A DNA stretch of 64,000 nt, taken from the NCBI RefSeq assembly GCF_000316195.1, contig NZ_JH994111.1:1332840-1396839 (forward strand). Reading direction: 5' to 3'. Both the position numbers and the translations under genes were made by a program. The notes under the pieces were generated by a model. The model searched no databases. It was not told the DNA's origin and saw only the letters and a list, made by a program, of their open reading frames with translations. Of this stretch, positions 1-64,000 are shown piece by piece. The DNA is from Brachyspira hampsonii 30446 (lineage in GTDB: Bacteria > Spirochaetota > Brachyspiria > Brachyspirales > Brachyspiraceae). Position 1 is the stretch's first letter. The number at the start of each line of letters is the position of its first letter.

Positions 1-33
1 GACAAGACTTTATATAGATCTTGTCTTTTTTTT
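1..33 (+). terminator. Intrinsic terminator of a gene left of the window
   Basis: A perfect 7-bp stem (GACAAGA at 1-7, TCTTGTC at 19-25) is followed directly by eight T. The T-run is on the plus strand, so it ends a plus-strand transcript entering from the left. The region from here to 165 holds nothing else I recognise. Confidence 0.75.
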
Positions 34-164
34 ATATAAAAGATTATATGCCATATTTTATATAAATAGAGCATTAAGCTATACTCAGAATATATTATAA
101 AGCATTTTTATTACATTGCATATCTATTCTTTATATTATAAACAAGTATAACCCTATTAAAAGA

Positions 165-1901
165 TTAATCCTTTTTTATTTCTCTAGGGAAATCATATTC
201 CTCTAAAGGCAGCAATTTAGGAGCTTTTTCAGATATATCTCTAAGCTCTTTTGAATAGAAATACTCTGTACCTGAGATTTTTTTAGATATATATTTTCTC
301 ATGCTCGAAATATATATAGTAACTCCCGGGAAAAATCCTTCCATAGAAGTAATGCTGCTATGGTATAATTTTTCAAATTCTGCACTCATTTCATCTCTTT
401 TAGCCTCTAATTGGGCAGTCTCTCTTACAAGATTTGTAATTCTTTTGAGTATATCTTTTATACCTTCTCTTTTGTTAGGCGGTATTCTCTCTATAAAGGC
501 TTTTGGATTTTTAAAATACTCTGTACCTAAAAGGGATTTAATCTTACTCATTTCTTCCTTATTGGTTTTCACTGTTGCAACAATGTTTTTAAACTCTGCA
601 TCAGCTTCAGCATCTCTTCCAACTGTAATAGTAGTTTTTGCTTCACTCATAGAACCTATGCTTTTAGCCCAAACACCATTCAAAGCCTTAACATTTCCGC
701 CAATAATAACGCCCTTACCTTCCAATACAATAACCCTATCATTTCCTGCTATTTCAGCATTAACAAGCTGCTGAGCCAATACATCTCCTTTACATATTAT
801 ATTGGCATTTCTAATGAATTGAGAATACATCTTTCCATTAACATGTATTGTACTATTAGGACCTCCTATTATGCCTCCGGATACTATCAAATTACCGGCA
901 CATTCTATATATGCATCTTCAATATTACCATGAACATATATATCACCCTCTGTTTTTATAGAAAATCCAGGAGCAACATTATCCCTAATGATAAGAGAAC
1001 CATTAACTTCAATATTACCTGTTGATAAATCTACCTTATCTATTTCAGCTACCGTACTAACTGATAAAGTGCTATTATGATTGCTTAATATTCCTCTAAT
1101 ACCGCTTCTAATAGTAATACCATCATCATCAACAACTATATTTTTTCCTAATTTATAGCAAGGATCATCATCATAATGTGCTTCCATAAGAACATCATAT
1201 ATATCAAGACCATCAATAGAAGGTTTTTCTTCCATAAAATGAGCTATTTGAATTCCTGCTTCTATATTATGAATAAATCCCCGTTCTTTAAAGTCTATAG
1301 AACCTGTTTCAGACTCTTTTCCGCTATCCAAAGTAAAATCATAATCAAGTATAACCTTTTGAATATTACCATCTATAGGCTTTCTGCCTTCCACAAATAC
1401 ACACATAACCCCTTCATCATATTTCAAATTATGTGCTACAAGTTCGGCTATTTTATCATAATTAACCATTAATTTGATAGGCATTTCAGCTATGATAGCC
1501 TGTATTTCCTCAAGTGAAAGCTGCTTTTTCAAATGCTTTTGAGGAGGAAGAACCATTACGCCTCTCCATTTATCTCCTACATTGATAACAGGTATTACAG
1601 AAACTGATTTTAACTCATCATAAAATACATATCCGTAAACAGTACTTTTATAAACCCCTGTCATTTTATCAAATTTTACATTTTTACTAGCTTTTACACC
1701 CTCTCTTTTTGAAATTGATTTTAATACGGGATCTCCGGGACGAACATAATTTTTTAACAATTCATCATATAAACTATCATTATTGCTATCAACATCTACA
1801 ATTTGATCGTATACATCCCTTGTATTTATAAGATTATCATAATAAAATTCATAATTATTTGGATCAATTGATAATGTTTGATTTACAACTTCCTTAGCCA
1901 T
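165..1901 (-). CDS. FapA / DUF342 family protein
   Basis: A 578-residue cytoplasmic protein with no signal peptide or membrane segment. After an N-terminal domain of about 200 residues comes a glycine- and valine-rich stretch (about residues 260-430) of short repeats such as GNIEVNGSLIIRDN and GDIYVHGNIEDAY, the right-handed beta-helix typical of FapA (flagellar assembly protein A, DUF342). It is followed by a charged coiled coil (about 440-520). Family members are linked to flagellar assembly or to cell-surface and regulatory roles, but the exact role is not settled. The ATG has an AAGGAG site 5 nt upstream. It is the last gene of a minus-strand run, 31 bp after the methyltransferase gene. 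The family call rests on the repeat pattern; function in this organism is inferred. Confidence 0.8.
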   Translation of the reverse strand: MAKEVVNQTLSIDPNNYEFYYDNLINTRDVYDQIVDVDSNNDSLYDELLKNYVRPGDPVLKSISKREGVKASKNVKFDKMTGVYKSTVYGYVFYDELKSVSVIPVINVGDKWRGVMVLPPQKHLKKQLSLEEIQAIIAEMPIKLMVNYDKIAELVAHNLKYDEGVMCVFVEGRKPIDGNIQKVILDYDFTLDSGKESETGSIDFKERGFIHNIEAGIQIAHFMEEKPSIDGLDIYDVLMEAHYDDDPCYKLGKNIVVDDDGITIRSGIRGILSNHNSTLSVSTVAEIDKVDLSTGNIEVNGSLIIRDNVAPGFSIKTEGDIYVHGNIEDAYIECAGNLIVSGGIIGGPNSTIHVNGKMYSQFIRNANIICKGDVLAQQLVNAEIAGNDRVIVLEGKGVIIGGNVKALNGVWAKSIGSMSEAKTTITVGRDAEADAEFKNIVATVKTNKEEMSKIKSLLGTEYFKNPKAFIERIPPNKREGIKDILKRITNLVRETAQLEAKRDEMSAEFEKLYHSSITSMEGFFPGVTIYISSMRKYISKKISGTEYFYSKELRDISEKAPKLLPLEEYDFPREIKKD

Positions 1902-1932
1902 ATATTCTCCTTAAAAAAACAAATCAGCATAC

Positions 1933-2736
1933 TCAACTTTTTTTACATAAGAAGAGCATAACATCACCCATATTAAATAATTTAACATATTTATCAAAAA
2001 AAGCTTTAATTATTTTATTGGGCTTTTTCTCTATAGGTATAGACCCCCAAGAAAAATCACTGATTATCTTAAAACCTATACTTTCCATATATTTATACAA
2101 TGTAGTCTTTGAAAATAGCCATAAATGCTGCGGCATTACTGCTCTCCAAGCTCCCCCATATCTTTTAGCAAACAACCCATCTGCATTCGGAGTTGTTATT
2201 GCTAAATAACCGCCTTTGGCAAGTATTCTGTAAATTTCTTTAAGAGTATCCGCCGGATTAGGAACATGTTCTATAACATGCGAAAAATGTATGAAAGAAA
2301 AATATTCACTATCAAATCCGACATCAAGCAAAGGTTTTTCATGCACTGTTATACCATAATTTTTTCTAGCATACTCAGCCGAAGATGAACATATTTCAAT
2401 ACCTTGTGCATTATAACCTTTAGTTTTTAAATAATTTAACATCATACCCGTAGCACAGCCTATATCAAGAACATTTTTATTAGGAAGTTTGCTTTCTATT
2501 TTTTCAAAACCTATATCCCTCATAGCAAGCTTCATAAGTCCAAAAAAATTTTCCTGATTAGCTACTTCATACTCAAAATAATTATCACTATATATATCAT
2601 CTATTTCTTCCTGACTCAAAACAGGATACTGATATATAAGTCCGCAATTTAAACATTTATTATAGCTCACTAAATCTGTTTTTATATAAACTTCAGACTC
2701 AGTGCTACCGCAAAATTCACATTCTTTCTTTTCCAC
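1933..2736 (-). CDS. Class I SAM-dependent methyltransferase with N-terminal zinc ribbon
   Basis: The protein starts with two CxxC pairs (C6/C9 and C28/C31 from the start chosen here), a probable zinc ribbon, followed by a Rossmann methyltransferase fold of the Methyltransf_23 kind. The glycine loop is VLDIGCATGMML and the later HFSHVIEHVPNP segment matches motif IV. Proteins with this layout often methylate sugars or lipids made for the cell surface; the substrate here cannot be read. A longer reading frame begins with TTG at 2751, but that TTG is part of the Shine-Dalgarno sequence TTGGAGAG. The GTG at 2736, 9 nt after GGAG, is the better start. The gene lies between the FapA-type gene and the PASTA gene on the same strand. 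Confidence 0.8.
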   Translation of the reverse strand: MEKKECEFCGSTESEVYIKTDLVSYNKCLNCGLIYQYPVLSQEEIDDIYSDNYFEYEVANQENFFGLMKLAMRDIGFEKIESKLPNKNVLDIGCATGMMLNYLKTKGYNAQGIEICSSSAEYARKNYGITVHEKPLLDVGFDSEYFSFIHFSHVIEHVPNPADTLKEIYRILAKGGYLAITTPNADGLFAKRYGGAWRAVMPQHLWLFSKTTLYKYMESIGFKIISDFSWGSIPIEKKPNKIIKAFFDKYVKLFNMGDVMLFLCKKS

Positions 2737-2807
2737 TGTAAGACTCTCCAATATATATTCGGAAAAAAAGATTGTTTCTTTACATCTTCAACAACATATC
2801 ATATATT

Positions 2808-3449
2808 CTATTGAATGTTAGATTCTTTTTTATTAACAGTTAATATTATCTCGCTATTAACTCCAACTACCTCCTCTGCTGCTGGAATTTGAGATAATAC
2901 TACATCATTTTCATACATATCATCAGATACATTTACTTTAGGTAAAAGTGTTACATTAGTCATGCTATTTAAAACTTCATTACTAATTATACTGAGAGCT
3001 TCATTATACTTCATACCTGTAACATCCGGCATTTTTATAAGAGATTGCTCTGCAACATTAACCACCAAATATACTGTTCTGCCTCTTTTAACCTTTACTC
3101 CGCTTTTAGGCTCCTGACTTACAATAGTACCTAATGGGTAATTATCAAAATAATGTGTTTGAACATTAAGATTCATACCCTCTTTTTCTAACAAATTAAA
3201 TGCTTCAAATATCTCTTTTCCTTGAACATCTGGAAGTTTAAATGATTCGCCTCCGGATTTAACAACTATAAATACTATTAAAGTAACAACAATACCTTGT
3301 AAAACAAAAAGAAAAACAGCGAAAAGTATTAATCTTTTAAATACTAAAAATGACTTAGGATCACTGATTATACCATCAGGTAAAATTTTGTTTATTATTT
3401 TTTTTATAAAGAATAGTAATTTATTAAAAAATTCTTTTATTTTATCCAT
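2808..3449 (-). CDS. Membrane-anchored protein with two PASTA domains
   Basis: 213 residues. A basic N-terminal stretch is followed by one membrane helix (about residues 33-62), then two PASTA repeats outside the membrane, each beginning with a proline-aspartate motif (LPDVQGKEIFEAFNLLE and MPDVTGMKYNEALSII) and separated by the usual VVSQEP/VLSQIP-like segments. PASTA domains bind peptidoglycan or beta-lactam-like ligands and usually sit on Ser/Thr kinases or penicillin-binding proteins. No kinase or transpeptidase domain is present here, so this is a stand-alone PASTA protein. The ATG is only 2 nt past the fmt stop codon and has no close Shine-Dalgarno, so translation is probably coupled to fmt. 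Confidence 0.8.
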   Translation of the reverse strand: MDKIKEFFNKLLFFIKKIINKILPDGIISDPKSFLVFKRLILFAVFLFVLQGIVVTLIVFIVVKSGGESFKLPDVQGKEIFEAFNLLEKEGMNLNVQTHYFDNYPLGTIVSQEPKSGVKVKRGRTVYLVVNVAEQSLIKMPDVTGMKYNEALSIISNEVLNSMTNVTLLPKVNVSDDMYENDVVLSQIPAAEEVVGVNSEIILTVNKKESNIQ

Positions 3450-3451
3450 TT

Positions 3452-4387
3452 TTAATTAAAATATTCTCCTACAGCTAATTTATTTCCGCATAAAAACTCT
3501 TTAACAGTCTGCCTTTTTTTTCCTTCTCTTTGAAGTTCTTTTATTACATATAAACCATTAAGAGCCTCTATATAAATACCATTATTATTAATATCTACTA
3601 TTTTACCAAAATTACTGCTATTTGATTTACATATATATTCACTATTAAAAACTTTTATAGAAATATTTTTGTAAAAACAGTAAGCAGTAGGCCATCTTAC
3701 AAAAGCCCTTGTCATATTATGCAAACTAATAGCATCCTTTGAAAAATCAAGTCTGCCATCTTCTTTTTTTATCTTACTGCAATAAGTAGCCAAAGAATCA
3801 TCTTGCTTTATCATACTAGATATATATTTATCAGTATCTTTAAAAAACTCTTTTAATAAATATACTCCACTTTCTTTTATTTTATCATATAAATCATTAA
3901 ATTGCCAATTTTTATCTATACTAACCTCATGCTGAAGAATAATATCGCCTTCATCTAATTTAATATCCATTTTCTGCAATGTAGTGCCGCTTTTTTCAAA
4001 ACCATAAAGCAAAGCATGTTCTACAGGACTAGCCCCTCTAAGAATAGGAAGCAGAGAGCCATGAATATTAAGAGGCATTATTTTTGGCAAGGATAAAGTT
4101 CTCTTATTTAAGATTTTACCATAAGCTACTATTATAAGAAAATCAGGAGCTAAATCTAATAAAGTATTATAAAAATCATCTTTATTTATACTCTCCGGCT
4201 GAAAAAGATTAAGATGTTTATCTAATGCAATTTCTACTACAGGGGAATTGATAATATTGCCTTTTCTATCTTTTTTAGTATCTATAGGAGCTATTACTCC
4301 ATTAAGATTAACATTATCTAATTCCATTAATTGTAAGATACAATCTCTTGTAAAATCGGTTGAACCAGCTACTATAACATTATACAT
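3452..4387 (-). CDS. fmt: Methionyl-tRNA formyltransferase
   Basis: Formylates initiator Met-tRNA using 10-formyl-tetrahydrofolate. The N-terminal formyltransferase domain carries the folate-site motif HGSLLPILRGASP with its catalytic Asn/His region, then the family GTTLQKMDIKLDEGDII block. A C-terminal OB-like domain (about residues 205-311) binds the tRNA. Length (311) is normal. It is followed 2 nt later by the PASTA gene. Upstream there is no Shine-Dalgarno; a promoter (4398-4425) places the likely transcription start within a few bases of the ATG. Confidence 0.93.
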   Translation of the reverse strand: MYNVIVAGSTDFTRDCILQLMELDNVNLNGVIAPIDTKKDRKGNIINSPVVEIALDKHLNLFQPESINKDDFYNTLLDLAPDFLIIVAYGKILNKRTLSLPKIMPLNIHGSLLPILRGASPVEHALLYGFEKSGTTLQKMDIKLDEGDIILQHEVSIDKNWQFNDLYDKIKESGVYLLKEFFKDTDKYISSMIKQDDSLATYCSKIKKEDGRLDFSKDAISLHNMTRAFVRWPTAYCFYKNISIKVFNSEYICKSNSSNFGKIVDINNNGIYIEALNGLYVIKELQREGKKRQTVKEFLCGNKLAVGEYFN

Positions 4388-4397
4388 AACATTATTG

Positions 4398-4425
4398 ATT
4401 ATATATTTTTATTGTTAAAAGTCAA
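4398..4425 (-). promoter_or_regulatory. Sigma-70 type promoter of fmt
   Basis: On the minus strand a -35 box TTGACT (4420-4425), a 16-nt spacer and a perfect -10 TATAAT (4398-4403) are present. Only 10 nt separate the -10 box from the fmt ATG at 4387, so the transcript would have almost no leader. Confidence 0.6.
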
Positions 4426-4453
4426 ATATAAATTATCAAATAAATTAATAATG

Positions 4454-5905
4454 CTATTCTTCTATAACTTCTATGCCTTTTACATCAGACAAAAATTGAA
4501 TAAATAAATCCAATATTATAGGGTCTACTGCTATTTTATTTTCTGTAAACATCTTCTTCATAAATAATGCTACTTCCTGAGGATTTTTATTTCTACGACC
4601 TTCCATGAAACTTAATGTATCATATATATCCACTACCTCAAACATTTTAGCAGGAAAATATGCAAGTACATCTGCATTTATGATATCATCTGTTTCAAAA
4701 CTCATTAAAAAATCAACTTTATGTTTAGGATCATTTACTTTTTTATCCATAAAGTTCTTTAATATTCCGCTGCCGTAACCATAGCATTCATGATGAAGTC
4801 CTACAATTAAAGAGGCCTCATCTTTCTGATTTAATACATATTTCAAAAAGTAATATGCTTTAGCTGTATGGAAATCTTTAAAATCTCCGTCTTTAATAAA
4901 ATCATCTGTAGGTACAAAATCTGTCATATTAAGCATAGCTACATCATGATAAAAAGCACCTGTAGCATAACTTACTATTTCAGAGCCTGTAAACTTTCTT
5001 ATTCCAAGCCTAAATACATTTTCCAATTTTTCTATACTTTTAGAAATATTAAATCTGCTTAAAATAGTTCTGTATTTTTCGAGATATATGCTTTTATAAT
5101 CTTGTCTTAATTTACTGCTCAAACCTTTATTAAATATTTTATTATAATAGTATAAAAATTCTATCATAAGTATACATACCCTGTTACTATGACTTAATAT
5201 ATTTGAATCATCAAGCATATCTAAATTATCAAATATATCTCTATAAAAATATTCTTTTTCTAAATATGTTACTATAGCATTCATTATACTTGATATCATA
5301 ATTTCAGTTTCTGTATTAATAATATCATTTCTTTTTATACTAGCACTCTTTATATATTTTAAATGTCTGATAAAATCTAATCTTCCTATAATTCCCATTC
5401 CTGTTAATAAACGCTCTATATTAACTGCAATCTCTGATGTAACTTTTGGAGCTTTAGATTCTAATTTTAATTGATCCAGATTAGGTTTTAATAAATAAAG
5501 TCTGTTATTAACTCTCTCTTTTACTATTTTGGATAAGAGATCATTATTTGCAGTCTTTAATTTCTCATTATTATTTGATATGCAGTTTTTATAAATATGG
5601 TAAAAATATTCAAATTCTCCATATTTATTTTCATCTGTGCCGTCTATTACGCTGCTTTTATTAGTTTGAGGATTATTTAAATTAAAAAACTTTGTAGAAA
5701 ATGATGATATATAAAACTTAGCACCTTTAATTAAAGCATTATCTTTTTGCTCTAAAAGTACATTAACCGCTGTACCCGGTATAATGATGCTTATGCCGTC
5801 AGAGTTAATACAAGTAAGCTCTATATTTTCTTTAATTATCATTTCTTTCATTTCTATGATCTTATCAAAGTTAATCTCATAGTATTTGTTCATTGCCTTA
5901 AACAT
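4454..5905 (-). CDS. HD-GYP-like domain protein
   Basis: 483 residues, no signal peptide or clear membrane helix. The C-terminal half (about residues 225-480) follows the HD-GYP plan: HSNRV, then FYHDVAMLNM (the HD pair), GLHHECYGYGSG where canonical proteins have HHE-DG-GYP, and VVDIYDTLSF matching the terminal DxYDAL motif. HD-GYP proteins are c-di-GMP phosphodiesterases. Here the GYP signature is altered (GYGSG), so activity cannot be assumed and a c-di-GMP-sensing role is possible. The N-terminal 200 residues resemble nothing I recognise. A GGGAAG site precedes the ATG. It is probably co-transcribed with the small secreted-protein gene upstream. Confidence 0.65.
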   Translation of the reverse strand: MFKAMNKYYEINFDKIIEMKEMIIKENIELTCINSDGISIIIPGTAVNVLLEQKDNALIKGAKFYISSFSTKFFNLNNPQTNKSSVIDGTDENKYGEFEYFYHIYKNCISNNNEKLKTANNDLLSKIVKERVNNRLYLLKPNLDQLKLESKAPKVTSEIAVNIERLLTGMGIIGRLDFIRHLKYIKSASIKRNDIINTETEIMISSIMNAIVTYLEKEYFYRDIFDNLDMLDDSNILSHSNRVCILMIEFLYYYNKIFNKGLSSKLRQDYKSIYLEKYRTILSRFNISKSIEKLENVFRLGIRKFTGSEIVSYATGAFYHDVAMLNMTDFVPTDDFIKDGDFKDFHTAKAYYFLKYVLNQKDEASLIVGLHHECYGYGSGILKNFMDKKVNDPKHKVDFLMSFETDDIINADVLAYFPAKMFEVVDIYDTLSFMEGRRNKNPQEVALFMKKMFTENKIAVDPIILDLFIQFLSDVKGIEVIEE

Positions 5906-5943
5906 AATTTACTTCCCATATTTATTTTTTATAATTAATTAAT

Positions 5944-6558
5944 TTAATTTCCCATTTCTTGTAAAATTTCATCTATATGTTTAAGCTGTCTGTCTGCTGT
6001 TTTATTATAATCTATCTCGCCAAGTGCTATTTTGTATGCCTTATCAATCAAATTATCCATTTCAAGTTTAGCTTTATTTTTCATAACTTTATCTGCTAAT
6101 TCTTTAGTTAAAGCCCATCTTTCCTTAGCTAAATTATAGAAAAATACTGCATATTCAAAACTCTTCTTTATATCCTCATCAAACTGAGAATTATAAAAAT
6201 AATAATTTTCCTTGTCATAAAGCCCAGCAAGATAAATATAATTTTGTGTTATTAGATAGTTAAACTGCATATGCATAAGATCTTTATATCTGGTATAAGC
6301 CTCTTCTGTTTCAATAATTGTTAATGCCCTATTAACGAAATCAAAAGGTGCATTTAAAGCCCTTTCAAGATAATCTACATTTCTAAGCAAATCATATTCG
6401 CCGTAATAGGAAGGCAAAGAGTAAAGCCTGTAATAATCTTCTGCATAAACTATATAACCATAGTCTTTTTTCTCTACTATAGTGGACTCTTTCATGCCTA
6501 TTTTAGGGTATAGGCTTATACTAAATATAAAAACAAATAATAATATTATTTTTTTCAT
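5944..6558 (-). CDS. Small exported helical protein of unknown function
   Basis: 204 residues. A signal peptide-like start (KK then a hydrophobic ILLFVFIFSISLYP core) points to export; no lipobox cysteine is present. The mature part is rich in tyrosine, aspartate and lysine and looks mostly alpha-helical, with no cysteines and no motif I recognise. The Shine-Dalgarno is weak. It lies between the ankyrin gene and the HD-GYP-like gene on the same strand with short gaps, so it is likely part of that transcription unit. No function is assigned. Confidence 0.65.
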   Translation of the reverse strand: MKKIILLFVFIFSISLYPKIGMKESTIVEKKDYGYIVYAEDYYRLYSLPSYYGEYDLLRNVDYLERALNAPFDFVNRALTIIETEEAYTRYKDLMHMQFNYLITQNYIYLAGLYDKENYYFYNSQFDEDIKKSFEYAVFFYNLAKERWALTKELADKVMKNKAKLEMDNLIDKAYKIALGEIDYNKTADRQLKHIDEILQEMGN

Positions 6559-6619
6559 AATTCACAGCTTATAATTTAAATATCACTGTTTTTATTAACG
6601 GTATAAATAATATAATTCT

Positions 6620-8545
6620 TTATAAATTATTATTCTGCTTTTCTTCAGCCTCTTTTAAAATCTCAAATATAGCACTGTTATTATTATCCCTTGCTATATC
6701 TATAGGATACTTTCCTCTGTTATTTCTAACAAGAACATCAGCCCCTGATAACACTAATTCGCTTACTATATCAACATTTCCAGAATTAACAGCTTTATGC
6801 AAAGGAGTATCTCCGTCTTGATCTTGTATATTAAGATTAGGCTTTTTTTCTAATAACATTCTAACAATAGGAAGTTTTGAATATCCTGAAGCTATATGCA
6901 AAGCAGTATCTCCATATTTATCAACTGCATTTAAATCTACTTTCTGTGTTAATAGTATTCTAGTAATATTTTCTGCTCCGCTTTTTGAAGCTATCATTAA
7001 AGGAGTATAACTTGATATTCCTGCATAGTTTATATCCGCACCATTTTCAACTAATATCTGAAGTAAATCAACATTATCATTATTAATAGCATATTCAATT
7101 AAGCTCTCTCCATCTTTAGTTACAACTGAAAGATTAGCTTTATTAGCTATTAACAATTTTGTAAGCTCAACATCATTATTCATAACAGCAATAGTTAAAG
7201 GACTAAGACCATTACTGTCTTCCGCATTGATATTTGCTTTATTTTCTATTAAAAGCTTTATCATGTCATTTCTGCTTGATTCTATAGGACTGTTCATAGC
7301 ATATAAAAGAGGAGTTTTCTCTTCATAGCTTTTAGCATTAACATTAGCATTATTTTCTATTAAAACTTTAGCAAGGTCAATATCCCCATTATTTGCTGCA
7401 TACATCAAAGAAGTCCAGCCGTCATTGTCTGAAGAGTTTACATCCGCACCGTTTCTAAGAAGCACTTTAACCGTATCTATATATGAATTACCGCTTGCTA
7501 TTATTAATGCATTTTTTCCATTAACAAGTCTATTAAGTATATTTTTATCTATATTAGTAATTATTTTCTCCATTATTTTGGCACTGTCTGCCGATTTCTG
7601 CTGAACCAATACTAAATCCACAGGAGATGAACTAGTATTATTAAATTTAGAACCAGCAGCAGCCATTATTATATTTCCATATACATCACTTTCGCCTGCA
7701 TCTTCTATTTTAGCGCCTTTAGATACAAAATAATCAACTAATGCAGGATTAAGTGATAAAACAGCATTATAAAGTACAGTAGTTCCATCAGCATTTTTAT
7801 AATTAATATCCGCCCCATTATCTATTAAATAACGAACTATATTCTCATCACTATTTTGAATTGCATAACTTAAAATTGAAGGCTCTCTTTTTAAATCAAA
7901 TGAATTATCTAAAAGAAGTTTTATCATATTTTTATTAGTTTGAGAAACAGCATAATACATAGGATATTTTTCCACATCATTTCCTGTATAAGAACCATAT
8001 ACATTAGCCTTGCCTTCTTTTATAAGAAGTTCAGCTATTTTTGTATTATTATTGCTTATAGCTAAAATTAATGGAGTAATTCCTAAATTATTGGCGATTT
8101 CTGTATCTGCTTTATTTTCTATTAGGAATTTTACGGCTTTAAGATTATTATTTTGTACAGCATAAAATAATGGTGTTTGATTATTATTGCCTGTTTCATT
8201 AACATCAGCAGCATAATTATTGACCATTTCTTTTACAATGCTATCTCCGTATTTTTTCTTATATATTTCCTCACTGTATATTTCATAGTTTCTAACCATT
8301 TTCTCCATATCAGACTTGCCCTTTATAAATAAGAACAAACCTACAAGTATACCGGCACCAATAAAAAGTACGAATACTATAGCAATTGCTACAACTGCAA
8401 CTTTGAATATATATTTTTTATTTTCTTCTGCTTCTTTAGCTTTATCTATTCTTTGAATATTAGAATTTACATTATTATTTGAATTGTTTTGATTATTATT
8501 AATTAAATTATTATTTTCACTGTTATTATTTTCTAAATTTTCCAT
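6620..8545 (-). CDS. Membrane-anchored ankyrin-repeat protein
   Basis: 641 residues. An asparagine-rich N-terminus (about residues 1-35) precedes one strongly hydrophobic helix (about 48-73). The rest is a long array of about fifteen 33-residue ankyrin repeats with the pattern GxTPLxxAxxxxxxxIVxxLLxxGADxN, for example DGWTSLMYAANNGDIDLAKV and DGDTPLHKAVNSGNVDIVSE. Ankyrin arrays bind other proteins. The likely layout is a short cytoplasmic tail and a large periplasmic array, but topology is an inference. Ankyrin proteins are frequent in Brachyspira; a second, much smaller one lies at 33685-34026. Confidence 0.85.
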   Translation of the reverse strand: MENLENNNSENNNLINNNQNNSNNNVNSNIQRIDKAKEAEENKKYIFKVAVVAIAIVFVLFIGAGILVGLFLFIKGKSDMEKMVRNYEIYSEEIYKKKYGDSIVKEMVNNYAADVNETGNNNQTPLFYAVQNNNLKAVKFLIENKADTEIANNLGITPLILAISNNNTKIAELLIKEGKANVYGSYTGNDVEKYPMYYAVSQTNKNMIKLLLDNSFDLKREPSILSYAIQNSDENIVRYLIDNGADINYKNADGTTVLYNAVLSLNPALVDYFVSKGAKIEDAGESDVYGNIIMAAAGSKFNNTSSSPVDLVLVQQKSADSAKIMEKIITNIDKNILNRLVNGKNALIIASGNSYIDTVKVLLRNGADVNSSDNDGWTSLMYAANNGDIDLAKVLIENNANVNAKSYEEKTPLLYAMNSPIESSRNDMIKLLIENKANINAEDSNGLSPLTIAVMNNDVELTKLLIANKANLSVVTKDGESLIEYAINNDNVDLLQILVENGADINYAGISSYTPLMIASKSGAENITRILLTQKVDLNAVDKYGDTALHIASGYSKLPIVRMLLEKKPNLNIQDQDGDTPLHKAVNSGNVDIVSELVLSGADVLVRNNRGKYPIDIARDNNNSAIFEILKEAEEKQNNNL

Positions 8546-8635
8546 AAACTTAACCTGCCAAACTAAATTTTGAGAAATATAATAACATATTTTTAATAAA
8601 TTTTAAAGGCTGAAATAAAAAATTTATATACCAAC

Positions 8636-11242
8636 CTATTGTAATGCAAAACTTCTAGTTTCTATATAAGGAGTTTCATCTGCTATATAAGACTCTACTA
8701 CAATAATATAATTTCCTCTAGGCAAAGATGCCAATTCTTCTTTAGTTATAGTTAATTTAAATACATCATTTTCTAAAACTGCATTATATTCTCTTTCGCC
8801 TCCATTTTGTAATTGAAGCAGAACTTTTACAGTAGTATTAGGGTCTGGAAGCTCCAAAGCATTGTCTGGATAGTTGTATGAAGAAACATAAATATCAATA
8901 TTAATATCATTATTTCTATTTGCTATAGCTGGCATATCAATATCTTCTATCCTGCTCATTTTAGTAGACAGTCTTTCAATCCAATACTCAGCAGTATAAC
9001 TATAATCTTTAAAAGCGGTTAACTCTATATAATTAGCCTTTGAATCTATTCTTGATATAAAGAAAGGTCCGTTTGATATATATGCATGTCCATATTTCTC
9101 TATAAAGTCAATAGCAGCCTGATATCTTTTAACCGCTTCTTCTTTTGTGATGAAATCTTCTATGCCAGCAGGTATATATTCACTGTCTCTCATCTCAATT
9201 AATTTCTCTTTTATATCCGATACACAAGTAGGATTTTTTACATCTATGGAAGTTAAAGACTGATCCTGAGAAATAGTATAAACATTTCCAGATTTAGAGC
9301 CTTCAAGTACAATTTTCATTATAGCTTCATTTATCTCAAAAGGAATAACAGTATTTCTGTTTGGATTTCCTATTTTTGGACTAACTGCTGCAATGGCAAT
9401 TTGTTTGTCCATATCCATAGGCCAATAATAATTTCCATAGAGAGTAAAACTTCCGTCTTCATTTATAATACTTCCAACAGCTCCGTCCATAGCTGAAAGA
9501 TATCTTCCAGCCATAGCAGAATCATAATATTTATCATTTTCATTAGTTTTTGTTATAACATTAGCTATAAATACGCTTCCATACATCAAATCAACTAAAG
9601 AAGATTCTATACCATGATGCCATTTGAAACTTCTAGGCTTAAAATCACATTTCACATAAGCAGTAAGATTATCTGACTTTTGATAAACTAGCTCTCCGTT
9701 TTCATTGACTTTTACAGTAAGACCCTCTTCCCATTTCTGAGTATAAGGGTTATACATCTTAGCATTTTGAGGCACCTTTATAGTACCAACAGGTATTCCA
9801 TTATTTCCAGCTCTCACTCCTATTTCTAAACTATTAGTGTCAGCCTCTCCAAGTATAAATACGGTTTTGGCAGTAGAAGGCGATTCAAAAGTAGCACCCG
9901 CATCCGAACAAGGACCTATCATAATAGCAGAATAAGCATCAGAAAATCCGCCCACACCCACAGGATCCCAAGGACTTATAAACAATGAACCTTGAGCCGA
10001 ATGCTGAAGAACTCTTAATACTTTTTCTCCGTTTCGGTTGGGCTTTATATCTGCACTTCTTATAGACCAATCATTAACACCGTCTCCTACTCCGTAAAGC
10101 ATTCTTCTATTGAATCTCTCTTTATTAGCAACAAAAAACTGAGTCTGAGAGTTTAAATATATTCTTACAGCATCTTCAAGCCCTATTTCCTGCAAACGCA
10201 TATTACCATTCCAATATTCATCAGCAGTCAAAAACCAGCCGTTTGAATTCTTATCGCTTATTCTTGAAGCCTCTTTATTATCATAATTCCAAAACTCAGA
10301 AATATTTCCGCCCGGCATATAATTGCCTTCTCTTACATACATCTGCCTTAATGTAACATCCCACCAAGCTCTTGTTGCACCTGCTCCCCAAGCCTCAGTT
10401 ATAATATTCCATTCATAGTCTTTTGGGTCTGAACCGTATACAACTTGTGTGGATTTATTTCTGTCATATAGCAGCTTTTCTACTTTTATGCCTGTTTTTT
10501 CTATCAAATCAGAAATGGCATTACCTGCAGGAAGCCTTCCTGTTGGGTCATCAACTCTTATAACAAATTTAATGGTTACTATTTCTCCATTATATTTCCA
10601 CCAGCCATTTTCTTTTACTAATTTCCCTCTATTTTCTGGTAAATTAGCAGCTTTTTCCATAGCTTTATTTATATCATTAATTGCTTTCTCTTCATTGCCG
10701 TTTGCTGTCATACCCATTTTTGAAGGGATAAGGTTATATCTGTAAGTACCCGGCTGTCCCGGTGTAGCCTGAGTAAATGAAGGCTCCCCTGCTCCTCTTA
10801 GAATTTCATCAACAAGCTTTTTTCTGTCAATCAAAAAATTCATTGCAAATCTTACTTCTTTTATAGCCAAAGGATTAAAATAAGTTTTACCGTCTCTAGT
10901 TGTAACTGTATATGGGGCTTTATTTGGTACAGGATTAAAAAGCAAAGACCAAGATCCTGAAGGGACTGCATAGGTATCTAATTTTTCCAAATCACTTTCA
11001 CCTAATGACAAATATGTACTTCCATCTATTCCGCTTGCCATTAAATCTGCTCTTCCAGCCGCTACATCTTTGATTGCTATTGTCATATCAGTTCTCACTT
11101 CATATATTATTTTATCTATTAATGCTCCGCCTCTGTCTATTTCTTTTTGCTCAATTTCTTCTTGGTTATTTGAACATGATAAAATTATAATTGATAAGAT
11201 TAGTAAATATACTTTACCCAAAATTTTATTATTTAGTTTCAT
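8636..11242 (-). CDS. Very large family-5 (peptide-type) ABC solute-binding lipoprotein
   Basis: 868 residues. The signal peptide ends in a lipobox (IILSCSNN, Cys at about 23), so this is a lipoprotein. The N-terminal half carries family-5 solute-binding features (KEVRFAMNFLIDRKKLVDEI, and an ATPGQPGTYRYN segment like the opening of OppA-type domains). Residues about 400-640 form a less typical insert before family-like sequence resumes (AIDFIEKYGHAYISNGPFFI). Typical family-5 proteins have 500-600 residues, so this one is unusually large. No permease or ATPase gene lies beside it, so substrate and partner transporter are unknown. A GAGG site precedes the ATG. Confidence 0.75.
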   Translation of the reverse strand: MKLNNKILGKVYLLILSIIILSCSNNQEEIEQKEIDRGGALIDKIIYEVRTDMTIAIKDVAAGRADLMASGIDGSTYLSLGESDLEKLDTYAVPSGSWSLLFNPVPNKAPYTVTTRDGKTYFNPLAIKEVRFAMNFLIDRKKLVDEILRGAGEPSFTQATPGQPGTYRYNLIPSKMGMTANGNEEKAINDINKAMEKAANLPENRGKLVKENGWWKYNGEIVTIKFVIRVDDPTGRLPAGNAISDLIEKTGIKVEKLLYDRNKSTQVVYGSDPKDYEWNIITEAWGAGATRAWWDVTLRQMYVREGNYMPGGNISEFWNYDNKEASRISDKNSNGWFLTADEYWNGNMRLQEIGLEDAVRIYLNSQTQFFVANKERFNRRMLYGVGDGVNDWSIRSADIKPNRNGEKVLRVLQHSAQGSLFISPWDPVGVGGFSDAYSAIMIGPCSDAGATFESPSTAKTVFILGEADTNSLEIGVRAGNNGIPVGTIKVPQNAKMYNPYTQKWEEGLTVKVNENGELVYQKSDNLTAYVKCDFKPRSFKWHHGIESSLVDLMYGSVFIANVITKTNENDKYYDSAMAGRYLSAMDGAVGSIINEDGSFTLYGNYYWPMDMDKQIAIAAVSPKIGNPNRNTVIPFEINEAIMKIVLEGSKSGNVYTISQDQSLTSIDVKNPTCVSDIKEKLIEMRDSEYIPAGIEDFITKEEAVKRYQAAIDFIEKYGHAYISNGPFFISRIDSKANYIELTAFKDYSYTAEYWIERLSTKMSRIEDIDMPAIANRNNDINIDIYVSSYNYPDNALELPDPNTTVKVLLQLQNGGEREYNAVLENDVFKLTITKEELASLPRGNYIIVVESYIADETPYIETRSFALQ

Positions 11243-11398
11243 TAAAAAGCCTCATTATACAAATTAACATAATATATAATAATAGTATAAATGATAAATG
11301 TCAATAAAATAATATCTATAAAATTTGTTTAAAAATATTTTTTATTTTAAAAAAATATAAAATATTTATTATTATAAATAAAATATTTTTTATTAGTA

Positions 11399-11408
11399 GT
11401 ACATGTAC
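11399..11408. promoter_or_regulatory. 10-bp perfect palindrome upstream of the nrd promoter
   Basis: GTACATGTAC is an exact palindrome about 25 bp before the nrdB -35 box. It could be an operator half-site pair. It does not match the NrdR box consensus that I know, so the assignment is tentative. Confidence 0.25.
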
Positions 11409-11432
11409 AATAAATATATAAAAATAAATAAC

Positions 11433-11461
11433 TTGACAAATATAAAAAAGAAAATTAGAAT
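11433..11461 (+). promoter_or_regulatory. Promoter of the nrdB-nrdA operon
   Basis: A perfect -35 box TTGACA (11433-11438), a 17-nt spacer and -10 TAGAAT (11456-11461) lie 43 nt before the nrdB ATG. Confidence 0.65.
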
Positions 11462-11504
11462 AACTAATTAAATTCCAATATGCTTAAAAAGTTAAGAGGA
11501 AATT

Positions 11505-12578
11505 ATGAAGGTAATAGATATAGATAAAAAACCAGAAAGCGAGAAAATATTCTTTGGAGATTTCGGGCATTATATAAGAATAGATTCTGTAAGCCATGAA
11601 ATAGCCAGAAAATTAAAGGAAGCAAGCGAAGGTAATACATGGTTTACTAAAGAAGTTGACTATAAATCTGATAAAACTAGATTTTCTTCACTTCCAGAAG
11701 ATGCTCAAAGGGCTTTCAAACTAAATATAGCATATCAAACTCTAATGGACAGCGGAGTTACAAGCGGATTTTCATCTATATTAAATAGAATAGTAACAAG
11801 TTCAATATGGTCTATACTTTATGCGAGAATAGCTATAGAAGAAACTATACATGCCGAAAGTTATTCTTACGGACTTTCTGAAGTATTCGGTCATCAGGCA
11901 AGCGAAACATTGGATTTAGTATATAATGATGAGTTTGTAAAGCATAGAATGGAAAAAGAAGTAGAATTATTCGGAAAAGTTGATGAATTATGTAATTTAG
12001 AAAACTCTAATGCTCCATTAGATGAAAAAAAGCAATCTATATTAAAATTATTATTAGGAATATATTTACTTGAAGGTATAAAATTCCCATTCTCTTTTCT
12101 TGTAACTTTCACTATAAATAACAGTTATGATAATGCCATAGCAGGATTTACAAAAACTATTAAACTAATAGCACATGATGAGCTTAATGTTCATGTACCT
12201 ACCGGTAAAAATCTAATGACAATATTAAGAAAAGAAACTAATCAAGGTTTTACTCATTTATTTAAAAGCGGCTGGTTTAATGATACAGCTAAAGCAATGG
12301 CAGAATATACTGTAAATGAGGAGATAAAATGGGCTAAATACCTATTTGACGGCAAAGAAGTTTCAGGAATTAATTCTTCAATAAGCGAGCATTTTATTAA
12401 ATATTGGGCAGGCATAAGATTAAGAGATATAGATGTAGAAACAGAATATTTATCTGAGAAGAAGTCTGATATTATAGATTGGTTTAACAGCTATAGAGAT
12501 ATAAATAAACAAAATGCAGCATTACAGGAAACAACTAATACATCTTATCAAAAAGGTGCATTAAAAAACGATTTATAA
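11505..12578 (+). CDS. nrdB: Class I ribonucleotide reductase, small (beta) subunit
   Basis: Holds the metal/radical cofactor that drives reduction of ribonucleotides by NrdA. 357 residues. Recognisable ligands: Asp82 (QTLMDSG), Glu113 and His116 (IEETIH), Glu190 (YLLEGIKF), then Glu226 and His230 (AHDELNVH). The radical tyrosine is Tyr120, four residues after His116 as in E. coli NrdB (His118/Tyr122). Odd point: the last helix reads E-L-N-V-H (ExxxH), one residue longer than the canonical ExxH. The ATG follows AGAGGAAATT. It is followed 45 bp later by nrdA, forming an operon. A Tyr-based class Ia-like cofactor is likely; which metal is used cannot be told. Confidence 0.9.
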   Translation: MKVIDIDKKPESEKIFFGDFGHYIRIDSVSHEIARKLKEASEGNTWFTKEVDYKSDKTRFSSLPEDAQRAFKLNIAYQTLMDSGVTSGFSSILNRIVTSSIWSILYARIAIEETIHAESYSYGLSEVFGHQASETLDLVYNDEFVKHRMEKEVELFGKVDELCNLENSNAPLDEKKQSILKLLLGIYLLEGIKFPFSFLVTFTINNSYDNAIAGFTKTIKLIAHDELNVHVPTGKNLMTILRKETNQGFTHLFKSGWFNDTAKAMAEYTVNEEIKWAKYLFDGKEVSGINSSISEHFIKYWAGIRLRDIDVETEYLSEKKSDIIDWFNSYRDINKQNAALQETTNTSYQKGALKNDL

Positions 12579-12623
12579 TTTATACTTAATTAAAAAATAA
12601 ACAATAATTATCAGGGTAAAATT

Positions 12624-14942
12624 ATGATAGAACTTACAAAAGATAAAAAACATATAATCATTAAAAGGGACGGCAGAGAAGAGCCTTTTAACGATGAAAA
12701 ATTAAGAAAAGTTATAGATTGGGCTACAGAAGGTAAAGAGGCTTTCACTAATAAGCTATTAGAAGGACTCAATATCAAAATCAATGATAAAATGAAAATA
12801 GAAGTATTATATGATGAGCTTATAAATACAGCAGTTAATATGATAAGCCCATTATATCCTATGTATGATACAATAGCAGAAAAACTTTATTTAATGAAAA
12901 TATATAAAGAAACATGTGGGCTTAAGAAAATAGGATCATACCCTCATATAAAAAATTTCTTAAAAAAAGGTATAAAATACAAAATATATGATAAAGATAT
13001 AATAAAACTTTTTACTGATAAAGAATTGGATAAAATCAATTCTATGATAGAGCCTAATAGAGATTTGCTTTTTACATATAAAGGATTAGCCATATTCTAT
13101 AAAAAATACTGTAAAAATATAGGAAATAAAAAATTAGAGCTTCCTCAAATAACATATATGGTAGCTGCTATGTTTTCATTTTATAATGATTATTATAAAG
13201 GTGAAAATAAAGATAAATTAGAAATAAGTAAAACTGAAAGACTTAAATATATAAAAAGAACTTATGACATGCTTTCAAAACATGAAGTAACATTTGCAAC
13301 TCCTAGGATAGCTAATAGTATGACAATAAAGGCCCAGTTGGCAAGCTGTATATTAAATACACCTGATGATGATACTTGGAGTTTGAATCAAACAGACGGA
13401 AATATGGCATTATACTCAAAATTTTCAGGCGGCATAGCTTATGATGCTTCATATATAAGGGCATCTGGTTCTACTATACAAACAAATAGAGGCCGTTCTG
13501 ACGGACCTATACCTTTTATAAAAAGAGTTGAGCAGACTATATCATCTTTTAATCAAGGCGGAGTAAGAAAAGGAGCTTGTGTTATTACTTTTCCTTGGTG
13601 GCATTTAGATGTATTAGACCTTATTATGCTTAAAGATGCAGGAGGCACTGAAGATACTAGGGCTAGAAAATTAGTTTACTCTATTAGAATAAGCAATATA
13701 TTTAGAGATCGTGTTAATAAAGACGGATATGTAACTCTTTTTGATCCTAAAGAAACTCCTCTTCTTAATGAAGAATATGGAGAAAAATTTAATGTTGCTT
13801 ATATGTATTATGAAAGTAAATCTTCTATAAGAAAAAAGAAAATTAGAGCCAAAGATTTATTATTTCAAATATTAAAAGTAAGACAGGAAACAGGAAACTT
13901 ATATCTTACATTTGTAGACAACATTAATGAACAGAATATGGTCAATAGATTTGTAGGAGCTTCCAACCTATGTCAGGAAATAGTAATACCCTCCTACCCT
14001 TCTAAACTCATAAAAGAAAAATATATTATTAATGAAGATGGGGAATATGAAATAGTACAAAGAAAGAAAAGCGGTGAGATAGGTATATGCAATTTGGTTT
14101 CTGTAAATCTAATGTCTTGGGTAAATTTTAGCCCAGAAAAGAAAAAATCATTCTGCTATACTCTTTTAAGGGGCTGTGATAATATAATAGATACTCAATT
14201 TTATCCTGTTAAAGAAGGTGAAATTGCTAATAAAAAAAACAGACCTATAGGAATAGGGGTTATAAATTATGCCAACTTATTAGCCTCCAATAAATTAAAA
14301 TATACAGATAAAGAAGCTTTGGAGTTTACAAATAAAGTTTTTGATGATTTATATTATCATATATACGAAGCCTCTAATATATTGGCTATGGAAAGAGGAG
14401 CTTATAAAACTTTTAATGAATCAAAATGGAAAGACGGACTTACACCTTTTCATATATCATTATTAAACAATAAAAAAAATAATTTAAATGTAACTGTAGA
14501 CAAGGAAAAATGGGATAAGCTGGCTGAAAAAATAAAAGCAAATGGAGTTAGATTTTCATTTCATGGAGCAATAGCCCCTACTGCTACATCAGGAAAGAGC
14601 GTATCTGCAACAGAATCTATAGAACCTATAGTAGATTTATTCTTTGTAGAAGAAGGCATACAAACTCTTCCTAGCTTAGTACCTAATATAAAAAAGAATA
14701 GAGAATATTATCAGAGATGCTGGAATATTCCTGCAAAAACTATAATAGAGCTTGCGGCTGTAAGACAAAGATATATAGATCAGTCTCAATCATTAAATTT
14801 ATATTATGTAAAACCAGAATCTGCTAAAGAACTTTGGGACGATATTCAATATGCTATGGATTTGGGGTTAAAAACTCTTTATTATATGAAAACACCTAAA
14901 TCTAATTTTGAACTTGAAGAAGTATGTGAGTCATGTACATAA
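12624..14942 (+). CDS. nrdA: Class I ribonucleotide reductase, large (alpha) subunit
   Basis: Catalytic subunit making deoxyribonucleotides. 772 residues. An N-terminal ATP-cone (about residues 8-100, beginning IIIKRDGREEPFNDEKLRKV) indicates dATP allosteric control. Catalytic features: the first redox cysteine in AQLASCIL, the SNLCQE loop (Asn-Cys-Glu of the active site), the second redox cysteine in GICNLVSVNLM, the tyrosine pair in TLYYMKT that relays the radical, and a C-terminal CESCT tail whose cysteine pair re-reduces the active site. All key residues are present. It is the second gene of the nrd operon; a terminator follows. Confidence 0.95.
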   Translation: MIELTKDKKHIIIKRDGREEPFNDEKLRKVIDWATEGKEAFTNKLLEGLNIKINDKMKIEVLYDELINTAVNMISPLYPMYDTIAEKLYLMKIYKETCGLKKIGSYPHIKNFLKKGIKYKIYDKDIIKLFTDKELDKINSMIEPNRDLLFTYKGLAIFYKKYCKNIGNKKLELPQITYMVAAMFSFYNDYYKGENKDKLEISKTERLKYIKRTYDMLSKHEVTFATPRIANSMTIKAQLASCILNTPDDDTWSLNQTDGNMALYSKFSGGIAYDASYIRASGSTIQTNRGRSDGPIPFIKRVEQTISSFNQGGVRKGACVITFPWWHLDVLDLIMLKDAGGTEDTRARKLVYSIRISNIFRDRVNKDGYVTLFDPKETPLLNEEYGEKFNVAYMYYESKSSIRKKKIRAKDLLFQILKVRQETGNLYLTFVDNINEQNMVNRFVGASNLCQEIVIPSYPSKLIKEKYIINEDGEYEIVQRKKSGEIGICNLVSVNLMSWVNFSPEKKKSFCYTLLRGCDNIIDTQFYPVKEGEIANKKNRPIGIGVINYANLLASNKLKYTDKEALEFTNKVFDDLYYHIYEASNILAMERGAYKTFNESKWKDGLTPFHISLLNNKKNNLNVTVDKEKWDKLAEKIKANGVRFSFHGAIAPTATSGKSVSATESIEPIVDLFFVEEGIQTLPSLVPNIKKNREYYQRCWNIPAKTIIELAAVRQRYIDQSQSLNLYYVKPESAKELWDDIQYAMDLGLKTLYYMKTPKSNFELEEVCESCT

Positions 14943-14966
14943 AACATATAAATAAAAAATTAAGAT

Positions 14967-15013
14967 AATCAAGTTGACATATTATAATATTATGTTAGCT
15001 TGATTTGTTTTTT
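14967..15013 (+). terminator. Terminator after nrdA
   Basis: AATCAAG (14967-14973) pairs with CTTGATT (14999-15005), and the stem extends inward with G-U pairs (TTGACATA with TATGTTAG). The hairpin is followed by a T-rich tract (TGTTTTTTA). Confidence 0.7.
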
Positions 15014-15101
15014 ATTATATTCTTCTATTATATAGATTATATATATCTGGGTATAGTTTATATAAAAAAGCAAAATTTAAAATTAAATTTCAAATTTTGT
15101 A

Positions 15102-15130
15102 TTGACATAATCTTTTTTCTAGTATATAAA
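15102..15130 (+). promoter_or_regulatory. Promoter of pstS
   Basis: A perfect -35 TTGACA (15102-15107), 17-nt spacer and -10 TATAAA (15125-15130) lie 54 nt before the pstS ATG. I see no clear Pho-box repeat overlapping it, so how phosphate controls it is unknown. Confidence 0.65.
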
Positions 15131-15184
15131 AACTGCGTTAAGCTTGAGAATTAACAAAAAACTATTTCGGAGTGAATCAATATT

Positions 15185-15991
15185 ATGAAAAAGATTTTGA
15201 TTTTCCTAATACTTTCAAGCATGTTCATGCTTATTTCATGTGCAGGCGGTGCCTCAAATCCAAATGATGTAGTAATTACAGGTTCTTCTTCAGTTTCTCC
15301 ATTGATGTTTAAATTGGCGGCAAAGTTTGAAGAGCTTAATCCTGATTACATAGTTAGAATAGAAACTTCTGATTCTACTATAGGAATTCAAGACACTGTA
15401 AACGGAAATAACAATATAGGAATGGCTTCAAGAAATTTAAAAGAAGATGAGCTTTCTGGTCTTGATACTTATTTATTATGTCAGGACGGCATAGTAATTA
15501 TAGCAAATAAAGATGCGGATATAAATCAGATAAGTGAAGAAGAACTTTATAATCTTTATATGATGAATACTGCAGTAAACGGTATAACAAAATCAATATC
15601 AAGAGAAGACGGTTCTGGTACTAGAAGTGCTTTTACAGATTTAACTTTGATAGGCAAAGATAATCCTCTTCCTTCAACAGTAGAAATACTTGATGCTACT
15701 GGAAAGGTTAAAACTTCTATTATGAATGATGCATCAAAAATAGGCTATATATCTTTAGGCTCTATCGATGATACAATAAAGCCTCTGGCATACAAAGCAA
15801 AAGGACAAGATGAATATATTTCTGCTTCTGTAGAGAATATACAGAATAGTTCATATAAACTTTACCGTCCTTTCTACATATTCACCAAAAAGGGAATTGA
15901 GCTTGATGCTGGTACTAAGGCTTTCCTAGATTTCATAAATAGTGAAACAGGAAAAACGGTTATAAATGAAAACGGGTATGTAGCTAGTTAA
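15185..15991 (+). CDS. pstS: Phosphate ABC transporter substrate-binding lipoprotein
   Basis: Captures inorganic phosphate in the periplasm and delivers it to the PstCAB importer. 268 residues. Signal peptide with lipobox (FMLISCAGG, Cys at about 20). The mature domain has the PBP-like/PstS features: ITGSSSVSPLMFKLA near the start, which binds phosphate oxygens, IGMASRNLKEDE, and SREDGSGTRSAF, the phosphate-site loop with the Arg/Asp/Ser set. It is smaller than E. coli PstS and typical of lipoprotein PstS proteins. A terminator separates it from the permease gene, which would give more PstS than membrane components. Confidence 0.92.
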   Translation: MKKILIFLILSSMFMLISCAGGASNPNDVVITGSSSVSPLMFKLAAKFEELNPDYIVRIETSDSTIGIQDTVNGNNNIGMASRNLKEDELSGLDTYLLCQDGIVIIANKDADINQISEEELYNLYMMNTAVNGITKSISREDGSGTRSAFTDLTLIGKDNPLPSTVEILDATGKVKTSIMNDASKIGYISLGSIDDTIKPLAYKAKGQDEYISASVENIQNSSYKLYRPFYIFTKKGIELDAGTKAFLDFINSETGKTVINENGYVAS

Positions 15992-15999
15992 TAAAAAGC

Positions 16000-16043
16000 A
16001 AAGTCGGTATACAAGCAATTAATATTTGTATATCGGCTTTTTT
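16000..16043 (+). terminator. Attenuating terminator between pstS and the permease gene
   Basis: AAAGTCGGTATACAA pairs with TTGTATATCGGCTTT (one G-U pair and a short loop), followed by T6. As the pst genes downstream are on the same strand without an obvious strong promoter, partial read-through is likely. Confidence 0.75.
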
Positions 16044-16114
16044 ATTATTACTAAATTTTTTTATATAAAATTTTTATTATAAAAAATTAATAACAAAAAA
16101 ATAGGATATATATT

Positions 16115-17905
16115 TTGAATAACAATATTAATAAACATATAATTAATGAAATTGCAGATAATATTATGAGATATATATTTTTTATATGTTCTATATTTTC
16201 AGTTATAGTTGTATTTTCAATATGTATTTTTATATTTATCTACAGCATTCCAATATTTAAAGAAGTAGGATTTTTAAATTTTGTTTTTGGTATGAATTGG
16301 TCTCCTTCATCAAAAGAGTTTGGAATATTTCCGATGATAGTAGGCTCTGTATATATAACAATTCTCTCTACAATTATTGGAGGAGGATTCGGATTTTTTA
16401 CAGCAGTTTATATATCGATGTTTGCACCATCAAAATTAAAAACAATATTATCACAGGTTATAGATTTACTTGCTGGAATACCATCAATAGTTTACGGATT
16501 TTTTGGAATGGCGGTATTAGTGCCTTTTCTAAAAAATATATCTCCAAACAATATTGGCGAAGGAGTTTTAGCAGGTTCTATAATACTTGCGGTTATGATA
16601 CTTCCTACTATAACATCTATTACCAAATATAATTTAGAGGCAGTATACAAATATTATTATGACGGAGCTATAGCATTGGGCAATACTCATTCTCAGGCTA
16701 TTTTCGGCGTTATAGTAAAAGCTGCAAAATCTGGTATATTTTCGGCTATAGTGCTTGGTATGGGAAGAGCTATAGGAGAAACTATGGCGGTTATGATGGT
16801 TGCTGGAAATGCTCCTTTTATACCTAAAGATTTATTTTCGTATTTCAGAACTATGACTATTAATATAGCTTTGGAAATGGGATATGCTACTGGTATTCAT
16901 AGGTCGGCATTAATTGCAACGGCATTTGTACTTCTCATTTTTATACTTATAATCAATATTATTCTCTCTCTATTAAAAAGAAATAATTTATATTTTTCAT
17001 TTTCTTTAAGCAGTTTATTTAGTAGAAATAAAGAATTAAAAAATGATATAAATAATTTCTCTTTTAAAAATATAGATATGAGAGTGTCAACAGTAAAAGC
17101 GGATATACTTAAATATATTTCTATAATAGCTTCTATAATAGCAACACTTTTTCTTGTATTCATAGTAGTGTTTATACTTGTAAGAGGATTGCCTCATATT
17201 AACTTTAATCTTTTATTTGGAAAAAGCAATAATTCTCAAATGACGCTTCTACCTGCTATAGTCTCTACTGCTATGATACTTTTTATGTCATTAATAATAG
17301 CAATACCTCTTGGAGTTTTTGCGGCAATTTATTTGACAGAATATTCAAAGGCTAAAAGCAAATTAATATCAGTTATAAGAATATTTACTGATAGTTTGTC
17401 TGGCATACCTTCAATAGTATTCGGGCTTTTTGGTATGCTTGTATTTGCAAATCTTTTTGGTATAGGAAGAAGTATATTAGCAGGTTCTCTAACATTAGTT
17501 TTGATAATACTTCCTTCTATAATAAGGCAGACTGAAGAGACATTATTATCAATTCCTTCAAGTCTTCGTGAGGGAAGTTTGGCACTTGGAGCTTCTAAAG
17601 TGAGAACTATATTTAAGATAGTGCTTCCATGCGGTTTTTCTGGAATAATGACTTCTGTTATACTAAGCATTGGAAGAATAGTAGGAGAAAGTGCCGCATT
17701 AATATATACTGCTGGGGCTGTAAGATATATGCCTAGAGGATATTTAAGTTCTGGAAGTACATTTTCTGTTATGATGTGGATGTTTTCAAGCGAGGGGCTT
17801 TATATTAATCAAACTTTTGCTACGGCTAGTATTCTTCTTATTATGGTTATATTTCTTAATGCTTTATTATTCTTTGTAAATAAAAAGCTGAAAAAAGATT
17901 ATTAA
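16115..17905 (+). CDS. pstCA: Fused phosphate permease PstC-PstA
   Basis: One 596-residue protein carries both channel subunits of the phosphate importer. Residues about 15-295 are PstC-like ([16 protein letters not shown] and [15 protein letters not shown]), followed by a polar linker (about 295-325). Residues about 330-590 are PstA-like ([16 protein letters not shown], the EAA-type segment [20 protein letters not shown] and [16 protein letters not shown]). Each half has about six membrane helices. In most bacteria these are two genes; a single open frame with no stop in the linker shows a true fusion here. The start is TTG, 8 nt after AGGA. PstB follows. Confidence 0.9.
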
Positions 17906-17948
17906 GAATATTAATATTATTAATAAAATGGAGGTTAATATATATCAT

Positions 17949-18746
17949 ATGACTAAAGAATTAAACTCTAATATAAACTTTGATTTTAATATTGATAAAG
18001 TTATAAAAACTCAGAATCTAAATCTGTATTATGAAAGTTTTCAAGCATTAAAAAATATTAATATAGATATAAATAAAAACAGCACAACTGCATTTATAGG
18101 TCCTTCAGGCTGCGGCAAGTCTACCCTATTAAAAACTTTTAACAGAATGAATGATTTAGTTGCAAACTGCAAAATAGAAGGTGATATAGAAATAGCAGGA
18201 GTTAATATTTATAATAAAAATGTTAATGTATCATATTTAAGAAAGAATGTTGGAATGGTATTTCAAAAGTCCAATCTTTTTGCTATGAGTGTTTATGATA
18301 ATATAGCTTACGGACCTAGAACATTCGGAATAAAAAAGAAATCAGAACTTGATGATATAGTAGAATACAGTTTAACAAAAGCAGCTATTTGGGACGATAT
18401 AAAAGACAGGCTTAATAAAAATGCTTTAGGACTTTCTGGAGGACAGCAGCAGAGACTATGTATAGCAAGAGCATTATCCGTAAATCCAAAAATACTTCTT
18501 ATGGACGAACCTACAAGTGCATTAGACCCTATAAGTACGGGTAAAATAGAAGACCTTATTAATGAACTTAAAAATGAATACACTATTGTAATAGTTACTC
18601 ATAATATGCAGCAGGCTATGAGAGTATCTGATAAAACTGCATTCTTTCTATTTGGTGAAATAGTAGAATATGATGATACAGAAGAAATATTCTCTAAACC
18701 TAAAGATGAAAGAACAGAAAAATATATTACAGGAAGATTCGGATAA
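17949..18746 (+). CDS. pstB: Phosphate ABC transporter ATPase
   Basis: Powers phosphate import through PstCA. Shows Walker [11 protein letters not shown]-loop [12 protein letters not shown] signature LSGGQQQR, Walker [13 protein letters not shown] and the switch histidine in VTHNMQQAM. The residues around the Walker A ([20 protein letters not shown]) are diagnostic of PstB rather than other ABC ATPases. An in-frame ATG lies at 17928, but it is embedded just before GGAGG (17930-17934) and has no Shine-Dalgarno of its own. The ATG at 17949 is preferred, although its 14-nt spacing is long. Confidence 0.93.
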
Positions 18747-18797
18747 TTTATACTTTTTATACTATTTATTTTATAAAAACAAATGGAGAAACAATAG

Positions 18798-19442
18798 ATG
18801 AAAAAATTTGAAGAAGAATTAAATAAATTAACAGAGTATGTTGCTGAAGCTGGGGATATGATACTTGAAGCTTTAAGAAACTCATCTACTGCCTTAATAA
18901 ACGGAGACATTGAACTAGCTAATAATGTAATAGAAAATGATAGAAATATAAACAGAATATCATACAAAATAGAAAGTGCATCTTTAAAAATGCTTTTATT
19001 AGAGCACCCTGTAGCAACGGATTTGAGAATAGTTTCTGCAGCATTAAAAATAGCCACTGACCTAGAGAGAATAGGAGATCAGGCTAAAGATATATGTGAT
19101 TTGATTAGATTTTTACTAGAAGGAAATCTATATAAAAATAATATTGATACTATAATAGAAATGTCAAAAATAATAGACTATATGGTTACAAACTGCATTA
19201 AGGCTTTTAGAGAAAGGGATTCTCAATTATCAAGAGATGTTATAGAAAGAGATGATAAAGTAGATAAGCTATTTTATAAAATGCGTGATTCTATGGTTGA
19301 GCTGATAAAAAGCGGAGCTGAGAATGCTGACCAAGCTATATATTTAATGATGATAGCAAAATATTTTGAGAAAATGGGAGACCATGCGGAAAATATAGCT
19401 AAATGGGTTTATTACTATACAACAGGCGAAAGATTTAAATAA
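18798..19442 (+). CDS. phoU: Phosphate transport regulator PhoU
   Basis: 214 residues, two PhoU three-helix repeats (about residues 15-100 and 118-205). Each contains the metal-binding ExxxD-type motif: ATDLERIGDQAKDI in the first and YFEKMGDHAENIA in the second. PhoU restrains the Pst transporter and phosphate signalling. It is the last gene of the pst operon, 51 bp after pstB, with a GGAG site before the ATG. No PhoB/PhoR pair is in the window. Confidence 0.93.
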   Translation: MKKFEEELNKLTEYVAEAGDMILEALRNSSTALINGDIELANNVIENDRNINRISYKIESASLKMLLLEHPVATDLRIVSAALKIATDLERIGDQAKDICDLIRFLLEGNLYKNNIDTIIEMSKIIDYMVTNCIKAFRERDSQLSRDVIERDDKVDKLFYKMRDSMVELIKSGAENADQAIYLMMIAKYFEKMGDHAENIAKWVYYYTTGERFK

Positions 19443-19477
19443 ATATAATTATTTAAACTAAATTAATAAATATTATA

Positions 19478-19523
19478 AAAGTTCTTATACTATAATCATT
19501 TTTTAGTATAAGAACTTTTTTAT
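19478..19523 (+). terminator. Terminator of the pst operon
   Basis: AAGTTCTTATACTA pairs with TAGTATAAGAACTT around a short loop, followed by T6. The right arm and tail recur in a direct repeat at 19827-19873. Confidence 0.8.
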
Positions 19524-19873
19524 TTATATATAGTTTATTAGACCTGTTTCAAAACTACTTGACAAACAATGTTATGAGTTTATTATTTTATGTTAAATTA
19601 AATAATATTAACGACAATTTAATTAAATGTTTTATATGTTGTATAAATTGTATGTTTAAGCTAGAAAATGCAGTTCTTTTGGTTCTTTTATACCAATAAA
19701 AGAACTGGGGTTTGGCACGACTGTGTACTTCGTAGGCAAAGCCCCAATTATTAAAACTATAAATATTATTTTTAAATTTATTATATAATAATATCACTAT
19801 ATGTATGTACAAAATTGCAACAAGTCTAATCATTTTTTAGTATAAGAACTTTTTTATTTGTATATAGTTTATT
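19493..19873. repeat. 47-bp direct repeat flanking repeat element 1
   Basis: Positions 19493-19539 and 19827-19873 are identical except for one base (A/G). The repeat unit is the right half of the pst terminator plus its downstream tail. The 287 bp between the copies (19540-19826) are element 1. This looks like a long target duplication or recombination footprint. Confidence 0.7.
19540..19827 (-). mobile_element. Repeat element 1 (inverted-repeat-ended, MITE-like)
   Basis: The left end (19541-19565) matches, with one difference, the reverse complement of the right end of element 2 (24932-25275). The right end (TTGCAACAAGTCT) is a degenerate copy of the other end. Read on the minus strand it shares, in order with element 2, ATATTTATAGTTTT, TTGGGGCTT, CACAGTCGTGCC and TTGTCAAGTAGTTTTGAAAC. 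The middle has two hairpins (CAGTTCTTTT/AAAAGAACTG at 19671-19708; GGGGTTTG/CAAAGCCCC just after). It has no credible gene. I infer a non-autonomous repeat family. Confidence 0.55.
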
Positions 19874-19971
19874 TATAAAATATCAAAAAAATTCTAATTT
19901 ACATATTGCACCTTGAGTTAACTTCAATGATATAATTCTCAAAAATTAATAATATTAGGAGAATTGTCATA

Positions 19972-21147
19972 ATGAAAAAACAAAATAATATTTTAGTATT
20001 AATATTGGCATTTGCTATATTTGCAATATTAAACACAGAAATAGGAATAGTAGGAGTGCTTCCTATAATTGCAGAAACTTTTAATGTAACTATAGAAAAA
20101 GCAGGAATTTTAGTTAGTGCTTTTGCCTTTACAATAGCCATATCTGGTATAATAATGCCTTTATTATTTTCTGGTATCAATAAAAAAATATCTATGCTAA
20201 TAGTAATTGGAGTATTTATAATAAGCAATATAGTGTCAGCATTTACAAATAGTTTTAATGTTCTTTTAATATTTAGAATAATACCTGCTATTTTTCACCC
20301 TATATACTGTTCTATGTCATTTACTGTAGCTTCAGAAACTGCTGAAGAAAAAGATATTCCTAAAGTTGTATCTATAATAATGATGGGAGTTTCTGCTGGA
20401 ATAGTAATAGGAACTCCTGCATCAAATTTTTTTGCTGAAAATTATTCTTATAAAGCATCAATGTTGTTTGCGGCAGCTTTAAATATACTATCATTTATAG
20501 CGATAATATTTTTAGTCCCTTCAATGCCTGTAGGCAAAAGACTTTCTTATGGCTCTCAGCTTTCTGTATTAAAACTTCCTATAACTTGGATATCACTTGC
20601 AGCTGTTGCTTTGATTGCAGCTTCTATGTCATCAGTATACAGTTATTTTGCTCAATATATAAAAGATGTATCAAATATCAATGTAAAATATTCAAGCATT
20701 ATACTTTTTCTATTTGGTATATAAAGCATAGTAGGAAATTTTTTAGCAGGAAAGTTTTTATCTAAAAATGCTGTAAAATTTGTTACGGCATATCCATTTA
20801 TATTTATTCTAATATATATTTTAGTATTTCTTTTAGGAGGTATATTTGCTTTAATGTTTGTAATATCATTTATTTGGGGAATAGTATATGGAATGGGTAA
20901 TAATATTCAGCAGTATTGGATTACCTCGGCACTTCCTCAAGCTCCTGAATTTTCAAATGGACTTTTTATATCTTTTGGAAATCTGGGAATAACCATAGGA
21001 ACTTCTTTAGGAGGACTATTTATAACAAATACAAAGATTAATAATCTTCCTATATGCGGAATAATATTTTTGATATTAACATTTATATCTATAATAATAA
21101 GACTTTTAATCAATGAAAAAGATGTATCAAAAATAACATTAACTTAA
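19972..21147 (+). pseudogene. MFS transporter gene with an in-frame stop codon
   Basis: The frame reads as a major facilitator (DHA1/AraJ-like sugar or drug efflux) protein of 391 codons with about 12 membrane helices. It begins NTEIGIVGVLPIIAETFNV and has the motif A-like region after helix 2. A single TAA at 20722-20724 interrupts it (LFLFGI, stop, SIVGNFLAGKF); reading continues in the same frame to 21147 with ordinary family sequence, so this is a nonsense change, not a frameshift. A fine Shine-Dalgarno (TTAGGAGAATTG) precedes the ATG. The truncated 250-residue product would lack about five helices and is probably inactive unless the stop is read through. Confidence 0.8.
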
Positions 21148-21202
21148 AATTAATAAATTATAAGCAGATTATATAATTATAATATAGTATGCTATTGTAA
21201 TA

Positions 21203-21991
21203 TTAAGATAATAAGAGTTTATCACTTAAAGAACCTTCAGCTGTTTCAAATTTCTTGAGTAAATCAGATATCTCTAAAGATTTTTTCTCTTCGCCTGAAA
21301 CATCATATATAATATTACCGTCATTCATCATTATAAGTCTATTGCCGTAATGAATGGCATCTTTAATATTATGCGTAACCATAAAAGCTGTAAGTTTATC
21401 TTCTCTGATGATTTCTTCTGTAAGTTCTAATACTCTTTTAGCAGTTTTTGGGTCAAGTGCTGCAGTATGCTCATCTAATAATAAAAGTCTAGGTTTTTTA
21501 AGAGTTGCCATAAGAAGTGTTAATGCCTGTCTTTGACCGCCTGATAAAAGTCCTACTTTTGAATGAAGCCTTGTTTCAAGTCCTAAATCAAGTCTTTTTA
21601 ATTTTTCCACATATTCTTCTCTTTCTGCATGAGTTATGCCCCATCTTAAAGTTCTTCTCTTTCCTTTTCTCTTAGCAAGTGCCAAATTTTCTTCTATACC
21701 CATATTTGAAGCAGTGCCAACCATAGGATCCTGAAATACTCTGCCGAAAAGTCCCGCTCTTGCATATTCTTTCTTATCTGTAATATCAACTCCGTCAACT
21801 GATATAGTACCATAATCAACTTCATAAACACCTGCAATCAAATTAAGAAGCGTAGATTTACCAGCTCCGTTTCCTCCTATAACAGTAACAAAATCACCAT
21901 CATTTAATTTGAGGTTAACTCCTTTTATGGCTTTTTTTTCTGTGATGGTGCCTCTATTAAATGTTTTATAAACTTCTTTTAATTCTAGCAT
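21203..21991 (-). CDS. ABC transporter ATPase of a TrpX-like (ABC_sub_bind) importer
   Basis: Shows Walker A GGNGAGKSTLL, Q-loop RVFQDPMVG, signature LLSGGQRQALTLLMA, Walker B LLLLDEHTAALDPKTA and H-loop VTHNIKDAI. The EHTAALD form of Walker B is typical of ATPases paired with BPD_transp_2-like permeases and PF04392 binding proteins. A TTG at 22001-22003 would add four residues but overlaps the GGGGGAG ribosome site; the ATG at 21989-21991 is the better start although the spacing is short. The permease gene ends only a few bases upstream, so the two are co-translated. Confidence 0.88.
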   Translation of the reverse strand: MLELKEVYKTFNRGTITEKKAIKGVNLKLNDGDFVTVIGGNGAGKSTLLNLIAGVYEVDYGTISVDGVDITDKKEYARAGLFGRVFQDPMVGTASNMGIEENLALAKRKGKRRTLRWGITHAEREEYVEKLKRLDLGLETRLHSKVGLLSGGQRQALTLLMATLKKPRLLLLDEHTAALDPKTAKRVLELTEEIIREDKLTAFMVTHNIKDAIHYGNRLIMMNDGNIIYDVSGEEKKSLEISDLLKKFETAEGSLSDKLLLS

Positions 21992-22007
21992 AAACTCCCC
22001 CAAATAT

Positions 22008-22913
22008 TTATTTTCTTTTTCCGCCTACTGCTCTTTTAACTTTCCTATTGAGTACAGGCACTGAAAGAGCAAATGCAACTATAATAGCAGTAAGAAGTTT
22101 TAAATCTGTAGCCTTTAATCCAAGCTGAAGAACTATAGCAATTATTATTCTGTATATTATAGAACCCATTACAACAGAAGCAAGTTTATACCAGAATGAG
22201 AATCTGTCTCCAAATACAACCTCCCCTATTATAACAGATGCAAGTCCTATAACTATAGTACCCGTTCCCATACCAACATCAGCATATCCCTGACTCTGAG
22301 TAACCAAAGCACCTGATAAAGAAACCAAAGCATTTGAAATCATAAGTCCTATTATTTTCATAACATTAGTATCAACACCTAATGCCCTAATCATTCTCTC
22401 ATTATTTCCTGTAGCTCTTATAGCACAGCCCATTTCAGTTCCGAAAAACCAATACATCAAAAGAATTATTATTACAGAAAATATAAAGCCTACAAGCAAA
22501 TCTGATAATACTTTACTTAGTGAAAGCATATTTTGAATTATAGTCAAAGAAGTATCCATTCCCAAAAGCGGTATATTAGGTCTGTTTCCCATAACCCTGA
22601 TATTAATAGAATATAATGCAATCATTGTAAGAATACCTGCTAATATTCCAGGTATTTGAAGTTTTGTATTTAAAAAACCTGTTGCAAATCCTGCCAAAGC
22701 ACCTGCCAAAAAAGCAAAAAATAAAGTTATAAAAGGATTCATACCATTTGATATAAGTATCGCACTTACAGCACCGCCTAAAGCAAAACTTCCATCAACA
22801 GTCAAATCCGGAAAATCCAAAACTTTAAATGTAATATAAACTCCAAGTGTCATTATTCCCCAAATGATCCCCTGAGATGCAGCACCTTCTATTGCCAAAA
22901 AAATCCCTTCCAT
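22008..22913 (-). CDS. ABC transporter permease of a TrpX-like importer
   Basis: 301 residues with about eight to nine membrane helices, of the branched-chain amino acid/ribose permease family (BPD_transp_2). GVYITFKVLDFPDLTVDGSF near the N-terminus and the EMGCAIRATGNNERMIRALGV loop, which contacts the ATPase, are characteristic of the permease that goes with ABC_sub_bind proteins. The ligand could be an aromatic amino acid, as for streptococcal TrpXYZ, but the family also carries other ligands. It sits between the binding-protein gene and the ATPase gene. Confidence 0.88.
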   Translation of the reverse strand: MEGIFLAIEGAASQGIIWGIMTLGVYITFKVLDFPDLTVDGSFALGGAVSAILISNGMNPFITLFFAFLAGALAGFATGFLNTKLQIPGILAGILTMIALYSINIRVMGNRPNIPLLGMDTSLTIIQNMLSLSKVLSDLLVGFIFSVIIILLMYWFFGTEMGCAIRATGNNERMIRALGVDTNVMKIIGLMISNALVSLSGALVTQSQGYADVGMGTGTIVIGLASVIIGEVVFGDRFSFWYKLASVVMGSIIYRIIIAIVLQLGLKATDLKLLTAIIVAFALSVPVLNRKVKRAVGGKRK

Positions 22914-23019
22914 ATAAAGTCCTTCTATATATCATTATATCATTGCTAACAAACTAGTTTTTTTAATTCGATTATAAAATCAACTATTGTTTATATAGCT
23001 TTAAATATTACTATTTATT

Positions 23020-23059
23020 AACTAGAATATGATATATTTAAGTTTATCATATTCTAGTT
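23020..23059 (-). promoter_or_regulatory. Long perfect hairpin between binding-protein and permease genes
   Basis: A 15-bp perfect stem (AACTAGAATATGATA at 23020-23034, its complement at 23045-23059). On the minus strand no T-run follows, so it looks like a 3' end stabiliser or processing site that would raise binding-protein mRNA over the permease mRNA, rather than a strict terminator. Confidence 0.5.
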
Positions 23060-23124
23060 TATTTTATTAATAAAAACTGAGTATAAAAAATTTTTAAATA
23101 TAAAATCTAAATTTTTATAATTTA

Positions 23125-24099
23125 TTACTTATTATATAATGACTCAGGTATTGTTATTCCTATACTATTAACCATATTAGTATTAACTACCAAATCAAAA
23201 GTTTTTAAAGTTTCTATAGGCATATCTGCAGGTTTTTTCTCTCCTTTTAATATAGATACTGCCTGAGTAGCTGTCAATTTTCCAAGTTCATAATAGCTTA
23301 TAGCATAAGTAGCAGTTCCGCCAAGCATAGTCATACCGCCCTCGCCGCAAACTACAGGAAGTTTAGCAGGCTCAGCAACTAAAGCAACTGTAGCCATACC
23401 AGCTGCAATCATATTATCAGTCGGCGTATAAATAGCTTCAACTTTTCCAACCAAACTTTGAACAACCTGCTGTATTTCATTAGCAGATGTTACTGTAGCA
23501 TCTATATATTTTAATCCCATAGAATCTAGTTTTTTCTTTGCTATATCCATTTGAAATACTGAGTTCTGCTCGCTTGAACAATATAAAAGTCCGACTGTTT
23601 TTAAGTTCGGAGTAATCTCATTTAATAATTCTATTTGAGCTTCTACAGGAGTTAAATCAGAAGTACCTGAAACATTTCCTCCTGGAGCATTATTATCAGC
23701 AACAAGTTTGGCTGCCGCTGGATCTGTAACTGCTGTAACTAGTATAGGTATATCTTTTGTCATATTTGCAACTGCCTGTGCTGCAGGTGTTGCTATTGCT
23801 AAAATTAAATCGCTTTTATCATTAACAAACTTTTGCCCTATAGTTACACAATTAGCCTGTTCGCCTTGAGCATTCTGATAATCTATAATAATATTTTTTC
23901 CGTCTTCATATCCTGCTTCTTTAAGTCCGTCAACAAAGCCCCTGTATGAAGCATCTAATGCGTCATGTTCTATTAATTGAAGTATTCCGATTTTAAATAC
24001 TTTATCTCCAGCAGCAGTATTAGAATTAGAAGCTCCTGAAGAACATGAAATAAATATAAGTGATGTTATAATAAATAAAGAATATAAATATTTTTTCAT
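23125..24099 (-). CDS. ABC_sub_bind (TrpX-like) substrate-binding lipoprotein
   Basis: 324 residues. Signal peptide with lipobox (LIFISCSSG, Cys at about 19). The mature part follows PF04392: FKIGILQLIEHDALDASYRGF, GYEDGKNIIIDYQNAQG, LILAIATPAAQAVAN, VTAVTDPAAAKLV and the terminal Asn/Gly region. Members bind small ligands such as tryptophan or tyrosine. First gene of a three-gene importer operon; the gap of 211 bp before the permease holds a strong hairpin. The exact ligand cannot be told from the sequence. Confidence 0.9.
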   Translation of the reverse strand: MKKYLYSLFIITSLIFISCSSGASNSNTAAGDKVFKIGILQLIEHDALDASYRGFVDGLKEAGYEDGKNIIIDYQNAQGEQANCVTIGQKFVNDKSDLILAIATPAAQAVANMTKDIPILVTAVTDPAAAKLVADNNAPGGNVSGTSDLTPVEAQIELLNEITPNLKTVGLLYCSSEQNSVFQMDIAKKKLDSMGLKYIDATVTSANEIQQVVQSLVGKVEAIYTPTDNMIAAGMATVALVAEPAKLPVVCGEGGMTMLGGTATYAISYYELGKLTATQAVSILKGEKKPADMPIETLKTFDLVVNTNMVNSIGITIPESLYNK

Positions 24100-24346
24100 G
24101 ATTGACTCCTATTTTTTTATAAAAAATTACTAAGAAACTATATACAGTAATTATACTATATATAATAATAATGTCAATTAATAGTTATCATATTATTAAT
24201 ATATCAAAATAGTTTTTAAAAAATTAAATATAATTATTATAAATATATTTTTTAGAACATAAATATTAAATTAGTATTATTAACAAATAAAAAATAAATA
24301 ATTGATAAAAAATAAAAATATATTTATATTATACTCCATAAAAATT

Positions 24347-24865
24347 ATGAGGAGTTTTTATGACAAAAAAATTAAACTTTTATTAACATTATCAATATTT
24401 TTAACTTTAGCATCTTGTGCTAAAAATAATCCAAGTTCTCCTGGAGATGGCGGAAGCACTTCTATACCAGGAAGTGATCATTCTAGTTTCATAATATTAA
24501 AAGGACAATGGATGGAGTCTCAAGGTGATATGGGAGAATATGATATTACAGATACAAGTATTGAACATAGATACCAAAGTGCTCTTGCTGAAACTAGCGA
24601 TTTAGCAGAAATTGCTTGGAACGATGATGGCAAATCAGGAATAATATATGGAAAATATATTACAACTCTTGACAGTAAAAATGGAAAGTACTATGCTTTA
24701 GCATTTAGAAACTTAACAGATACAACAGTAGACTTTGTTCAAGCGGATAAGTCAGGTGATGATACAGCTGATTCATTAGAAGAAGCAAAAACTAAATTTA
24801 CTGAAGCTAACGGTTATATTGATTGGAATAATGTAAAAACATATAACAAAGGTCAATATCACTAA
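24347..24865 (+). CDS. Small lipoprotein, paralogue of the riboswitch-controlled lipoprotein (start disrupted)
   Basis: A lipoprotein with a hydrophobic signal core and lipobox (LTLASCAKN). The mature part matches the protein at 25573-26043 along its length: EYDIT, AEIAWNDDGKSGIIYGKY, YYALAFRNLTDTTV, KTKFTEANGY. Function unknown. The start is odd. The best Shine-Dalgarno (GAGGAG at about 24349-24354) serves the ATG at 24360, which is one base out of frame. The in-frame ATG at 24347 (or TTG at 24302) has no Shine-Dalgarno. One extra A in the A7 run just after 24363 would restore a normal start with the same KKIKLLLTL signal peptide as the paralogue. A terminator follows. Confidence 0.6.
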   Translation: MRSFYDKKIKLLLTLSIFLTLASCAKNNPSSPGDGGSTSIPGSDHSSFIILKGQWMESQGDMGEYDITDTSIEHRYQSALAETSDLAEIAWNDDGKSGIIYGKYITTLDSKNGKYYALAFRNLTDTTVDFVQADKSGDDTADSLEEAKTKFTEANGYIDWNNVKTYNKGQYH

Positions 24866-24891
24866 ATAAATTAATCTGTTAGAAAATTTTT

Positions 24892-24921
24892 GAGAGGGAT
24901 ATTTCAAGTCCCTCTTTTTTT
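24892..24921 (+). terminator. Terminator after the first lipoprotein gene
   Basis: AGAGGGA (24893-24899) pairs with TCCCTCT (24909-24915), then T7. Confidence 0.8.
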
Positions 24922-24931
24922 GTATTCAGTA

Positions 24932-25275
24932 ATAGACTTGTTTCAAAACTCAAATTTTTAATATTTATAGTTTTTTAATTTAATATTTTTTTGATTATAG
25001 TTGGGGCTTCACAGTCGTGCCCCGCTCTGCGTGCTTCGCAAAACCACACTTCTTTTGTGACGCCTGTCCGCCTTCGGTGTGGCACAGGCACAGCCCGCCT
25101 GCGGCGAGAAGCATACGAAGTACGCCTCACTGTGTGTGCCTACGGCAGGCGAAAGACTGCATATTTATATACTAAAATAATAATTTATAAAAACATGTCA
25201 AACATTATTTTATAAATTATAAAATTACGAAATTTTCATATATAATCTTGTCAAGTAGTTTTGAAACAAGTCCAA
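24932..25275 (+). mobile_element. Repeat element 2: GC-rich block with inverted-repeat ends
   Basis: The ends are inverted copies of AGACTTGTTTCAAAACT (24934-24950) and AGTTTTGAAACAAGTC (25257-25272). The inner block, about 25000-25160, is far richer in G+C than anything else in the window and contains several short palindromes (GCCTACGGCAGGC, GCGTGCTTCGC). It shares ordered motifs with element 1 near 19.6 kb. An open frame inside it (24991-25215) is rich in Arg, Cys and Thr and looks spurious. It separates two paralogous lipoprotein genes. I infer a dispersed non-autonomous element with foreign base composition. Confidence 0.6.
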
Positions 25276-25392
25276 TAATTACATAGCATAAAACTATGAA
25301 ATAAATCATTTTACAAAAAAATATAATATTTTGATAAAAAATAACATTATAGCTTGATAGAATAAAAAAAGCATATATAATATACTATATTC

Positions 25393-25532
25393 TGTGGGAA
25401 TGAGGGTGAGAATCCTTCGCTGGCACGCAACCGTAAAGTTTAATTCTATTTTTATAATTTTAAGAATTAACGAAGTCGGATACCATTAAAATAGTCGAGT
25501 GCACTATCTACAAAATTATGCACTCCTTTATT
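25393..25532 (+). promoter_or_regulatory. Cobalamin riboswitch
   Basis: The conserved core is readable in order: GGGAATGAGGGTGAGAATCC (25396-25415), GCTGGCACGCAACCGTAA with the B12-box-like loop, a variable stem (TTAATTCT/AGAATTAA) and GAAGTCGGATACC near 25472-25484. These match the GGGAA, GGTG-AAATCC, GC-GCAAC-GT and AGTC-GGA-ACC blocks of cobalamin riboswitches. Downstream, GAGTGCA (25497-25503) can pair with TGCACTC (25519-25525). Alternatively CTCCTTTATT (25523-25532) can pair with the ribosome site AATAAAGGAG (25557-25566). Translation control by B12 of the lipoprotein gene at 25573 is inferred. The short peripheral stem suggests the compact (class II-like) type. Confidence 0.85.
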
Positions 25533-25572
25533 AAATAGCTTTTAATTTTTAATTTAAATAAAGGAGCATTTT

Positions 25573-26043
25573 ATGCAAAAACAAATCAAAGTTTTATTAA
25601 CACTTCTAATTACTTTATTCTTAGCAGTATCTTGTTCTAAAGACAATGTAACAAATCCAATAAAAACTAAAGAACAAATGCTTCAGCAAAAATGGAAATA
25701 TACTAATTATGATGGAGGATATGATATTACAGCTGATAAAATAGACGATTATGCTGGAACTGCAGTTAATTATTCCCTTTCTATAGAAGAAATAGTATGG
25801 TATTCTGATAATGCCTCAGGAATGATATACTGCAAATATACTACAGCTCCAAATTACAGACCAGAAGTAGCTAATAAATATTATGCCATTGCTTTTAAGG
25901 ATTTAACAGATACAACTGTAAAAATTTCTGGTGCTTATAAAGAAGGAGGAGTTTATGCAACTGATGAATTAGCAGAAGCAAAATTAGAATTCACTGAAGC
26001 TAATGGTTATTTTATTTATTCAGAATTTACTGTAGCAAAATAA
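25573..26043 (+). CDS. Small lipoprotein under cobalamin riboswitch control
   Basis: 156 residues. Signal peptide with lipobox (LFLAVSCSKD, Cys at about 22). The mature domain of about 130 residues is unknown to me and is paralogous to the lipoprotein at 24347-24865 (shared YDIT, IVWYSDNASGMIYCKY, YYAIAFKDLTDTTV, KLEFTEANGY). The repeating W/Y-rich strands suggest a small beta-rich fold. It is the first gene after the riboswitch and its AAGGAG ribosome site is the part that the switch can mask. The context (riboswitch, further lipoprotein, TonB-dependent receptor) suggests a role in corrinoid capture, as BtuG-type lipoproteins have in Bacteroides. That role is inference only; there is no sequence kinship visible. 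Confidence 0.75.
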   Translation: MQKQIKVLLTLLITLFLAVSCSKDNVTNPIKTKEQMLQQKWKYTNYDGGYDITADKIDDYAGTAVNYSLSIEEIVWYSDNASGMIYCKYTTAPNYRPEVANKYYAIAFKDLTDTTVKISGAYKEGGVYATDELAEAKLEFTEANGYFIYSEFTVAK

Positions 26044-26066
26044 ATTAGATTTTTTAGAGGTATCCT

Positions 26067-26624
26067 ATGAAAATTAAAAAATCATATTTGTTAATTATAA
26101 TATTTGCATTAATTATATCTTGTTCTAATCCTTCTACAAATCCTGATAACAATAATAATCAAAATACTTCGTCATCTATAAATGCTGTAACTTCTGGAGT
26201 ACATACTATACAATACGGCAGTAAAACTTCTGAAATTGATGTAACAGATGAAGCTCAGTTAAAAACTTTATGGATTGGTTTAGTAAATGGAAAAACTGTT
26301 TATGAATCAAGTAATTATTCATCTATAAGCGGAACATTTGATACTGAAGGTAATTATTATGATAGTACTGATACAGTAAATATAAGAACAAAATTTATAA
26401 AATGTGCAGTATATGAATATAATAATAAAAAATATCTTGCAGCTGTATATTGGGATAATAAAACAGGAACAGGAATGCAGGAAAGATATAGACTTATAAT
26501 AGCAGATGATGCCGGAGCTGAACAGGCTTGGTACGGCGGAGGAAGTGATGAAAATGTTATACCGGATGCAAATACTCAGTGGACTAAATATGGTTTTGTT
26601 TTCGGATATTTAAAAGAATATTAA
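26067..26624 (+). CDS. Second lipoprotein of the riboswitch operon
   Basis: 185 residues. Signal peptide with lipobox (ALIISCSNPS, Cys at about 19), then an Asn/Ser/Thr-rich linker to about residue 45 and a domain of about 140 residues that I do not recognise. It contains FDTEGNYYDSTDTVNIRTKF, KKYLAAVYWDNKTGTG and ERYRLIIADDAG. It is not clearly related to the other two lipoproteins, though it shares size and tether. It starts 23 bp after the preceding gene with TTAGAGG before the ATG, so it shares the riboswitch transcript. A terminator follows before the receptor gene. Confidence 0.7.
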   Translation: MKIKKSYLLIIIFALIISCSNPSTNPDNNNNQNTSSSINAVTSGVHTIQYGSKTSEIDVTDEAQLKTLWIGLVNGKTVYESSNYSSISGTFDTEGNYYDSTDTVNIRTKFIKCAVYEYNNKKYLAAVYWDNKTGTGMQERYRLIIADDAGAEQAWYGGGSDENVIPDANTQWTKYGFVFGYLKEY

Positions 26625-26637
26625 TTTAATAAAAATA

Positions 26638-26670
26638 TAAGGAGCGGTATATAAAGCCGTTCCTTTTTAT
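26638..26670 (+). terminator. Terminator between the lipoproteins and the receptor gene
   Basis: AAGGAGCGG pairs with CCGTTCCTT (one wobble) over a short loop, followed by TTTAT. It may set the ratio of lipoproteins to receptor by partial read-through. Confidence 0.65.
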
Positions 26671-26695
26671 ATAAAATAATATAATCTATATAAAA

Positions 26696-28669
26696 ATGAA
26701 AAAACTAAATATTTACTCTGCAGCATTATTTATTATAATAACTATATTTTTTTATTCTCAAAATATAAATGCTCAGACATACCTAATAAGAGAACTTAAA
26801 GGCGGTATTTGGGTTACTTCTCAAGTAGAAATAACTAATGCATCTCAAACTAATCAAACAAATCAGATTTCAGCACCAAAAGTTCCAATAAAAGCAAATA
26901 ATCGTATAATAACTTCTGAAGAAATAGACAGAATGGGATATAAAAATGCTCAGGAAGTTTTAGCTAATCAGCCTGGATTTGTAAATAAAGGCAGTTATAT
27001 GGGAAATGAAGTTGTTGATCCCGCAGGAGCCAATGGAGACAATATAAAAATATATGTTAATGGCGTACTTATGAATACTGCTAAAGGAAATGCTGATGCC
27101 GGTGTTGATTTAAGAAGAATACCTTCAAATCTGATAGAATCTATTGAAATAATAGGAAACTCTATATATATTACAACTAAAAGTCCGGTTCAGGATATAC
27201 TTTTGATATCATTAGGTTATGGTTCTTATAATACTGTAAGACCGTCCATACTATTTTCCAGAAATATTGATGAACATCAGGTATTTACTTTCACGGCAGA
27301 TTCATACTACAGCGACGGTAATTATTATTATGATTTTATTAACTCTTCAGGAGACAGGATACAAGGAAATTTAAAAGATAATAGGCAGTTTATAGTAAAC
27401 TCATCAGCCAACTATAAATATACATTCGATAATAAAGATTATATAAATGTATTTGCTAATATATCATATTCTAGTTCTGCCGCACAATACGAAATTCCTC
27501 CTATAAATAAAACAGATTCTTGGTTTACTTTTACTACTCTTACATCTTCAATATCATACAATGGATTTTCTGATATTTTAGATTATACTGTTACTTTATC
27601 ATATTTATTTGATTCATTTGTAGACAGACCTTATTATCAGAATGGGAAATTTATATCAGATTATAAATCGCATGCTATAGCTTTAAATACATCTTTATCA
27701 AGAATGGATGAATTTATACCAAATACTATCACAATGTATAATAAACTAACACCTGAATATAGATATGATATTTTAACAGAGGATACAAATTCCATAGAAA
27801 CTAACTTTTATTATTATCCCCAAAGACATTCTCTTTCATTAAAATATGAAATGCAGTTATCTTTCGGATATTGGGATAATGCTTCACCAATATTTACATT
27901 ACTTCCAAGTATAAAATATGAATATCAAAATGAAGTATTTAGAAATCAAGAAAATAAAAATTATTTAGCATATAATGTTGGATTTAATTTAAATTTTTAT
28001 AAAGGCTACGGATTATATTTTGGTTATATGAGTGATTATACAGCCCCCACATTTAATGATTTGTATTACGGAACTTTTAGTAATCCTTATCTACTGCCTG
28101 AAAGCTATAATCAATTACTTACAAAATTAACATTAGAACCCGTTACAAATTTGAAAATAGAAGCATCTTATGCCTATACAACATATACAAATAAAATAAT
28201 TTGGTATAGTAATACCCCTATAAATGTTGATACGGCAGTTTCTCATATAGTTACGCCAAGCATAAGTTATGATATACCATTTGCAGTGTATCATAAGATA
28301 AAAACAAAATTAGGTTATTCTTATCAGCTTGCATATATGGGTAAAGATAAAATGCCTAAAATAGGATTGCCTGAACATGTTATAAGTGCATTATTAGGAT
28401 ATGACTTTATACCAAAAAATAAAGTATTAAGCTCATTATCATTGAATATTTACTATACCTACTCTGTTCCAAGACCTTTAACAGATTATATGCCTATACG
28501 ATACTCTGAAGCATTTCATGATTTTAATATATCATTCTATTCTATATGGTTTGAGCATTTAATATTTTCTATGCATTTTAAAAATATTTTTAATAAAACG
28601 CCTGTACTTTCTACATATTCAGTTGCCAAGCCTTTTACTTGGGAATTTGAAATTGGATATAATTTTTAA
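26696..28669 (+). CDS. TonB-dependent outer-membrane receptor, BtuB-sized
   Basis: 657 residues. The signal peptide (to about residue 26, NINAQ) is followed by an unusual segment of about 45 residues and a plug domain (about 72-165: RIITSEEIDRMGYKNAQEVL, NIKIYVNGVLMNT, IPSNLIESIEIIGN). A 22-strand-type barrel follows, ending in a C-terminal phenylalanine (FEIGYNF), the outer-membrane insertion signal. Such receptors import vitamin B12, siderophores or sugars. Size close to BtuB (about 614 residues) and position after a cobalamin riboswitch suggest corrinoids. There is no Shine-Dalgarno; a TATAAT lies 10 nt before the ATG but with a poor -35, so its own promoter is uncertain. No tonB/exbBD genes are in the window. 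Confidence 0.85.
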   Translation: MKKLNIYSAALFIIITIFFYSQNINAQTYLIRELKGGIWVTSQVEITNASQTNQTNQISAPKVPIKANNRIITSEEIDRMGYKNAQEVLANQPGFVNKGSYMGNEVVDPAGANGDNIKIYVNGVLMNTAKGNADAGVDLRRIPSNLIESIEIIGNSIYITTKSPVQDILLISLGYGSYNTVRPSILFSRNIDEHQVFTFTADSYYSDGNYYYDFINSSGDRIQGNLKDNRQFIVNSSANYKYTFDNKDYINVFANISYSSSAAQYEIPPINKTDSWFTFTTLTSSISYNGFSDILDYTVTLSYLFDSFVDRPYYQNGKFISDYKSHAIALNTSLSRMDEFIPNTITMYNKLTPEYRYDILTEDTNSIETNFYYYPQRHSLSLKYEMQLSFGYWDNASPIFTLLPSIKYEYQNEVFRNQENKNYLAYNVGFNLNFYKGYGLYFGYMSDYTAPTFNDLYYGTFSNPYLLPESYNQLLTKLTLEPVTNLKIEASYAYTTYTNKIIWYSNTPINVDTAVSHIVTPSISYDIPFAVYHKIKTKLGYSYQLAYMGKDKMPKIGLPEHVISALLGYDFIPKNKVLSSLSLNIYYTYSVPRPLTDYMPIRYSEAFHDFNISFYSIWFEHLIFSMHFKNIFNKTPVLSTYSVAKPFTWEFEIGYNF

Positions 28670-28745
28670 ACATTTATCATTTTTTTACTTCATATTAAAA
28701 TACTTTCAAAAATATGAAACAATTTTACTTTTTTATAATATTCTA

Positions 28746-28773
28746 TTGACTTTTAAACACTTGATTATATACT
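28746..28773 (+). promoter_or_regulatory. Probable promoter of the alcohol dehydrogenase gene
   Basis: TTGACT (28746-28751), 16-nt spacer, TATACT (28768-28773), about 60 nt before the ATG at 28835. Confidence 0.45.
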
Positions 28774-28834
28774 TAATAAATATTAGTAAAAATTCAATAA
28801 ATATTCTTTCTACATATTATAGTAGGAGTTATTA

Positions 28835-29965
28835 ATGGAATTCATATTAAATACCAAAATAATATCTGGGCATAATGCTCTATTAGAATTGGATCTTTCA
28901 AAATCTAAAAGAGTTTCCATTTTTACAGATAATAATATGCTCAAAATCGGTGCCTGCAATACAACAATAGAATTAATAAAAAAAAATAATATTGATTATG
29001 AAATTTTTTCAGATATAGAACCGGATCCTAGTTTTGAAATAGTTATAAAATGTTTAAGTAAGATTTTAACATTCGAATCTGATACCATAATAGCTATAGG
29101 CGGAGGATCTGTAATAGATACTGCTAAATCAGTAATATATTTTGCTTTAGAAATAAATAAAAGAATGTCAAGCGGTTTGAAAAAGCCTTTTTTCATAGCT
29201 GTGCCTACTACAAGCGGTACAGGTTCTGAGGTTACTTCTTATGCAGTAATAACTGATAATAAAACCCATACTAAAGTACCTCTAGTTTCAAATGAAATGT
29301 TTCCTGATATAGCATTATTAGATTCTCAATTTACTTTAACCGTTCCTCCTAGAATAACAGCTGAAACCGGAATGGATGTTATGACTCATGCCTTTGAATC
29401 TTATGTATCTATTAATTCAAGTGCATTTACTATGCCTTATAGTGAGTATGCTATAATAGGTGTTTTTAATAATATTTCAAAAGCTGTTCATAATGGAAAG
29501 GATATTAAGGTAAGAATAGCTATGCATGAATTATCATGTACTGCCGGTATAGCTTTTAATAATGCTGGTTTAGGTTTGATACATGCTATGGCACATGCAC
29601 TTGGAGGAAGATTCAGTCAGCCTCATGGAAGAGCGAATGCAATATTAATGCCTTATGTCATAGAATATAATGCTGAGCATTGCAGTAAGTCTGCTTCTAA
29701 ATATGCTAAAATTATAAGACTTTTAAATGTTAAAAATATAGATGATGATATTACTGCAAGTAAAATATTAAAATCTATAATTTTAGAATTAAATAAATCA
29801 ATAGGAATAAATCAGAAAATAACCGACTATGGTGTAGATAAATCAGAATTTGAAAATGCAATAGAGGAAATGGCTTCACATGCTATTAAAGATGTATGTA
29901 TATTAACTAATCCTGTTAAGCCTAGTTTGGAAGATATCAAAAATCTATATAGAAATCTTATTTAA
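28835..29965 (+). CDS. Iron-type (group III) alcohol dehydrogenase
   Basis: 376 residues. An NAD(P)-binding N-terminal domain with GGGSVIDTAKS (about residues 90-100) is followed by the helical metal domain with conserved ligands: Asp in ETGMDVMTHAFE, and the histidines in GLIHAMAHALGG and QPHGRANAI. These are the Fe-ADH signatures. Members reduce aldehydes or oxidise alcohols such as butanol, 1,3-propanediol or lactaldehyde; the substrate cannot be fixed. A TAGGAG site precedes the ATG. It seems to be a single-gene unit between the receptor and the ion-channel genes. Confidence 0.92.
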   Translation: MEFILNTKIISGHNALLELDLSKSKRVSIFTDNNMLKIGACNTTIELIKKNNIDYEIFSDIEPDPSFEIVIKCLSKILTFESDTIIAIGGGSVIDTAKSVIYFALEINKRMSSGLKKPFFIAVPTTSGTGSEVTSYAVITDNKTHTKVPLVSNEMFPDIALLDSQFTLTVPPRITAETGMDVMTHAFESYVSINSSAFTMPYSEYAIIGVFNNISKAVHNGKDIKVRIAMHELSCTAGIAFNNAGLGLIHAMAHALGGRFSQPHGRANAILMPYVIEYNAEHCSKSASKYAKIIRLLNVKNIDDDITASKILKSIILELNKSIGINQKITDYGVDKSEFENAIEEMASHAIKDVCILTNPVKPSLEDIKNLYRNLI

Positions 29966-29991
29966 ATATAATATTTTAAATAAAAAATATT

Positions 29992-30019
29992 TTGCAATTT
30001 TAATTTACTTTAGTATAAT
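29992..30019 (+). promoter_or_regulatory. Promoter of the first CASTOR/POLLUX-like channel gene
   Basis: TTGCAA (29992-29997), 16-nt spacer and a perfect TATAAT (30014-30019). Just downstream the leader can form a short hairpin (AATCTTTT with AAAAGATT). Confidence 0.5.
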
Positions 30020-30051
30020 CTTTTATATATAAAAAAGATTATGAGTTTTTT

Positions 30052-31812
30052 ATGATAAAAGATATATCCAAATATATAAAATATAGAATTGACAGAATGC
30101 TTAATAAAGGGCTTTTCTATCAATTAATGCTTTTAGTATTTGCAATAATAATTCTTCTTTTAATAGTATCTATATTTATAATAGTATTTTTTCAGTATCC
30201 TCCTAAAGATGCATTTTGGGATAGTTTGATGCAGTTTATAGATACAGGAAATATATCATCGGTAGAAGGCAGCACAGGTATTGTATTAACTTTTCTTATG
30301 GTAACTTTTATAGGAGTATGCGGCTGGGGTTCTCTTATAGCGATGATTAATAAAGCACTTCAGGATAGAATTAATAATTTAAGTAAAGGCAATGCTTTTA
30401 TTATGGAAAAAAATCATTCTATTATATTAGGATATGGTGAAGAGGCTTTGACTATAGTTGAAGAGTTTATTATGGCTAAAGTAAAAACTATAATTATACT
30501 ATCCGAACATAATGTTGATATAATAAGAAAAAGAATATCCTTTATAAAAGGAGCTAAAAAAACTAATATAATAATAAGAGAAGGATCACCAAGCAGAATA
30601 GAAAATATCAAACTTCTTAATATAGCAAAATCTTCAAGCATATCAATAATAAATAATGATGATACAGAGTCATTAAATATACTTCTAGCTTTAAAAAAGA
30701 TAGTCGAAGAAGAAGAACTTGATAAAAAAATCAATATATGCGTATTAGTTCATGAAGAGGATACTATTGAAATAATAAAATCTATTGAAGAAAAAAATTT
30801 CGTCATACATGTAATTTATAAATATGAGATATTATACAAACTAATAGCTCAAAGTATTATTTATACAGGACTTAGCAATGTTTATGAAGATTTATTTTCT
30901 AATGATGGAAATGTATTTTATATAGAAACAGATCATGATTTTAACGACTGCAAATTTGAAGATGCTGCTTTGAAATATCTTGATAAGGGAATGATACTTC
31001 TTGGAATCACAAAAGAAGATAGAAGTCAGTTGTTAATACCAAATTATGATTATGTATTAAAAAAAGAAAACAGACTTGTAATACTTTCAAGAAATAATAA
31101 TGATGATAATATAAAAGAATATCCTGATATAAAACCAAGCATAATAAAATATAAAAATAATATATTATTAATATGCGAAGAAAACAGATATGATGAAATA
31201 ATAAAAGAGATTTCTGAATATATGGAAAATCATAATACAAGTATGATTAGTTATGCTTCTATAAAATCTCAAAAAAATAAATATAAGTTTATGCGTGAAA
31301 AACTAAAAGAAGAAAATACTACAAAAATAGTTTTAATATCAGAAGATAATGTTACTGATGTAAAAAGTATTAATATACTTTTAATTATAAGACAGATTAT
31401 AAGAAAAGAAAATTTCAATATAGCTATACTCTCTTTATTAAACTCTATACAAAAAAGGAATTTAATATATTCTGATGATGTAAGAGATTTTATAGTAAGC
31501 GGTAAATTAATAGGTATGCTTATGGCTCAGGCTTCTATAAGTTCAAATATATTGTATATTTTCTATGGTCTTCTAAGTAAGAATGGAAAAGATATAATAA
31601 TGTCGCCCTACTCTGATTATTTTAATGAATCAAAAAGTTTTAAAGATGTTTATTTATATTTACTTAGAAAAAAAATTATCATTATAGGGGTAAAAAGATA
31701 TAATGATGTTATTATAAATCCTAATAATGATTGTATGTTAGACAATAAAGATGAAATAATCATTATCACTAACTATGTACTTGAAGAAGAAAATGAAGAA
31801 TTAATTTTTTAA
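30052..31812 (+). CDS. CASTOR/POLLUX-like ion channel, copy 1
   Basis: 586 residues. Two N-terminal membrane helices (about 20-50 and 82-102) flank a pore-like segment FWDSLMQFIDTGNIS, comparable to the ADSGNHA filter region of plant CASTOR/POLLUX. Next comes KGNAFIMEKNHSIILGYGEEA, matching the KG-xxxIE-NHxLILGW link into RCK-type Rossmann domains, which fill the rest of the chain. In plants these are nuclear-envelope cation channels; bacterial relatives are uncharacterised. The protein here probably acts in the inner membrane as a gated cation channel (inferred). A close paralogue follows 85 bp downstream, so the pair may form a heteromer. Confidence 0.75.
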   Translation: MIKDISKYIKYRIDRMLNKGLFYQLMLLVFAIIILLLIVSIFIIVFFQYPPKDAFWDSLMQFIDTGNISSVEGSTGIVLTFLMVTFIGVCGWGSLIAMINKALQDRINNLSKGNAFIMEKNHSIILGYGEEALTIVEEFIMAKVKTIIILSEHNVDIIRKRISFIKGAKKTNIIIREGSPSRIENIKLLNIAKSSSISIINNDDTESLNILLALKKIVEEEELDKKINICVLVHEEDTIEIIKSIEEKNFVIHVIYKYEILYKLIAQSIIYTGLSNVYEDLFSNDGNVFYIETDHDFNDCKFEDAALKYLDKGMILLGITKEDRSQLLIPNYDYVLKKENRLVILSRNNNDDNIKEYPDIKPSIIKYKNNILLICEENRYDEIIKEISEYMENHNTSMISYASIKSQKNKYKFMREKLKEENTTKIVLISEDNVTDVKSINILLIIRQIIRKENFNIAILSLLNSIQKRNLIYSDDVRDFIVSGKLIGMLMAQASISSNILYIFYGLLSKNGKDIIMSPYSDYFNESKSFKDVYLYLLRKKIIIIGVKRYNDVIINPNNDCMLDNKDEIIIITNYVLEEENEELIF

Positions 31813-31897
31813 TATTATTTTCTTTACTTTTTACACATAAAACATATAATTATTAATAAAAATATAATCATATAAAGCATATAAAAGAGATGAGTTT

Positions 31898-33682
31898 ATG
31901 TCATTAATAGATAAATTGTCCAAATATATAAAATACAGAATAGACAGAGTATTTAATAAGGGCTTATTATACCAATTAATGATATTGGTATTAATCATAG
32001 TGATATCATTATTTATTATATCTGTAATAATGAAAATACTATTTAACTACCCTATTTTAGAAGCATTTTGGGATAGTTTAATGCAATTCATTGACATAGG
32101 AAACATATCGGCAGCCGAAGCAGACATAGGATTTAATGGTGTAGTTATTATTTTTTTAGGAGTAACATTTTTTGGTGTTTGCGGCTGGGGTTTATTAATT
32201 GCTATGATAAATAATTCATTACAAGAGCGTATAAAAAACCTTAGCAATGGAAATGCATTCATAATGGAAAGGAATCATTCTATTATACTTGGATATGGAG
32301 AGGAAGTTCTAACTATTATAAGTGAGTTTATATCAGGAAGAGCCAAAAAAATAGTTTTATTATCCGAAACAAATCCAGATGAAATAAAAAAAAGAATATC
32401 ATTTTTTCCTAATTATAAGAGAACAAATATTGTAGTAAGAGAAGGAAATCCAAGCATATTTGAAAATTTACAAATGCTTAATATAGAAAGAGCTCATAGC
32501 GTTACAATAGTAAATGATGATGATGTTAAATCATTAAAAATTTTATTGTCATTAAAAAAAATATTAAAATCTGCATCCCATATAAAAAAAATAGATATAT
32601 GTATACTAGTTAATAAAAAAGAAAGTATAGAAATTATATCATCTATAAACGACAGCGATTTATTTGATATACATATAATTTATAAATATGAAATACTTTA
32701 TAAATTAATAGGACAAAGTATTACATATACAGGATTAAGCAGCATTTATCAGGAATTATTTGATGTAAGCGGAATAGACATAAGAATAGAATACAATAAT
32801 CAAAATGAAACATTTGAATCTCTCTCTTCAAGTTATTTAAATAAAAGAGAAATATTAATTGGATTAGTTTATGAAGATATTTCTGAAATTAATAAAGTAA
32901 AAAAAATAAAAAAGAGTTTATTGATACCAAATAATGATTATATAATAAAAGGAAAAGATAAACTTGTAATACTTTATCAAAAAGAAGAGAATATACAAAA
33001 TATTGGTACAAGTATTCATATGACAGATAAAATAATATATGATCATAATGTTCTTTTAATATTAGATAGAAAAAAAGAAAATGAAATTATAAAAGAAATA
33101 TCTCAGTACACAGAAAAAGAAAAGATAGTAAAACTCTATTATGAAGATATAGAAAATGCAGAAATAAAAAAAGATTTTATCGCATCAAAAATAGCTGAAA
33201 ATAAAATAAGTAAAATAGTATTAATATCAGAAACTTTAGAAACAGATATTAAAGCAATCAATATTCTATTAATAATAAGAAGAATAGTTAAAGATCATTA
33301 TGACATTCCTATTCTTTCTTTAATGAGTTCTATAGAAAATAGGAATTTAATAGACTCTAATGATATAAGAGATTTTATAGTAAGCGGTAAACTTATAGGA
33401 ATGCTTATGGCAACAGCTTCTAATAATTCTGATTTGCTATATGTATTTAATGATCTTCTTACTAAAAATGGAAATGATATTATTATGGTTCCTTATGAAA
33501 AATATTTTTGTAATAATGATAGCATGGAATTTAAAAAAGTATATACTGAATTACTTACAAAAAATATAGTGGCCATAGGAGTTAAACATAAATCTAATAT
33601 AATATTAAATCCTAAAGCTGATGATAAAGTTAATAGAGAATGTGAAATAATAATTATAATAGATGAAAATATAAAAAAATAA
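31898..33682 (+). CDS. CASTOR/POLLUX-like ion channel, copy 2
   Basis: 594 residues, the same plan as its upstream neighbour: KYIKYRIDRVFNKGLLYQLM, pore segment FWDSLMQFIDIGNISAAEAD, then NGNAFIMERNHSIILGYGEEV and RCK-like domains. Near the C-terminus both copies share IRDFIVSGKLIGMLMA. The two copies are clearly a tandem duplication that has diverged (many substitutions, with the pore loop and RCK link most conserved). The filter loop differs by Ile for Thr (FIDIGNIS against FIDTGNIS) and by the following residues. The gene ends 2 bp before the convergent small ankyrin gene. Confidence 0.75.
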   Translation: MSLIDKLSKYIKYRIDRVFNKGLLYQLMILVLIIVISLFIISVIMKILFNYPILEAFWDSLMQFIDIGNISAAEADIGFNGVVIIFLGVTFFGVCGWGLLIAMINNSLQERIKNLSNGNAFIMERNHSIILGYGEEVLTIISEFISGRAKKIVLLSETNPDEIKKRISFFPNYKRTNIVVREGNPSIFENLQMLNIERAHSVTIVNDDDVKSLKILLSLKKILKSASHIKKIDICILVNKKESIEIISSINDSDLFDIHIIYKYEILYKLIGQSITYTGLSSIYQELFDVSGIDIRIEYNNQNETFESLSSSYLNKREILIGLVYEDISEINKVKKIKKSLLIPNNDYIIKGKDKLVILYQKEENIQNIGTSIHMTDKIIYDHNVLLILDRKKENEIIKEISQYTEKEKIVKLYYEDIENAEIKKDFIASKIAENKISKIVLISETLETDIKAINILLIIRRIVKDHYDIPILSLMSSIENRNLIDSNDIRDFIVSGKLIGMLMATASNNSDLLYVFNDLLTKNGNDIIMVPYEKYFCNNDSMEFKKVYTELLTKNIVAIGVKHKSNIILNPKADDKVNRECEIIIIIDENIKK

Positions 33683-33684
33683 TA

Positions 33685-34026
33685 CTATTCAATAAGCTTT
33701 ATTATATCAATATAATTTTTTTGCTTGGCATAGAATAAAGCATCATTACCATGTTTATTCACTATAGATTTATCAGCATTTGCTTTAATTAATAATTCTA
33801 CAACTTTAATATGTCCTTCCATACATGCCAATATAAGAGCAGTGTTTCCAACATCATCTTGTACATTAACATTAATATTTTTAGCAATAATTTTTTCTAT
33901 AACATCTTCATCTCCAAATATTGCTGCATCCAAAAAAGTTTCTTCATCTTGACTAAGAGGATATAGTTTATTAAAAGAGATAAAAGTTATAGATATAATT
34001 ATTAATATAAGTATAGGTTTTTTCAT
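33685..34026 (-). CDS. Small exported ankyrin-repeat protein
   Basis: 113 residues. A hydrophobic signal peptide (ILILIIISITFISF) is followed by three ankyrin repeats (about residues 28-112), the central one being the canonical VGNTALILACMEGHIKVVELLIKANAD-like unit. It probably binds a protein partner in the periplasm. It has an AGGAGG ribosome site and faces the ion-channel genes, convergent with a 2-bp gap. Confidence 0.8.
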   Translation of the reverse strand: MKKPILILIIISITFISFNKLYPLSQDEETFLDAAIFGDEDVIEKIIAKNINVNVQDDVGNTALILACMEGHIKVVELLIKANADKSIVNKHGNDALFYAKQKNYIDIIKLIE

Positions 34027-34076
34027 AAAAAATGTCCTCCTATTTCTATTATCGGAGAAAAATTAATTTATAGTTA

Positions 34077-34119
34077 AAAAAATAAAAACTATTCTCAAAT
34101 AATAATTTAAGAATAGTTT
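34077..34119 (-). terminator. Terminator of the tRNA-Ile/tRNA-Ala unit
   Basis: On the minus strand AAACTATTCT pairs with AGAATAGTTT (34110-34119 and 34087-34096), followed by TTTATTTTTTT. Confidence 0.75.
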
Positions 34120-34129
34120 AATAAAGATG

Positions 34130-34203
34130 TGGAGGTTATGGGGATCGAACCCACGACCTACTGCGTGCAAGGCAGTCGCTCTCCCAAACTGAGCTAAACC
34201 CCC
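34130..34203 (-). tRNA. tRNA-Ala (TGC)
   Basis: The minus strand folds as a full cloverleaf: acceptor GGGGGTT/AACCTCC, D-arm GCTCAG...GAGC, anticodon stem ACTGC/GCAGT with loop CTTGCAC (anticodon TGC), and T-arm with GGTTCGATCC. The 3' CCA is not encoded (discriminator A followed by CAT). Confidence 0.95.
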
Positions 34204-34228
34204 GTTATATGAAAAGAACCTGAGCGTG

Positions 34229-34302
34229 TGGGCCTGGGAGGAATTGAACCACCGACCTTTCGATTATCAGTCGAACGCTCTAGCCATCTGAGCTACAGGC
34301 CC
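34229..34302 (-). tRNA. tRNA-Ile (GAT)
   Basis: The minus strand folds with acceptor GGGCCTG/CAGGCCC, anticodon stem TTCGA/TCGAA, loop CTGATAA (anticodon GAT) and T-loop GGTTCAATTCC. CCA is not encoded. It is transcribed first, 25 bp before tRNA-Ala. Confidence 0.95.
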
Positions 34303-34332
34303 TTAAAATTATTCATCAACGATATGTGTTAG

Positions 34333-34360
34333 ATTATAGCATATTTAAAAAAAATAGCAA
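34333..34360 (-). promoter_or_regulatory. Promoter of the tRNA-Ile/tRNA-Ala unit
   Basis: On the minus strand TTGCTA (34355-34360), 16-nt spacer and a perfect TATAAT (34333-34338), about 30 nt before tRNA-Ile. Confidence 0.65.
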
Positions 34361-34399
34361 GCATTTTTTTTATATTTTTATAAAACTTTATAAAATATG

Positions 34400-34427
34400 T
34401 TGTAAAAAAACTATTTAATATTATAAT
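34400..34427 (+). promoter_or_regulatory. Promoter of the AI-2E family permease gene
   Basis: TTGTAA (34400-34405), 16-nt spacer, TATAAT (34422-34427). The ATG at 34436 lies only 8 nt after the -10 box, so the mRNA would start at or next to the start codon. Confidence 0.5.
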
Positions 34428-34435
34428 ATAAGAAT

Positions 34436-35743
34436 ATGATTGGTAAAAATAATTTTTTTTCTAAAGATAATAATTCTTTAATACATAATAAAATTTTGAT
34501 TATTGGAGGAGAAATACTATTAGTTGCAATAGTATTCTCAGCATTTTTTTATTTTTGTTATTTGATTAGAGAGATAATCAACCCTATTATATTGTTTCTT
34601 ATACTTATAGCGGCATTAATACCTTTTTGGAAATATATATGGGCAAAAACTTCAATAGTATTAATATTAGCACTATTTACATTATGGGTAATTAAAGAGG
34701 CAGGATATTTGGTAGCTCCATTTATTTGGGGAATATTTATTGCGTATATGTTTGATCCTTTAATAACAAAAATGCAAAGAAAAATTCCTAGAATAGTAGG
34801 TGTATTATTAATATATATACCATTGCTGATATTAGCTATAATATTTTTCATATTCATACTTCCTAGAACCATAGAACAAATTGAAGTGATATTAAAAACA
34901 TTACCGCAGTATGTAGATAAAATATACAACTCTATATCAGATATGCTTATAACACTATCTGGAAAATTAAATAGGACTATAGGAAAAAGTTTTGATATAA
35001 ATTTAGAAATAGATTCAAAAGCTATAAATGACTTTTTATTCGGAGATAGCGGCGTAATAACTTTAATGTATAAAAAAATTATAGATTTTAGATTCCAGAA
35101 TATAAACAGCATAACCAAAATATTCAGTATAATATTTTCATACTTTGTAATACTTCCATTTGTAACTTTTTATCTGATGCTGGATTTTCAAAATATCAAA
35201 GGAAGAATAATAAAACTAATTCCTATGAGATGGCAAAATTCTGTAAGTGATATAATAAAAAATTCAAATTATATAATAAATGGATATATAGTTGGAATGA
35301 CTATATTAGCTGTATCATTTTTCGTAATAACTTATATACTTCTCTCTATAACAAACACTAAATATGCATTTATATTAGCTTTACTTAGAGGAATTCTAAA
35401 CTACATACCATTTATAGGACCATTTGCAGCATTTATCTCAGCATTATTCATAGGAGTAATTACAGAAGAAATATGGTGGTATGGAGCTTTAAAAATGTGT
35501 ATAATATACGGAATTATACAAGTAATAGATTCAGGAATAATGGCTCCTAAAATATTAGGAAAATCAGTAAAGATACACCCAATAGCAGTAATGTTCAGCA
35601 CAATTATAGGAGGAGTTCTTTTTGGTTTATTAGGAGTATTATTTGCAGTTCCATTTTGCGGAATCATACTTATAATAATAAAAAACTTTTTTAATAAATA
35701 CTATCATTCAAAATTTTATACTTTAACTAAAAGAGGCGAATAA
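34436..35743 (+). CDS. AI-2E family transporter (PF01594 permease)
   Basis: 435 residues with about eight to nine membrane helices. The family features are visible: WGIFIAYMFDPLITKM, the amphipathic ISDMLITLSGKLN region, LLRGILNYIPFIGPFAAF and PKILGKSVKIHPIAVMFS. Members include TqsA (AI-2 export) and Na+/H+ antiporters; which applies here is unknown. No Shine-Dalgarno precedes the ATG, in line with the leaderless promoter upstream. The next gene starts on the base after its stop codon. Confidence 0.85.
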   Translation: MIGKNNFFSKDNNSLIHNKILIIGGEILLVAIVFSAFFYFCYLIREIINPIILFLILIAALIPFWKYIWAKTSIVLILALFTLWVIKEAGYLVAPFIWGIFIAYMFDPLITKMQRKIPRIVGVLLIYIPLLILAIIFFIFILPRTIEQIEVILKTLPQYVDKIYNSISDMLITLSGKLNRTIGKSFDINLEIDSKAINDFLFGDSGVITLMYKKIIDFRFQNINSITKIFSIIFSYFVILPFVTFYLMLDFQNIKGRIIKLIPMRWQNSVSDIIKNSNYIINGYIVGMTILAVSFFVITYILLSITNTKYAFILALLRGILNYIPFIGPFAAFISALFIGVITEEIWWYGALKMCIIYGIIQVIDSGIMAPKILGKSVKIHPIAVMFSTIIGGVLFGLLGVLFAVPFCGIILIIIKNFFNKYYHSKFYTLTKRGE

Positions 35744-36280
35744 ATGTTAGTTTACTTAATACCAATATTTATAATACTTCCGCTAATATTAATGGCACTG
35801 ATGATATTTCTTCCAACATTCATAGGAAAGAATATACCTCCTTCTTTCTCTAAAGAAAAAACTCAAGTATTTAATATTAAAAGAGATGAACTATATAATT
35901 TGCTTATAGACTATGAAAACTACCCCGCTTGGCTTAAATATATATCAATAGTTCGTATAGAAAAGCTAGATAATGATAAATTAAAAATAATGCAGACTTA
36001 TTCAAATAGAAGAACATATCAGGAATTAATAGAAGTAAGAAGAATAGAAAACACTGAAATATCAATCGTGAAAATGGAAAATGAGTTTACAGCTCTATGG
36101 ACATATATACTAGAAGATGCTGAAAATGGAAGAACAAGACTAACAATAAAAGAAAGCATGTATGTATATCATCCGTATTTAAGATTTATGCTTAAATATG
36201 TACTTATAGATGAAAATGGTAAAAATGATTTCTTTAGAAGGTTAAGAAGTTTTATTAATAAAAAAAATAGGAATAATTAA
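35744..36280 (+). CDS. START/SRPBCC-like protein with N-terminal membrane anchor
   Basis: 178 residues. An N-terminal membrane helix (about residues 3-27) precedes a domain of about 135 residues with the pattern of polyketide cyclase/START-like folds: FNIKRDELYNLLIDYENYPAWLKYI, then alternating beta strands (LWTYILEDAENGRTRLTIKE) and a C-terminal helix FFRRLRSFINKK. Such domains bind lipids or hydrophobic ligands. The ATG directly follows the stop of the AI-2E permease, with AGAGG inside the end of that gene, so the two are translationally coupled. Confidence 0.75.
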   Translation: MLVYLIPIFIILPLILMALMIFLPTFIGKNIPPSFSKEKTQVFNIKRDELYNLLIDYENYPAWLKYISIVRIEKLDNDKLKIMQTYSNRRTYQELIEVRRIENTEISIVKMENEFTALWTYILEDAENGRTRLTIKESMYVYHPYLRFMLKYVLIDENGKNDFFRRLRSFINKKNRNN

Positions 36281-36460
36281 TTATTTTATATATTTCTCTA
36301 CAAATACACATATATATTTTATGCATGCTATAGTATTTTATTAGTATATTAATGAAAAGTAGTAATAAAGCATTTGAAATTTATAAATTGAGAACATTTA
36401 CATTAATGAATTTTGATATATAATATATAGTCAATAAAATTAAAAAAAGGATAAAAATAT

Positions 36461-37417
36461 ATGCTTAATTTTGAGCCTATTAGTTTAGATAAACAAGAAC
36501 TATATCATAAATATTTTTCAATAACACCAGAGCAGTCAGCAGATTATACATTTATGAATCTCTTAGGACTTAAAGATATATACATGCTTGAATGGGCATT
36601 TACAGAAAAATTAGTTTGGATAAGACAGAAATCACCATATATTACTTATTGGGCACCCGTTGGAGATTGGTTTAATACTGATTTTTGTAATGATATGGGA
36701 CCTTGTGAAATATCAGGAGAAGCTGTTATAAGAATACCTAAAGAACTTGCTTTATTTTGGGAGAAAACTACTAAAATAAAAATAAGAGAAAGCAGAGATG
36801 AATGGGAATACTTATATGATTTTAATGAGCTTGTTACACTTCCAGGAAAAAAATTTCATAATAAAAAAAATCTATACAATCAATTTATAAAAAATGATTT
36901 TGAGTACAGACCTATAGATAAAACCATTGTAAAAGATATACTTGATTTTGAAGCAAAATGGGAGGAAGAAGAAAAAAATAATAATGATTCATCTCAAAAC
37001 AATGCTGAAGAATGTGAAGCTTTTGACAGTAATAAATTATTATCTCATGAAGTAAGAGCAGAAGCTGATACTATAATGATAAAAACCTTGCTTAATAATT
37101 GGGATATTATAAACAATATAGTAGGCGGTGCAATATATGTTAATAAAAAAATAGCCGCATACACAATATCTGATTTGAGTATGAGAGATACAATAGTAGT
37201 TCATTCTGAAAGAGGAGATAGAAATTATAAAGGTACTTATCAAGCTATAAACAGAATGTTTTTAGAAAATTTAAAAAATTATGTAAGCGATTATGAAAGA
37301 TTTAAATTTGTTAATAGAGAGCAGGATGTAGGAGATTTGGGACTTAGAAAAGCAAAATTGTCATATAATCCTGTAGGTTATGTAGAGAAATATAAAGGTT
37401 TTTGTGCTGAGTTTTAA
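36461..37417 (+). CDS. DUF2156 (LPG synthase C-terminal-like, GNAT-fold) protein
   Basis: 318 residues, soluble. The C-terminal half has the signature of this family: GGAIYVNKKIAAYTISDL, GTYQAINRMFLEN, then FVNREQDVGDLGLRKAKLSY and the closing YVEKYKGF. The fold is two GNAT-like domains, as in the aminoacyl transferase part of MprF, but stand-alone DUF2156 proteins have no established reaction. A low-complexity acidic/Asn insert (about residues 170-195) separates the halves and may be a loop. The ATG follows AAAGGATAAAAATAT. A terminator lies 30 bp after the stop. Confidence 0.8.
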   Translation: MLNFEPISLDKQELYHKYFSITPEQSADYTFMNLLGLKDIYMLEWAFTEKLVWIRQKSPYITYWAPVGDWFNTDFCNDMGPCEISGEAVIRIPKELALFWEKTTKIKIRESRDEWEYLYDFNELVTLPGKKFHNKKNLYNQFIKNDFEYRPIDKTIVKDILDFEAKWEEEEKNNNDSSQNNAEECEAFDSNKLLSHEVRAEADTIMIKTLLNNWDIINNIVGGAIYVNKKIAAYTISDLSMRDTIVVHSERGDRNYKGTYQAINRMFLENLKNYVSDYERFKFVNREQDVGDLGLRKAKLSYNPVGYVEKYKGFCAEF

Positions 37418-37446
37418 TATAAATTAAATAATTTTACTTAAAAAAT

Positions 37447-37482
37447 AAATAAGGAAGCCCAAAGAATTGAGCTTCCTTATTT
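37447..37482. terminator. Bidirectional terminator between DUF2156 gene and oadB
   Basis: AAATAAGGAAGC pairs perfectly with GCTTCCTTATTT (37471-37482) around a 12-nt loop. A-rich and T-rich flanks let it serve both convergent units. Confidence 0.75.
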
Positions 37483-37496
37483 ATTTATATAACTTA

Positions 37497-38873
37497 TTAA
37501 CCTAATATAGCCAAAAGCACTCCAGCAGCAACTGCAGAACCAATTACACCAGAAACATTAGGTCCCATAGCATGCATTAGTAAGAAGTTATGAGGATTAG
37601 ATTCCTGTCCAACTTTATTAGCAACTCTTGCAGCCATAGGAACAGCAGATACTCCAGCAGCACCAATAAGAGGATTAATTTTATCTTTGCTGAATAAATT
37701 CATTAATTTAGCAAGAAGAACTCCTCCGGCTGTACCCATAGAAAACGCTATTAAACCTAAAACTAATATACCAAGTGTTTCAAAACGAAGGAATTTATCT
37801 GCAGCTAATTTACTTCCTACTGATAAACCCAACATAATTGTAACAATATTTATTAACTCATTTTGAGCAGTTTTAGAAAGTCTTTCAGTAACACCAGATT
37901 CTTTTATTAAGTTTCCAAACATCAAAGCACCGATAAGAGGAGCAGCATCAGGTAAAAGTAAAGCAACAAGAATGATAACAGTAAGAGGGAATATAATTTT
38001 TTCTCTTTTGCTTACAGGACGAAGCTGTTTCATCTCAATTTTTCTTTCATTTTCAGTAGTAAGCCATTTCATAATAGGAGGCTGAATAATAGGAACTAAA
38101 GCCATATATGAATAAGCAGCAACAGCTATGGCACCTAATAGATGAGGTGAAAGTCTTGAAGCTGTAAATATAGCAGTAGGACCATCAGCACCTCCAATAA
38201 TACCTATAGAAGCAGCATCTTTCAAAGAGAAAGAAATTACAGGCACATAAGCAGATATTATCATAGCTCCTAATAAGGTTCCGAATATACCTATTTGAGC
38301 AGCAGCACCTAATAATGCAGTTTTAGGGTTAGCAATAAGAGGTCCGAAATCTGTCATAGCACCAACACCTATGAATATGAATAATGGAAATAATCCAGAT
38401 TCAATACCAAAAGTATATATCTGACCCAAAAAACCGCCACTATTTAAAGTTACGGGAATACCATTCATAACTTCAACTACAGGAAGAGCCGCAATATTAG
38501 CAATAGGGATATTAGCTAAAATACCACCCATACCTATAGGAATAAGAAGTAATGGCTCAAATCCTTTAGCTATAGCAAGATAAACTAAAAGCAAACCTAC
38601 ACAAATCATTATGGCATTCTGCCATAAAGGTGCAGATTTTACTTTAATGTCATTCAATTTAGTTTGATATTTTTCCTGCTTGCTATTTTCAGCTTTAATC
38701 TGAGCTTCTGCTATCTCTTGTTCGCTTCTAGGAAATAATCCTCCAAAAGCAGTATTTCTAGCCAAAGAAATAAGCGAATCTTTTATATTAAGAGGTTTCT
38801 GAGCACTTTCTTGAGGCAGTACTATAGATGCTGTCATAAATATAAGTGCAAATACTAAAAATATTTTTCTCAT
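37497..38873 (-). CDS. oadB: Sodium-pumping decarboxylase beta subunit
   Basis: Membrane carboxybiotin decarboxylase and Na+ channel. 458 residues with about eleven helices; shows the family core [32 protein letters not shown] and [14 protein letters not shown]...[15 protein letters not shown]. An N-terminal extension of about 85 residues (signal-like helix and Lys/Glu-rich segment, [20 protein letters not shown]) is longer than in the classic 433-residue protein. It is the last gene of oadG-oadA-oadB with AAGGAG 9 nt before the ATG. Together the complex couples decarboxylation to Na+ export. Confidence 0.93.
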
Positions 38874-38905
38874 TATTTTTATCTCCTTAAAATCAGCATC
38901 AATTA

Positions 38906-40711
38906 TCAGCCAACAATAGCTAATTCCTGACCTGCAACTACAGCGTCTCCTGGCTTTACTTTAACTTCTTTAACAACACCATTAGCAGTTGATTTTATTT
39001 CTACTTCCATTTTCATAGCTTCCACTATTAATATTGTAGAACCATCTTGAACTTGAGTTCCTACAGGAGCTACTATTTTTACTACTGTACCAGGCAATCC
39101 TGCAGTAACAGGAGTAGCAGCACCAGAAGAAGCAGGGGCAGCAGACTGAGAAGCTCCAGCAGCTATACCATCTTTAATAGTATAGTCATAGCTTACACCA
39201 TCAACTATAGCTTTTCCATTTTCTATTTTTACACCATAGCTTGAACCGCCTACAGTAACAGTAACCTCATTGCTTGTAGTTTTAACACCATCAGAAGAAG
39301 CACCGCCTGCATTTTTTCTAATACCAAGTTTAGCTTCGCCTTTAAGGAACTGTATACCCTTTTCTTTACAAGCAGCAGCTATAAATACATTTTCATCAGA
39401 AAGATCTGTTATACCAGCATCTTTTAAAGCCTGTTCAGCAGCTTTTCTTCCTTTTTTAGGGTTTTTATCATCTATATCCATAGCAAGTTCTGTTGTAGGC
39501 TGTAAACCTAATTGTTCGCTTGCTATTTTTACTATTTCTGGATCTGGTGTAGAAGGAGTTTTACCAAAATAACCTAATACCATTTTACCATATCCGTCAG
39601 CTATTTTTTTCCAATTACCCTGCATTACATTATTGAATGCTTGTTGGAAATAGAATTGTGATACAGGAGTTACAGAAGTACCGAAACCGCCTTTTTTTAC
39701 CACTTCAGTCATAGCTTTTATAACTTCAGGGAATCTGTTCATTACATTAATATCTCTCATCATCTGAGTATTAGCAGTTAAAGCACCGCCAGGCATCGGA
39801 GCAAATGGAATCATAGGCTCTACTGTTCTGCTTTCAGGCGGTAAGAAATAATCTTTCATGCAGTCTTTAAATACTTCTTCAGCTTCTCTGATTTTATCTA
39901 TATCAATATTCAACTCATATTCAGTTCCTCTTAAAGCATGCCACATAACTATTAAGTCTGTCTGACAAGTACCGCCAGACACAGGAGCAGCTGAAAGGTC
40001 TATACAATCAGCACCGGCATCCAAAGCAGCTCTATACTGAACAGCACCTATACCAGCAGTTTCATGGCTATGAACCTGTATATGCATATTAGAACCTAAA
40101 AGTTTTCTAGCTTCTTTAACTGTATCATAAACAACTTGAGGAGTAGTAGTACCTGAAGCATCTTTAAAACATACTGAATCAAACTCTACATTATCTATAA
40201 TTTGTTTTAATACTTTGGCATAAAAAGCAGCATCATGTGCACCTTCACAGCCAGGAGGTAAAGCCATCATACTAACGCATACTTGGTGTTTTAATCCAGC
40301 TTCTTTAATACATTTTCCGCTGAATATAAGGTTATTTACATCATTTAAAGCATCAAAATTTCTAATAGTGGTAACACCATGTTTTTTGAACAACTGAGCA
40401 TGCATTTTTATCATTTCTCTAGGCTGAGATTCCAAACCTACAACATTAACACCTCTTGCCAAAGTTTGTAAGTTTACATCAGGACCTACTGTTTTTCTAA
40501 AAGTATCCATTACATCGAAAGCATTTTCTTGGTTATAGAAAAATGCACTTTGGAAAGTTGCACCGCCGCCTGACTCAAAATATGTAACTCCTGCTTTAAC
40601 AAATGCTTCTACTGCAGGCATAAAATCTTTAGATAATACTCTAGCACCATAAACAGATTGAAATCCGTCCCTGAATGCTGTTAGCATAAATTTTACTTCT
40701 TTTTTAGCCAT
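38906..40711 (-). CDS. oadA: Oxaloacetate decarboxylase-type alpha subunit (carboxyltransferase plus biotin carrier)
   Basis: 601 residues. The N-terminal HMGL-like carboxyltransferase domain (about 1-300) has [12 protein letters not shown], the catalytic lysine in [11 protein letters not shown] and metal ligands in VHSHETAG. A conserved carboxylase domain follows to about 470. A Ala/Ser/Pro-rich linker leads to a biotinyl domain with the biotinylated lysine in [10 protein letters not shown]. Some motifs differ from the standard oxaloacetate enzyme (RDGFQS for RDGHQS, KDASG for KDMAG), so another 2-oxoacid or acyl-CoA substrate is possible. Two ATGs lie 6 nt apart; the second (40711) is 8 nt after GGAG and is preferred. 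Confidence 0.9.
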
Positions 40712-40747
40712 TATCATTTCTCCTTAATCTTAATAAACTATATACTC

Positions 40748-40993
40748 TTATTTTTTATTACTATGAACATGTGCTAAAGCAATAGCAATAGCAACCATCT
40801 TATCATTATTAGATGTTTGTACAGGTGTCGGAGAAGACGAAATCGCTTCCTGAGGAGGAGGCATTAGTTTGTCTACTTTAGCTACAATAGCACCGACAAT
40901 TTTCATAACGAAAACTAATATAATTAAAAACAATACAACAACAGCCATACCAATGATCATTATTTGTAATGCTTCTATGATACTACTATTCAT
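40748..40993 (-). CDS. oadG: Sodium-pumping decarboxylase gamma subunit
   Basis: 81 residues. One N-terminal membrane helix (about 9-37: IMIIGMAVVVLFLIILVFVM), then a Pro-rich linker and a short C-terminal helix ending VAIAIALAHVHSNKK, typical of OadG, which holds alpha and beta subunits together. Family proteins often carry a His-rich Zn-binding tail; here only two histidines are present. Start ATG at 40993, 7 nt after AGGAG. It is the first gene of the operon. Confidence 0.85.
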   Translation of the reverse strand: MNSSIIEALQIMIIGMAVVVLFLIILVFVMKIVGAIVAKVDKLMPPPQEAISSSPTPVQTSNNDKMVAIAIALAHVHSNKK

Positions 40994-41167
40994 CAAAATA
41001 CTCCTATTTCTCTAAATTTCTTAATACTGCATTATACACTATCTTCTACTTATATACAAGTAATTTTATTACAAAATATAACTTTTATTTCACAATATCA
41101 TTGACTTTATAGAAATACTTTATATAATAATTCGATATTTATTTAGTTAACTTAATAGGATAAAATA

Positions 41168-41941
41168 ATGAACATTAATTCATCTGTATCCAATATGCCT
41201 ATAGCTGTTTTTGATTCAGGTTTCGGAGGATTAACAGTTCTAAAACAACTGTTAAAAATACTTCCTAATGAAAATTATATATATCTTGGAGATAATGCTA
41301 ATATTCCTTACGGAGATAAATCAAAAGATGAAATTATAAAATTAACTTTGAAAATGGCTGACTTTCTAGTAAATAAAAAATGCAAAATGATTATAATAGC
41401 ATGCAACACTATATCTGCATGTGCTTATGATATTTTAAAAGAAAAATATGAAATACCTATAATAGAAGTTATATCAAATGGTACTGCTGATGCTTTAAAT
41501 AGTACAAAAAATAATAATATATCAATAATGGCTACAGAGTTTACAACACATTCAAATATATATAAAGATAAAATGATAAATAAAAATAAAAACATTAAAG
41601 TTACTCAAATAGCATGCAAAGAATTATGCCCTATGATAGAAAATGATTGGAATAGTTATGAAAATAGATTTGATGTATTAAAAAACTATTTAGAGAAAAT
41701 AGATAAAAAATCTGATACTTTAATATTGGCTTGTACTCATTATCCTCATATTATAAATGATATAAAAAAGTTATTAAAAGATGATGTTGATAATTCTATA
41801 AAAAATATAATAGATCCTTCCTACTGTACTGCAATATCTGTAAAAAAATATTTAGAAAAAAATAATATTCTTAATACAGAAAATAAAAAAAATGTAACAA
41901 TATATACAACAGAAAATATAGAAAGAGAAAAAAAATTATAA
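41168..41941 (+). CDS. murI: Glutamate racemase (3' end probably frameshifted)
   Basis: Makes D-glutamate for peptidoglycan. 257 residues as it stands. Both catalytic cysteine motifs are present: IIIACNTISAC and LILACTHYPHI, as are FDSGFGGLTVLKQLL and LGDNANIPYGDKS. The frame ends early at an A8 run (41927-41934) in ...ENIEREKKL. In the +1 frame the next codons read IINIFMPKDTVYNLEQIKL to a stop at 41992-41994, which is a normal MurI C-terminus and would give 275 residues, the usual length. One missing A explains the break. Whether this is a real mutation, a switchable tract or a sequencing error cannot be told. Confidence 0.9.
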   Translation: MNINSSVSNMPIAVFDSGFGGLTVLKQLLKILPNENYIYLGDNANIPYGDKSKDEIIKLTLKMADFLVNKKCKMIIIACNTISACAYDILKEKYEIPIIEVISNGTADALNSTKNNNISIMATEFTTHSNIYKDKMINKNKNIKVTQIACKELCPMIENDWNSYENRFDVLKNYLEKIDKKSDTLILACTHYPHIINDIKKLLKDDVDNSIKNIIDPSYCTAISVKKYLEKNNILNTENKKNVTIYTTENIEREKKL

Positions 41942-41995
41942 ATATATTTATGCCTAAAGATACGGTATATAATTTAGAGCAGATAAAACTATAAA

Positions 41996-43393
41996 TTAAT
42001 AAATTTCCTTTAAGCCATCATCTATATCAAATATCCAATGCTTATTAAACACTTTTCTGTATGAATAACCAAAAGGGAATTTTCCTATAGATACAGCAAA
42101 ATATTTATTACCGTTATTTTTTTGTCTGCTGCACATAGTTACCAAATTATTAGGCATATCCTCCATTATAAAATCAGATAAAACTAATACATCAGCATTT
42201 CTAAAGGAAGAAGTATTCATCATTCTATTTGCCTCATAAAGTGCTTTGTATATATCAGAACCTCCATGATAGCTTAACTTCAAAAACTTTATTAAATCTT
42301 CAATTCCATTTTCTTTAGTGAATTTGCATGTATATATCTCAGTGCTGAAATTAATAAGATAAGCATTTCTATTTTCTGATAAAGCCTGCATAACAATTTT
42401 AAACATGGCAGCTTTTGCAATATATTCATTTATACCTTTCATAGAACCGCTCGTATCTATGCATATAATCATATCGCCTTTGCCTTCTTTATATCCGGCT
42501 CTAACCAAATGCTCCATATCATCATTAAATACATAAGCACTCTTATCAAAGCACATAAGCCTATTTTCTATATATTTTAATTTAAATAATTTTTCACTCT
42601 CTTCATTACATAAAAGAGAAAGCTCCTCTGGTATAACATTTTCTATATCTTTGGCAAAGTATATTCCAACTATCTCTTCTTTAGAACTTATTTTTTTATT
42701 TGTATTGCTGTAAGTATTTTTAAACTCAACATTTCTTAAAGATTTTTCTATATCAATCCTTCTTCCTATACTGTCGCAAATTATTTCTATATCTTTATGT
42801 TCATTAATAAAATCAACCCATCTCTTTAATAAAGATATATCCTCTTCCTCAAGCTCCCCTACTCTAAAATCCCATAATACTCCAGTTTTTATTCTGAGTA
42901 TATTTGATATATATTTTAATTTTTTAAGCAAATTAATCCAAGATTCTATATCAGAAATAAATTTATCTCTTCGCTCTTTTACAGTAGAAACAAGCCAATC
43001 ATTATTTTTTTTATTATAAGTTTTTTCCCATACTGAAATTATATTCTTTTTTAATATATTTAAATCATCTGAATTTGATAATCTGTCTCTCCAAAACTTC
43101 GTATCAATGGATAAAGCATCTAAACTATTTAAATCATTAAATATATCTTCTCTGCTTGTATTTTTCAATTTTTTTAATGCTATATCTAATTCTGTTTTAT
43201 TGTCATGATACGGATTATTGTCATTTATAAATATATTTAAATCTTTTTTCCATTTAGTAATTTTTATTTCTAACTCTTCACTCAATCTTTCATCTCTGCT
43301 AAGATTATTAAAAGCACTATTAAATACTCCCTTAGCCATTATCTCTGTTTTTTTTATTTCATCTTTATAAGAATCATTGTCAAATTGTTTCAT
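41996..43393 (-). CDS. viaA: VWA-domain protein ViaA
   Basis: 465 residues. The C-terminal von Willebrand A domain (about 295-465) has the MIDAS motif DTSGSM, then GGSDIYKAL and VLVLSDFIMEDMP. The surrounding sequence follows E. coli ViaA closely (AENR-x-YLINFSTEIYTC, HWIFDIDDG at the end). The N-terminal 280 residues are helical and charged. ViaA works with the MoxR ATPase RavA, whose gene overlaps its start by 14 bp. In E. coli the pair is linked to respiratory complexes and aminoglycoside sensitivity; the role in an anaerobic spirochaete is unknown. Confidence 0.85.
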   Translation of the reverse strand: MKQFDNDSYKDEIKKTEIMAKGVFNSAFNNLSRDERLSEELEIKITKWKKDLNIFINDNNPYHDNKTELDIALKKLKNTSREDIFNDLNSLDALSIDTKFWRDRLSNSDDLNILKKNIISVWEKTYNKKNNDWLVSTVKERRDKFISDIESWINLLKKLKYISNILRIKTGVLWDFRVGELEEEDISLLKRWVDFINEHKDIEIICDSIGRRIDIEKSLRNVEFKNTYSNTNKKISSKEEIVGIYFAKDIENVIPEELSLLCNEESEKLFKLKYIENRLMCFDKSAYVFNDDMEHLVRAGYKEGKGDMIICIDTSGSMKGINEYIAKAAMFKIVMQALSENRNAYLINFSTEIYTCKFTKENGIEDLIKFLKLSYHGGSDIYKALYEANRMMNTSSFRNADVLVLSDFIMEDMPNNLVTMCSRQKNNGNKYFAVSIGKFPFGYSYRKVFNKHWIFDIDDGLKEIY

Positions 43394-44966
43394 GCTGCTC
43401 TATTTCACTTTTAAGTCTTTGTGCATCCAATTTTTCACTCTCAAGATTTTCTATATAAGAATTAAACATCTCTGTAAAAAAATTGAACTTCTCATCTGAT
43501 ATGAATACGCTTTTATTTGAATATTTATTTTTATTAAAATCATTTTTAAAATTTACTATAATATTTTCAATGCTTGATATTAAAGAATTTATTAATTTTA
43601 AATAGGAATCTTTTTTTTCTTTTTCAAGTTTTTTAGGACTGACCTTTTTCATATAAAAATCAGGCTCAGCTTCGGTAAGAAACTCATAATTTTTAGAAAG
43701 CATACCGGATACAAAACCATTTGAAGCGGTGGCGGAATTTATTTCAATAGTACATTTATCTGTAGCGTTAAAATTGCATCTGAATTTTCTTGTTTGATTT
43801 CTTCCGATATCTAAAGGATAAAAATAACCTTTCTTACCTAATTGTTTTATTGGTATATATATTATAGTCTCACCTTTATTTCCATATTCATCAATATTAA
43901 TAGACAAAGTTTTTGCTATATGAGGCTTATCATCTATATTTTCAGTATTATAAGTCTTTTCTAAATTATAAAACTCATCATCTATATTTTTCTGAACACT
44001 CTTAAAACTTTCCCTCCACTCATTAATATTCTGATTATTCAAATCATAACATATACTTATGGCATTCTCTGCTATTTTTTTTACTGATTCAATATGCTCT
44101 TCCAAACTCCATAAGCAATTATAAATTAAAATGCTTTCATAAATATCAACTTCATTTTTCTCATTTAAATATGCAGCTGTCTTAAGCAAATATGAAATAT
44201 GCTGCCATCTTCTGTCAGAAACATATATTGCTATATCTCTATTATCCTCATTAAATTTTTCTATAGAAAGTTTTATATTATGAATTATATCAATAACCTC
44301 TTTTGAGAGTTTTATATTATTTACTTCTTTTCTTATATTCCCCCATTCATCATTTGATATTTTCAATTCATCATCTATATTTATATAGGAATCTAATTGA
44401 GTATTTTCAAGTATCTTCTCAAAATTATCCCTGCTTTTTATATTATTAACCATTAAACGAACAATGAACCTGTCATATAAAGCCTCAAGACCCTGACCTT
44501 CAGGAGGAGTTTCATTGCTTGCTGAAATTAAAGCCTTTAATGGTACTTTTATTTCTTCATTTCCGTTTTTAAAAACTCTTTCATTTATTATAGTCAAAAG
44601 TGTATTAAGTATAGCTGGAGTGCTTTTCCATATTTCATCTAAAAATGCAAAATCACTGTCTGGTAAATAACCTTCTATTTTTCTCACATATCTGTCATTT
44701 TTTAATTCTTCCAAACTAATAGGTCCGAATATATCTTCAGGTGTGCTAAATCGCTGCATCAAATATCCAAAGTATTTAGCATCTTTAAATGCAGATGAAA
44801 TCCTCTTCGCTATAAAACTTTTAGCTGTACCCGGAGGACCGTATAGAAATATAGGCTTTCCTGCTATAGCACTAAGTAAGGTTAAAGATACTATTTCTTC
44901 CCTTTCATAAAGCCCATCTGAAATAAGTTTAATAATTTTTTCTATCCTAGATTTTATATTTTTCAT
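43380..44966 (-). CDS. ravA: MoxR-family AAA+ ATPase RavA
   Basis: 528 residues. AAA+ core in residues about 25-310: Walker A GPPGTAKS (43-50), YLMQRFSTPEDIFGP, Walker B FAFLDEIWKSTPAILN, sensor ISASNETPPEGQGLEALYDR and sensor II around DRRWQ. These segments align with E. coli RavA rather than with other MoxR proteins. The C-terminal part (about 330-528) has the place of the RavA LARA-type region but its sequence is not recognisable to me. It overlaps viaA, confirming a ravA-viaA operon. The ATG has a modest AAGAGA site. Confidence 0.88.
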   Translation of the reverse strand: MKNIKSRIEKIIKLISDGLYEREEIVSLTLLSAIAGKPIFLYGPPGTAKSFIAKRISSAFKDAKYFGYLMQRFSTPEDIFGPISLEELKNDRYVRKIEGYLPDSDFAFLDEIWKSTPAILNTLLTIINERVFKNGNEEIKVPLKALISASNETPPEGQGLEALYDRFIVRLMVNNIKSRDNFEKILENTQLDSYINIDDELKISNDEWGNIRKEVNNIKLSKEVIDIIHNIKLSIEKFNEDNRDIAIYVSDRRWQHISYLLKTAAYLNEKNEVDIYESILIYNCLWSLEEHIESVKKIAENAISICYDLNNQNINEWRESFKSVQKNIDDEFYNLEKTYNTENIDDKPHIAKTLSINIDEYGNKGETIIYIPIKQLGKKGYFYPLDIGRNQTRKFRCNFNATDKCTIEINSATASNGFVSGMLSKNYEFLTEAEPDFYMKKVSPKKLEKEKKDSYLKLINSLISSIENIIVNFKNDFNKNKYSNKSVFISDEKFNFFTEMFNSYIENLESEKLDAQRLKSEIEQHETI

Positions 44967-45107
44967 AAATATATATTTCTCTTAAAATTACATTATCTTT
45001 ACTTTAAGAAGTAAATTTGTAAAAATATTATATCATTTTTAATATAAATTGGAATTACTTATTTTATATGTTATAATAAAAAATATTTATGAAAAAAGGG
45101 TTTAGAA

Positions 45108-45728
45108 ATGTTAAACAATGATAATATAAAATTACTAATATTTGATATGGACGGTACTCTTATAGATAGTGCATATTTAAATTATTATTCCTACTACAAT
45201 GCATTCAAAGAATTTAATATAGAATTAGATAAAGATTACTATTATAATAAATGCTTCGGACTTCATTACAAAATATTTACAAAGAATATTTTAGAATTAA
45301 ATAATAAAATTACGAAAGATGAAAATAAAAATAATGAATTAATAGAATCCATTCATAATTTAAAAGAAAAAATATATTTAGCCAATCTTAATCTCATACA
45401 AATTCACCCTTTTATATTAGAGACTTTAATTGATAACTATAATAAAAAAGAAAATAAAAAACATACAGCATTAGCAACTACAGCCTCTCCTAATGGAGTT
45501 TACGGCATATTAAAGGAATTCAAACTTGAAAAATTATTTGATTTAATTTTAACAGGTAATGATGTAGAAAAGAAGAAACCGCATCCTGAAATATTTTATA
45601 AATGTATGGAGCATTTTAATGTAAAAGAAAAAGAAAGCATTATATTTGAAGACAGCGAAGTAGGACTTGAGGCTGCCAATCAAACTAATGCTTGGGTTAT
45701 AAAAGTAGAAAAGTGGGCAAAGATTTAA
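45108..45728 (+). CDS. HAD-superfamily phosphatase (subfamily IA)
   Basis: 206 residues. All four HAD motifs are readable: FDMDGTLIDS (nucleophile Asp and acid Asp), ALATTASPNGV, the lysine in KKKPHPEIFYK and IFEDSEVGLEAA. A helical cap lies between motifs I and II. This is the beta-phosphoglucomutase/phosphoglycolate phosphatase-like group, acting on small phosphorylated metabolites; the substrate is not identifiable. The ATG follows AAAGGGTTTAGAA. It overlaps the convergent glycosyltransferase gene by 4 bp. Confidence 0.85.
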   Translation: MLNNDNIKLLIFDMDGTLIDSAYLNYYSYYNAFKEFNIELDKDYYYNKCFGLHYKIFTKNILELNNKITKDENKNNELIESIHNLKEKIYLANLNLIQIHPFILETLIDNYNKKENKKHTALATTASPNGVYGILKEFKLEKLFDLILTGNDVEKKKPHPEIFYKCMEHFNVKEKESIIFEDSEVGLEAANQTNAWVIKVEKWAKI

Positions 45729-46669
45729 ATTATGGTATTTTTATCTTTTTTAAAAAATTTACTTAAAAACATACTTATAAAGCCATTAGCCCAGCTAAAT
45801 ATACCGATCTTTATTGATATGATTAGATACTCAAAAAAATTCATTTTTTTATCAGATGAAAACTCTATATTCATATTATCATCATCTAAATTTTTTTCAA
45901 AGTATCCATGATGAAAATTGAATTTATGATATCCTGTACCATCAAAACCAAAATTATTTGTAAAAGATTTTTTTGAAGGCCAAACACATAATTTTTTTCT
46001 TTTATACATTGTAAATGAATAATAAATATCCCATAAATTATTTTGAATATAAAAATTATCCTTAACAGACTTTTTTATAGCAAGTAAATGAAACCAAGAG
46101 AAAACGCCTCCTAATATTCTATGCTTAATACTTTTATTATACCAAGAAGTATCGCATGTATCCCAATTTATATTATTCCATTTACTCTTCCAAGTACCCC
46201 AACCCCAGCTATGGAAAGCGTATGTAAATATAACATCATGTTTATGATTTTTAGTAGCATGTTTATGTGAGAACGCTGTTATAGCCATAACATCTTCATC
46301 ATCTTTATAATAATTCAAAGCATTATTCATAAACTCAAGAAAATGTTTATTTGTTTCAATATCATCTTCCAAACCTATAAAATATTCATGATGCTCAAAT
46401 ATTGTGTTTACAGCATTAACAGTAGAATATTTTATACCTAAATTTTTTTGAGCTTCATATATATAAACATTTTTAAAACCATCTTTGATAGTTTTTAAAT
46501 ATTCTCTAAGCTCATAAACAGATGCTTCATCTTCTTTTTTGCTAGGTGCATCTGAAAATATATATAAATCAGTATCTGAAGCTAAATTATTTTTCTTTAA
46601 AGCTTCAATAACTCTTTTTGTATGTTCTATTCTATTATAAACTACTAAGCCTACGGGTGTTAAGTACAT
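45725..46669 (-). CDS. Glycosyltransferase-like protein (GT-A fold)
   Basis: 314 residues. Begins with PVGLVVYNRIEHTKRVIEAL, the first strand and helix of a GT-A nucleotide-sugar domain, then FIGLEDDIETNKHFLEFMN with the metal-binding acidic cluster (EDD) and HSWGWGTWKSKW further on. This is the group often labelled HlpA-like or GT2-related sugar transferase. Acceptor and sugar are unknown. The open frame extends up to 46729, but ATG 46669 has a perfect AAAGGAG 5 nt upstream and is the real start. A strong promoter lies about 290 bp upstream (46957-46984), giving a long leader. Confidence 0.78.
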   Translation of the reverse strand: MYLTPVGLVVYNRIEHTKRVIEALKKNNLASDTDLYIFSDAPSKKEDEASVYELREYLKTIKDGFKNVYIYEAQKNLGIKYSTVNAVNTIFEHHEYFIGLEDDIETNKHFLEFMNNALNYYKDDEDVMAITAFSHKHATKNHKHDVIFTYAFHSWGWGTWKSKWNNINWDTCDTSWYNKSIKHRILGGVFSWFHLLAIKKSVKDNFYIQNNLWDIYYSFTMYKRKKLCVWPSKKSFTNNFGFDGTGYHKFNFHHGYFEKNLDDDNMNIEFSSDKKMNFFEYLIISIKIGIFSWANGFISMFLSKFFKKDKNTII

Positions 46670-46956
46670 AAAAACTCCTTTAATTTTGTAGTTATTAAAA
46701 AATATTTGTATTAAAGGAATATTTATCAAATTATATATTGGCTTAAAAGAGTTATTGTTTTTTTATTTTCAAAGTAAACCGAAAAAAATATTAATTTATT
46801 TTTTATAATCAAATAATTAATTGAAAGCAGAAATTGATTATCTAATAAAATCTTTATTAAAAGAAAATCTTGCAATGACAATAGATGATTTATACTATAA
46901 AAAATAGAATATATTTTATAGTATATTACTGAGTTCTGAGTTTTCATATTTAAACT
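46670..46956 (-). other. Long untranslated leader of the glycosyltransferase gene
   Basis: Between the promoter and the start codon are about 280 nt of A/T-rich sequence without a recognisable riboswitch or terminator. One frame (46726-46947) encodes a Ile/Leu/Phe-rich 73-mer starting close to the -10 box, but it has no Shine-Dalgarno and no family features. From 46985 to 47167 I see nothing. Confidence 0.35.
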
Positions 46957-46984
46957 ATTATATATTATATATATTTTTTGTCAA
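46957..46984 (-). promoter_or_regulatory. Strong promoter upstream of the glycosyltransferase gene
   Basis: On the minus strand a perfect TTGACA (46979-46984), 16-nt spacer and a perfect TATAAT (46957-46962). Confidence 0.6.
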
Positions 46985-47167
46985 GAATATATAAATGAAT
47001 TTATTTTATTGCATAAAAAACATATAAGATAATAACCCAATTATATTTTTCATTCCAATGCTTGATTTGATAGTAAAAATTATATATAAAAATCAAATTA
47101 AAGGCATAAAACTAATAACAAGATATTATATTACTAATAAATATTAAAGTTAATAATTTTTTAATAA

Positions 47168-47196
47168 TTGTACTAAAACAAAATAAATTGTATAAT
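47168..47196 (+). promoter_or_regulatory. Promoter of the coiled-coil/patatin pair
   Basis: TTGTAC (47168-47173), 17-nt spacer and TATAAT (47191-47196), 30 nt before the ATG at 47227. Confidence 0.55.
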
Positions 47197-47226
47197 ATAT
47201 AATGATATTATATAGTTGGAGATATC

Positions 47227-48720
47227 ATGGATTTTACTATACCTTATGAAAATGAAATTGATGAAAAAGATAAAACTATAATACAAGAATATATACTTAA
47301 CAATATAAAGGATTATGAAAATAATTCAACTAAATTAACAGAACTTATTATAGAAGCTGTATCATCTTTAAGTGCAGGAAAATCCAGAACTGAGTATCTA
47401 GCCAAGCAAGGTTTTTTACAGAATATAATTAACTCTATGACAGGACAAAACAGAAAAATAAGAGGAGAAATAGATTATAATTATGCCGTAGTAAAAAATG
47501 CCTCATTAAAAATGATAGAATATTTAGCTAATCAAAATAAAATTACCTATGAAGGGCTTATATATTTAAATAATAAATTAAACAATATAGAAAAAAATAT
47601 TGAAGAAGAATTAATCGCAATATGCAATAATGTAAGAGAATCATTTAATGTAATACTTAATAAAATTAATAAAGAGTCAAACAGAATAGATTCATTAGAA
47701 AAAAAAGTTCAATTATTAGAGTTTAAAGCGGCATCCAATATTCTTGAATTTGATAATATAAAATATATTGATATGGATAATATAGAAAAGATTATATGTT
47801 TAAGCAATGATCTATTTACAAAAATATCAAATGTAAATAATGCAGACAATAATATACCAAAAGAAAATATTTACATGATAAAATCTATATTATTTGATTT
47901 TAATATTGATATGAATCAAAAAATAAAAGTAAATGATATATACTATAAATTAATAGAAAAACCTAATTTTATAAACAAACTTTTTTTGAACACACAAAAC
48001 AATATAAATACTTATGAATATATTACACCTATATTAAGCGGAATAAAAAAGATAGAAAAATTGGATAAAGAAGAAAACTACATAATAAATACTATAATAA
48101 AAATTAATCCTAACATAAATATAAAAGATATAAAAATTGACTTAGTAAATGAATATGGAATAAACATATCTAATTTTGATTATAATTCTGAAATTACAAA
48201 TTATGATATTATTGTGCTAATTATAAATGAGCTTAAAATGATATCCAAAAATTTTAATACTCCAATAAAATATTCAGATGAAAAAAAATCTATAGAATCA
48301 GCTAATAAATATTTTGAACAAAAAAAATATAAAAAGGCAATGATTCAATGCGATTTAATATTATCAAAAGATAAAAAGAATAAAGAAGCACATCATATAA
48401 AAATAGAAAGTTTATACCAGCTTCTAATTAAAGAGGTAAAAAATTTTGAATCGCCTTTATGCTATAAAGAAATAGCTAAAATATATTTAATTAAAAAAGA
48501 CTATGAAAACACATTAAAATATTTAAATAAATATTTTGACTCATACTCATCAAATAAGGAAATATTTAAATACAAAGAGAAGCTTCAATTTCAATACAAA
48601 AAAATAATGGAATATGAAGAGAAAACTAATAAGAAGCTTGAAAAAATTACAGATAAGAATAAGAGAGATTATTTAGAGTTTATAAATGACTTTTGGGGAG
48701 TGTATTTAAATAAAATTTAA
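47227..48720 (+). CDS. Unknown coiled-coil protein with C-terminal TPR-like repeats
   Basis: 497 residues, soluble. The N-terminal part (about 40-110) has a motif-like region SAGKSRTEYLAKQGFLQNII followed by NYAVVKNASLKMIEYLANQN. A predicted coiled coil (about 115-170, NIEKNIEEELIAICNNVRES) is followed by a mixed region, and two TPR-like helical pairs (about 350-460: ESANKYFEQKKYKKAMIQCD, AKIYLIKKDYENTLKYL). No catalytic motif is visible. The gene is 20 bp upstream of a patatin phospholipase gene with its own GGAG site and shares its promoter, so a regulatory or scaffolding link to the phospholipase is plausible. No function is assigned. Confidence 0.7.
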   Translation: MDFTIPYENEIDEKDKTIIQEYILNNIKDYENNSTKLTELIIEAVSSLSAGKSRTEYLAKQGFLQNIINSMTGQNRKIRGEIDYNYAVVKNASLKMIEYLANQNKITYEGLIYLNNKLNNIEKNIEEELIAICNNVRESFNVILNKINKESNRIDSLEKKVQLLEFKAASNILEFDNIKYIDMDNIEKIICLSNDLFTKISNVNNADNNIPKENIYMIKSILFDFNIDMNQKIKVNDIYYKLIEKPNFINKLFLNTQNNINTYEYITPILSGIKKIEKLDKEENYIINTIIKINPNINIKDIKIDLVNEYGINISNFDYNSEITNYDIIVLIINELKMISKNFNTPIKYSDEKKSIESANKYFEQKKYKKAMIQCDLILSKDKKNKEAHHIKIESLYQLLIKEVKNFESPLCYKEIAKIYLIKKDYENTLKYLNKYFDSYSSNKEIFKYKEKLQFQYKKIMEYEEKTNKKLEKITDKNKRDYLEFINDFWGVYLNKI

Positions 48721-48740
48721 TTCTCATATTTGGAGATTCT

Positions 48741-49640
48741 ATGAAAAAATTAGGTTTAGTTTTAGGCGGTGGCGGCGGACTTGGAAGCTATCAAATAGGA
48801 GTATGGAAAGCTTTAAGAGAATATGAAGTTGATAAAATGATTAAAGCAATATCCGGTACTTCTGTAGGTGTTCTCAATGCATGTTTAATAGCACAAAATA
48901 ATTATGATATAGCAGAATATATTTGGACTAATGAAATAGAAGATAAAATACTTTCAAAAAAGAAAATGGATAGAGAAAACAATTATATATCTTCAAATGG
49001 TATATTCAGCAGAAAAGGCTTAATCGAGATAATAGAAAAATATTTAAATATTGATATCATCATAAATTATGAATATCCAATATATGCTACAGCGGTAAAT
49101 TTAAAAAACATTGATGCTGAATATTTTAAATTAAATAATAAATCATCAAAAGAAATAAAAGAAATAATGATGGCTACAAGTGCAATACCTGTTATATTCG
49201 GAAGGCAGACTATAGAAGGAGTTGATTATGTAGACGGCGGAGTTGAGATATTAAAAGGAAATAATCTTCCATTAAAACCATTATATTATGAAGAAAAATG
49301 CGATGAAATAATAGCTATTAATTTATATAAAGAAAGCACTAGAGAAAAATTCAATGACTGTAAAGTCTATGAAATAGTACCGAGCCATGATATAGGCAAC
49401 TTCTTTAACGGTGCTATGGATTTCTCGCTGGAAGGAGCTAAAATTCGTATTCAGGAAGGCTATAATGATGCAAAAAATATGCTTAGAGAAATATTTAAAA
49501 TGGGAAAAATACAATTAGATAATTTAGAAAATAATAACATGCTTTATATGTACGAAAATGAAAATGAAGAAGAAAGAAAGAAAATCAAAAATAAATTAAA
49601 CAAAGCAATAGATAGTTTAAAATTAAATGATGACAATTAA
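48741..49640 (+). CDS. Patatin-like phospholipase
   Basis: 299 residues. The oxyanion-hole motif LGGGGGLGSYQIG, the nucleophile elbow GTSVG and the Asp-Gly-Gly of the dyad (VDYVDGGVEI) are all present, so a Ser-Asp dyad lipid acyl hydrolase is expected. There is no signal peptide, so it probably acts at the inner leaflet or in the cytosol; bacterial RssA/YlbK-type proteins are the closest in size. A GGAG site lies 6 nt before the ATG. It forms a two-gene unit with the upstream unknown protein. Confidence 0.88.
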   Translation: MKKLGLVLGGGGGLGSYQIGVWKALREYEVDKMIKAISGTSVGVLNACLIAQNNYDIAEYIWTNEIEDKILSKKKMDRENNYISSNGIFSRKGLIEIIEKYLNIDIIINYEYPIYATAVNLKNIDAEYFKLNNKSSKEIKEIMMATSAIPVIFGRQTIEGVDYVDGGVEILKGNNLPLKPLYYEEKCDEIIAINLYKESTREKFNDCKVYEIVPSHDIGNFFNGAMDFSLEGAKIRIQEGYNDAKNMLREIFKMGKIQLDNLENNNMLYMYENENEEERKKIKNKLNKAIDSLKLNDDN

Positions 49641-49755
49641 TAATTAAATGATATTTATCATATGCTATTTACTATTTTTGTATATTAAAGTATACTAGTA
49701 TAGTTTTAAAAATTATTTTATTCATTTTTAATTTAATTATAGAGAGGTTGTATAC

Positions 49756-51588
49756 ATGTTGGATAATAATAAAAAAAGTATTGGAAATAATAGTTTAATA
49801 TTTAAATTTTTAATACCATATATGGCTGCCTTATTTATAATTTGTACAGCCATATATATTTTATATTTTCCTCAGTATAAAATGAGATTTATCAGTTCAA
49901 ATCAATATAATGCATCTAATATTTCATCTGAAATAGAAAATAATATTTCTTACTTATACGGAAAAATAAATATATTTTGTTCTTATTTAGAAAAAGAAAC
50001 AAACAGTGATAACTTATTAAATGTATTCAACAATATCATCAAAAATGAACCTAATTTAGTAAATATATTTTATGCTGATACAATACCCTACAAAGACGGA
50101 GGAACAGTATTAAATACACTTGGATCATTACCAAGCGACTATGATCAAACATCAAGAGAATGGTATAAAAATGCCATAACTTCAAAAGAAATAGTCATAT
50201 CAGAACCTTATATAGATATTATTACTAAATCTATCATAGTAACTTTTTCAAAAACTATATATGTGAATGGACAGCTTTCTGGTGTAGTAGGAATAGATGT
50301 TGATTTTTCTAAAATTATATCTTCTGCATTAGAGGAAGCCAAAAAATACAGCTATAATATAAATATTATTAACAAAGAAGGATTGTACATATATAATGAA
50401 AATCAAAATTCTATATTAAAAGAAAATATATTTAATAATAAAGAAATATCATCTCATAAAAATGATATTATGAACAATAATAATTATGCATGGATAGATA
50501 AAAAATTATCATATATATCTTCAAAAATAAAAAACACTAATTGGAATATAATTCTTAGTATAGAAAATAAAGAATTAAATTTATCATTATTAAAATTGCT
50601 TATACTTATAATATCTGTATTTATATTATTATCAGCCATAGAGGCAGTATTAGTCATAGTCATAGCAAAACCTATATCAAATACTTTAGATAATACCATT
50701 TCAACAATAAAATCTATGTCCAAAGGTAATTTTAATACGCATTTTGATGAAAAAGAATTAAATAAAAAAGATCAAACAGGCGATGTGATAAGATCGCTTA
50801 ATGATATGCAAAATAAACTAGGTGATATTATTTATAGCATGAAAGATAATATAAATGGAATTAATAGCTCTGTTAATATTATAACAAACGGAAATATAGA
50901 CTTATCTGACAGATCTGTATCACAGGCAAGCTCTTTAGAAGAGTTAACAAGGTCAATAGAATTTGTATTTTCATCATTGAAAGACACTGCTGAAAATGCT
51001 GGAAATGCCAAAAACATGAGTGAAAAAGTATCAAATGCCACAAGAAACGGAGTTAATGCTATAAATGCCACATCAGAAAATATGGCTTTGATATCTGAGG
51101 CTAGTAAAAAGATTTCGGACATTACAAAAATAATAGAATCTATAGCTTTCCAAACTAATATATTGGCTTTGAATGCCTCTGTTGAAGCTGCTAGAGCTGG
51201 AGATCAGGGAAAGGGATTTGCCGTTGTTGCAAGCGAAGTTAGAAACCTTGCAATTAATGTTGGAAATGCTGCTAAGGATATAACAGCAATAGCTAATGAA
51301 ACTGTTGAAAAAATAAATAATGGAAGCGCATCTGTACAGGCTTCATCATACATACTTAACCAAATAGAATCATCTGTTAATGATGTTCTAACACTATTAA
51401 CAGAAATATCAAGTGCTATTATAGAAGAAGAAAACAGTCTCTCTCAAATTAATACCGCTGTTATAGAAATCAATAAAATAACTCAGGATACTTCTAAAAT
51501 AGCAAATGACGGAGCAAATGCAAGCAAAGATATGCTTGATAAATCCAATAACATAGTAGAACAAGTTTCTTATTTTCATTTTAATTAA
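49756..51588 (+). CDS. Methyl-accepting chemotaxis protein
   Basis: 610 residues. Membrane helix 1 (about 20-40), a periplasmic dCache-type sensor (about 45-275, with [23 protein letters not shown] and [13 protein letters not shown]), membrane helix 2 (about 278-305), HAMP (about 306-360) and a cytoplasmic signalling domain. The tip motif is [20 protein letters not shown] followed by [15 protein letters not shown], which binds CheA/CheW. The dCache motif DQTSREWY suggests small-molecule sensing (amino or organic acids). There is no C-terminal CheR pentapeptide. The ATG has AGAGAGG upstream. Confidence 0.93.
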
Positions 51589-51755
51589 AATTAATAGTTA
51601 TATATAATAATTTTGCTATTTATATATAACTATTAAGGAATAATTAATTAAATAATTCAATTTTTTTTATAAAAAAATATTATTCATATTGAAAAATATA
51701 AAATATTATTCTATTATATTAAAATAAATTATCAATAAAAGTAGGAGATTATTAC

Positions 51756-52430
51756 ATGAAAAAATTATTTTTAATGTTATTAATGAGTGCTTCAGCATTT
51801 GCAGCTGGAGGTTTTGAAGTGTCATTCAATATTCCGGTATTAATTTCTTTAGGAATACCTATTGGAAATACTGGAGAAAAACGTGATGTTAGCGGAGGTG
51901 CTGATACAGGAATTACGGCTCAGCTTGGATACGGATTATATTTAGAAAACGGACTAGGCTTTAGCATATTAGGAGAAGTAGGATATGCTTTTAATCAATT
52001 TGTCAATTATTATCCTAATAGACCAAATGAAGAATTATTTTATTATTCATTTCATAGTTTGCAGTTAGGTTTGCTTCCTAAATTTAACATTGGAAAGTTC
52101 GCTATAGGTTTAGGAGGAGGAGTTAAAATACCATTTTCTGGATACATAATGAGATATAATGAATACTCATCTTCAGAAAGAAATTATCATTATAAGGATG
52201 TAAATTTCTCATATATACATAATACTTATAATCAAATGTTTGTTATCCCTTATGTAAAATTAACTTTTGATTTTTACACACCAAATTTTGATGGGGAATC
52301 AGGTAAAATGGATGCTGGAATAGGTATATATCTAGGATATGATTTCGGACCTAAAGCTAAAAATAATATAGGAACGGACAGCTTCAGTATAGGAGCTCAA
52401 TTCAGCTTTAGATTAAAACCAACTAATTAA
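51756..52430 (+). CDS. Outer-membrane beta-barrel protein
   Basis: 224 residues. A cleavable signal peptide (MKKLFLMLLMSASAFAAGG) precedes alternating hydrophobic strands with many Gly/Tyr/Phe, such as LGYGLYLENGLGFSILGEVG and GIGIYLGYDFGPKAKNN, ending SIGAQFSFRLKPTN. This is the pattern of small eight- to ten-strand barrels (OmpA/OprF-like or porin_family_5). No function is indicated. A TAGGAG ribosome site precedes the ATG, and a terminator follows. Confidence 0.75.
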   Translation: MKKLFLMLLMSASAFAAGGFEVSFNIPVLISLGIPIGNTGEKRDVSGGADTGITAQLGYGLYLENGLGFSILGEVGYAFNQFVNYYPNRPNEELFYYSFHSLQLGLLPKFNIGKFAIGLGGGVKIPFSGYIMRYNEYSSSERNYHYKDVNFSYIHNTYNQMFVIPYVKLTFDFYTPNFDGESGKMDAGIGIYLGYDFGPKAKNNIGTDSFSIGAQFSFRLKPTN

Positions 52431-52452
52431 TATTAATATAAAAAATAGCAAT

Positions 52453-52492
52453 AAGCATTGATTAGATATATAAATTTAATCAATGCTTTTTT
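52453..52492. terminator. Terminator after the outer-membrane protein gene
   Basis: AAGCATTGATTA pairs with TAATCAATGCTT, followed by T6 on the plus strand. Upstream A-richness could also let it end the minus-strand moaC transcript. Confidence 0.8.
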
Positions 52493-52503
52493 ATTTTAAG
52501 GTT

Positions 52504-52953
52504 TTAATTTTTAGTCTTTGATAATAAAGTAATATCAGATATTCTCATATTTTTATCAACAGCCTTGCACATATCCCATATAGTAAGAGCCGCAATACTA
52601 ACCGCAGTTAATGCTTCCATCTCTATACCTGTTTTATAACTGCATCTGCAATAAGATTTTATAACTATTCCGTCATCTTCTAAAGTAAAGTCTAAAGATA
52701 CTTTTTCTATATTAATATTATGACATAAAGGTATAAGCTCAGAAGTGTGTTTAGCTCCCATAATGCCTGCAATTCTAGCAGCTGATATAACATCTCCTTT
52801 CTTTATATTATTTTCTTCTATCAATTTAAGAGTATCTTTTGATAAATATATTTTTCCTGATGCTTCCGCAGTTCTTTTTACAATATCTTTATCACCTACA
52901 TCAACCATATTAGCATTGCCACTTTCATCTATATGCGTTAATTTATCACTCAT
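52504..52953 (-). CDS. moaC: Cyclic pyranopterin monophosphate synthase MoaC
   Basis: Second step of molybdenum cofactor synthesis. 149 residues, normal length. Shows GNANMVDVGDKDIVKRTAEA, the active-site KHTSELIPLCHNI and the GIEMEALTAVSIAALTIWDM block with catalytic Lys in MCKAVDK. It lies 25 bp after moaA on the same strand. Confidence 0.95.
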   Translation of the reverse strand: MSDKLTHIDESGNANMVDVGDKDIVKRTAEASGKIYLSKDTLKLIEENNIKKGDVISAARIAGIMGAKHTSELIPLCHNINIEKVSLDFTLEDDGIVIKSYCRCSYKTGIEMEALTAVSIAALTIWDMCKAVDKNMRISDITLLSKTKN

Positions 52954-52978
52954 TTTTATAACCTCAATTTTTATTTAA

Positions 52979-53776
52979 TTAACCGCCTATCATACTTAAT
53001 GATTCAGCATCACTATAAGCACCATTTTCAGGCTTTCCTTCAATACATTTTATTATAGAACTTCTTATATCATTAAAATCAACTTTGAATTTTATATTAC
53101 TATGCAAACAGCTTAATAAATATCCGTCAGATAGTAATCTTATTCTATTGCAGTATTTGCATTTTGCAGGTCTGTCATAATCTGCAGAATCTATTTTCTG
53201 ACTGTTAATATCATAATACTGAATAGTTTGAAGTTTAGCATTTATATTTTCAGCATATTTTTTTAATAAAGGTAATTCTTCTATGCTTTTTTCATCATAA
53301 ACAACAACATTAATCTTTAATTGAAAACCCAATTCAGAAGCTATTTTTATTCCTTTCATAGCATCGTATAAACTTCCGCCTCTTGTAATATATTTATATC
53401 TTTCACTGTCTAAAGTATCAAGAGATATATTAATGGAATCAAGACCTACATTTTTTAATTTCTCTGCAATGCCTTCAAGTAAAACTGCATTAGTTGTCAT
53501 AGCTATTATATCAACTTTTTCTATACTTCTAATCATAGCTACAAGCTCATCAATATTTTTTCGTACTAAAGGCTCGCCTCCTGTTATTCTAACTTTTTTA
53601 ATTCCTAGTTCAGAAGCCTCTTTAACCACATCATATATTTGCTCATAACTCAAAATTTGATTATGTGCTTTTTTTATAATACCTTCTTCAGGCATACAGT
53701 ATACGCATCTCAAATTACATCTGTCAGTAACAGAAACTCTTATATAATTTATCTCTCTATTAAAGGAATCTAACAT
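52979..53776 (-). CDS. moaA: GTP 3',8-cyclase MoaA, unusually short
   Basis: First step of molybdenum cofactor synthesis (radical SAM). 265 residues against about 330 in the family. The N-terminal cluster motif CNLRCVYCMPEEG, ITGGEPLVR and NISLDTLDSERY are normal. The second cluster reads CKYCNRIRLLSDGYLLSC, and the chain ends in the functional GG (SLSMIGG). About 55 residues normally lying between the central strands and the second cluster are missing, giving a compact version. ATG at 53776, 8 nt after AAGGAAG; an in-frame TTG 3 nt earlier is less likely. It overlaps the moeA end by about 17 bp. Confidence 0.9.
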   Translation of the reverse strand: MLDSFNREINYIRVSVTDRCNLRCVYCMPEEGIIKKAHNQILSYEQIYDVVKEASELGIKKVRITGGEPLVRKNIDELVAMIRSIEKVDIIAMTTNAVLLEGIAEKLKNVGLDSINISLDTLDSERYKYITRGGSLYDAMKGIKIASELGFQLKINVVVYDEKSIEELPLLKKYAENINAKLQTIQYYDINSQKIDSADYDRPAKCKYCNRIRLLSDGYLLSCLHSNIKFKVDFNDIRSSIIKCIEGKPENGAYSDAESLSMIGG

Positions 53777-54971
53777 CAACCATACTTCCTTTTACAATAT
53801 CTGAAATTCCAATATCTATTTTTAATATGCCATTAGCCTCAGAAAATGATGATATCATAGAAGAATTATTATATTTTATAAGCTTCACTAATAATTTTGT
53901 ATCATCAAAAAACAATCGTACAGGTACATATTCAAGCCTTTCAGCATCTTTTCTTTTAAAGTCTTCAGTGATTAAAGCCTTTATATAATTAGTGTCATAA
54001 TTTATTCCTAAGCAGCTAAATATATAAGGCTTAACCATTATTTCAAAAGTCATAAAAGCAGAAACCGTATTACCCGGCAAAGCAAACACCGCCTTTTTAC
54101 CTAATTTACCAAAAAATAAAGGTTTTCCTGGTTTCATAGCAATACCATGAAATATTTGATTAACTCCAAGATCCAATAACTCTTTATGTACATAATCAAA
54201 ATCTCCCATAGATACTCCGCCGCTTATAAGAACAATATCATTCTCATCTAATGCCTTTGAAAGTATTTCTCTTATTTCTTTTTCATCATCATTAACTTTA
54301 CCATAAAATTTAGTATTACATGATAAAGAAGAAGTTATAGCCGCAAGCATCGGAGCATTAGCATCATATATCTGACCTTCTTTTAAACTTTCGCCTATAT
54401 TTGCTATTTCATTACCTGTGGATATTACAGCAGTATTTATTTTATTTTTCACTTCTATATTAGAATAACCAAATCCTGCAAGTATAGCAACATCTTTAGG
54501 CAAAAGTATTTTCTTATCCAATACTTTATCTCCAGATTTTTTATTATTACCTTTTTTTATTACATTATTAGTTATTTCTTTTTTAGTGAAATTAATAACT
54601 GTTTTAGAATTTTCTTTTACCTCCTCTACCCACTCCACTCTCTGAACAGCATCGCAATTTTCAGGAAGCATAGCACCTGTCATTATTTTAACACATTCTC
54701 CGCTTTTAACTTCAATTTTATTGCAAAGTCCAGCATATATAATTTTATCTTCTATTAAAACATAACTATTTTTATTTTCATCTTCTTTTTTATAAGCATA
54801 TCCGTCCATAGAAGATTTATTGAAAGGAGGATCATCATTCAAAGCATAAACATCATCAGCTAAAACTCTGTTATAAGAATCAAGCACTGATATTTTTTCA
54901 TTGCCATAATCTTCAGAATTTGTTAATACTAATTCCAAAGCCTCATTAGGATGTAAAAAAGTTCTAGCCAT
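53760..54971 (-). CDS. moeA: Molybdopterin molybdenumtransferase MoeA
   Basis: Inserts molybdate into adenylated molybdopterin. 403 residues. Domain III (MoCF_biosynth) has VISTGNEI, VLISGGVSMGDFDYV and KPGKPLFFGKL with the conserved FALPGNTVSAF; domains I, II and IV are also recognisable (NRVLADDVYALNDDPPFNKS near the start). Length normal. First gene of moeA-moaA-moaC. Confidence 0.95.
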   Translation of the reverse strand: MARTFLHPNEALELVLTNSEDYGNEKISVLDSYNRVLADDVYALNDDPPFNKSSMDGYAYKKEDENKNSYVLIEDKIIYAGLCNKIEVKSGECVKIMTGAMLPENCDAVQRVEWVEEVKENSKTVINFTKKEITNNVIKKGNNKKSGDKVLDKKILLPKDVAILAGFGYSNIEVKNKINTAVISTGNEIANIGESLKEGQIYDANAPMLAAITSSLSCNTKFYGKVNDDEKEIREILSKALDENDIVLISGGVSMGDFDYVHKELLDLGVNQIFHGIAMKPGKPLFFGKLGKKAVFALPGNTVSAFMTFEIMVKPYIFSCLGINYDTNYIKALITEDFKRKDAERLEYVPVRLFFDDTKLLVKLIKYNNSSMISSFSEANGILKIDIGISDIVKGSMVDVRFL

Positions 54972-55143
54972 ATAAACTCCTATTATTGCAATATATATAA
55001 TTTCATAAAGTTATAGTTATAAAAATTATAGTTTTTTTATTAAAGTTTTTTAATTGCATTAACTCTCTTATAAGAGTAAATTTCTGCAATTATTAAATAC
55101 TTATAGTTCATACTTTCCGAATAACATTGTAATTGATAATAAA

Positions 55144-56010
55144 TTAATTTTTTATTTTTCTTCTATTCTCTGCTTTTGCTCTTACAAGTATAAGTTCTGC
55201 TGCTATACTTATTGCTATTTCTTCTGTAGTCTCTGCACCTATTGCTATCCCTATTGGAGCATGCACTTTCGATATACTTTCATCAGTATAATTTTCTTCT
55301 TTTTTTAATCTGTCATGCAATGTTTTTATTTTATTCTTACTTCCTATCATTCCAATATATAAAGCATCAGTTTTTAAAGCATTTTTTTCAACTATATAAT
55401 CATGAGAATGTCCTCTTGTAACTATTACTATATAATCTTTATCACTAATATTTATTTTATCAAAAACATTTTCATAATCTTCTACTATTATTTTACTAGC
55501 ATTAGGAAATCTATCTTTATTTGCAAACTCTTCTCTATCATCTATAACAATACAATTAAAACCTATTCTATACAAAACTTCTACCAAATCATAAGATACA
55601 TGTCCTCCGCCGAATATATAAACATTGCTTTCCTTATCTTCAATTTCTTTTTTTATATTATTTATTATATCTTTATTATTATTTAAATATATAAATGATA
55701 TCTCAGCACTTCCTCCGCATACCATACCAATTCCGCCAGCTTCCTGAGGAGTTAAATTATATTTTTTATTAGAAGTTTCTTTATTATCTAAAAATACATA
55801 AGCATCTTTTAAAGCTTCAAATTCCAATAAACCTCCGCCTATAGTACCAATATTTTTCTCTTTATTATCTTCTCTATAAGCTATCATAAAGGCATCTAAT
55901 GTTCTTGGAGCAGATCCTGATATTTTAAGTATTTTTATTAGTTCTGTTTCTATATTATTATTTACAAGTTCCAAAGCCTTATCTAATATTTGCTTATTAT
56001 TCATTTTCAT
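55144..56010 (-). CDS. xdhC: XdhC/CoxI family Moco-enzyme maturation factor
   Basis: 288 residues. The N-terminal XdhC domain (about 10-110) has GTIGGGLLEFEAL with the conserved EAL, and AGGIGMVCGGSAEI. The C-terminal Rossmann domain (about 130-285) has VYIFGGGHVSYDLVEVL, IVIDDREEFANKDRFP, VTRGHSHDYIVEKNAL and YIGMIGSKNKIK. XdhC binds and sulfurates the molybdenum cofactor before delivery to xanthine dehydrogenase-type hydroxylases. No such enzyme is in the window, so the client lies elsewhere. The gene is divergent from the MOSC gene and 172 bp upstream of moeA. Confidence 0.92.
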   Translation of the reverse strand: MKMNNKQILDKALELVNNNIETELIKILKISGSAPRTLDAFMIAYREDNKEKNIGTIGGGLLEFEALKDAYVFLDNKETSNKKYNLTPQEAGGIGMVCGGSAEISFIYLNNNKDIINNIKKEIEDKESNVYIFGGGHVSYDLVEVLYRIGFNCIVIDDREEFANKDRFPNASKIIVEDYENVFDKINISDKDYIVIVTRGHSHDYIVEKNALKTDALYIGMIGSKNKIKTLHDRLKKEENYTDESISKVHAPIGIAIGAETTEEIAISIAAELILVRAKAENRRKIKN

Positions 56011-56167
56011 TTCTCATTACAAATAGTTTCTATAATATTATAATAAATTTTTTGTAATTTTTAAATAAAATTCTAAAAAAAAATTATATTTATATTGAAT
56101 ATTTTATTTTTTTGTATAAACTTCTAAATAATAATACTTTTTTATTAAATATAAGCAGAATTGCATT

Positions 56168-56617
56168 ATGGAAAAGAAATATTTCAAACTAATTTCATTA
56201 AATATATCCAAAGAAACAGGTACAATAAAAACTCCTGTAGAAAGTATAACTTTGGTAGAAGATAAAGGCGTTCTTAATGATGCCCATTTTAATAAGTTAA
56301 AAGACAGACAAGTTTCTCTGCTTGCCATTGAAGATATAGAATACACAAATGATAAAATGCAAGCCAATCTCAAACCGGGTGATTTTGCAGAAAATATAAC
56401 AACAAAAGACATTGAGCTTTATAAACTGCCTATAGGAACAAAAATGTATATAGGAGATACTATAGTGGAAGTTTCTAAAATAGGAAAGGCATGTCATAAT
56501 GGATGCGATATAAAGCAATTAGTGGGCGACTGCATTATGCCGAAAAAAGGTATATTTGTAAGAGTTGTTAAAGGCGGTGAAATAAAAATTGAAGATACTT
56601 GTTATTACTGTGTCTGA
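56168..56617 (+). CDS. MOSC-domain protein
   Basis: 149 residues, a single MOSC domain (molybdenum cofactor sulfurase C-terminal). Shows NISKETGTIKTPVES, LKPGDFAENITT and the conserved cysteine region ISKIGKACHNGCDIKQLVG. Small MOSC proteins are thought to carry sulfur or bind Moco. There is no clear Shine-Dalgarno. Its last 29 bp overlap the next gene, and the order MOSC-moaB-modABC forms one Mo operon. Confidence 0.88.
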   Translation: MEKKYFKLISLNISKETGTIKTPVESITLVEDKGVLNDAHFNKLKDRQVSLLAIEDIEYTNDKMQANLKPGDFAENITTKDIELYKLPIGTKMYIGDTIVEVSKIGKACHNGCDIKQLVGDCIMPKKGIFVRVVKGGEIKIEDTCYYCV

Positions 56618-57065
56618 CAGAGCTTTCAAAGGCATATATGAAGATAAATCCGGTGCTGTCATAGTAAAAACTCTTGAAGATAATTTTAAAGATAAAATTG
56701 AAAATATAAAAAAAATAATAGTTCCAGATGAATATGATATAATATTAAAAGCCTTAAATGAAAATAAAAATAACTTTGATATTATAATAACTACAGGAGG
56801 AACCGGCTTATCTCAAAGAGATGTAACTCCTGAAGCAACAGAGGCATTTTGTAAAAAAGAAGTAAGAGGAATATCTGATTATTTAAGACAAGAGTCAATA
56901 AAAGACACAATATTTGCTGCTTTATCAAGAGGATATGCAGGGATTAATGATAATGTATTTGTAGTTAATTTTCCCGGAAGCAAAAAAGGTGCTGAATACT
57001 GCACTAATTTACTGATACCTTTACTAGAACATATCATTAGTATGATGAAAGGTGAAGGGCATTAA
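56589..57065 (+). CDS. moaB: MogA/MoaB-type molybdopterin adenylyltransferase
   Basis: 158 residues, one MoCF_biosynth domain: ILVITVSDRAFKGIYEDKSG at the start, IIITTGGTGLSQRDVTPEAT with the TGGTG loop, VVNFPGSKKGAEYC. It adenylates molybdopterin before MoeA inserts the metal. The start is TTG, overlapping the MOSC gene. MogA and MoaB are hard to separate by eye; the symbol is therefore tentative. Confidence 0.9.
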   Translation: MKILVITVSDRAFKGIYEDKSGAVIVKTLEDNFKDKIENIKKIIVPDEYDIILKALNENKNNFDIIITTGGTGLSQRDVTPEATEAFCKKEVRGISDYLRQESIKDTIFAALSRGYAGINDNVFVVNFPGSKKGAEYCTNLLIPLLEHIISMMKGEGH

Positions 57066-57108
57066 ATATTTTTAATATAAAAAATAAAATAATTTTAAAG
57101 GTGTTGCT

Positions 57109-57888
57109 ATGAAAAAAATAATATTTATAACTTTATTAATATCTTATTTATTTGTATCATGCGGTTCTTCAAATACTGCACAAACTAATACAGAAAATAA
57201 AGAAATATTAGTATTGGCTGCTGCAAGTTTAACTGATGTACTTACAGAATTAGCTGACAATTATAAAACAGAAACAGGAACAACTGTTACATTCTCATTT
57301 GCTTCATCAGGAGCTTTACAAACTCAAATAGAAGCAGGAGTACCGGCTGATATTTTCTTTTCGGCAGCACAAAAACAAATGGATGCCTTACAAGAAAAAG
57401 ACTTAATTGATGCAGATACAAGAAAAGATTTGCTTGAAAATAAAGTTGTATTAATATCTCCAAGTAATTCAGATTTAAATATAAAATCATTTACAGATAT
57501 AACAAATTCAAATATTACTAAAGTAGGATTAGGAGAACCAAAAAGCGTGCCTGTAGGACAGTATTCTGAAGAAATATTAAGTAATTTATCCATACTTGAT
57601 GCTGTTAAACAAAAGGCAGTTTACGGTTCTGATGTTAGAAATGTACTTTCTTGGGTAGAAACAGGAGAAGTTGACTCTGGTATAGTTTATGCTACCGATG
57701 CACAAATAGCAAAAAATATAAATATAATAGCAGAAGCTCCTGAAGGCAGTCATAAAAAAGTTATTTACCCTATAGCTATAGTAAAATCTTCAGAAAATAA
57801 AGAAGAAGCTAAAAAGTTTATAGATTATATATCTAATGACAAAGCTATAGAAACATTCAAAAAATACGGTTTTACTGTAATACAATAA
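57109..57888 (+). CDS. modA: Molybdate ABC transporter substrate-binding lipoprotein
   Basis: 259 residues. Signal peptide with lipobox (LFVSCGSSN, Cys at about 19). The mature domain follows ModA: LAAASLTDVLTELA, FSFASSGALQTQIEAGVPADIFFSA, GEPKSVPVGQYSEEIL, and GEVDSGIVYATDAQI. The two ASS/AAS segments bind the oxyanion. An AAAGGTGTT site precedes the ATG. Confidence 0.95.
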   Translation: MKKIIFITLLISYLFVSCGSSNTAQTNTENKEILVLAAASLTDVLTELADNYKTETGTTVTFSFASSGALQTQIEAGVPADIFFSAAQKQMDALQEKDLIDADTRKDLLENKVVLISPSNSDLNIKSFTDITNSNITKVGLGEPKSVPVGQYSEEILSNLSILDAVKQKAVYGSDVRNVLSWVETGEVDSGIVYATDAQIAKNINIIAEAPEGSHKKVIYPIAIVKSSENKEEAKKFIDYISNDKAIETFKKYGFTVIQ

Positions 57889-57894
57889 ATAAAC

Positions 57895-58563
57895 ATGGAA
57901 TATTCTCCATTAATTTTATCTATAAAAACAGCATTATATTCCACAATAATAACTTTTTTTATAGGAATATACGCAGCTATTATAGTAGTAAAAATTAAAA
58001 AATTTTCATCTCTTTTTGATATAATATTTACACTTCCGCTTGTGCTTCCTCCTACAGTTGTGGGATTTTTTCTATTATTATTGTTTGGAAGAAATTCTTT
58101 TATAGGAGGCATAGTTGGTAAATTAGGATTTCCTTTTGTATTTACATTAAGAGGTGCAGTATTAGCTTCATTTATAGTATCATTTCCTATAATGTATAGA
58201 ACTTCAAAAGGTGCATTCGAGCAAATCGATAAAAACATAATAAATGCAGCAAGAACATTAGGAAAATCAGAAAATTGGATATTTTGGAGAGTAATACTTC
58301 CAAATACTTGGCATTCTATACTTGGAGGTACTATACTATCATTTACAAGGGCATTGGGAGAATTTGGTGCTACTATAATGATAGCAGGAAATATACCAAA
58401 AAAAACACAAACTATGTCATTAGCCGTATATACTGCAGTTCAGGCTGGAGACAGAGAACTAGCTTTTAAATGGGTTATGATAATTGTGTCAATATCATTT
58501 ATAAGCATAATGATTATGAATATTATACTGCCTATTTCTGATAGTATAAAAAAAAGATTATGA
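57895..58563 (+). CDS. modB: Molybdate ABC transporter permease
   Basis: 222 residues with about five membrane helices. Contains the EAA loop NAARTLGKSENWIFWRVILP and FTRALGEFGATIMIAGNIP typical of ModB. The start is 6 bp after the modA stop, and modC follows 9 bp later. Confidence 0.95.
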   Translation: MEYSPLILSIKTALYSTIITFFIGIYAAIIVVKIKKFSSLFDIIFTLPLVLPPTVVGFFLLLLFGRNSFIGGIVGKLGFPFVFTLRGAVLASFIVSFPIMYRTSKGAFEQIDKNIINAARTLGKSENWIFWRVILPNTWHSILGGTILSFTRALGEFGATIMIAGNIPKKTQTMSLAVYTAVQAGDRELAFKWVMIIVSISFISIMIMNIILPISDSIKKRL

Positions 58564-58572
58564 GGTTTTATA

Positions 58573-59625
58573 TTGAGTTTAATAGTTGATATAAAAAAGA
58601 AGCTATCTAATTTTGATTTAGACTTGCAGTTTGAAGTAAAAAGAGAAGTATTTTCTATACTCGGAGCATCTGGAAGCGGTAAAAGTATGGCTTTAAAATG
58701 TATTGCAGGAATTGAAAAACCTGACAGCGGATATATAGAATTTAATGGAAATGTTTTTTATGATTCTAAGAAACATATTAATATAAAACCTCAAAAAAGA
58801 AATGTAGGTTTTTTATTTCAAAATTATGCTTTATTTCCAAATATGACAGTTGAAGAAAATATTAAATGCGGTATAAGAGATAAAAAAAATAATATTGACA
58901 TTAAAAGCATAATGAATAAATTTTTTATATATGATATTAAAAATAAAAAGCCAAGAGAAATATCAGGAGGAGAACAGCAAAGAACTGCATTAGCAAGAAT
59001 ATTTGTATCATCTCCTAGTATATTAATGCTTGATGAGCCTTTGAGTGCTTTAGATTATCATATAAAATGGGAACTAGAAAAATTTATTTTATCAGCTATA
59101 AAAGAGTTTGATGGCACTACTTTATTTGTATCGCATAACAGAGATGAGGTTTACAGACTATCAGACAATATAGGAATAATAAATAAAGGAAAATTCGATA
59201 TAATAGATTCTAAATATAACCTTTTTGAAAATCCTAAAACATACTTCTCAGCACTTCTTACAGGATATAAAAATTTTTCAAGAATAAAAATATTAGAAAA
59301 TAGCAAAATAGAATGCATTGATTGGAATATTAATTTAACTATTGAAAATAATAATCTAAAAAATATAGAAAATGCTAATTATATAGGAATGCGTCCTTAT
59401 TCTTTTTTTGATTATGATGATGATAAAAAAAGTGATATATATATAAAATCAAAAATAACAAATATTACAGAAGATATGTTTTCATATATTATAACTTTAG
59501 TGCCGGTAAACAGCGAAAACCAAATAACTTGGAGGCTCGATAAGGATAAATATAAAAATGATTATAAACTTGGAAAAGAAATAAATTTAGGTTTTGAAAG
59601 TAATGACATAATATTTTTAAAATAA
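58573..59625 (+). CDS. modC: Molybdate ABC transporter ATPase
   Basis: 350 residues. Walker A GASGSGKSM, signature EISGGEQQRTALARIF, Walker B ILMLDEPLSALD, H-loop FVSHNRDEVYR. A C-terminal extension of about 120 residues is in the position of the ModC molybdate-sensing MOP/TOBE domain, but its sequence is weakly conserved. The start is TTG, 7 nt after GAGG. A hairpin terminator ends the operon. Confidence 0.93.
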   Translation: MSLIVDIKKKLSNFDLDLQFEVKREVFSILGASGSGKSMALKCIAGIEKPDSGYIEFNGNVFYDSKKHINIKPQKRNVGFLFQNYALFPNMTVEENIKCGIRDKKNNIDIKSIMNKFFIYDIKNKKPREISGGEQQRTALARIFVSSPSILMLDEPLSALDYHIKWELEKFILSAIKEFDGTTLFVSHNRDEVYRLSDNIGIINKGKFDIIDSKYNLFENPKTYFSALLTGYKNFSRIKILENSKIECIDWNINLTIENNNLKNIENANYIGMRPYSFFDYDDDKKSDIYIKSKITNITEDMFSYIITLVPVNSENQITWRLDKDKYKNDYKLGKEINLGFESNDIIFLK

Positions 59626-59627
59626 AT

Positions 59628-59658
59628 AAAAGCAGCAGGATAAAATCCAGCCGCTTTT
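59628..59658. terminator. Terminator after modC
   Basis: AAAAGC-GC-GGAT pairs with ATCC-GC-GCTTTT, with mismatches between the blocks and a short loop; A-run and T-run flanks suit both strands. Confidence 0.6.
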
Positions 59659-59676
59659 ATAAAAATGCATCATCAA

Positions 59677-60105
59677 TTAATCATCAAATTTTTGTCTCAT
59701 AATCTGTCCGTTTCCTGTTACCATAAGCTCCATCATATTATTTAATTTTAATTTATAGTTTCCCCACTCTTTTTCTGCATCAATTATAGCAGCCTGAGGA
59801 TATGCATTTCTTACAGCCTGTATAACAGCAGCAGGAAAAGCAGCATCTGGTATAGGAGCATATTCACTATCTATATTATCCCAATCTCCATTACCTAAAA
59901 AGTCTATAGACACACCATTTGACAACTGCACATCAAATTTTCTTCCGTCTCTTTCAACTTTCCAAATTTGAGCTCCAGGAAATACTCTTTGTATAAATGC
60001 TGATGCTTGCTGAGGCAATGCTGAAGGCGGAACCACCATATCAGCAAAAAGGCTTGAAGCTGATAAAATAAATAATGATGCTAAAAAGATAGATAATTTT
60101 TTCAT
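59677..60105 (-). CDS. Exported PepSY-like domain protein
   Basis: 142 residues. A cleavable signal peptide (to about residue 21, SSLFADM) precedes two repeats of the PepSY-like (DUF2874-type) unit, each with a VxxxYPxAxIxxxEKEWxNYKxxL pattern: AFIQRVFPGAQIWKVERDGR with FDVQLSNGVSIDFLGNGDW, then AVRNAYPQAAIIDAEKEWG with YKLKLNNMMELMVTGNGQI. Such proteins are periplasmic and of unknown function; the fold resembles beta-lactamase inhibitor-like folds. The ATG has a good GGAGAG site. Confidence 0.82.
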   Translation of the reverse strand: MKKLSIFLASLFILSASSLFADMVVPPSALPQQASAFIQRVFPGAQIWKVERDGRKFDVQLSNGVSIDFLGNGDWDNIDSEYAPIPDAAFPAAVIQAVRNAYPQAAIIDAEKEWGNYKLKLNNMMELMVTGNGQIMRQKFDD

Positions 60106-60203
60106 GATTTACTCTCCTTAAATATTGATATATGTAAATTATCTTTACAATTATAAGTATAGCACTTTTAGTATATTTGTCAAGTTTTTTTACAATATTT
60201 TTA

Positions 60204-61238
60204 CTATTTTTTTACAATATTTTCTATTTTTTTTATTAATTCTTTTAAATCTTTGGGTAAAGGAGCTTTTACTTTGATTATTTCATCAGTGATTGGGTGA
60301 TTAAATTTAAGACTATAGGCATGTAAAGCCTGTCTATTGAAAAAACCTTCAGGAATAATACCTTTTTCTATAAAATCATCAAAAACTTTAGGACCATACT
60401 TTCCATATATTTTATCACCTATCATAAAAAAACCTTTAGAATATAAATGCACTCTTATCTGATGCATTCTTCCCGTATAAAGTCTTGCCATAACAATAGC
60501 ATAATCCCCAATTCTTCTTATGGTTTTAAAAGAAGTTTTTGAATATTTTGAGCCTTCTATATTTTCTTTATGAAGTGTTTGAAATCTTCTGTAATATTCA
60601 TGTCCGCTTTCAAGCATATAGCCTTCAACGGTAAATTTATCTTCTATATCTTTAGCATTTTCTATTAGAGCAATATATGTTTTTTTTATTGAATTTCTTT
60701 TATACTGCTTTCCATTCACTTTTCTTCCTGCAAGCATAGCACAGAAATTCGATGCCGATTTGCTGCTTCTTGAAAGAACTACACATCCGCTGGTTTCTCT
60801 GTCTATTCTATTAAGCATATTTATATTGCTATTGAGCATATTTTTTACTATTGTATGAAGTGTATTATGATAATATTTACCAGAAGGTATAACAGGCAAA
60901 TTAGCAGGTTTATTCGCTACTATTAAATCTCCGTCATCATATACTATAGATACATTTTTATCAACTTCAGGCTCTTTCATTCCTATAATATGATAAGCTA
61001 TCTCATCGCCTTTTTTGACAGTTCTTGTATACTTCACTTTACTATTATTAAGAAGAACTAAACCCTGCCCTATTAAATCCTGCCATTTATTTCTTGAATA
61101 ATAAGAAAATCTCTCTCCCATATATTTATCTAATCTTGTATTTTCTTCGATATCCTCTTCTATGCGGCATTTTCTTATTACAGATTTTTTATATAATTCT
61201 TCTATATTTTCATTCAATTTATTTTTTTTCTTTTTCAT
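60204..61238 (-). CDS. RluD-family pseudouridine synthase
   Basis: 344 residues from the start chosen here. An S4-like RNA-binding part (about 35-90: RLDKYMGERFSYYSRNKWQD) is followed by the catalytic domain with the aspartate motif MLNRIDRETSGCVVLSRSSK and TGRMHQIRVHLYSKG. It modifies rRNA or tRNA uridines; which site (RluC, RluD or other) is unclear. The open frame can be read from 61274, but that TTG is the -35 box of the promoter. The ATG at 61238 lies 7 nt after a TATAAT with no Shine-Dalgarno, so the message seems leaderless. Confidence 0.88.
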   Translation of the reverse strand: MKKKKNKLNENIEELYKKSVIRKCRIEEDIEENTRLDKYMGERFSYYSRNKWQDLIGQGLVLLNNSKVKYTRTVKKGDEIAYHIIGMKEPEVDKNVSIVYDDGDLIVANKPANLPVIPSGKYYHNTLHTIVKNMLNSNINMLNRIDRETSGCVVLSRSSKSASNFCAMLAGRKVNGKQYKRNSIKKTYIALIENAKDIEDKFTVEGYMLESGHEYYRRFQTLHKENIEGSKYSKTSFKTIRRIGDYAIVMARLYTGRMHQIRVHLYSKGFFMIGDKIYGKYGPKVFDDFIEKGIIPEGFFNRQALHAYSLKFNHPITDEIIKVKAPLPKDLKELIKKIENIVKK

Positions 61239-61245
61239 GAATATG

Positions 61246-61274
61246 ATTATACTAAGAGTATAAAGATTTGTCAA
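61246..61274 (-). promoter_or_regulatory. Promoter of the pseudouridine synthase gene
   Basis: On the minus strand a perfect TTGACA (61269-61274), 17-nt spacer and a perfect TATAAT (61246-61251), with the start codon 7 nt after the -10 box. Confidence 0.7.
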
Positions 61275-61411
61275 AATATTTATTATTATTTCTAATATTA
61301 CTAATAAAAATTACATATTAATTTTAAAGATATAAACAATAAACTAGCAACTGATTAAAAAAGCTGCTAGATGTTTTTTAGCGAGCTTATACTATTAATA
61401 ATAAAAAATTA

Positions 61412-61843
61412 TTATTTCGGATTGATGATTCTTAAAAATTTAGTATAAAAAGGAGTTGAGAAAGTTACAGAATCCCCCTTAAATACAGATACAATTTCAC
61501 CATTTTTCACTTCAATTTTTCTTCCTTCATAATGAATAATGAGAGTTCCTTCCAAAACAACATACATTTCATCATATCCAAGCACGCATTGCATATCTGT
61601 ATTATTCAATTCCATTAATAAACATTTTAAATGACATCTCTCATACTCATTAAAAACATCAGTTACATAAGAATTATCTTCATACTTTATTTTATTAGAA
61701 TCTATATCAGAGATTGATTTTTTTACTAATGTTTTTTTATGATTATTTGAAGCATCTAGTTTATATCCGGAAGCAGTACCTGTATGCAGAAAATCACAAA
61801 CAGCTTTATTTACAATAGACTCAATATTTTTTATATCTTCCAT
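61412..61843 (-). CDS. EutQ-like cupin of a microcompartment operon
   Basis: 143 residues. The C-terminal cupin (about 70-143) has YDEMYVVLEGTLIIHYEGRK and VFKGDSVTFSTPFYTKFLRI, matching the EutQ cupin barrel. The N-terminal 60 residues are less conserved. EutQ has acetate-kinase activity in Salmonella, and similar cupins occur in several microcompartment operons. It is the last gene of the operon here, 23 bp after the BMC shell gene. Which compartment type it belongs to is unclear. Confidence 0.75.
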   Translation of the reverse strand: MEDIKNIESIVNKAVCDFLHTGTASGYKLDASNNHKKTLVKKSISDIDSNKIKYEDNSYVTDVFNEYERCHLKCLLMELNNTDMQCVLGYDEMYVVLEGTLIIHYEGRKIEVKNGEIVSVFKGDSVTFSTPFYTKFLRIINPK

Positions 61844-61866
61844 AACGGTAAAACTCCTTTAATATA

Positions 61867-62142
61867 TTAAGGTATGATACTCCATATATCATCATGAGGC
61901 TTTGCAATAATAGCATGACGGCATTTAGCATTTAATTTTTCTACAGCCGTCTCAGCACTTTTTACAGCCTCTTTAATGTTAGATATACTGCCTGCTATAA
62001 TTATAACAACTATTCCAGCTCCTATAAGTTCTTTATCTATAACTTTAACATCAGATGCATTCAATAAAGTATCCAAAGCACTAATTGTAGCAATATATCC
62101 TGTAGTTTCTATTATTCCAATAGATAAATTTAAATTTTCCAT
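61867..62142 (-). CDS. Single-domain microcompartment shell protein (BMC-H)
   Basis: 91 residues, one BMC domain: SIGIIETTGYIATISALDTLLNASDV at the start, then IKEAVKSAETAVEKL and a short tail. It forms hexamers that tile the shell of a bacterial microcompartment. It lacks the extension of EutS/PduU-type proteins. Its neighbours (PduS- and PduT-like) suit a diol- or choline/ethanolamine-type compartment. Confidence 0.93.
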   Translation of the reverse strand: MENLNLSIGIIETTGYIATISALDTLLNASDVKVIDKELIGAGIVVIIIAGSISNIKEAVKSAETAVEKLNAKCRHAIIAKPHDDIWSIIP

Positions 62143-62152
62143 TTAAAAATTT

Positions 62153-62467
62153 TTATGAATTAATCCTTTTTAATACTTCAACTATAACATTTTTTATAAT
62201 TTTTTCATCGGTTATATTACATTTATTCACCAAAATTTTTATTGTCTGCTTAACTATTTCAGCAGTATCATTATTCTTGTCAGCAATATCATTACTACTG
62301 CAATTACAATTTTCATCACCATATACTATTTTTATTCTCTTTGATCTTATAATATCCATAGCACTTGGAGTAAAAATAACATTAGAAGGCACATATATAG
62401 TATCAGAATTACAATTTATAAGTTCATGAATATTCTGAGTATTATAAACTATTTTATTTTTATTCAT
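62153..62467 (-). CDS. Small microcompartment-associated protein of unknown function
   Basis: 104 residues from the start chosen here. The N-terminal VPSNVIFTPSAMDIIRSKRI resembles the opening of EutT-like or other compartment proteins (a TPSA-x-D-x-I motif), and a short cysteine pair (CNC at about 60) lies in a polar linker. The C-terminal 40 residues are helical (VKQTIKILVNKCN, VIVEVLKRINS). No enzymatic motif is visible. An ATG at 62488 overlaps the stop of the upstream gene, but ATG 62467 has GGGAG 8 nt before it. It may be a shell-targeted accessory protein. Confidence 0.6.
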   Translation of the reverse strand: MNKNKIVYNTQNIHELINCNSDTIYVPSNVIFTPSAMDIIRSKRIKIVYGDENCNCSSNDIADKNNDTAEIVKQTIKILVNKCNITDEKIIKNVIVEVLKRINS

Positions 62468-62484
62468 AATATACACTCCCAAAA

Positions 62485-63030
62485 TCATAAAATAGAATTA
62501 TATAATTCATCTATAGGCGAAGGCAATATACAATAATCAACTATAAGTCCCTCATCTTCAGCCCTCTTCATTCCTGCTTTAACCGCTTCTTCAACAGCAC
62601 TTACCTTACCTGTCAAAGTAATATATGATTTTCCTCCTATAGCAAAACCAAGCCTTACATTAACAAGAGAAACATCACTTGCCTTAGCAGCATCATCAGC
62701 CCCTTGTACAGCTGAAGCTATAGAAAAATATTCTATAACACCAATAGCCTCTCTAGGAAAATCATACAAAGTACCATTAATAGCTTCTATTACACTTTCA
62801 TGAATATTAGCTATAACAAAAGAATTAATCACAGAAACACCGCCTATTTCAATACCAGCTTTTTTAGATGACTCCACCGCCCCTACATCTCCGCAGAATA
62901 TAACAATATATTTTCCTGGACATACAGAATGGGATCTTAAAATTTTAACATTGGCAGCTTTTCCTATATGATCTGTAACTAATATACCTCTAGCTATACT
63001 ATTTAATTCTATCATTCCTATAGACTTCAT
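62485..63030 (-). CDS. pduT: Tandem-domain microcompartment shell protein, PduT-like
   Basis: 181 residues with two BMC domains (about 1-90 and 95-175): SIGMIELNSIARGILVTDHI and AIGVIEYFSIASAVQGADDAAK. The first contains SVCPGKYIVIFCGD, matching the PduT loop in which Cys38 holds a 4Fe-4S cluster in the trimer pore; here the cysteine is residue 37 or so. Such trimers can pass electrons across the shell and go with the flavin/Fe-S protein PduS, whose gene overlaps upstream by 4 bp. Confidence 0.88.
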   Translation of the reverse strand: MKSIGMIELNSIARGILVTDHIGKAANVKILRSHSVCPGKYIVIFCGDVGAVESSKKAGIEIGGVSVINSFVIANIHESVIEAINGTLYDFPREAIGVIEYFSIASAVQGADDAAKASDVSLVNVRLGFAIGGKSYITLTGKVSAVEEAVKAGMKRAEDEGLIVDYCILPSPIDELYNSIL

Positions 63031-64000
63031 TTAACACTTCCCCCATTTATAACTATTTTTTCAGTATCAACAGACTCTACAATACCATTTATACTAGAAT
63101 GTATATTAGCCCCAACTTTATCCATAGGTACTGCAGCTATAATTTGTCCCTCATTAACTGAATCCCCAACCTGTACAACAGCTTCAGCAGGCATTCCTAT
63201 ATGCTGTCTTAATTCTATAGATACCTTTGAAACATTTATTTCTTTAGGATTATCCATGTCAGCTTCAACATGAGAATATTTATCTAATCCTAAAATAGTA
63301 GTCAATCTATTTGTTGATACTCTCCTATACTCTATAGAAGGATGTACTCCATGATCTTTTACATTCCTATCAGGTTTAATATTAGCCTTTCTTAAAAGAG
63401 ATTTAACATATATATTCATATTAGCAGGATTTATGCCCATAGGACAGGAATAAAGCTCACATATTCCGCATTCACAGCAGAAATTTGCTTCTTTAAGTTT
63501 ATCTAAAGTATGTTCGCTATTATTTTCTATATTTTCCAAATCGGCAAAAGCAACTGTACGCATAACTAAATGAGGATTAATTTTATGACCAATTAAATTT
63601 CTAGGGCATAATTCAGAACATGCACTGCATTGTATGCAAGAGCATTTTGCCATAGCCACAATTTTAGAGTAATTTATTTGTTTCTTTTTTACTAAATAAT
63701 GATCTTCATCAATAACTATCAATGCACCTGTTGTTTTTTTAACATAGAGATTATTAGTTTCAGTTATATGATAATATCTGCCCATCATAGGACCTCCTAC
63801 TATCACATATTTATTATCATCTTTTACATTTACTTGATGAAGGATCTCTCTTAAATTCGCCCCAATAGGCACTTTAACAATACAAGGATTTTCAACTTCT
63901 CCTAATATTGACATATATTTTGAAATTACAGGTTTATCGCTTAAGCTGTCATAAATATTACATAAAGTAGCAACATTAAATACCACGCATCCAACCTCTA
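63027..64000 (-). CDS. pduS: PduS-like cobalamin reductase / RnfC-type Fe-S flavoprotein (partial)
   Basis: Partial: the frame continues past the right edge (upstream codons read EVGC before VVFNV), so the N-terminal part is missing. Visible are the RnfC-like SLBB segment (VENPCIVKVPIGANLREIL), YVIVGGPMMGRYY, two 4Fe-4S motifs CIQCSACSELCPRN and CCECGICELYSCPMG, and a C-terminal lipoyl-like domain (AEAVVQVGDSVNEGQIIAAV). PduS reduces corrinoid or passes electrons to PduT in microcompartments. A GTG at 63986 is internal and not the real start. Confidence 0.85.
   Translation of the reverse strand, partial: EVGCVVFNVATLCNIYDSLSDKPVISKYMSILGEVENPCIVKVPIGANLREILHQVNVKDDNKYVIVGGPMMGRYYHITETNNLYVKKTTGALIVIDEDHYLVKKKQINYSKIVAMAKCSCIQCSACSELCPRNLIGHKINPHLVMRTVAFADLENIENNSEHTLDKLKEANFCCECGICELYSCPMGINPANMNIYVKSLLRKANIKPDRNVKDHGVHPSIEYRRVSTNRLTTILGLDKYSHVEADMDNPKEINVSKVSIELRQHIGMPAEAVVQVGDSVNEGQIIAAVPMDKVGANIHSSINGIVESVDTEKIVINGGSVK

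Follow-up and report, generated by a model that had tools for sequence, protein, structure and literature searches.

A tandem pair of CASTOR/POLLUX/DMI1-family genes in the spirochaete Brachyspira hampsonii

Introduction

What do two adjacent, divergent genes encode in a 64,000-nucleotide stretch of Brachyspira hampsonii 30446 (the window), and do their products act together? A sequence-only reading of this DNA proposed tandem CASTOR/POLLUX-like ion channels that pair as a heteromer. Its remark that bacterial members are unstudied fits only within the open-licence literature searched, where we found no publications on bacterial CASTOR, POLLUX or DMI1 members. The available portions of that literature on Brachyspira with CASTOR or RCK channels, and on PF06241, held nothing on such channels. 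The locus comprises the following features.

30052..31812, + strand: gene A, CASTOR-family channel subunit, 586 amino acids (open reading frame, PF06241, PDB sequence matches, AF2 model)
30112..30375, + strand: predicted pore module of A, with outer helix 21-47, pore helix 51-63, filter and inner helix 75-108 (AF2 secondary structure)
30235..30258, + strand: selectivity filter of A, FIDTGNIS (sequence, alignment, CASTOR motif excerpted from PMC6697748)
30394..31101, + strand: RCK1 of A, residues ~115-350 (PDB sequence matches, alignment, AF2 model)
31150..31776, + strand: RCK2 of A, residues ~367-575 (AF2 model, VIA)
31813..31897, + strand: A-B spacer, 85 nt (sequence)
31898..33682, + strand: gene B, second CASTOR-family subunit, 594 amino acids (open reading frame, PF06241, PDB matches, AF2 model)
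32087..32110, + strand: selectivity filter of B, FIDIGNIS, with D66 kept and I67 (codon ATA) in place of the T of its orthologues (sequence, codon and tree-based tallies)
33685..34026, - strand: small convergent ankyrin-repeat protein, a conserved flanking gene on the right by which the array site is recognised (Pfam Ank_2, 1.3e-15; synteny)

Results

A and B are members of the CASTOR/POLLUX/DMI1 family

Both open reading frames are intact, and each matches PF06241 (Castor_Poll_mid) in two stretches, A scoring 62.7 and B 37.2 bits against a cut-off of 26.7. Searches of PDB sequences give A 75.9 bits to DMI1, 66.1 to CASTOR and at most 29.7 to MthK; the corresponding values for B are 60.8, 58.3 and at most 20.8. 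A profile built from 18 members scores CASTOR at 344 bits, MthK at 45 and GsuK at 24. An NCBIfam search returned no family for A or B. The two proteins share 54% identity across 577 aligned positions, and a genome search found no further CASTOR-family member, all three PF06241 matches falling inside A and B.

The predicted folds agree. AF2 models of single chains, built on 12 closely related sequences, place TM1, a pore and TM2 ahead of two RCK domains (pLDDT 73.1 and pTM 0.69 for A; 74.1 and 0.68 for B), with the filter loop and the TM2-RCK linker below pLDDT 50 in both (residues 66-70 and 100-114 in A). For both monomer models, the six top Foldseek matches are CASTOR/DMI1 chains. The VIA Z score to the CASTOR ring is 30.0 for A (29.3-30.0 over four CASTOR/DMI1 entries) and 29.4 for B (27.8-29.4), and the next-best match is in each case a Slo-type potassium channel, at 23.0 and 23.9, respectively. 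The models contain two transmembrane helices, versus four predicted in plant members. A two-helix construct, LjCASTOR-2TM, served for recordings (PMC6697748, in the excerpted text), and so the pore part is enough.

It is very improbable that A and B are ordinary RCK-gated K+ channels of the MthK/GsuK type or soluble TrkA/KtrA regulators: MthK is matched at low scores and TrkA_N and TrkA_C only weakly (TrkA_N 13.3 and 19.6 bits, below the cut-off of 23.8, with one stretch of B just passing at 24.2 in a six-frame genome search), but TVGYG is absent, both proteins carry a transmembrane pore module, both sequence and fold match CASTOR/DMI1 much better, and a separate, typical TrkA_N protein lies elsewhere in the genome (90.5 bits). 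Profiles placing both proteins in another RCK family, the outcome that the sequence-only reading had named as counting against it, did not appear. Its description of two neighboring same-strand paralogues, each with a pore loop recognised by motif and linked to RCK domains, is borne out, as is its spirochaete host: A is 97% identical to its counterpart in Brachyspira innocens ATCC 29796.

The filter aspartate is kept in A and B

The family is widespread in Spirochaetota, with PF06241 matches in 102 of 392 genomes. We compared 94 alignment rows, namely those of at least 450 amino acids among 99 (97 open reading frames in fetched loci and the two window proteins); four of the five shorter pieces left out are parts of broken B or C genes in L035 and L045, C being a third paralogue. 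From Spirochaetota, the sample takes in 24 regions of Brachyspiraceae, the 30 loci L004-L033, and 28 others picked among the matches listed; two of these 28 contributed no usable row, L095 being short and L097 lacking a match. Six plasmid rows were taken from eight matches. Clades were read from quick trees with SH-aLRT support (83 at the A-clade fork), and one long row, L091, was flagged in one tree.

Read directly, the filters of A and B are D-x-G-N with the essential aspartate present. Plant pores were compared solely through the printed CASTOR motif, AD265[S/A]GNHA (PMC6697748, excerpt); in A, D64 aligns with CASTOR D265 and T65 with the S/A position. The residue after the aspartate is T in A and I in B, and small A or S in plants. 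Kim et al. trace the difference between DMI1 and CASTOR/POLLUX to this same position (PMC6697748, excerpt).

The differing filter residue is thus real in this genome, but does not hold as a rule separating A from B. Among the 94 rows, I in place of T occurs in this genome alone (one row), and four of the five B rows, two of the five coming from broken genes, have T as in A. The aspartate itself is kept in 28/30 Brachyspira rows and 51/56 rows from other Spirochaetota. C instead has ATGN, its aspartate replaced by alanine in all three copies.

Brachyspira has lost the cluster-II calcium ligands

The cluster-II positions of A read V288 (E493), a gap (S345) and N348/N349 (D553/D554), ligands being given in brackets; those of window B read D, a gap, K and E. 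E493 is kept in 62/62 rows outside Brachyspira versus 0/30 within it, D553 in 55/62 versus 0/30, and D554 in 55/62 versus 6/30, although the outside rows were mostly found with PF06241, which spans E493-D554 and biases them towards keeping it. The six plasmid rows, found by tblastn, keep E493, D553 and D554 in every case. As a control, 23 columns reach 95% conservation or more in the outside rows; Brachyspira retains 18 of these in 90% or more of its rows, and just two, E493 among them, are lost in all 30.

Other acidic residues are present in the ring. By tree-based clade tallies, D occupies the E493 position in 10/10 non-A rows and 4/20 A rows, and B, with this D and the E at 554, might still bind calcium to some extent. 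At cluster I, the D442 position is E in 16 and N in 4 rows of the A clade and K or R in B, while the D444 position is D in all 20 A rows and E in B; both columns also vary across other bacteria.

Since the cluster-II ligands are lost, calcium gating as in plants is doubtful for Brachyspira. This weakens any carry-over of the calcium signaling that the sequence-only reading had noted for the plant proteins. We regard cluster II, a hallmark of the calcium-gated plant channels, as a regulatory trait rather than a family criterion, and so describe A and B as family members, not as calcium-gated channels.

A is a core gene and B an accessory one

Across the genus Brachyspira, gene A is the core copy, orthologous between genomes (NG86 dN/dS 0.03-0.12, 8 pairs), while gene B is an accessory, sporadic copy (0.09-0.26 for window B against other genes, 6 pairs). 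Both are intact and under purifying selection, and are thus real genes. A scan of 29800-34500 found no terminator-like sites; its 56 promoter-like matches, against 44.4 (sd 5.8) in AT-rich shuffles, are uninformative in such AT-rich DNA. No relative was found on viral contigs, where none of 80 pattern stretches was confirmed. In a quick tree that includes only the gating-ring chain of the plant protein, the bacterial proteins closest to plant CASTOR are not those of Brachyspira, which falls outside that group.

By synteny, the paralogues occupy one conserved site, where they lie in tandem on the same strand as an A-C-B array. This order is ancestral, and C and B have often been lost or frame-broken: B and/or C is broken in three of six arrays, two genomes (L034 and L036) have a single non-A copy only, and most relatives have no B or a broken one, among them the closest genome, G065 (98% identity in A). 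Of 20 genomes with A, 14 have neither B nor C beside it. Because A so often stands alone and its partners are so often lost, an obligate A+B heteromer is unlikely, and the pairing proposed from the sequence is not upheld in that form.

B might instead be a redundant paralogue heading for loss, with I67 a functionless product of AT drift. We consider this somewhat unlikely. Its patchy occurrence would fit, as would its faster evolution relative to A and the direction of the single T to I change, which AT-rich drift (C to T) favors. However, B is intact across 594 codons, its dN/dS is still that of purifying selection, and all core motifs are kept.

A facultative partnership is a little less probable again. 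Here A and B, with C where present, would form heterotetramers in which B and C act as modulators through altered filters (DIGN in this genome; ATGN). The conserved array is consistent with this. Loss of the aspartate from a homotetramer would be expected to abolish conduction, by analogy with CASTOR D265N (PMC6697748, excerpt), yet dN/dS between the two intact C genes is 0.09, and so selection seems to favor a subunit without Asp. The genomes with A alone, the broken arrays and the loci with one non-A copy argue against it. A further extension, which we rate as improbable, is a modular array in which altered-filter or Asp-less subunits join A and set conductance or selectivity, around a cluster-II-free ring that answers to another ligand. 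If true, it would be an independently arisen bacterial counterpart of the CASTOR/POLLUX pairing.

Discussion

We propose that A and B are probably tetrameric CASTOR-family cation channels, A as core and B as accessory, with gating in Brachyspira unlike that of plants. Family, fold, domain order, filter aspartate and array history are what the data show; tetramer formation, membrane placement and conduction we infer from them. Under this proposal, A and B would be subunits of inner-membrane channels with a two-helix pore, an Asp-x-Gly-Asn filter and, to open them, a tandem RCK ring. A would probably work as a homotetramer. B, derived from the ancestral array and under weaker purifying selection, may assemble into tetramers of B alone or into mixed ones. 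By its filter chemistry, the pore is most likely permeable to divalent or mixed cations and not K+-selective, a view of selectivity drawn from one aspartate in one plant channel. Since no Brachyspira row (0/30) has the full cluster-II set, the cytosolic ligand of the ring would probably be one other than calcium, or calcium acting solely at the cluster-I cleft, which in A appears to keep its acidic residues (E/D at 442/444).

Plants have so far been the sole source of mechanism for CASTOR and DMI1, and a 2019 paper noted that a pore-containing structure was still needed (PMC6697748, excerpt). For a pore structure, small bacterial members with two transmembrane helices and the filter aspartate would be convenient. 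The plant cluster-II ligands are present in most bacterial members, and calcium gating may thus predate plants. Brachyspira, where these ligands are lost and the pore is kept, offers a contrast that enables a direct test of calcium gating. Natural variants in one array (DTGN, DIGN and ATGN) provide a way to probe the role of the aspartate and its neighbor in divalent selectivity.

The Brachyspira proteins share with CASTOR and DMI1 (POLLUX) of Lotus and Medicago (6o6j, 6o7a, 6o7c, 7vm8) a D-x-G-N filter between pore helix and inner helix, a tandem RCK ring fold (VIA Z 28-30) and the PF06241 repeats, at ~16-20% identity in structural alignments. The plant proteins are nuclear Ca2+ channels, whereas those of Brachyspira have two transmembrane helices, no nucleus to serve and no cluster-II calcium ligands. 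Other bacterial PF06241 proteins, from Spirochaetota and from Deinococcus and Streptomyces plasmids, have a similar length class, the same domain order and mostly the filter aspartate, but their filters are mainly D-[A/P/S/G]-G-[A/T/N], in contrast to D-T-G-N and a cut-down cleft in Brachyspira. MthK and GsuK also have a two-helix pore followed by RCK domains, but their TVGYG K+ filter is absent here and similarity is far lower. BK and Slo channels share the tandem RCK gating-ring fold at lower similarity (VIA Z 19-24), whereas the Brachyspira proteins have neither a voltage sensor nor a K+ filter.

Two adjacent CASTOR/POLLUX-like channel genes

The window carries two members of the CASTOR/POLLUX/DMI1 channel family, A and B, followed by an ankyrin-repeat gene:

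30052-31812, + strand: gene A, 586 aa ORF
31898-33682, + strand: gene B, 594 aa ORF
33685-34026, - strand: small ankyrin-repeat protein, transcribed towards the array; right-hand neighbour at a conserved site

A and B lie on the same strand, 85 nt apart, and their proteins are 54% identical, in line with the adjacent divergent paralogues described by the sequence-only reading. A is 97% identical to a Brachyspira innocens ATCC 29796 protein, which places the window in a Brachyspira near that species. Elsewhere in the window, three consecutive short secreted or lipoprotein-like ORFs (24302-26624), two of them alike in layout, precede a TonB-dependent receptor-like gene (26696-28669).

The CASTOR/POLLUX-like identity proposed by that reading holds for both proteins. 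A (62.7 bits) and B (37.2 bits) exceed the cut-off of Castor_Poll_mid (Pfam PF06241; 26.7), and all three PF06241 matches in the genome (3.04 Mb, four contigs) lie inside these two genes. TrkA_N and TrkA_C score under their Pfam cut-offs in both proteins; one stretch of B reached 24.2 for TrkA_N (cut-off 23.8) in a six-frame genome search. No NCBIfam model matches either protein. The top PDB sequence matches are DMI1 and CASTOR (75.9 and 66.1 bits for A; 60.8 and 58.3 for B), with MthK at no more than 29.7 and 20.8, respectively. A profile built from 18 family members scored CASTOR at 344 bits, MthK at 45 and GsuK at 24.

AlphaFold2 models, built on 12-sequence alignments (mean pLDDT 73.1 for A, 74.1 for B), predict an outer helix, pore helix, filter loop, long inner helix and two Rossmann-type RCK domains in each protein, with low confidence at the filter loop and linker. 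The models agree with the earlier view of a pore linked into RCK domains. CASTOR/DMI1 chains occupy Foldseek ranks 1-6 for both. VIA-align gave Z 30.0, 29.7, 29.3 and 29.3 for A against CASTOR/DMI1 entries (rmsd 3.0-3.6; 424-432 aligned; next best Slo2.2, Z 23.0) and 29.4, 28.6, 28.4 and 27.8 for B (rmsd 3.1-3.6; 425-428 aligned; next best potassium channel 8hir, Z 23.9). Most likely, A and B would each assemble as a tetramer, giving RCK-gated cation channels that do not select for K+. Of this picture, the family, the fold and the history of the array are demonstrated, and tetramer formation, conduction, selectivity and gating ligand are inferred.

A probable old array with repeated losses

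A match to A was found in 22 of 26 Brachyspira genomes; two of the other four are <90% complete. In the tree, A forms a clade of 20 rows (support 83), and all other Brachyspira rows form a second (support 99), comprising B, a third paralogue, C, that the window lacks, and three copies that are either single or displaced (L034, L036, L051). The ankyrin gene is present in relatives sharing the site, and L036, L056 and L057 also have ankyrin matches close to their family gene. Among the 20 genomes having A, A directly adjoins the ankyrin gene in 10, lies elsewhere in four (the B. pilosicoli group, of which G151 has its B-like copy, L051, at a separate place) and has B and/or C beside it in six:

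State of the array where B and/or C lies beside A
A+B intact: window and L054
A+C+B intact: L055
C intact, B broken: L048
C and B both broken: L035 (B. alvinipulli)
B broken: L045

In G065, the nearest genome by A (98%), A adjoins the ankyrin gene and B is absent. The most plausible reading of this distribution is that an old A-C-B array has lost C and B repeatedly. Assembly errors may explain some of the breaks; both L045 and L055 are metagenome assemblies. A frame change near the C-terminus of A in the Brachyspira sp. G79 draft (L041, 5745-7501) may be genuine or an error in the draft.

Nei-Gojobori dN/dS was 0.032-0.120 for A (8 pairs) and 0.086-0.257 for window B compared with six full or partial B sequences, values that are rough because many of the pairs carry numerous synonymous changes. 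Judged from these ratios, B is under constraint, weaker than that on A. A alone would suffice in most species, and B may contribute a homotetramer of its own or take part in mixed channels. The filter of C reads F(I/V)ATGNIS in all three copies (L048, L055 and the B. alvinipulli copy L061), the Asp being replaced by Ala, and dN/dS between the two intact C genes is 0.09. This conserved, Asp-less paralogue gives the strongest hint that mixed channels might be the only setting in which some paralogues act.

The filter difference between A and B is private

The filter motif is FIDTGNIS in A and FIDIGNIS in B, the differing residue falling at the filter position (CASTOR AD265[S/A]GNHA) that Kim et al. 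2019 (PMC6697748) hold responsible for DMI1 differing from CASTOR/POLLUX. Across 94 aligned family proteins, the residue after the filter Asp is T in 31, A in 27, P in 21, G in 6, S in 5, a gap in 3 and I in one, window B. Its codon there is ATA, and B orthologues have ACA or ACC (T). The difference noted by the sequence-only reading is therefore real but private to the window's genome (I in 1 of 94 rows) and does not mark a conserved A/B division of labour.

A distant PF06241 subfamily in other Spirochaetota (L093, L096, L099, L094) lacks the D-x-G motif, its filter stretch reading LLGPDSL, LLGPDAL or LMSSDSI, and retains the equivalent of CASTOR E493. Two full-length members on Streptomyces plasmids (L105, 2758-4899; L106, 2965-4962), one annotated 'NAD-binding lipoprotein', have gaps at the D-x-G columns and are possibly non-conducting relatives.

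Calcium-ligand positions and plant relatives

We scored the ligands listed in section 8 of PMC6697748 on the 94 rows aligned to CASTOR. E493 is E in 62/62 rows outside Brachyspiraceae and 0/30 Brachyspira rows; D553 is D in 55/62 and 0/30; D554 is D in 55/62 and 6/30. The two remaining Brachyspiraceae rows retain E493, with E at 553 and N at 554. A pairwise phmmer alignment of A pairs the same positions. As a control, 23 columns reach 95% conservation or more among the outside rows; 18 of these are retained in 90% or more of the Brachyspira rows, and only two, E493 among them, are gone from all 30. At a looser 85% threshold, 22/78 are gone from all 30, so Brachyspira is also divergent in general. 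Against ligand loss, D stands at 493 in 10/10 non-A Brachyspira rows and 4/20 A rows, and A retains acids at cluster-I positions 442/444. The channels would probably be gated by a ligand other than calcium at cluster II.

PF06241 matches occur in 102/392 Spirochaetota genomes vs 0/14 control genomes, and further members lie on Deinococcus, Streptomyces and Nonomuraea plasmids, annotated, where at all, as 'potassium transporter TrkA', 'NAD-binding protein', 'NAD-binding lipoprotein' or 'hypothetical protein'. The first name, on a Deinococcus plasmid protein of the CASTOR family (L107, 2989-4893), is probably misleading. The claim that bacterial members are unstudied fits only the open-licence papers searched, whose listings show no such study. 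When scored against the CASTOR ring from plants, the top bacterial rows reach 260 bits, compared with 62 for A and 52 for B. A quick 43-row tree places CASTOR in a group with rows from Spirochaetota, Deinococcus and Actinomycetota (support 94), with Brachyspiraceae separate (support 99). Thus, other bacteria stand closer than Brachyspira to the plant channels.
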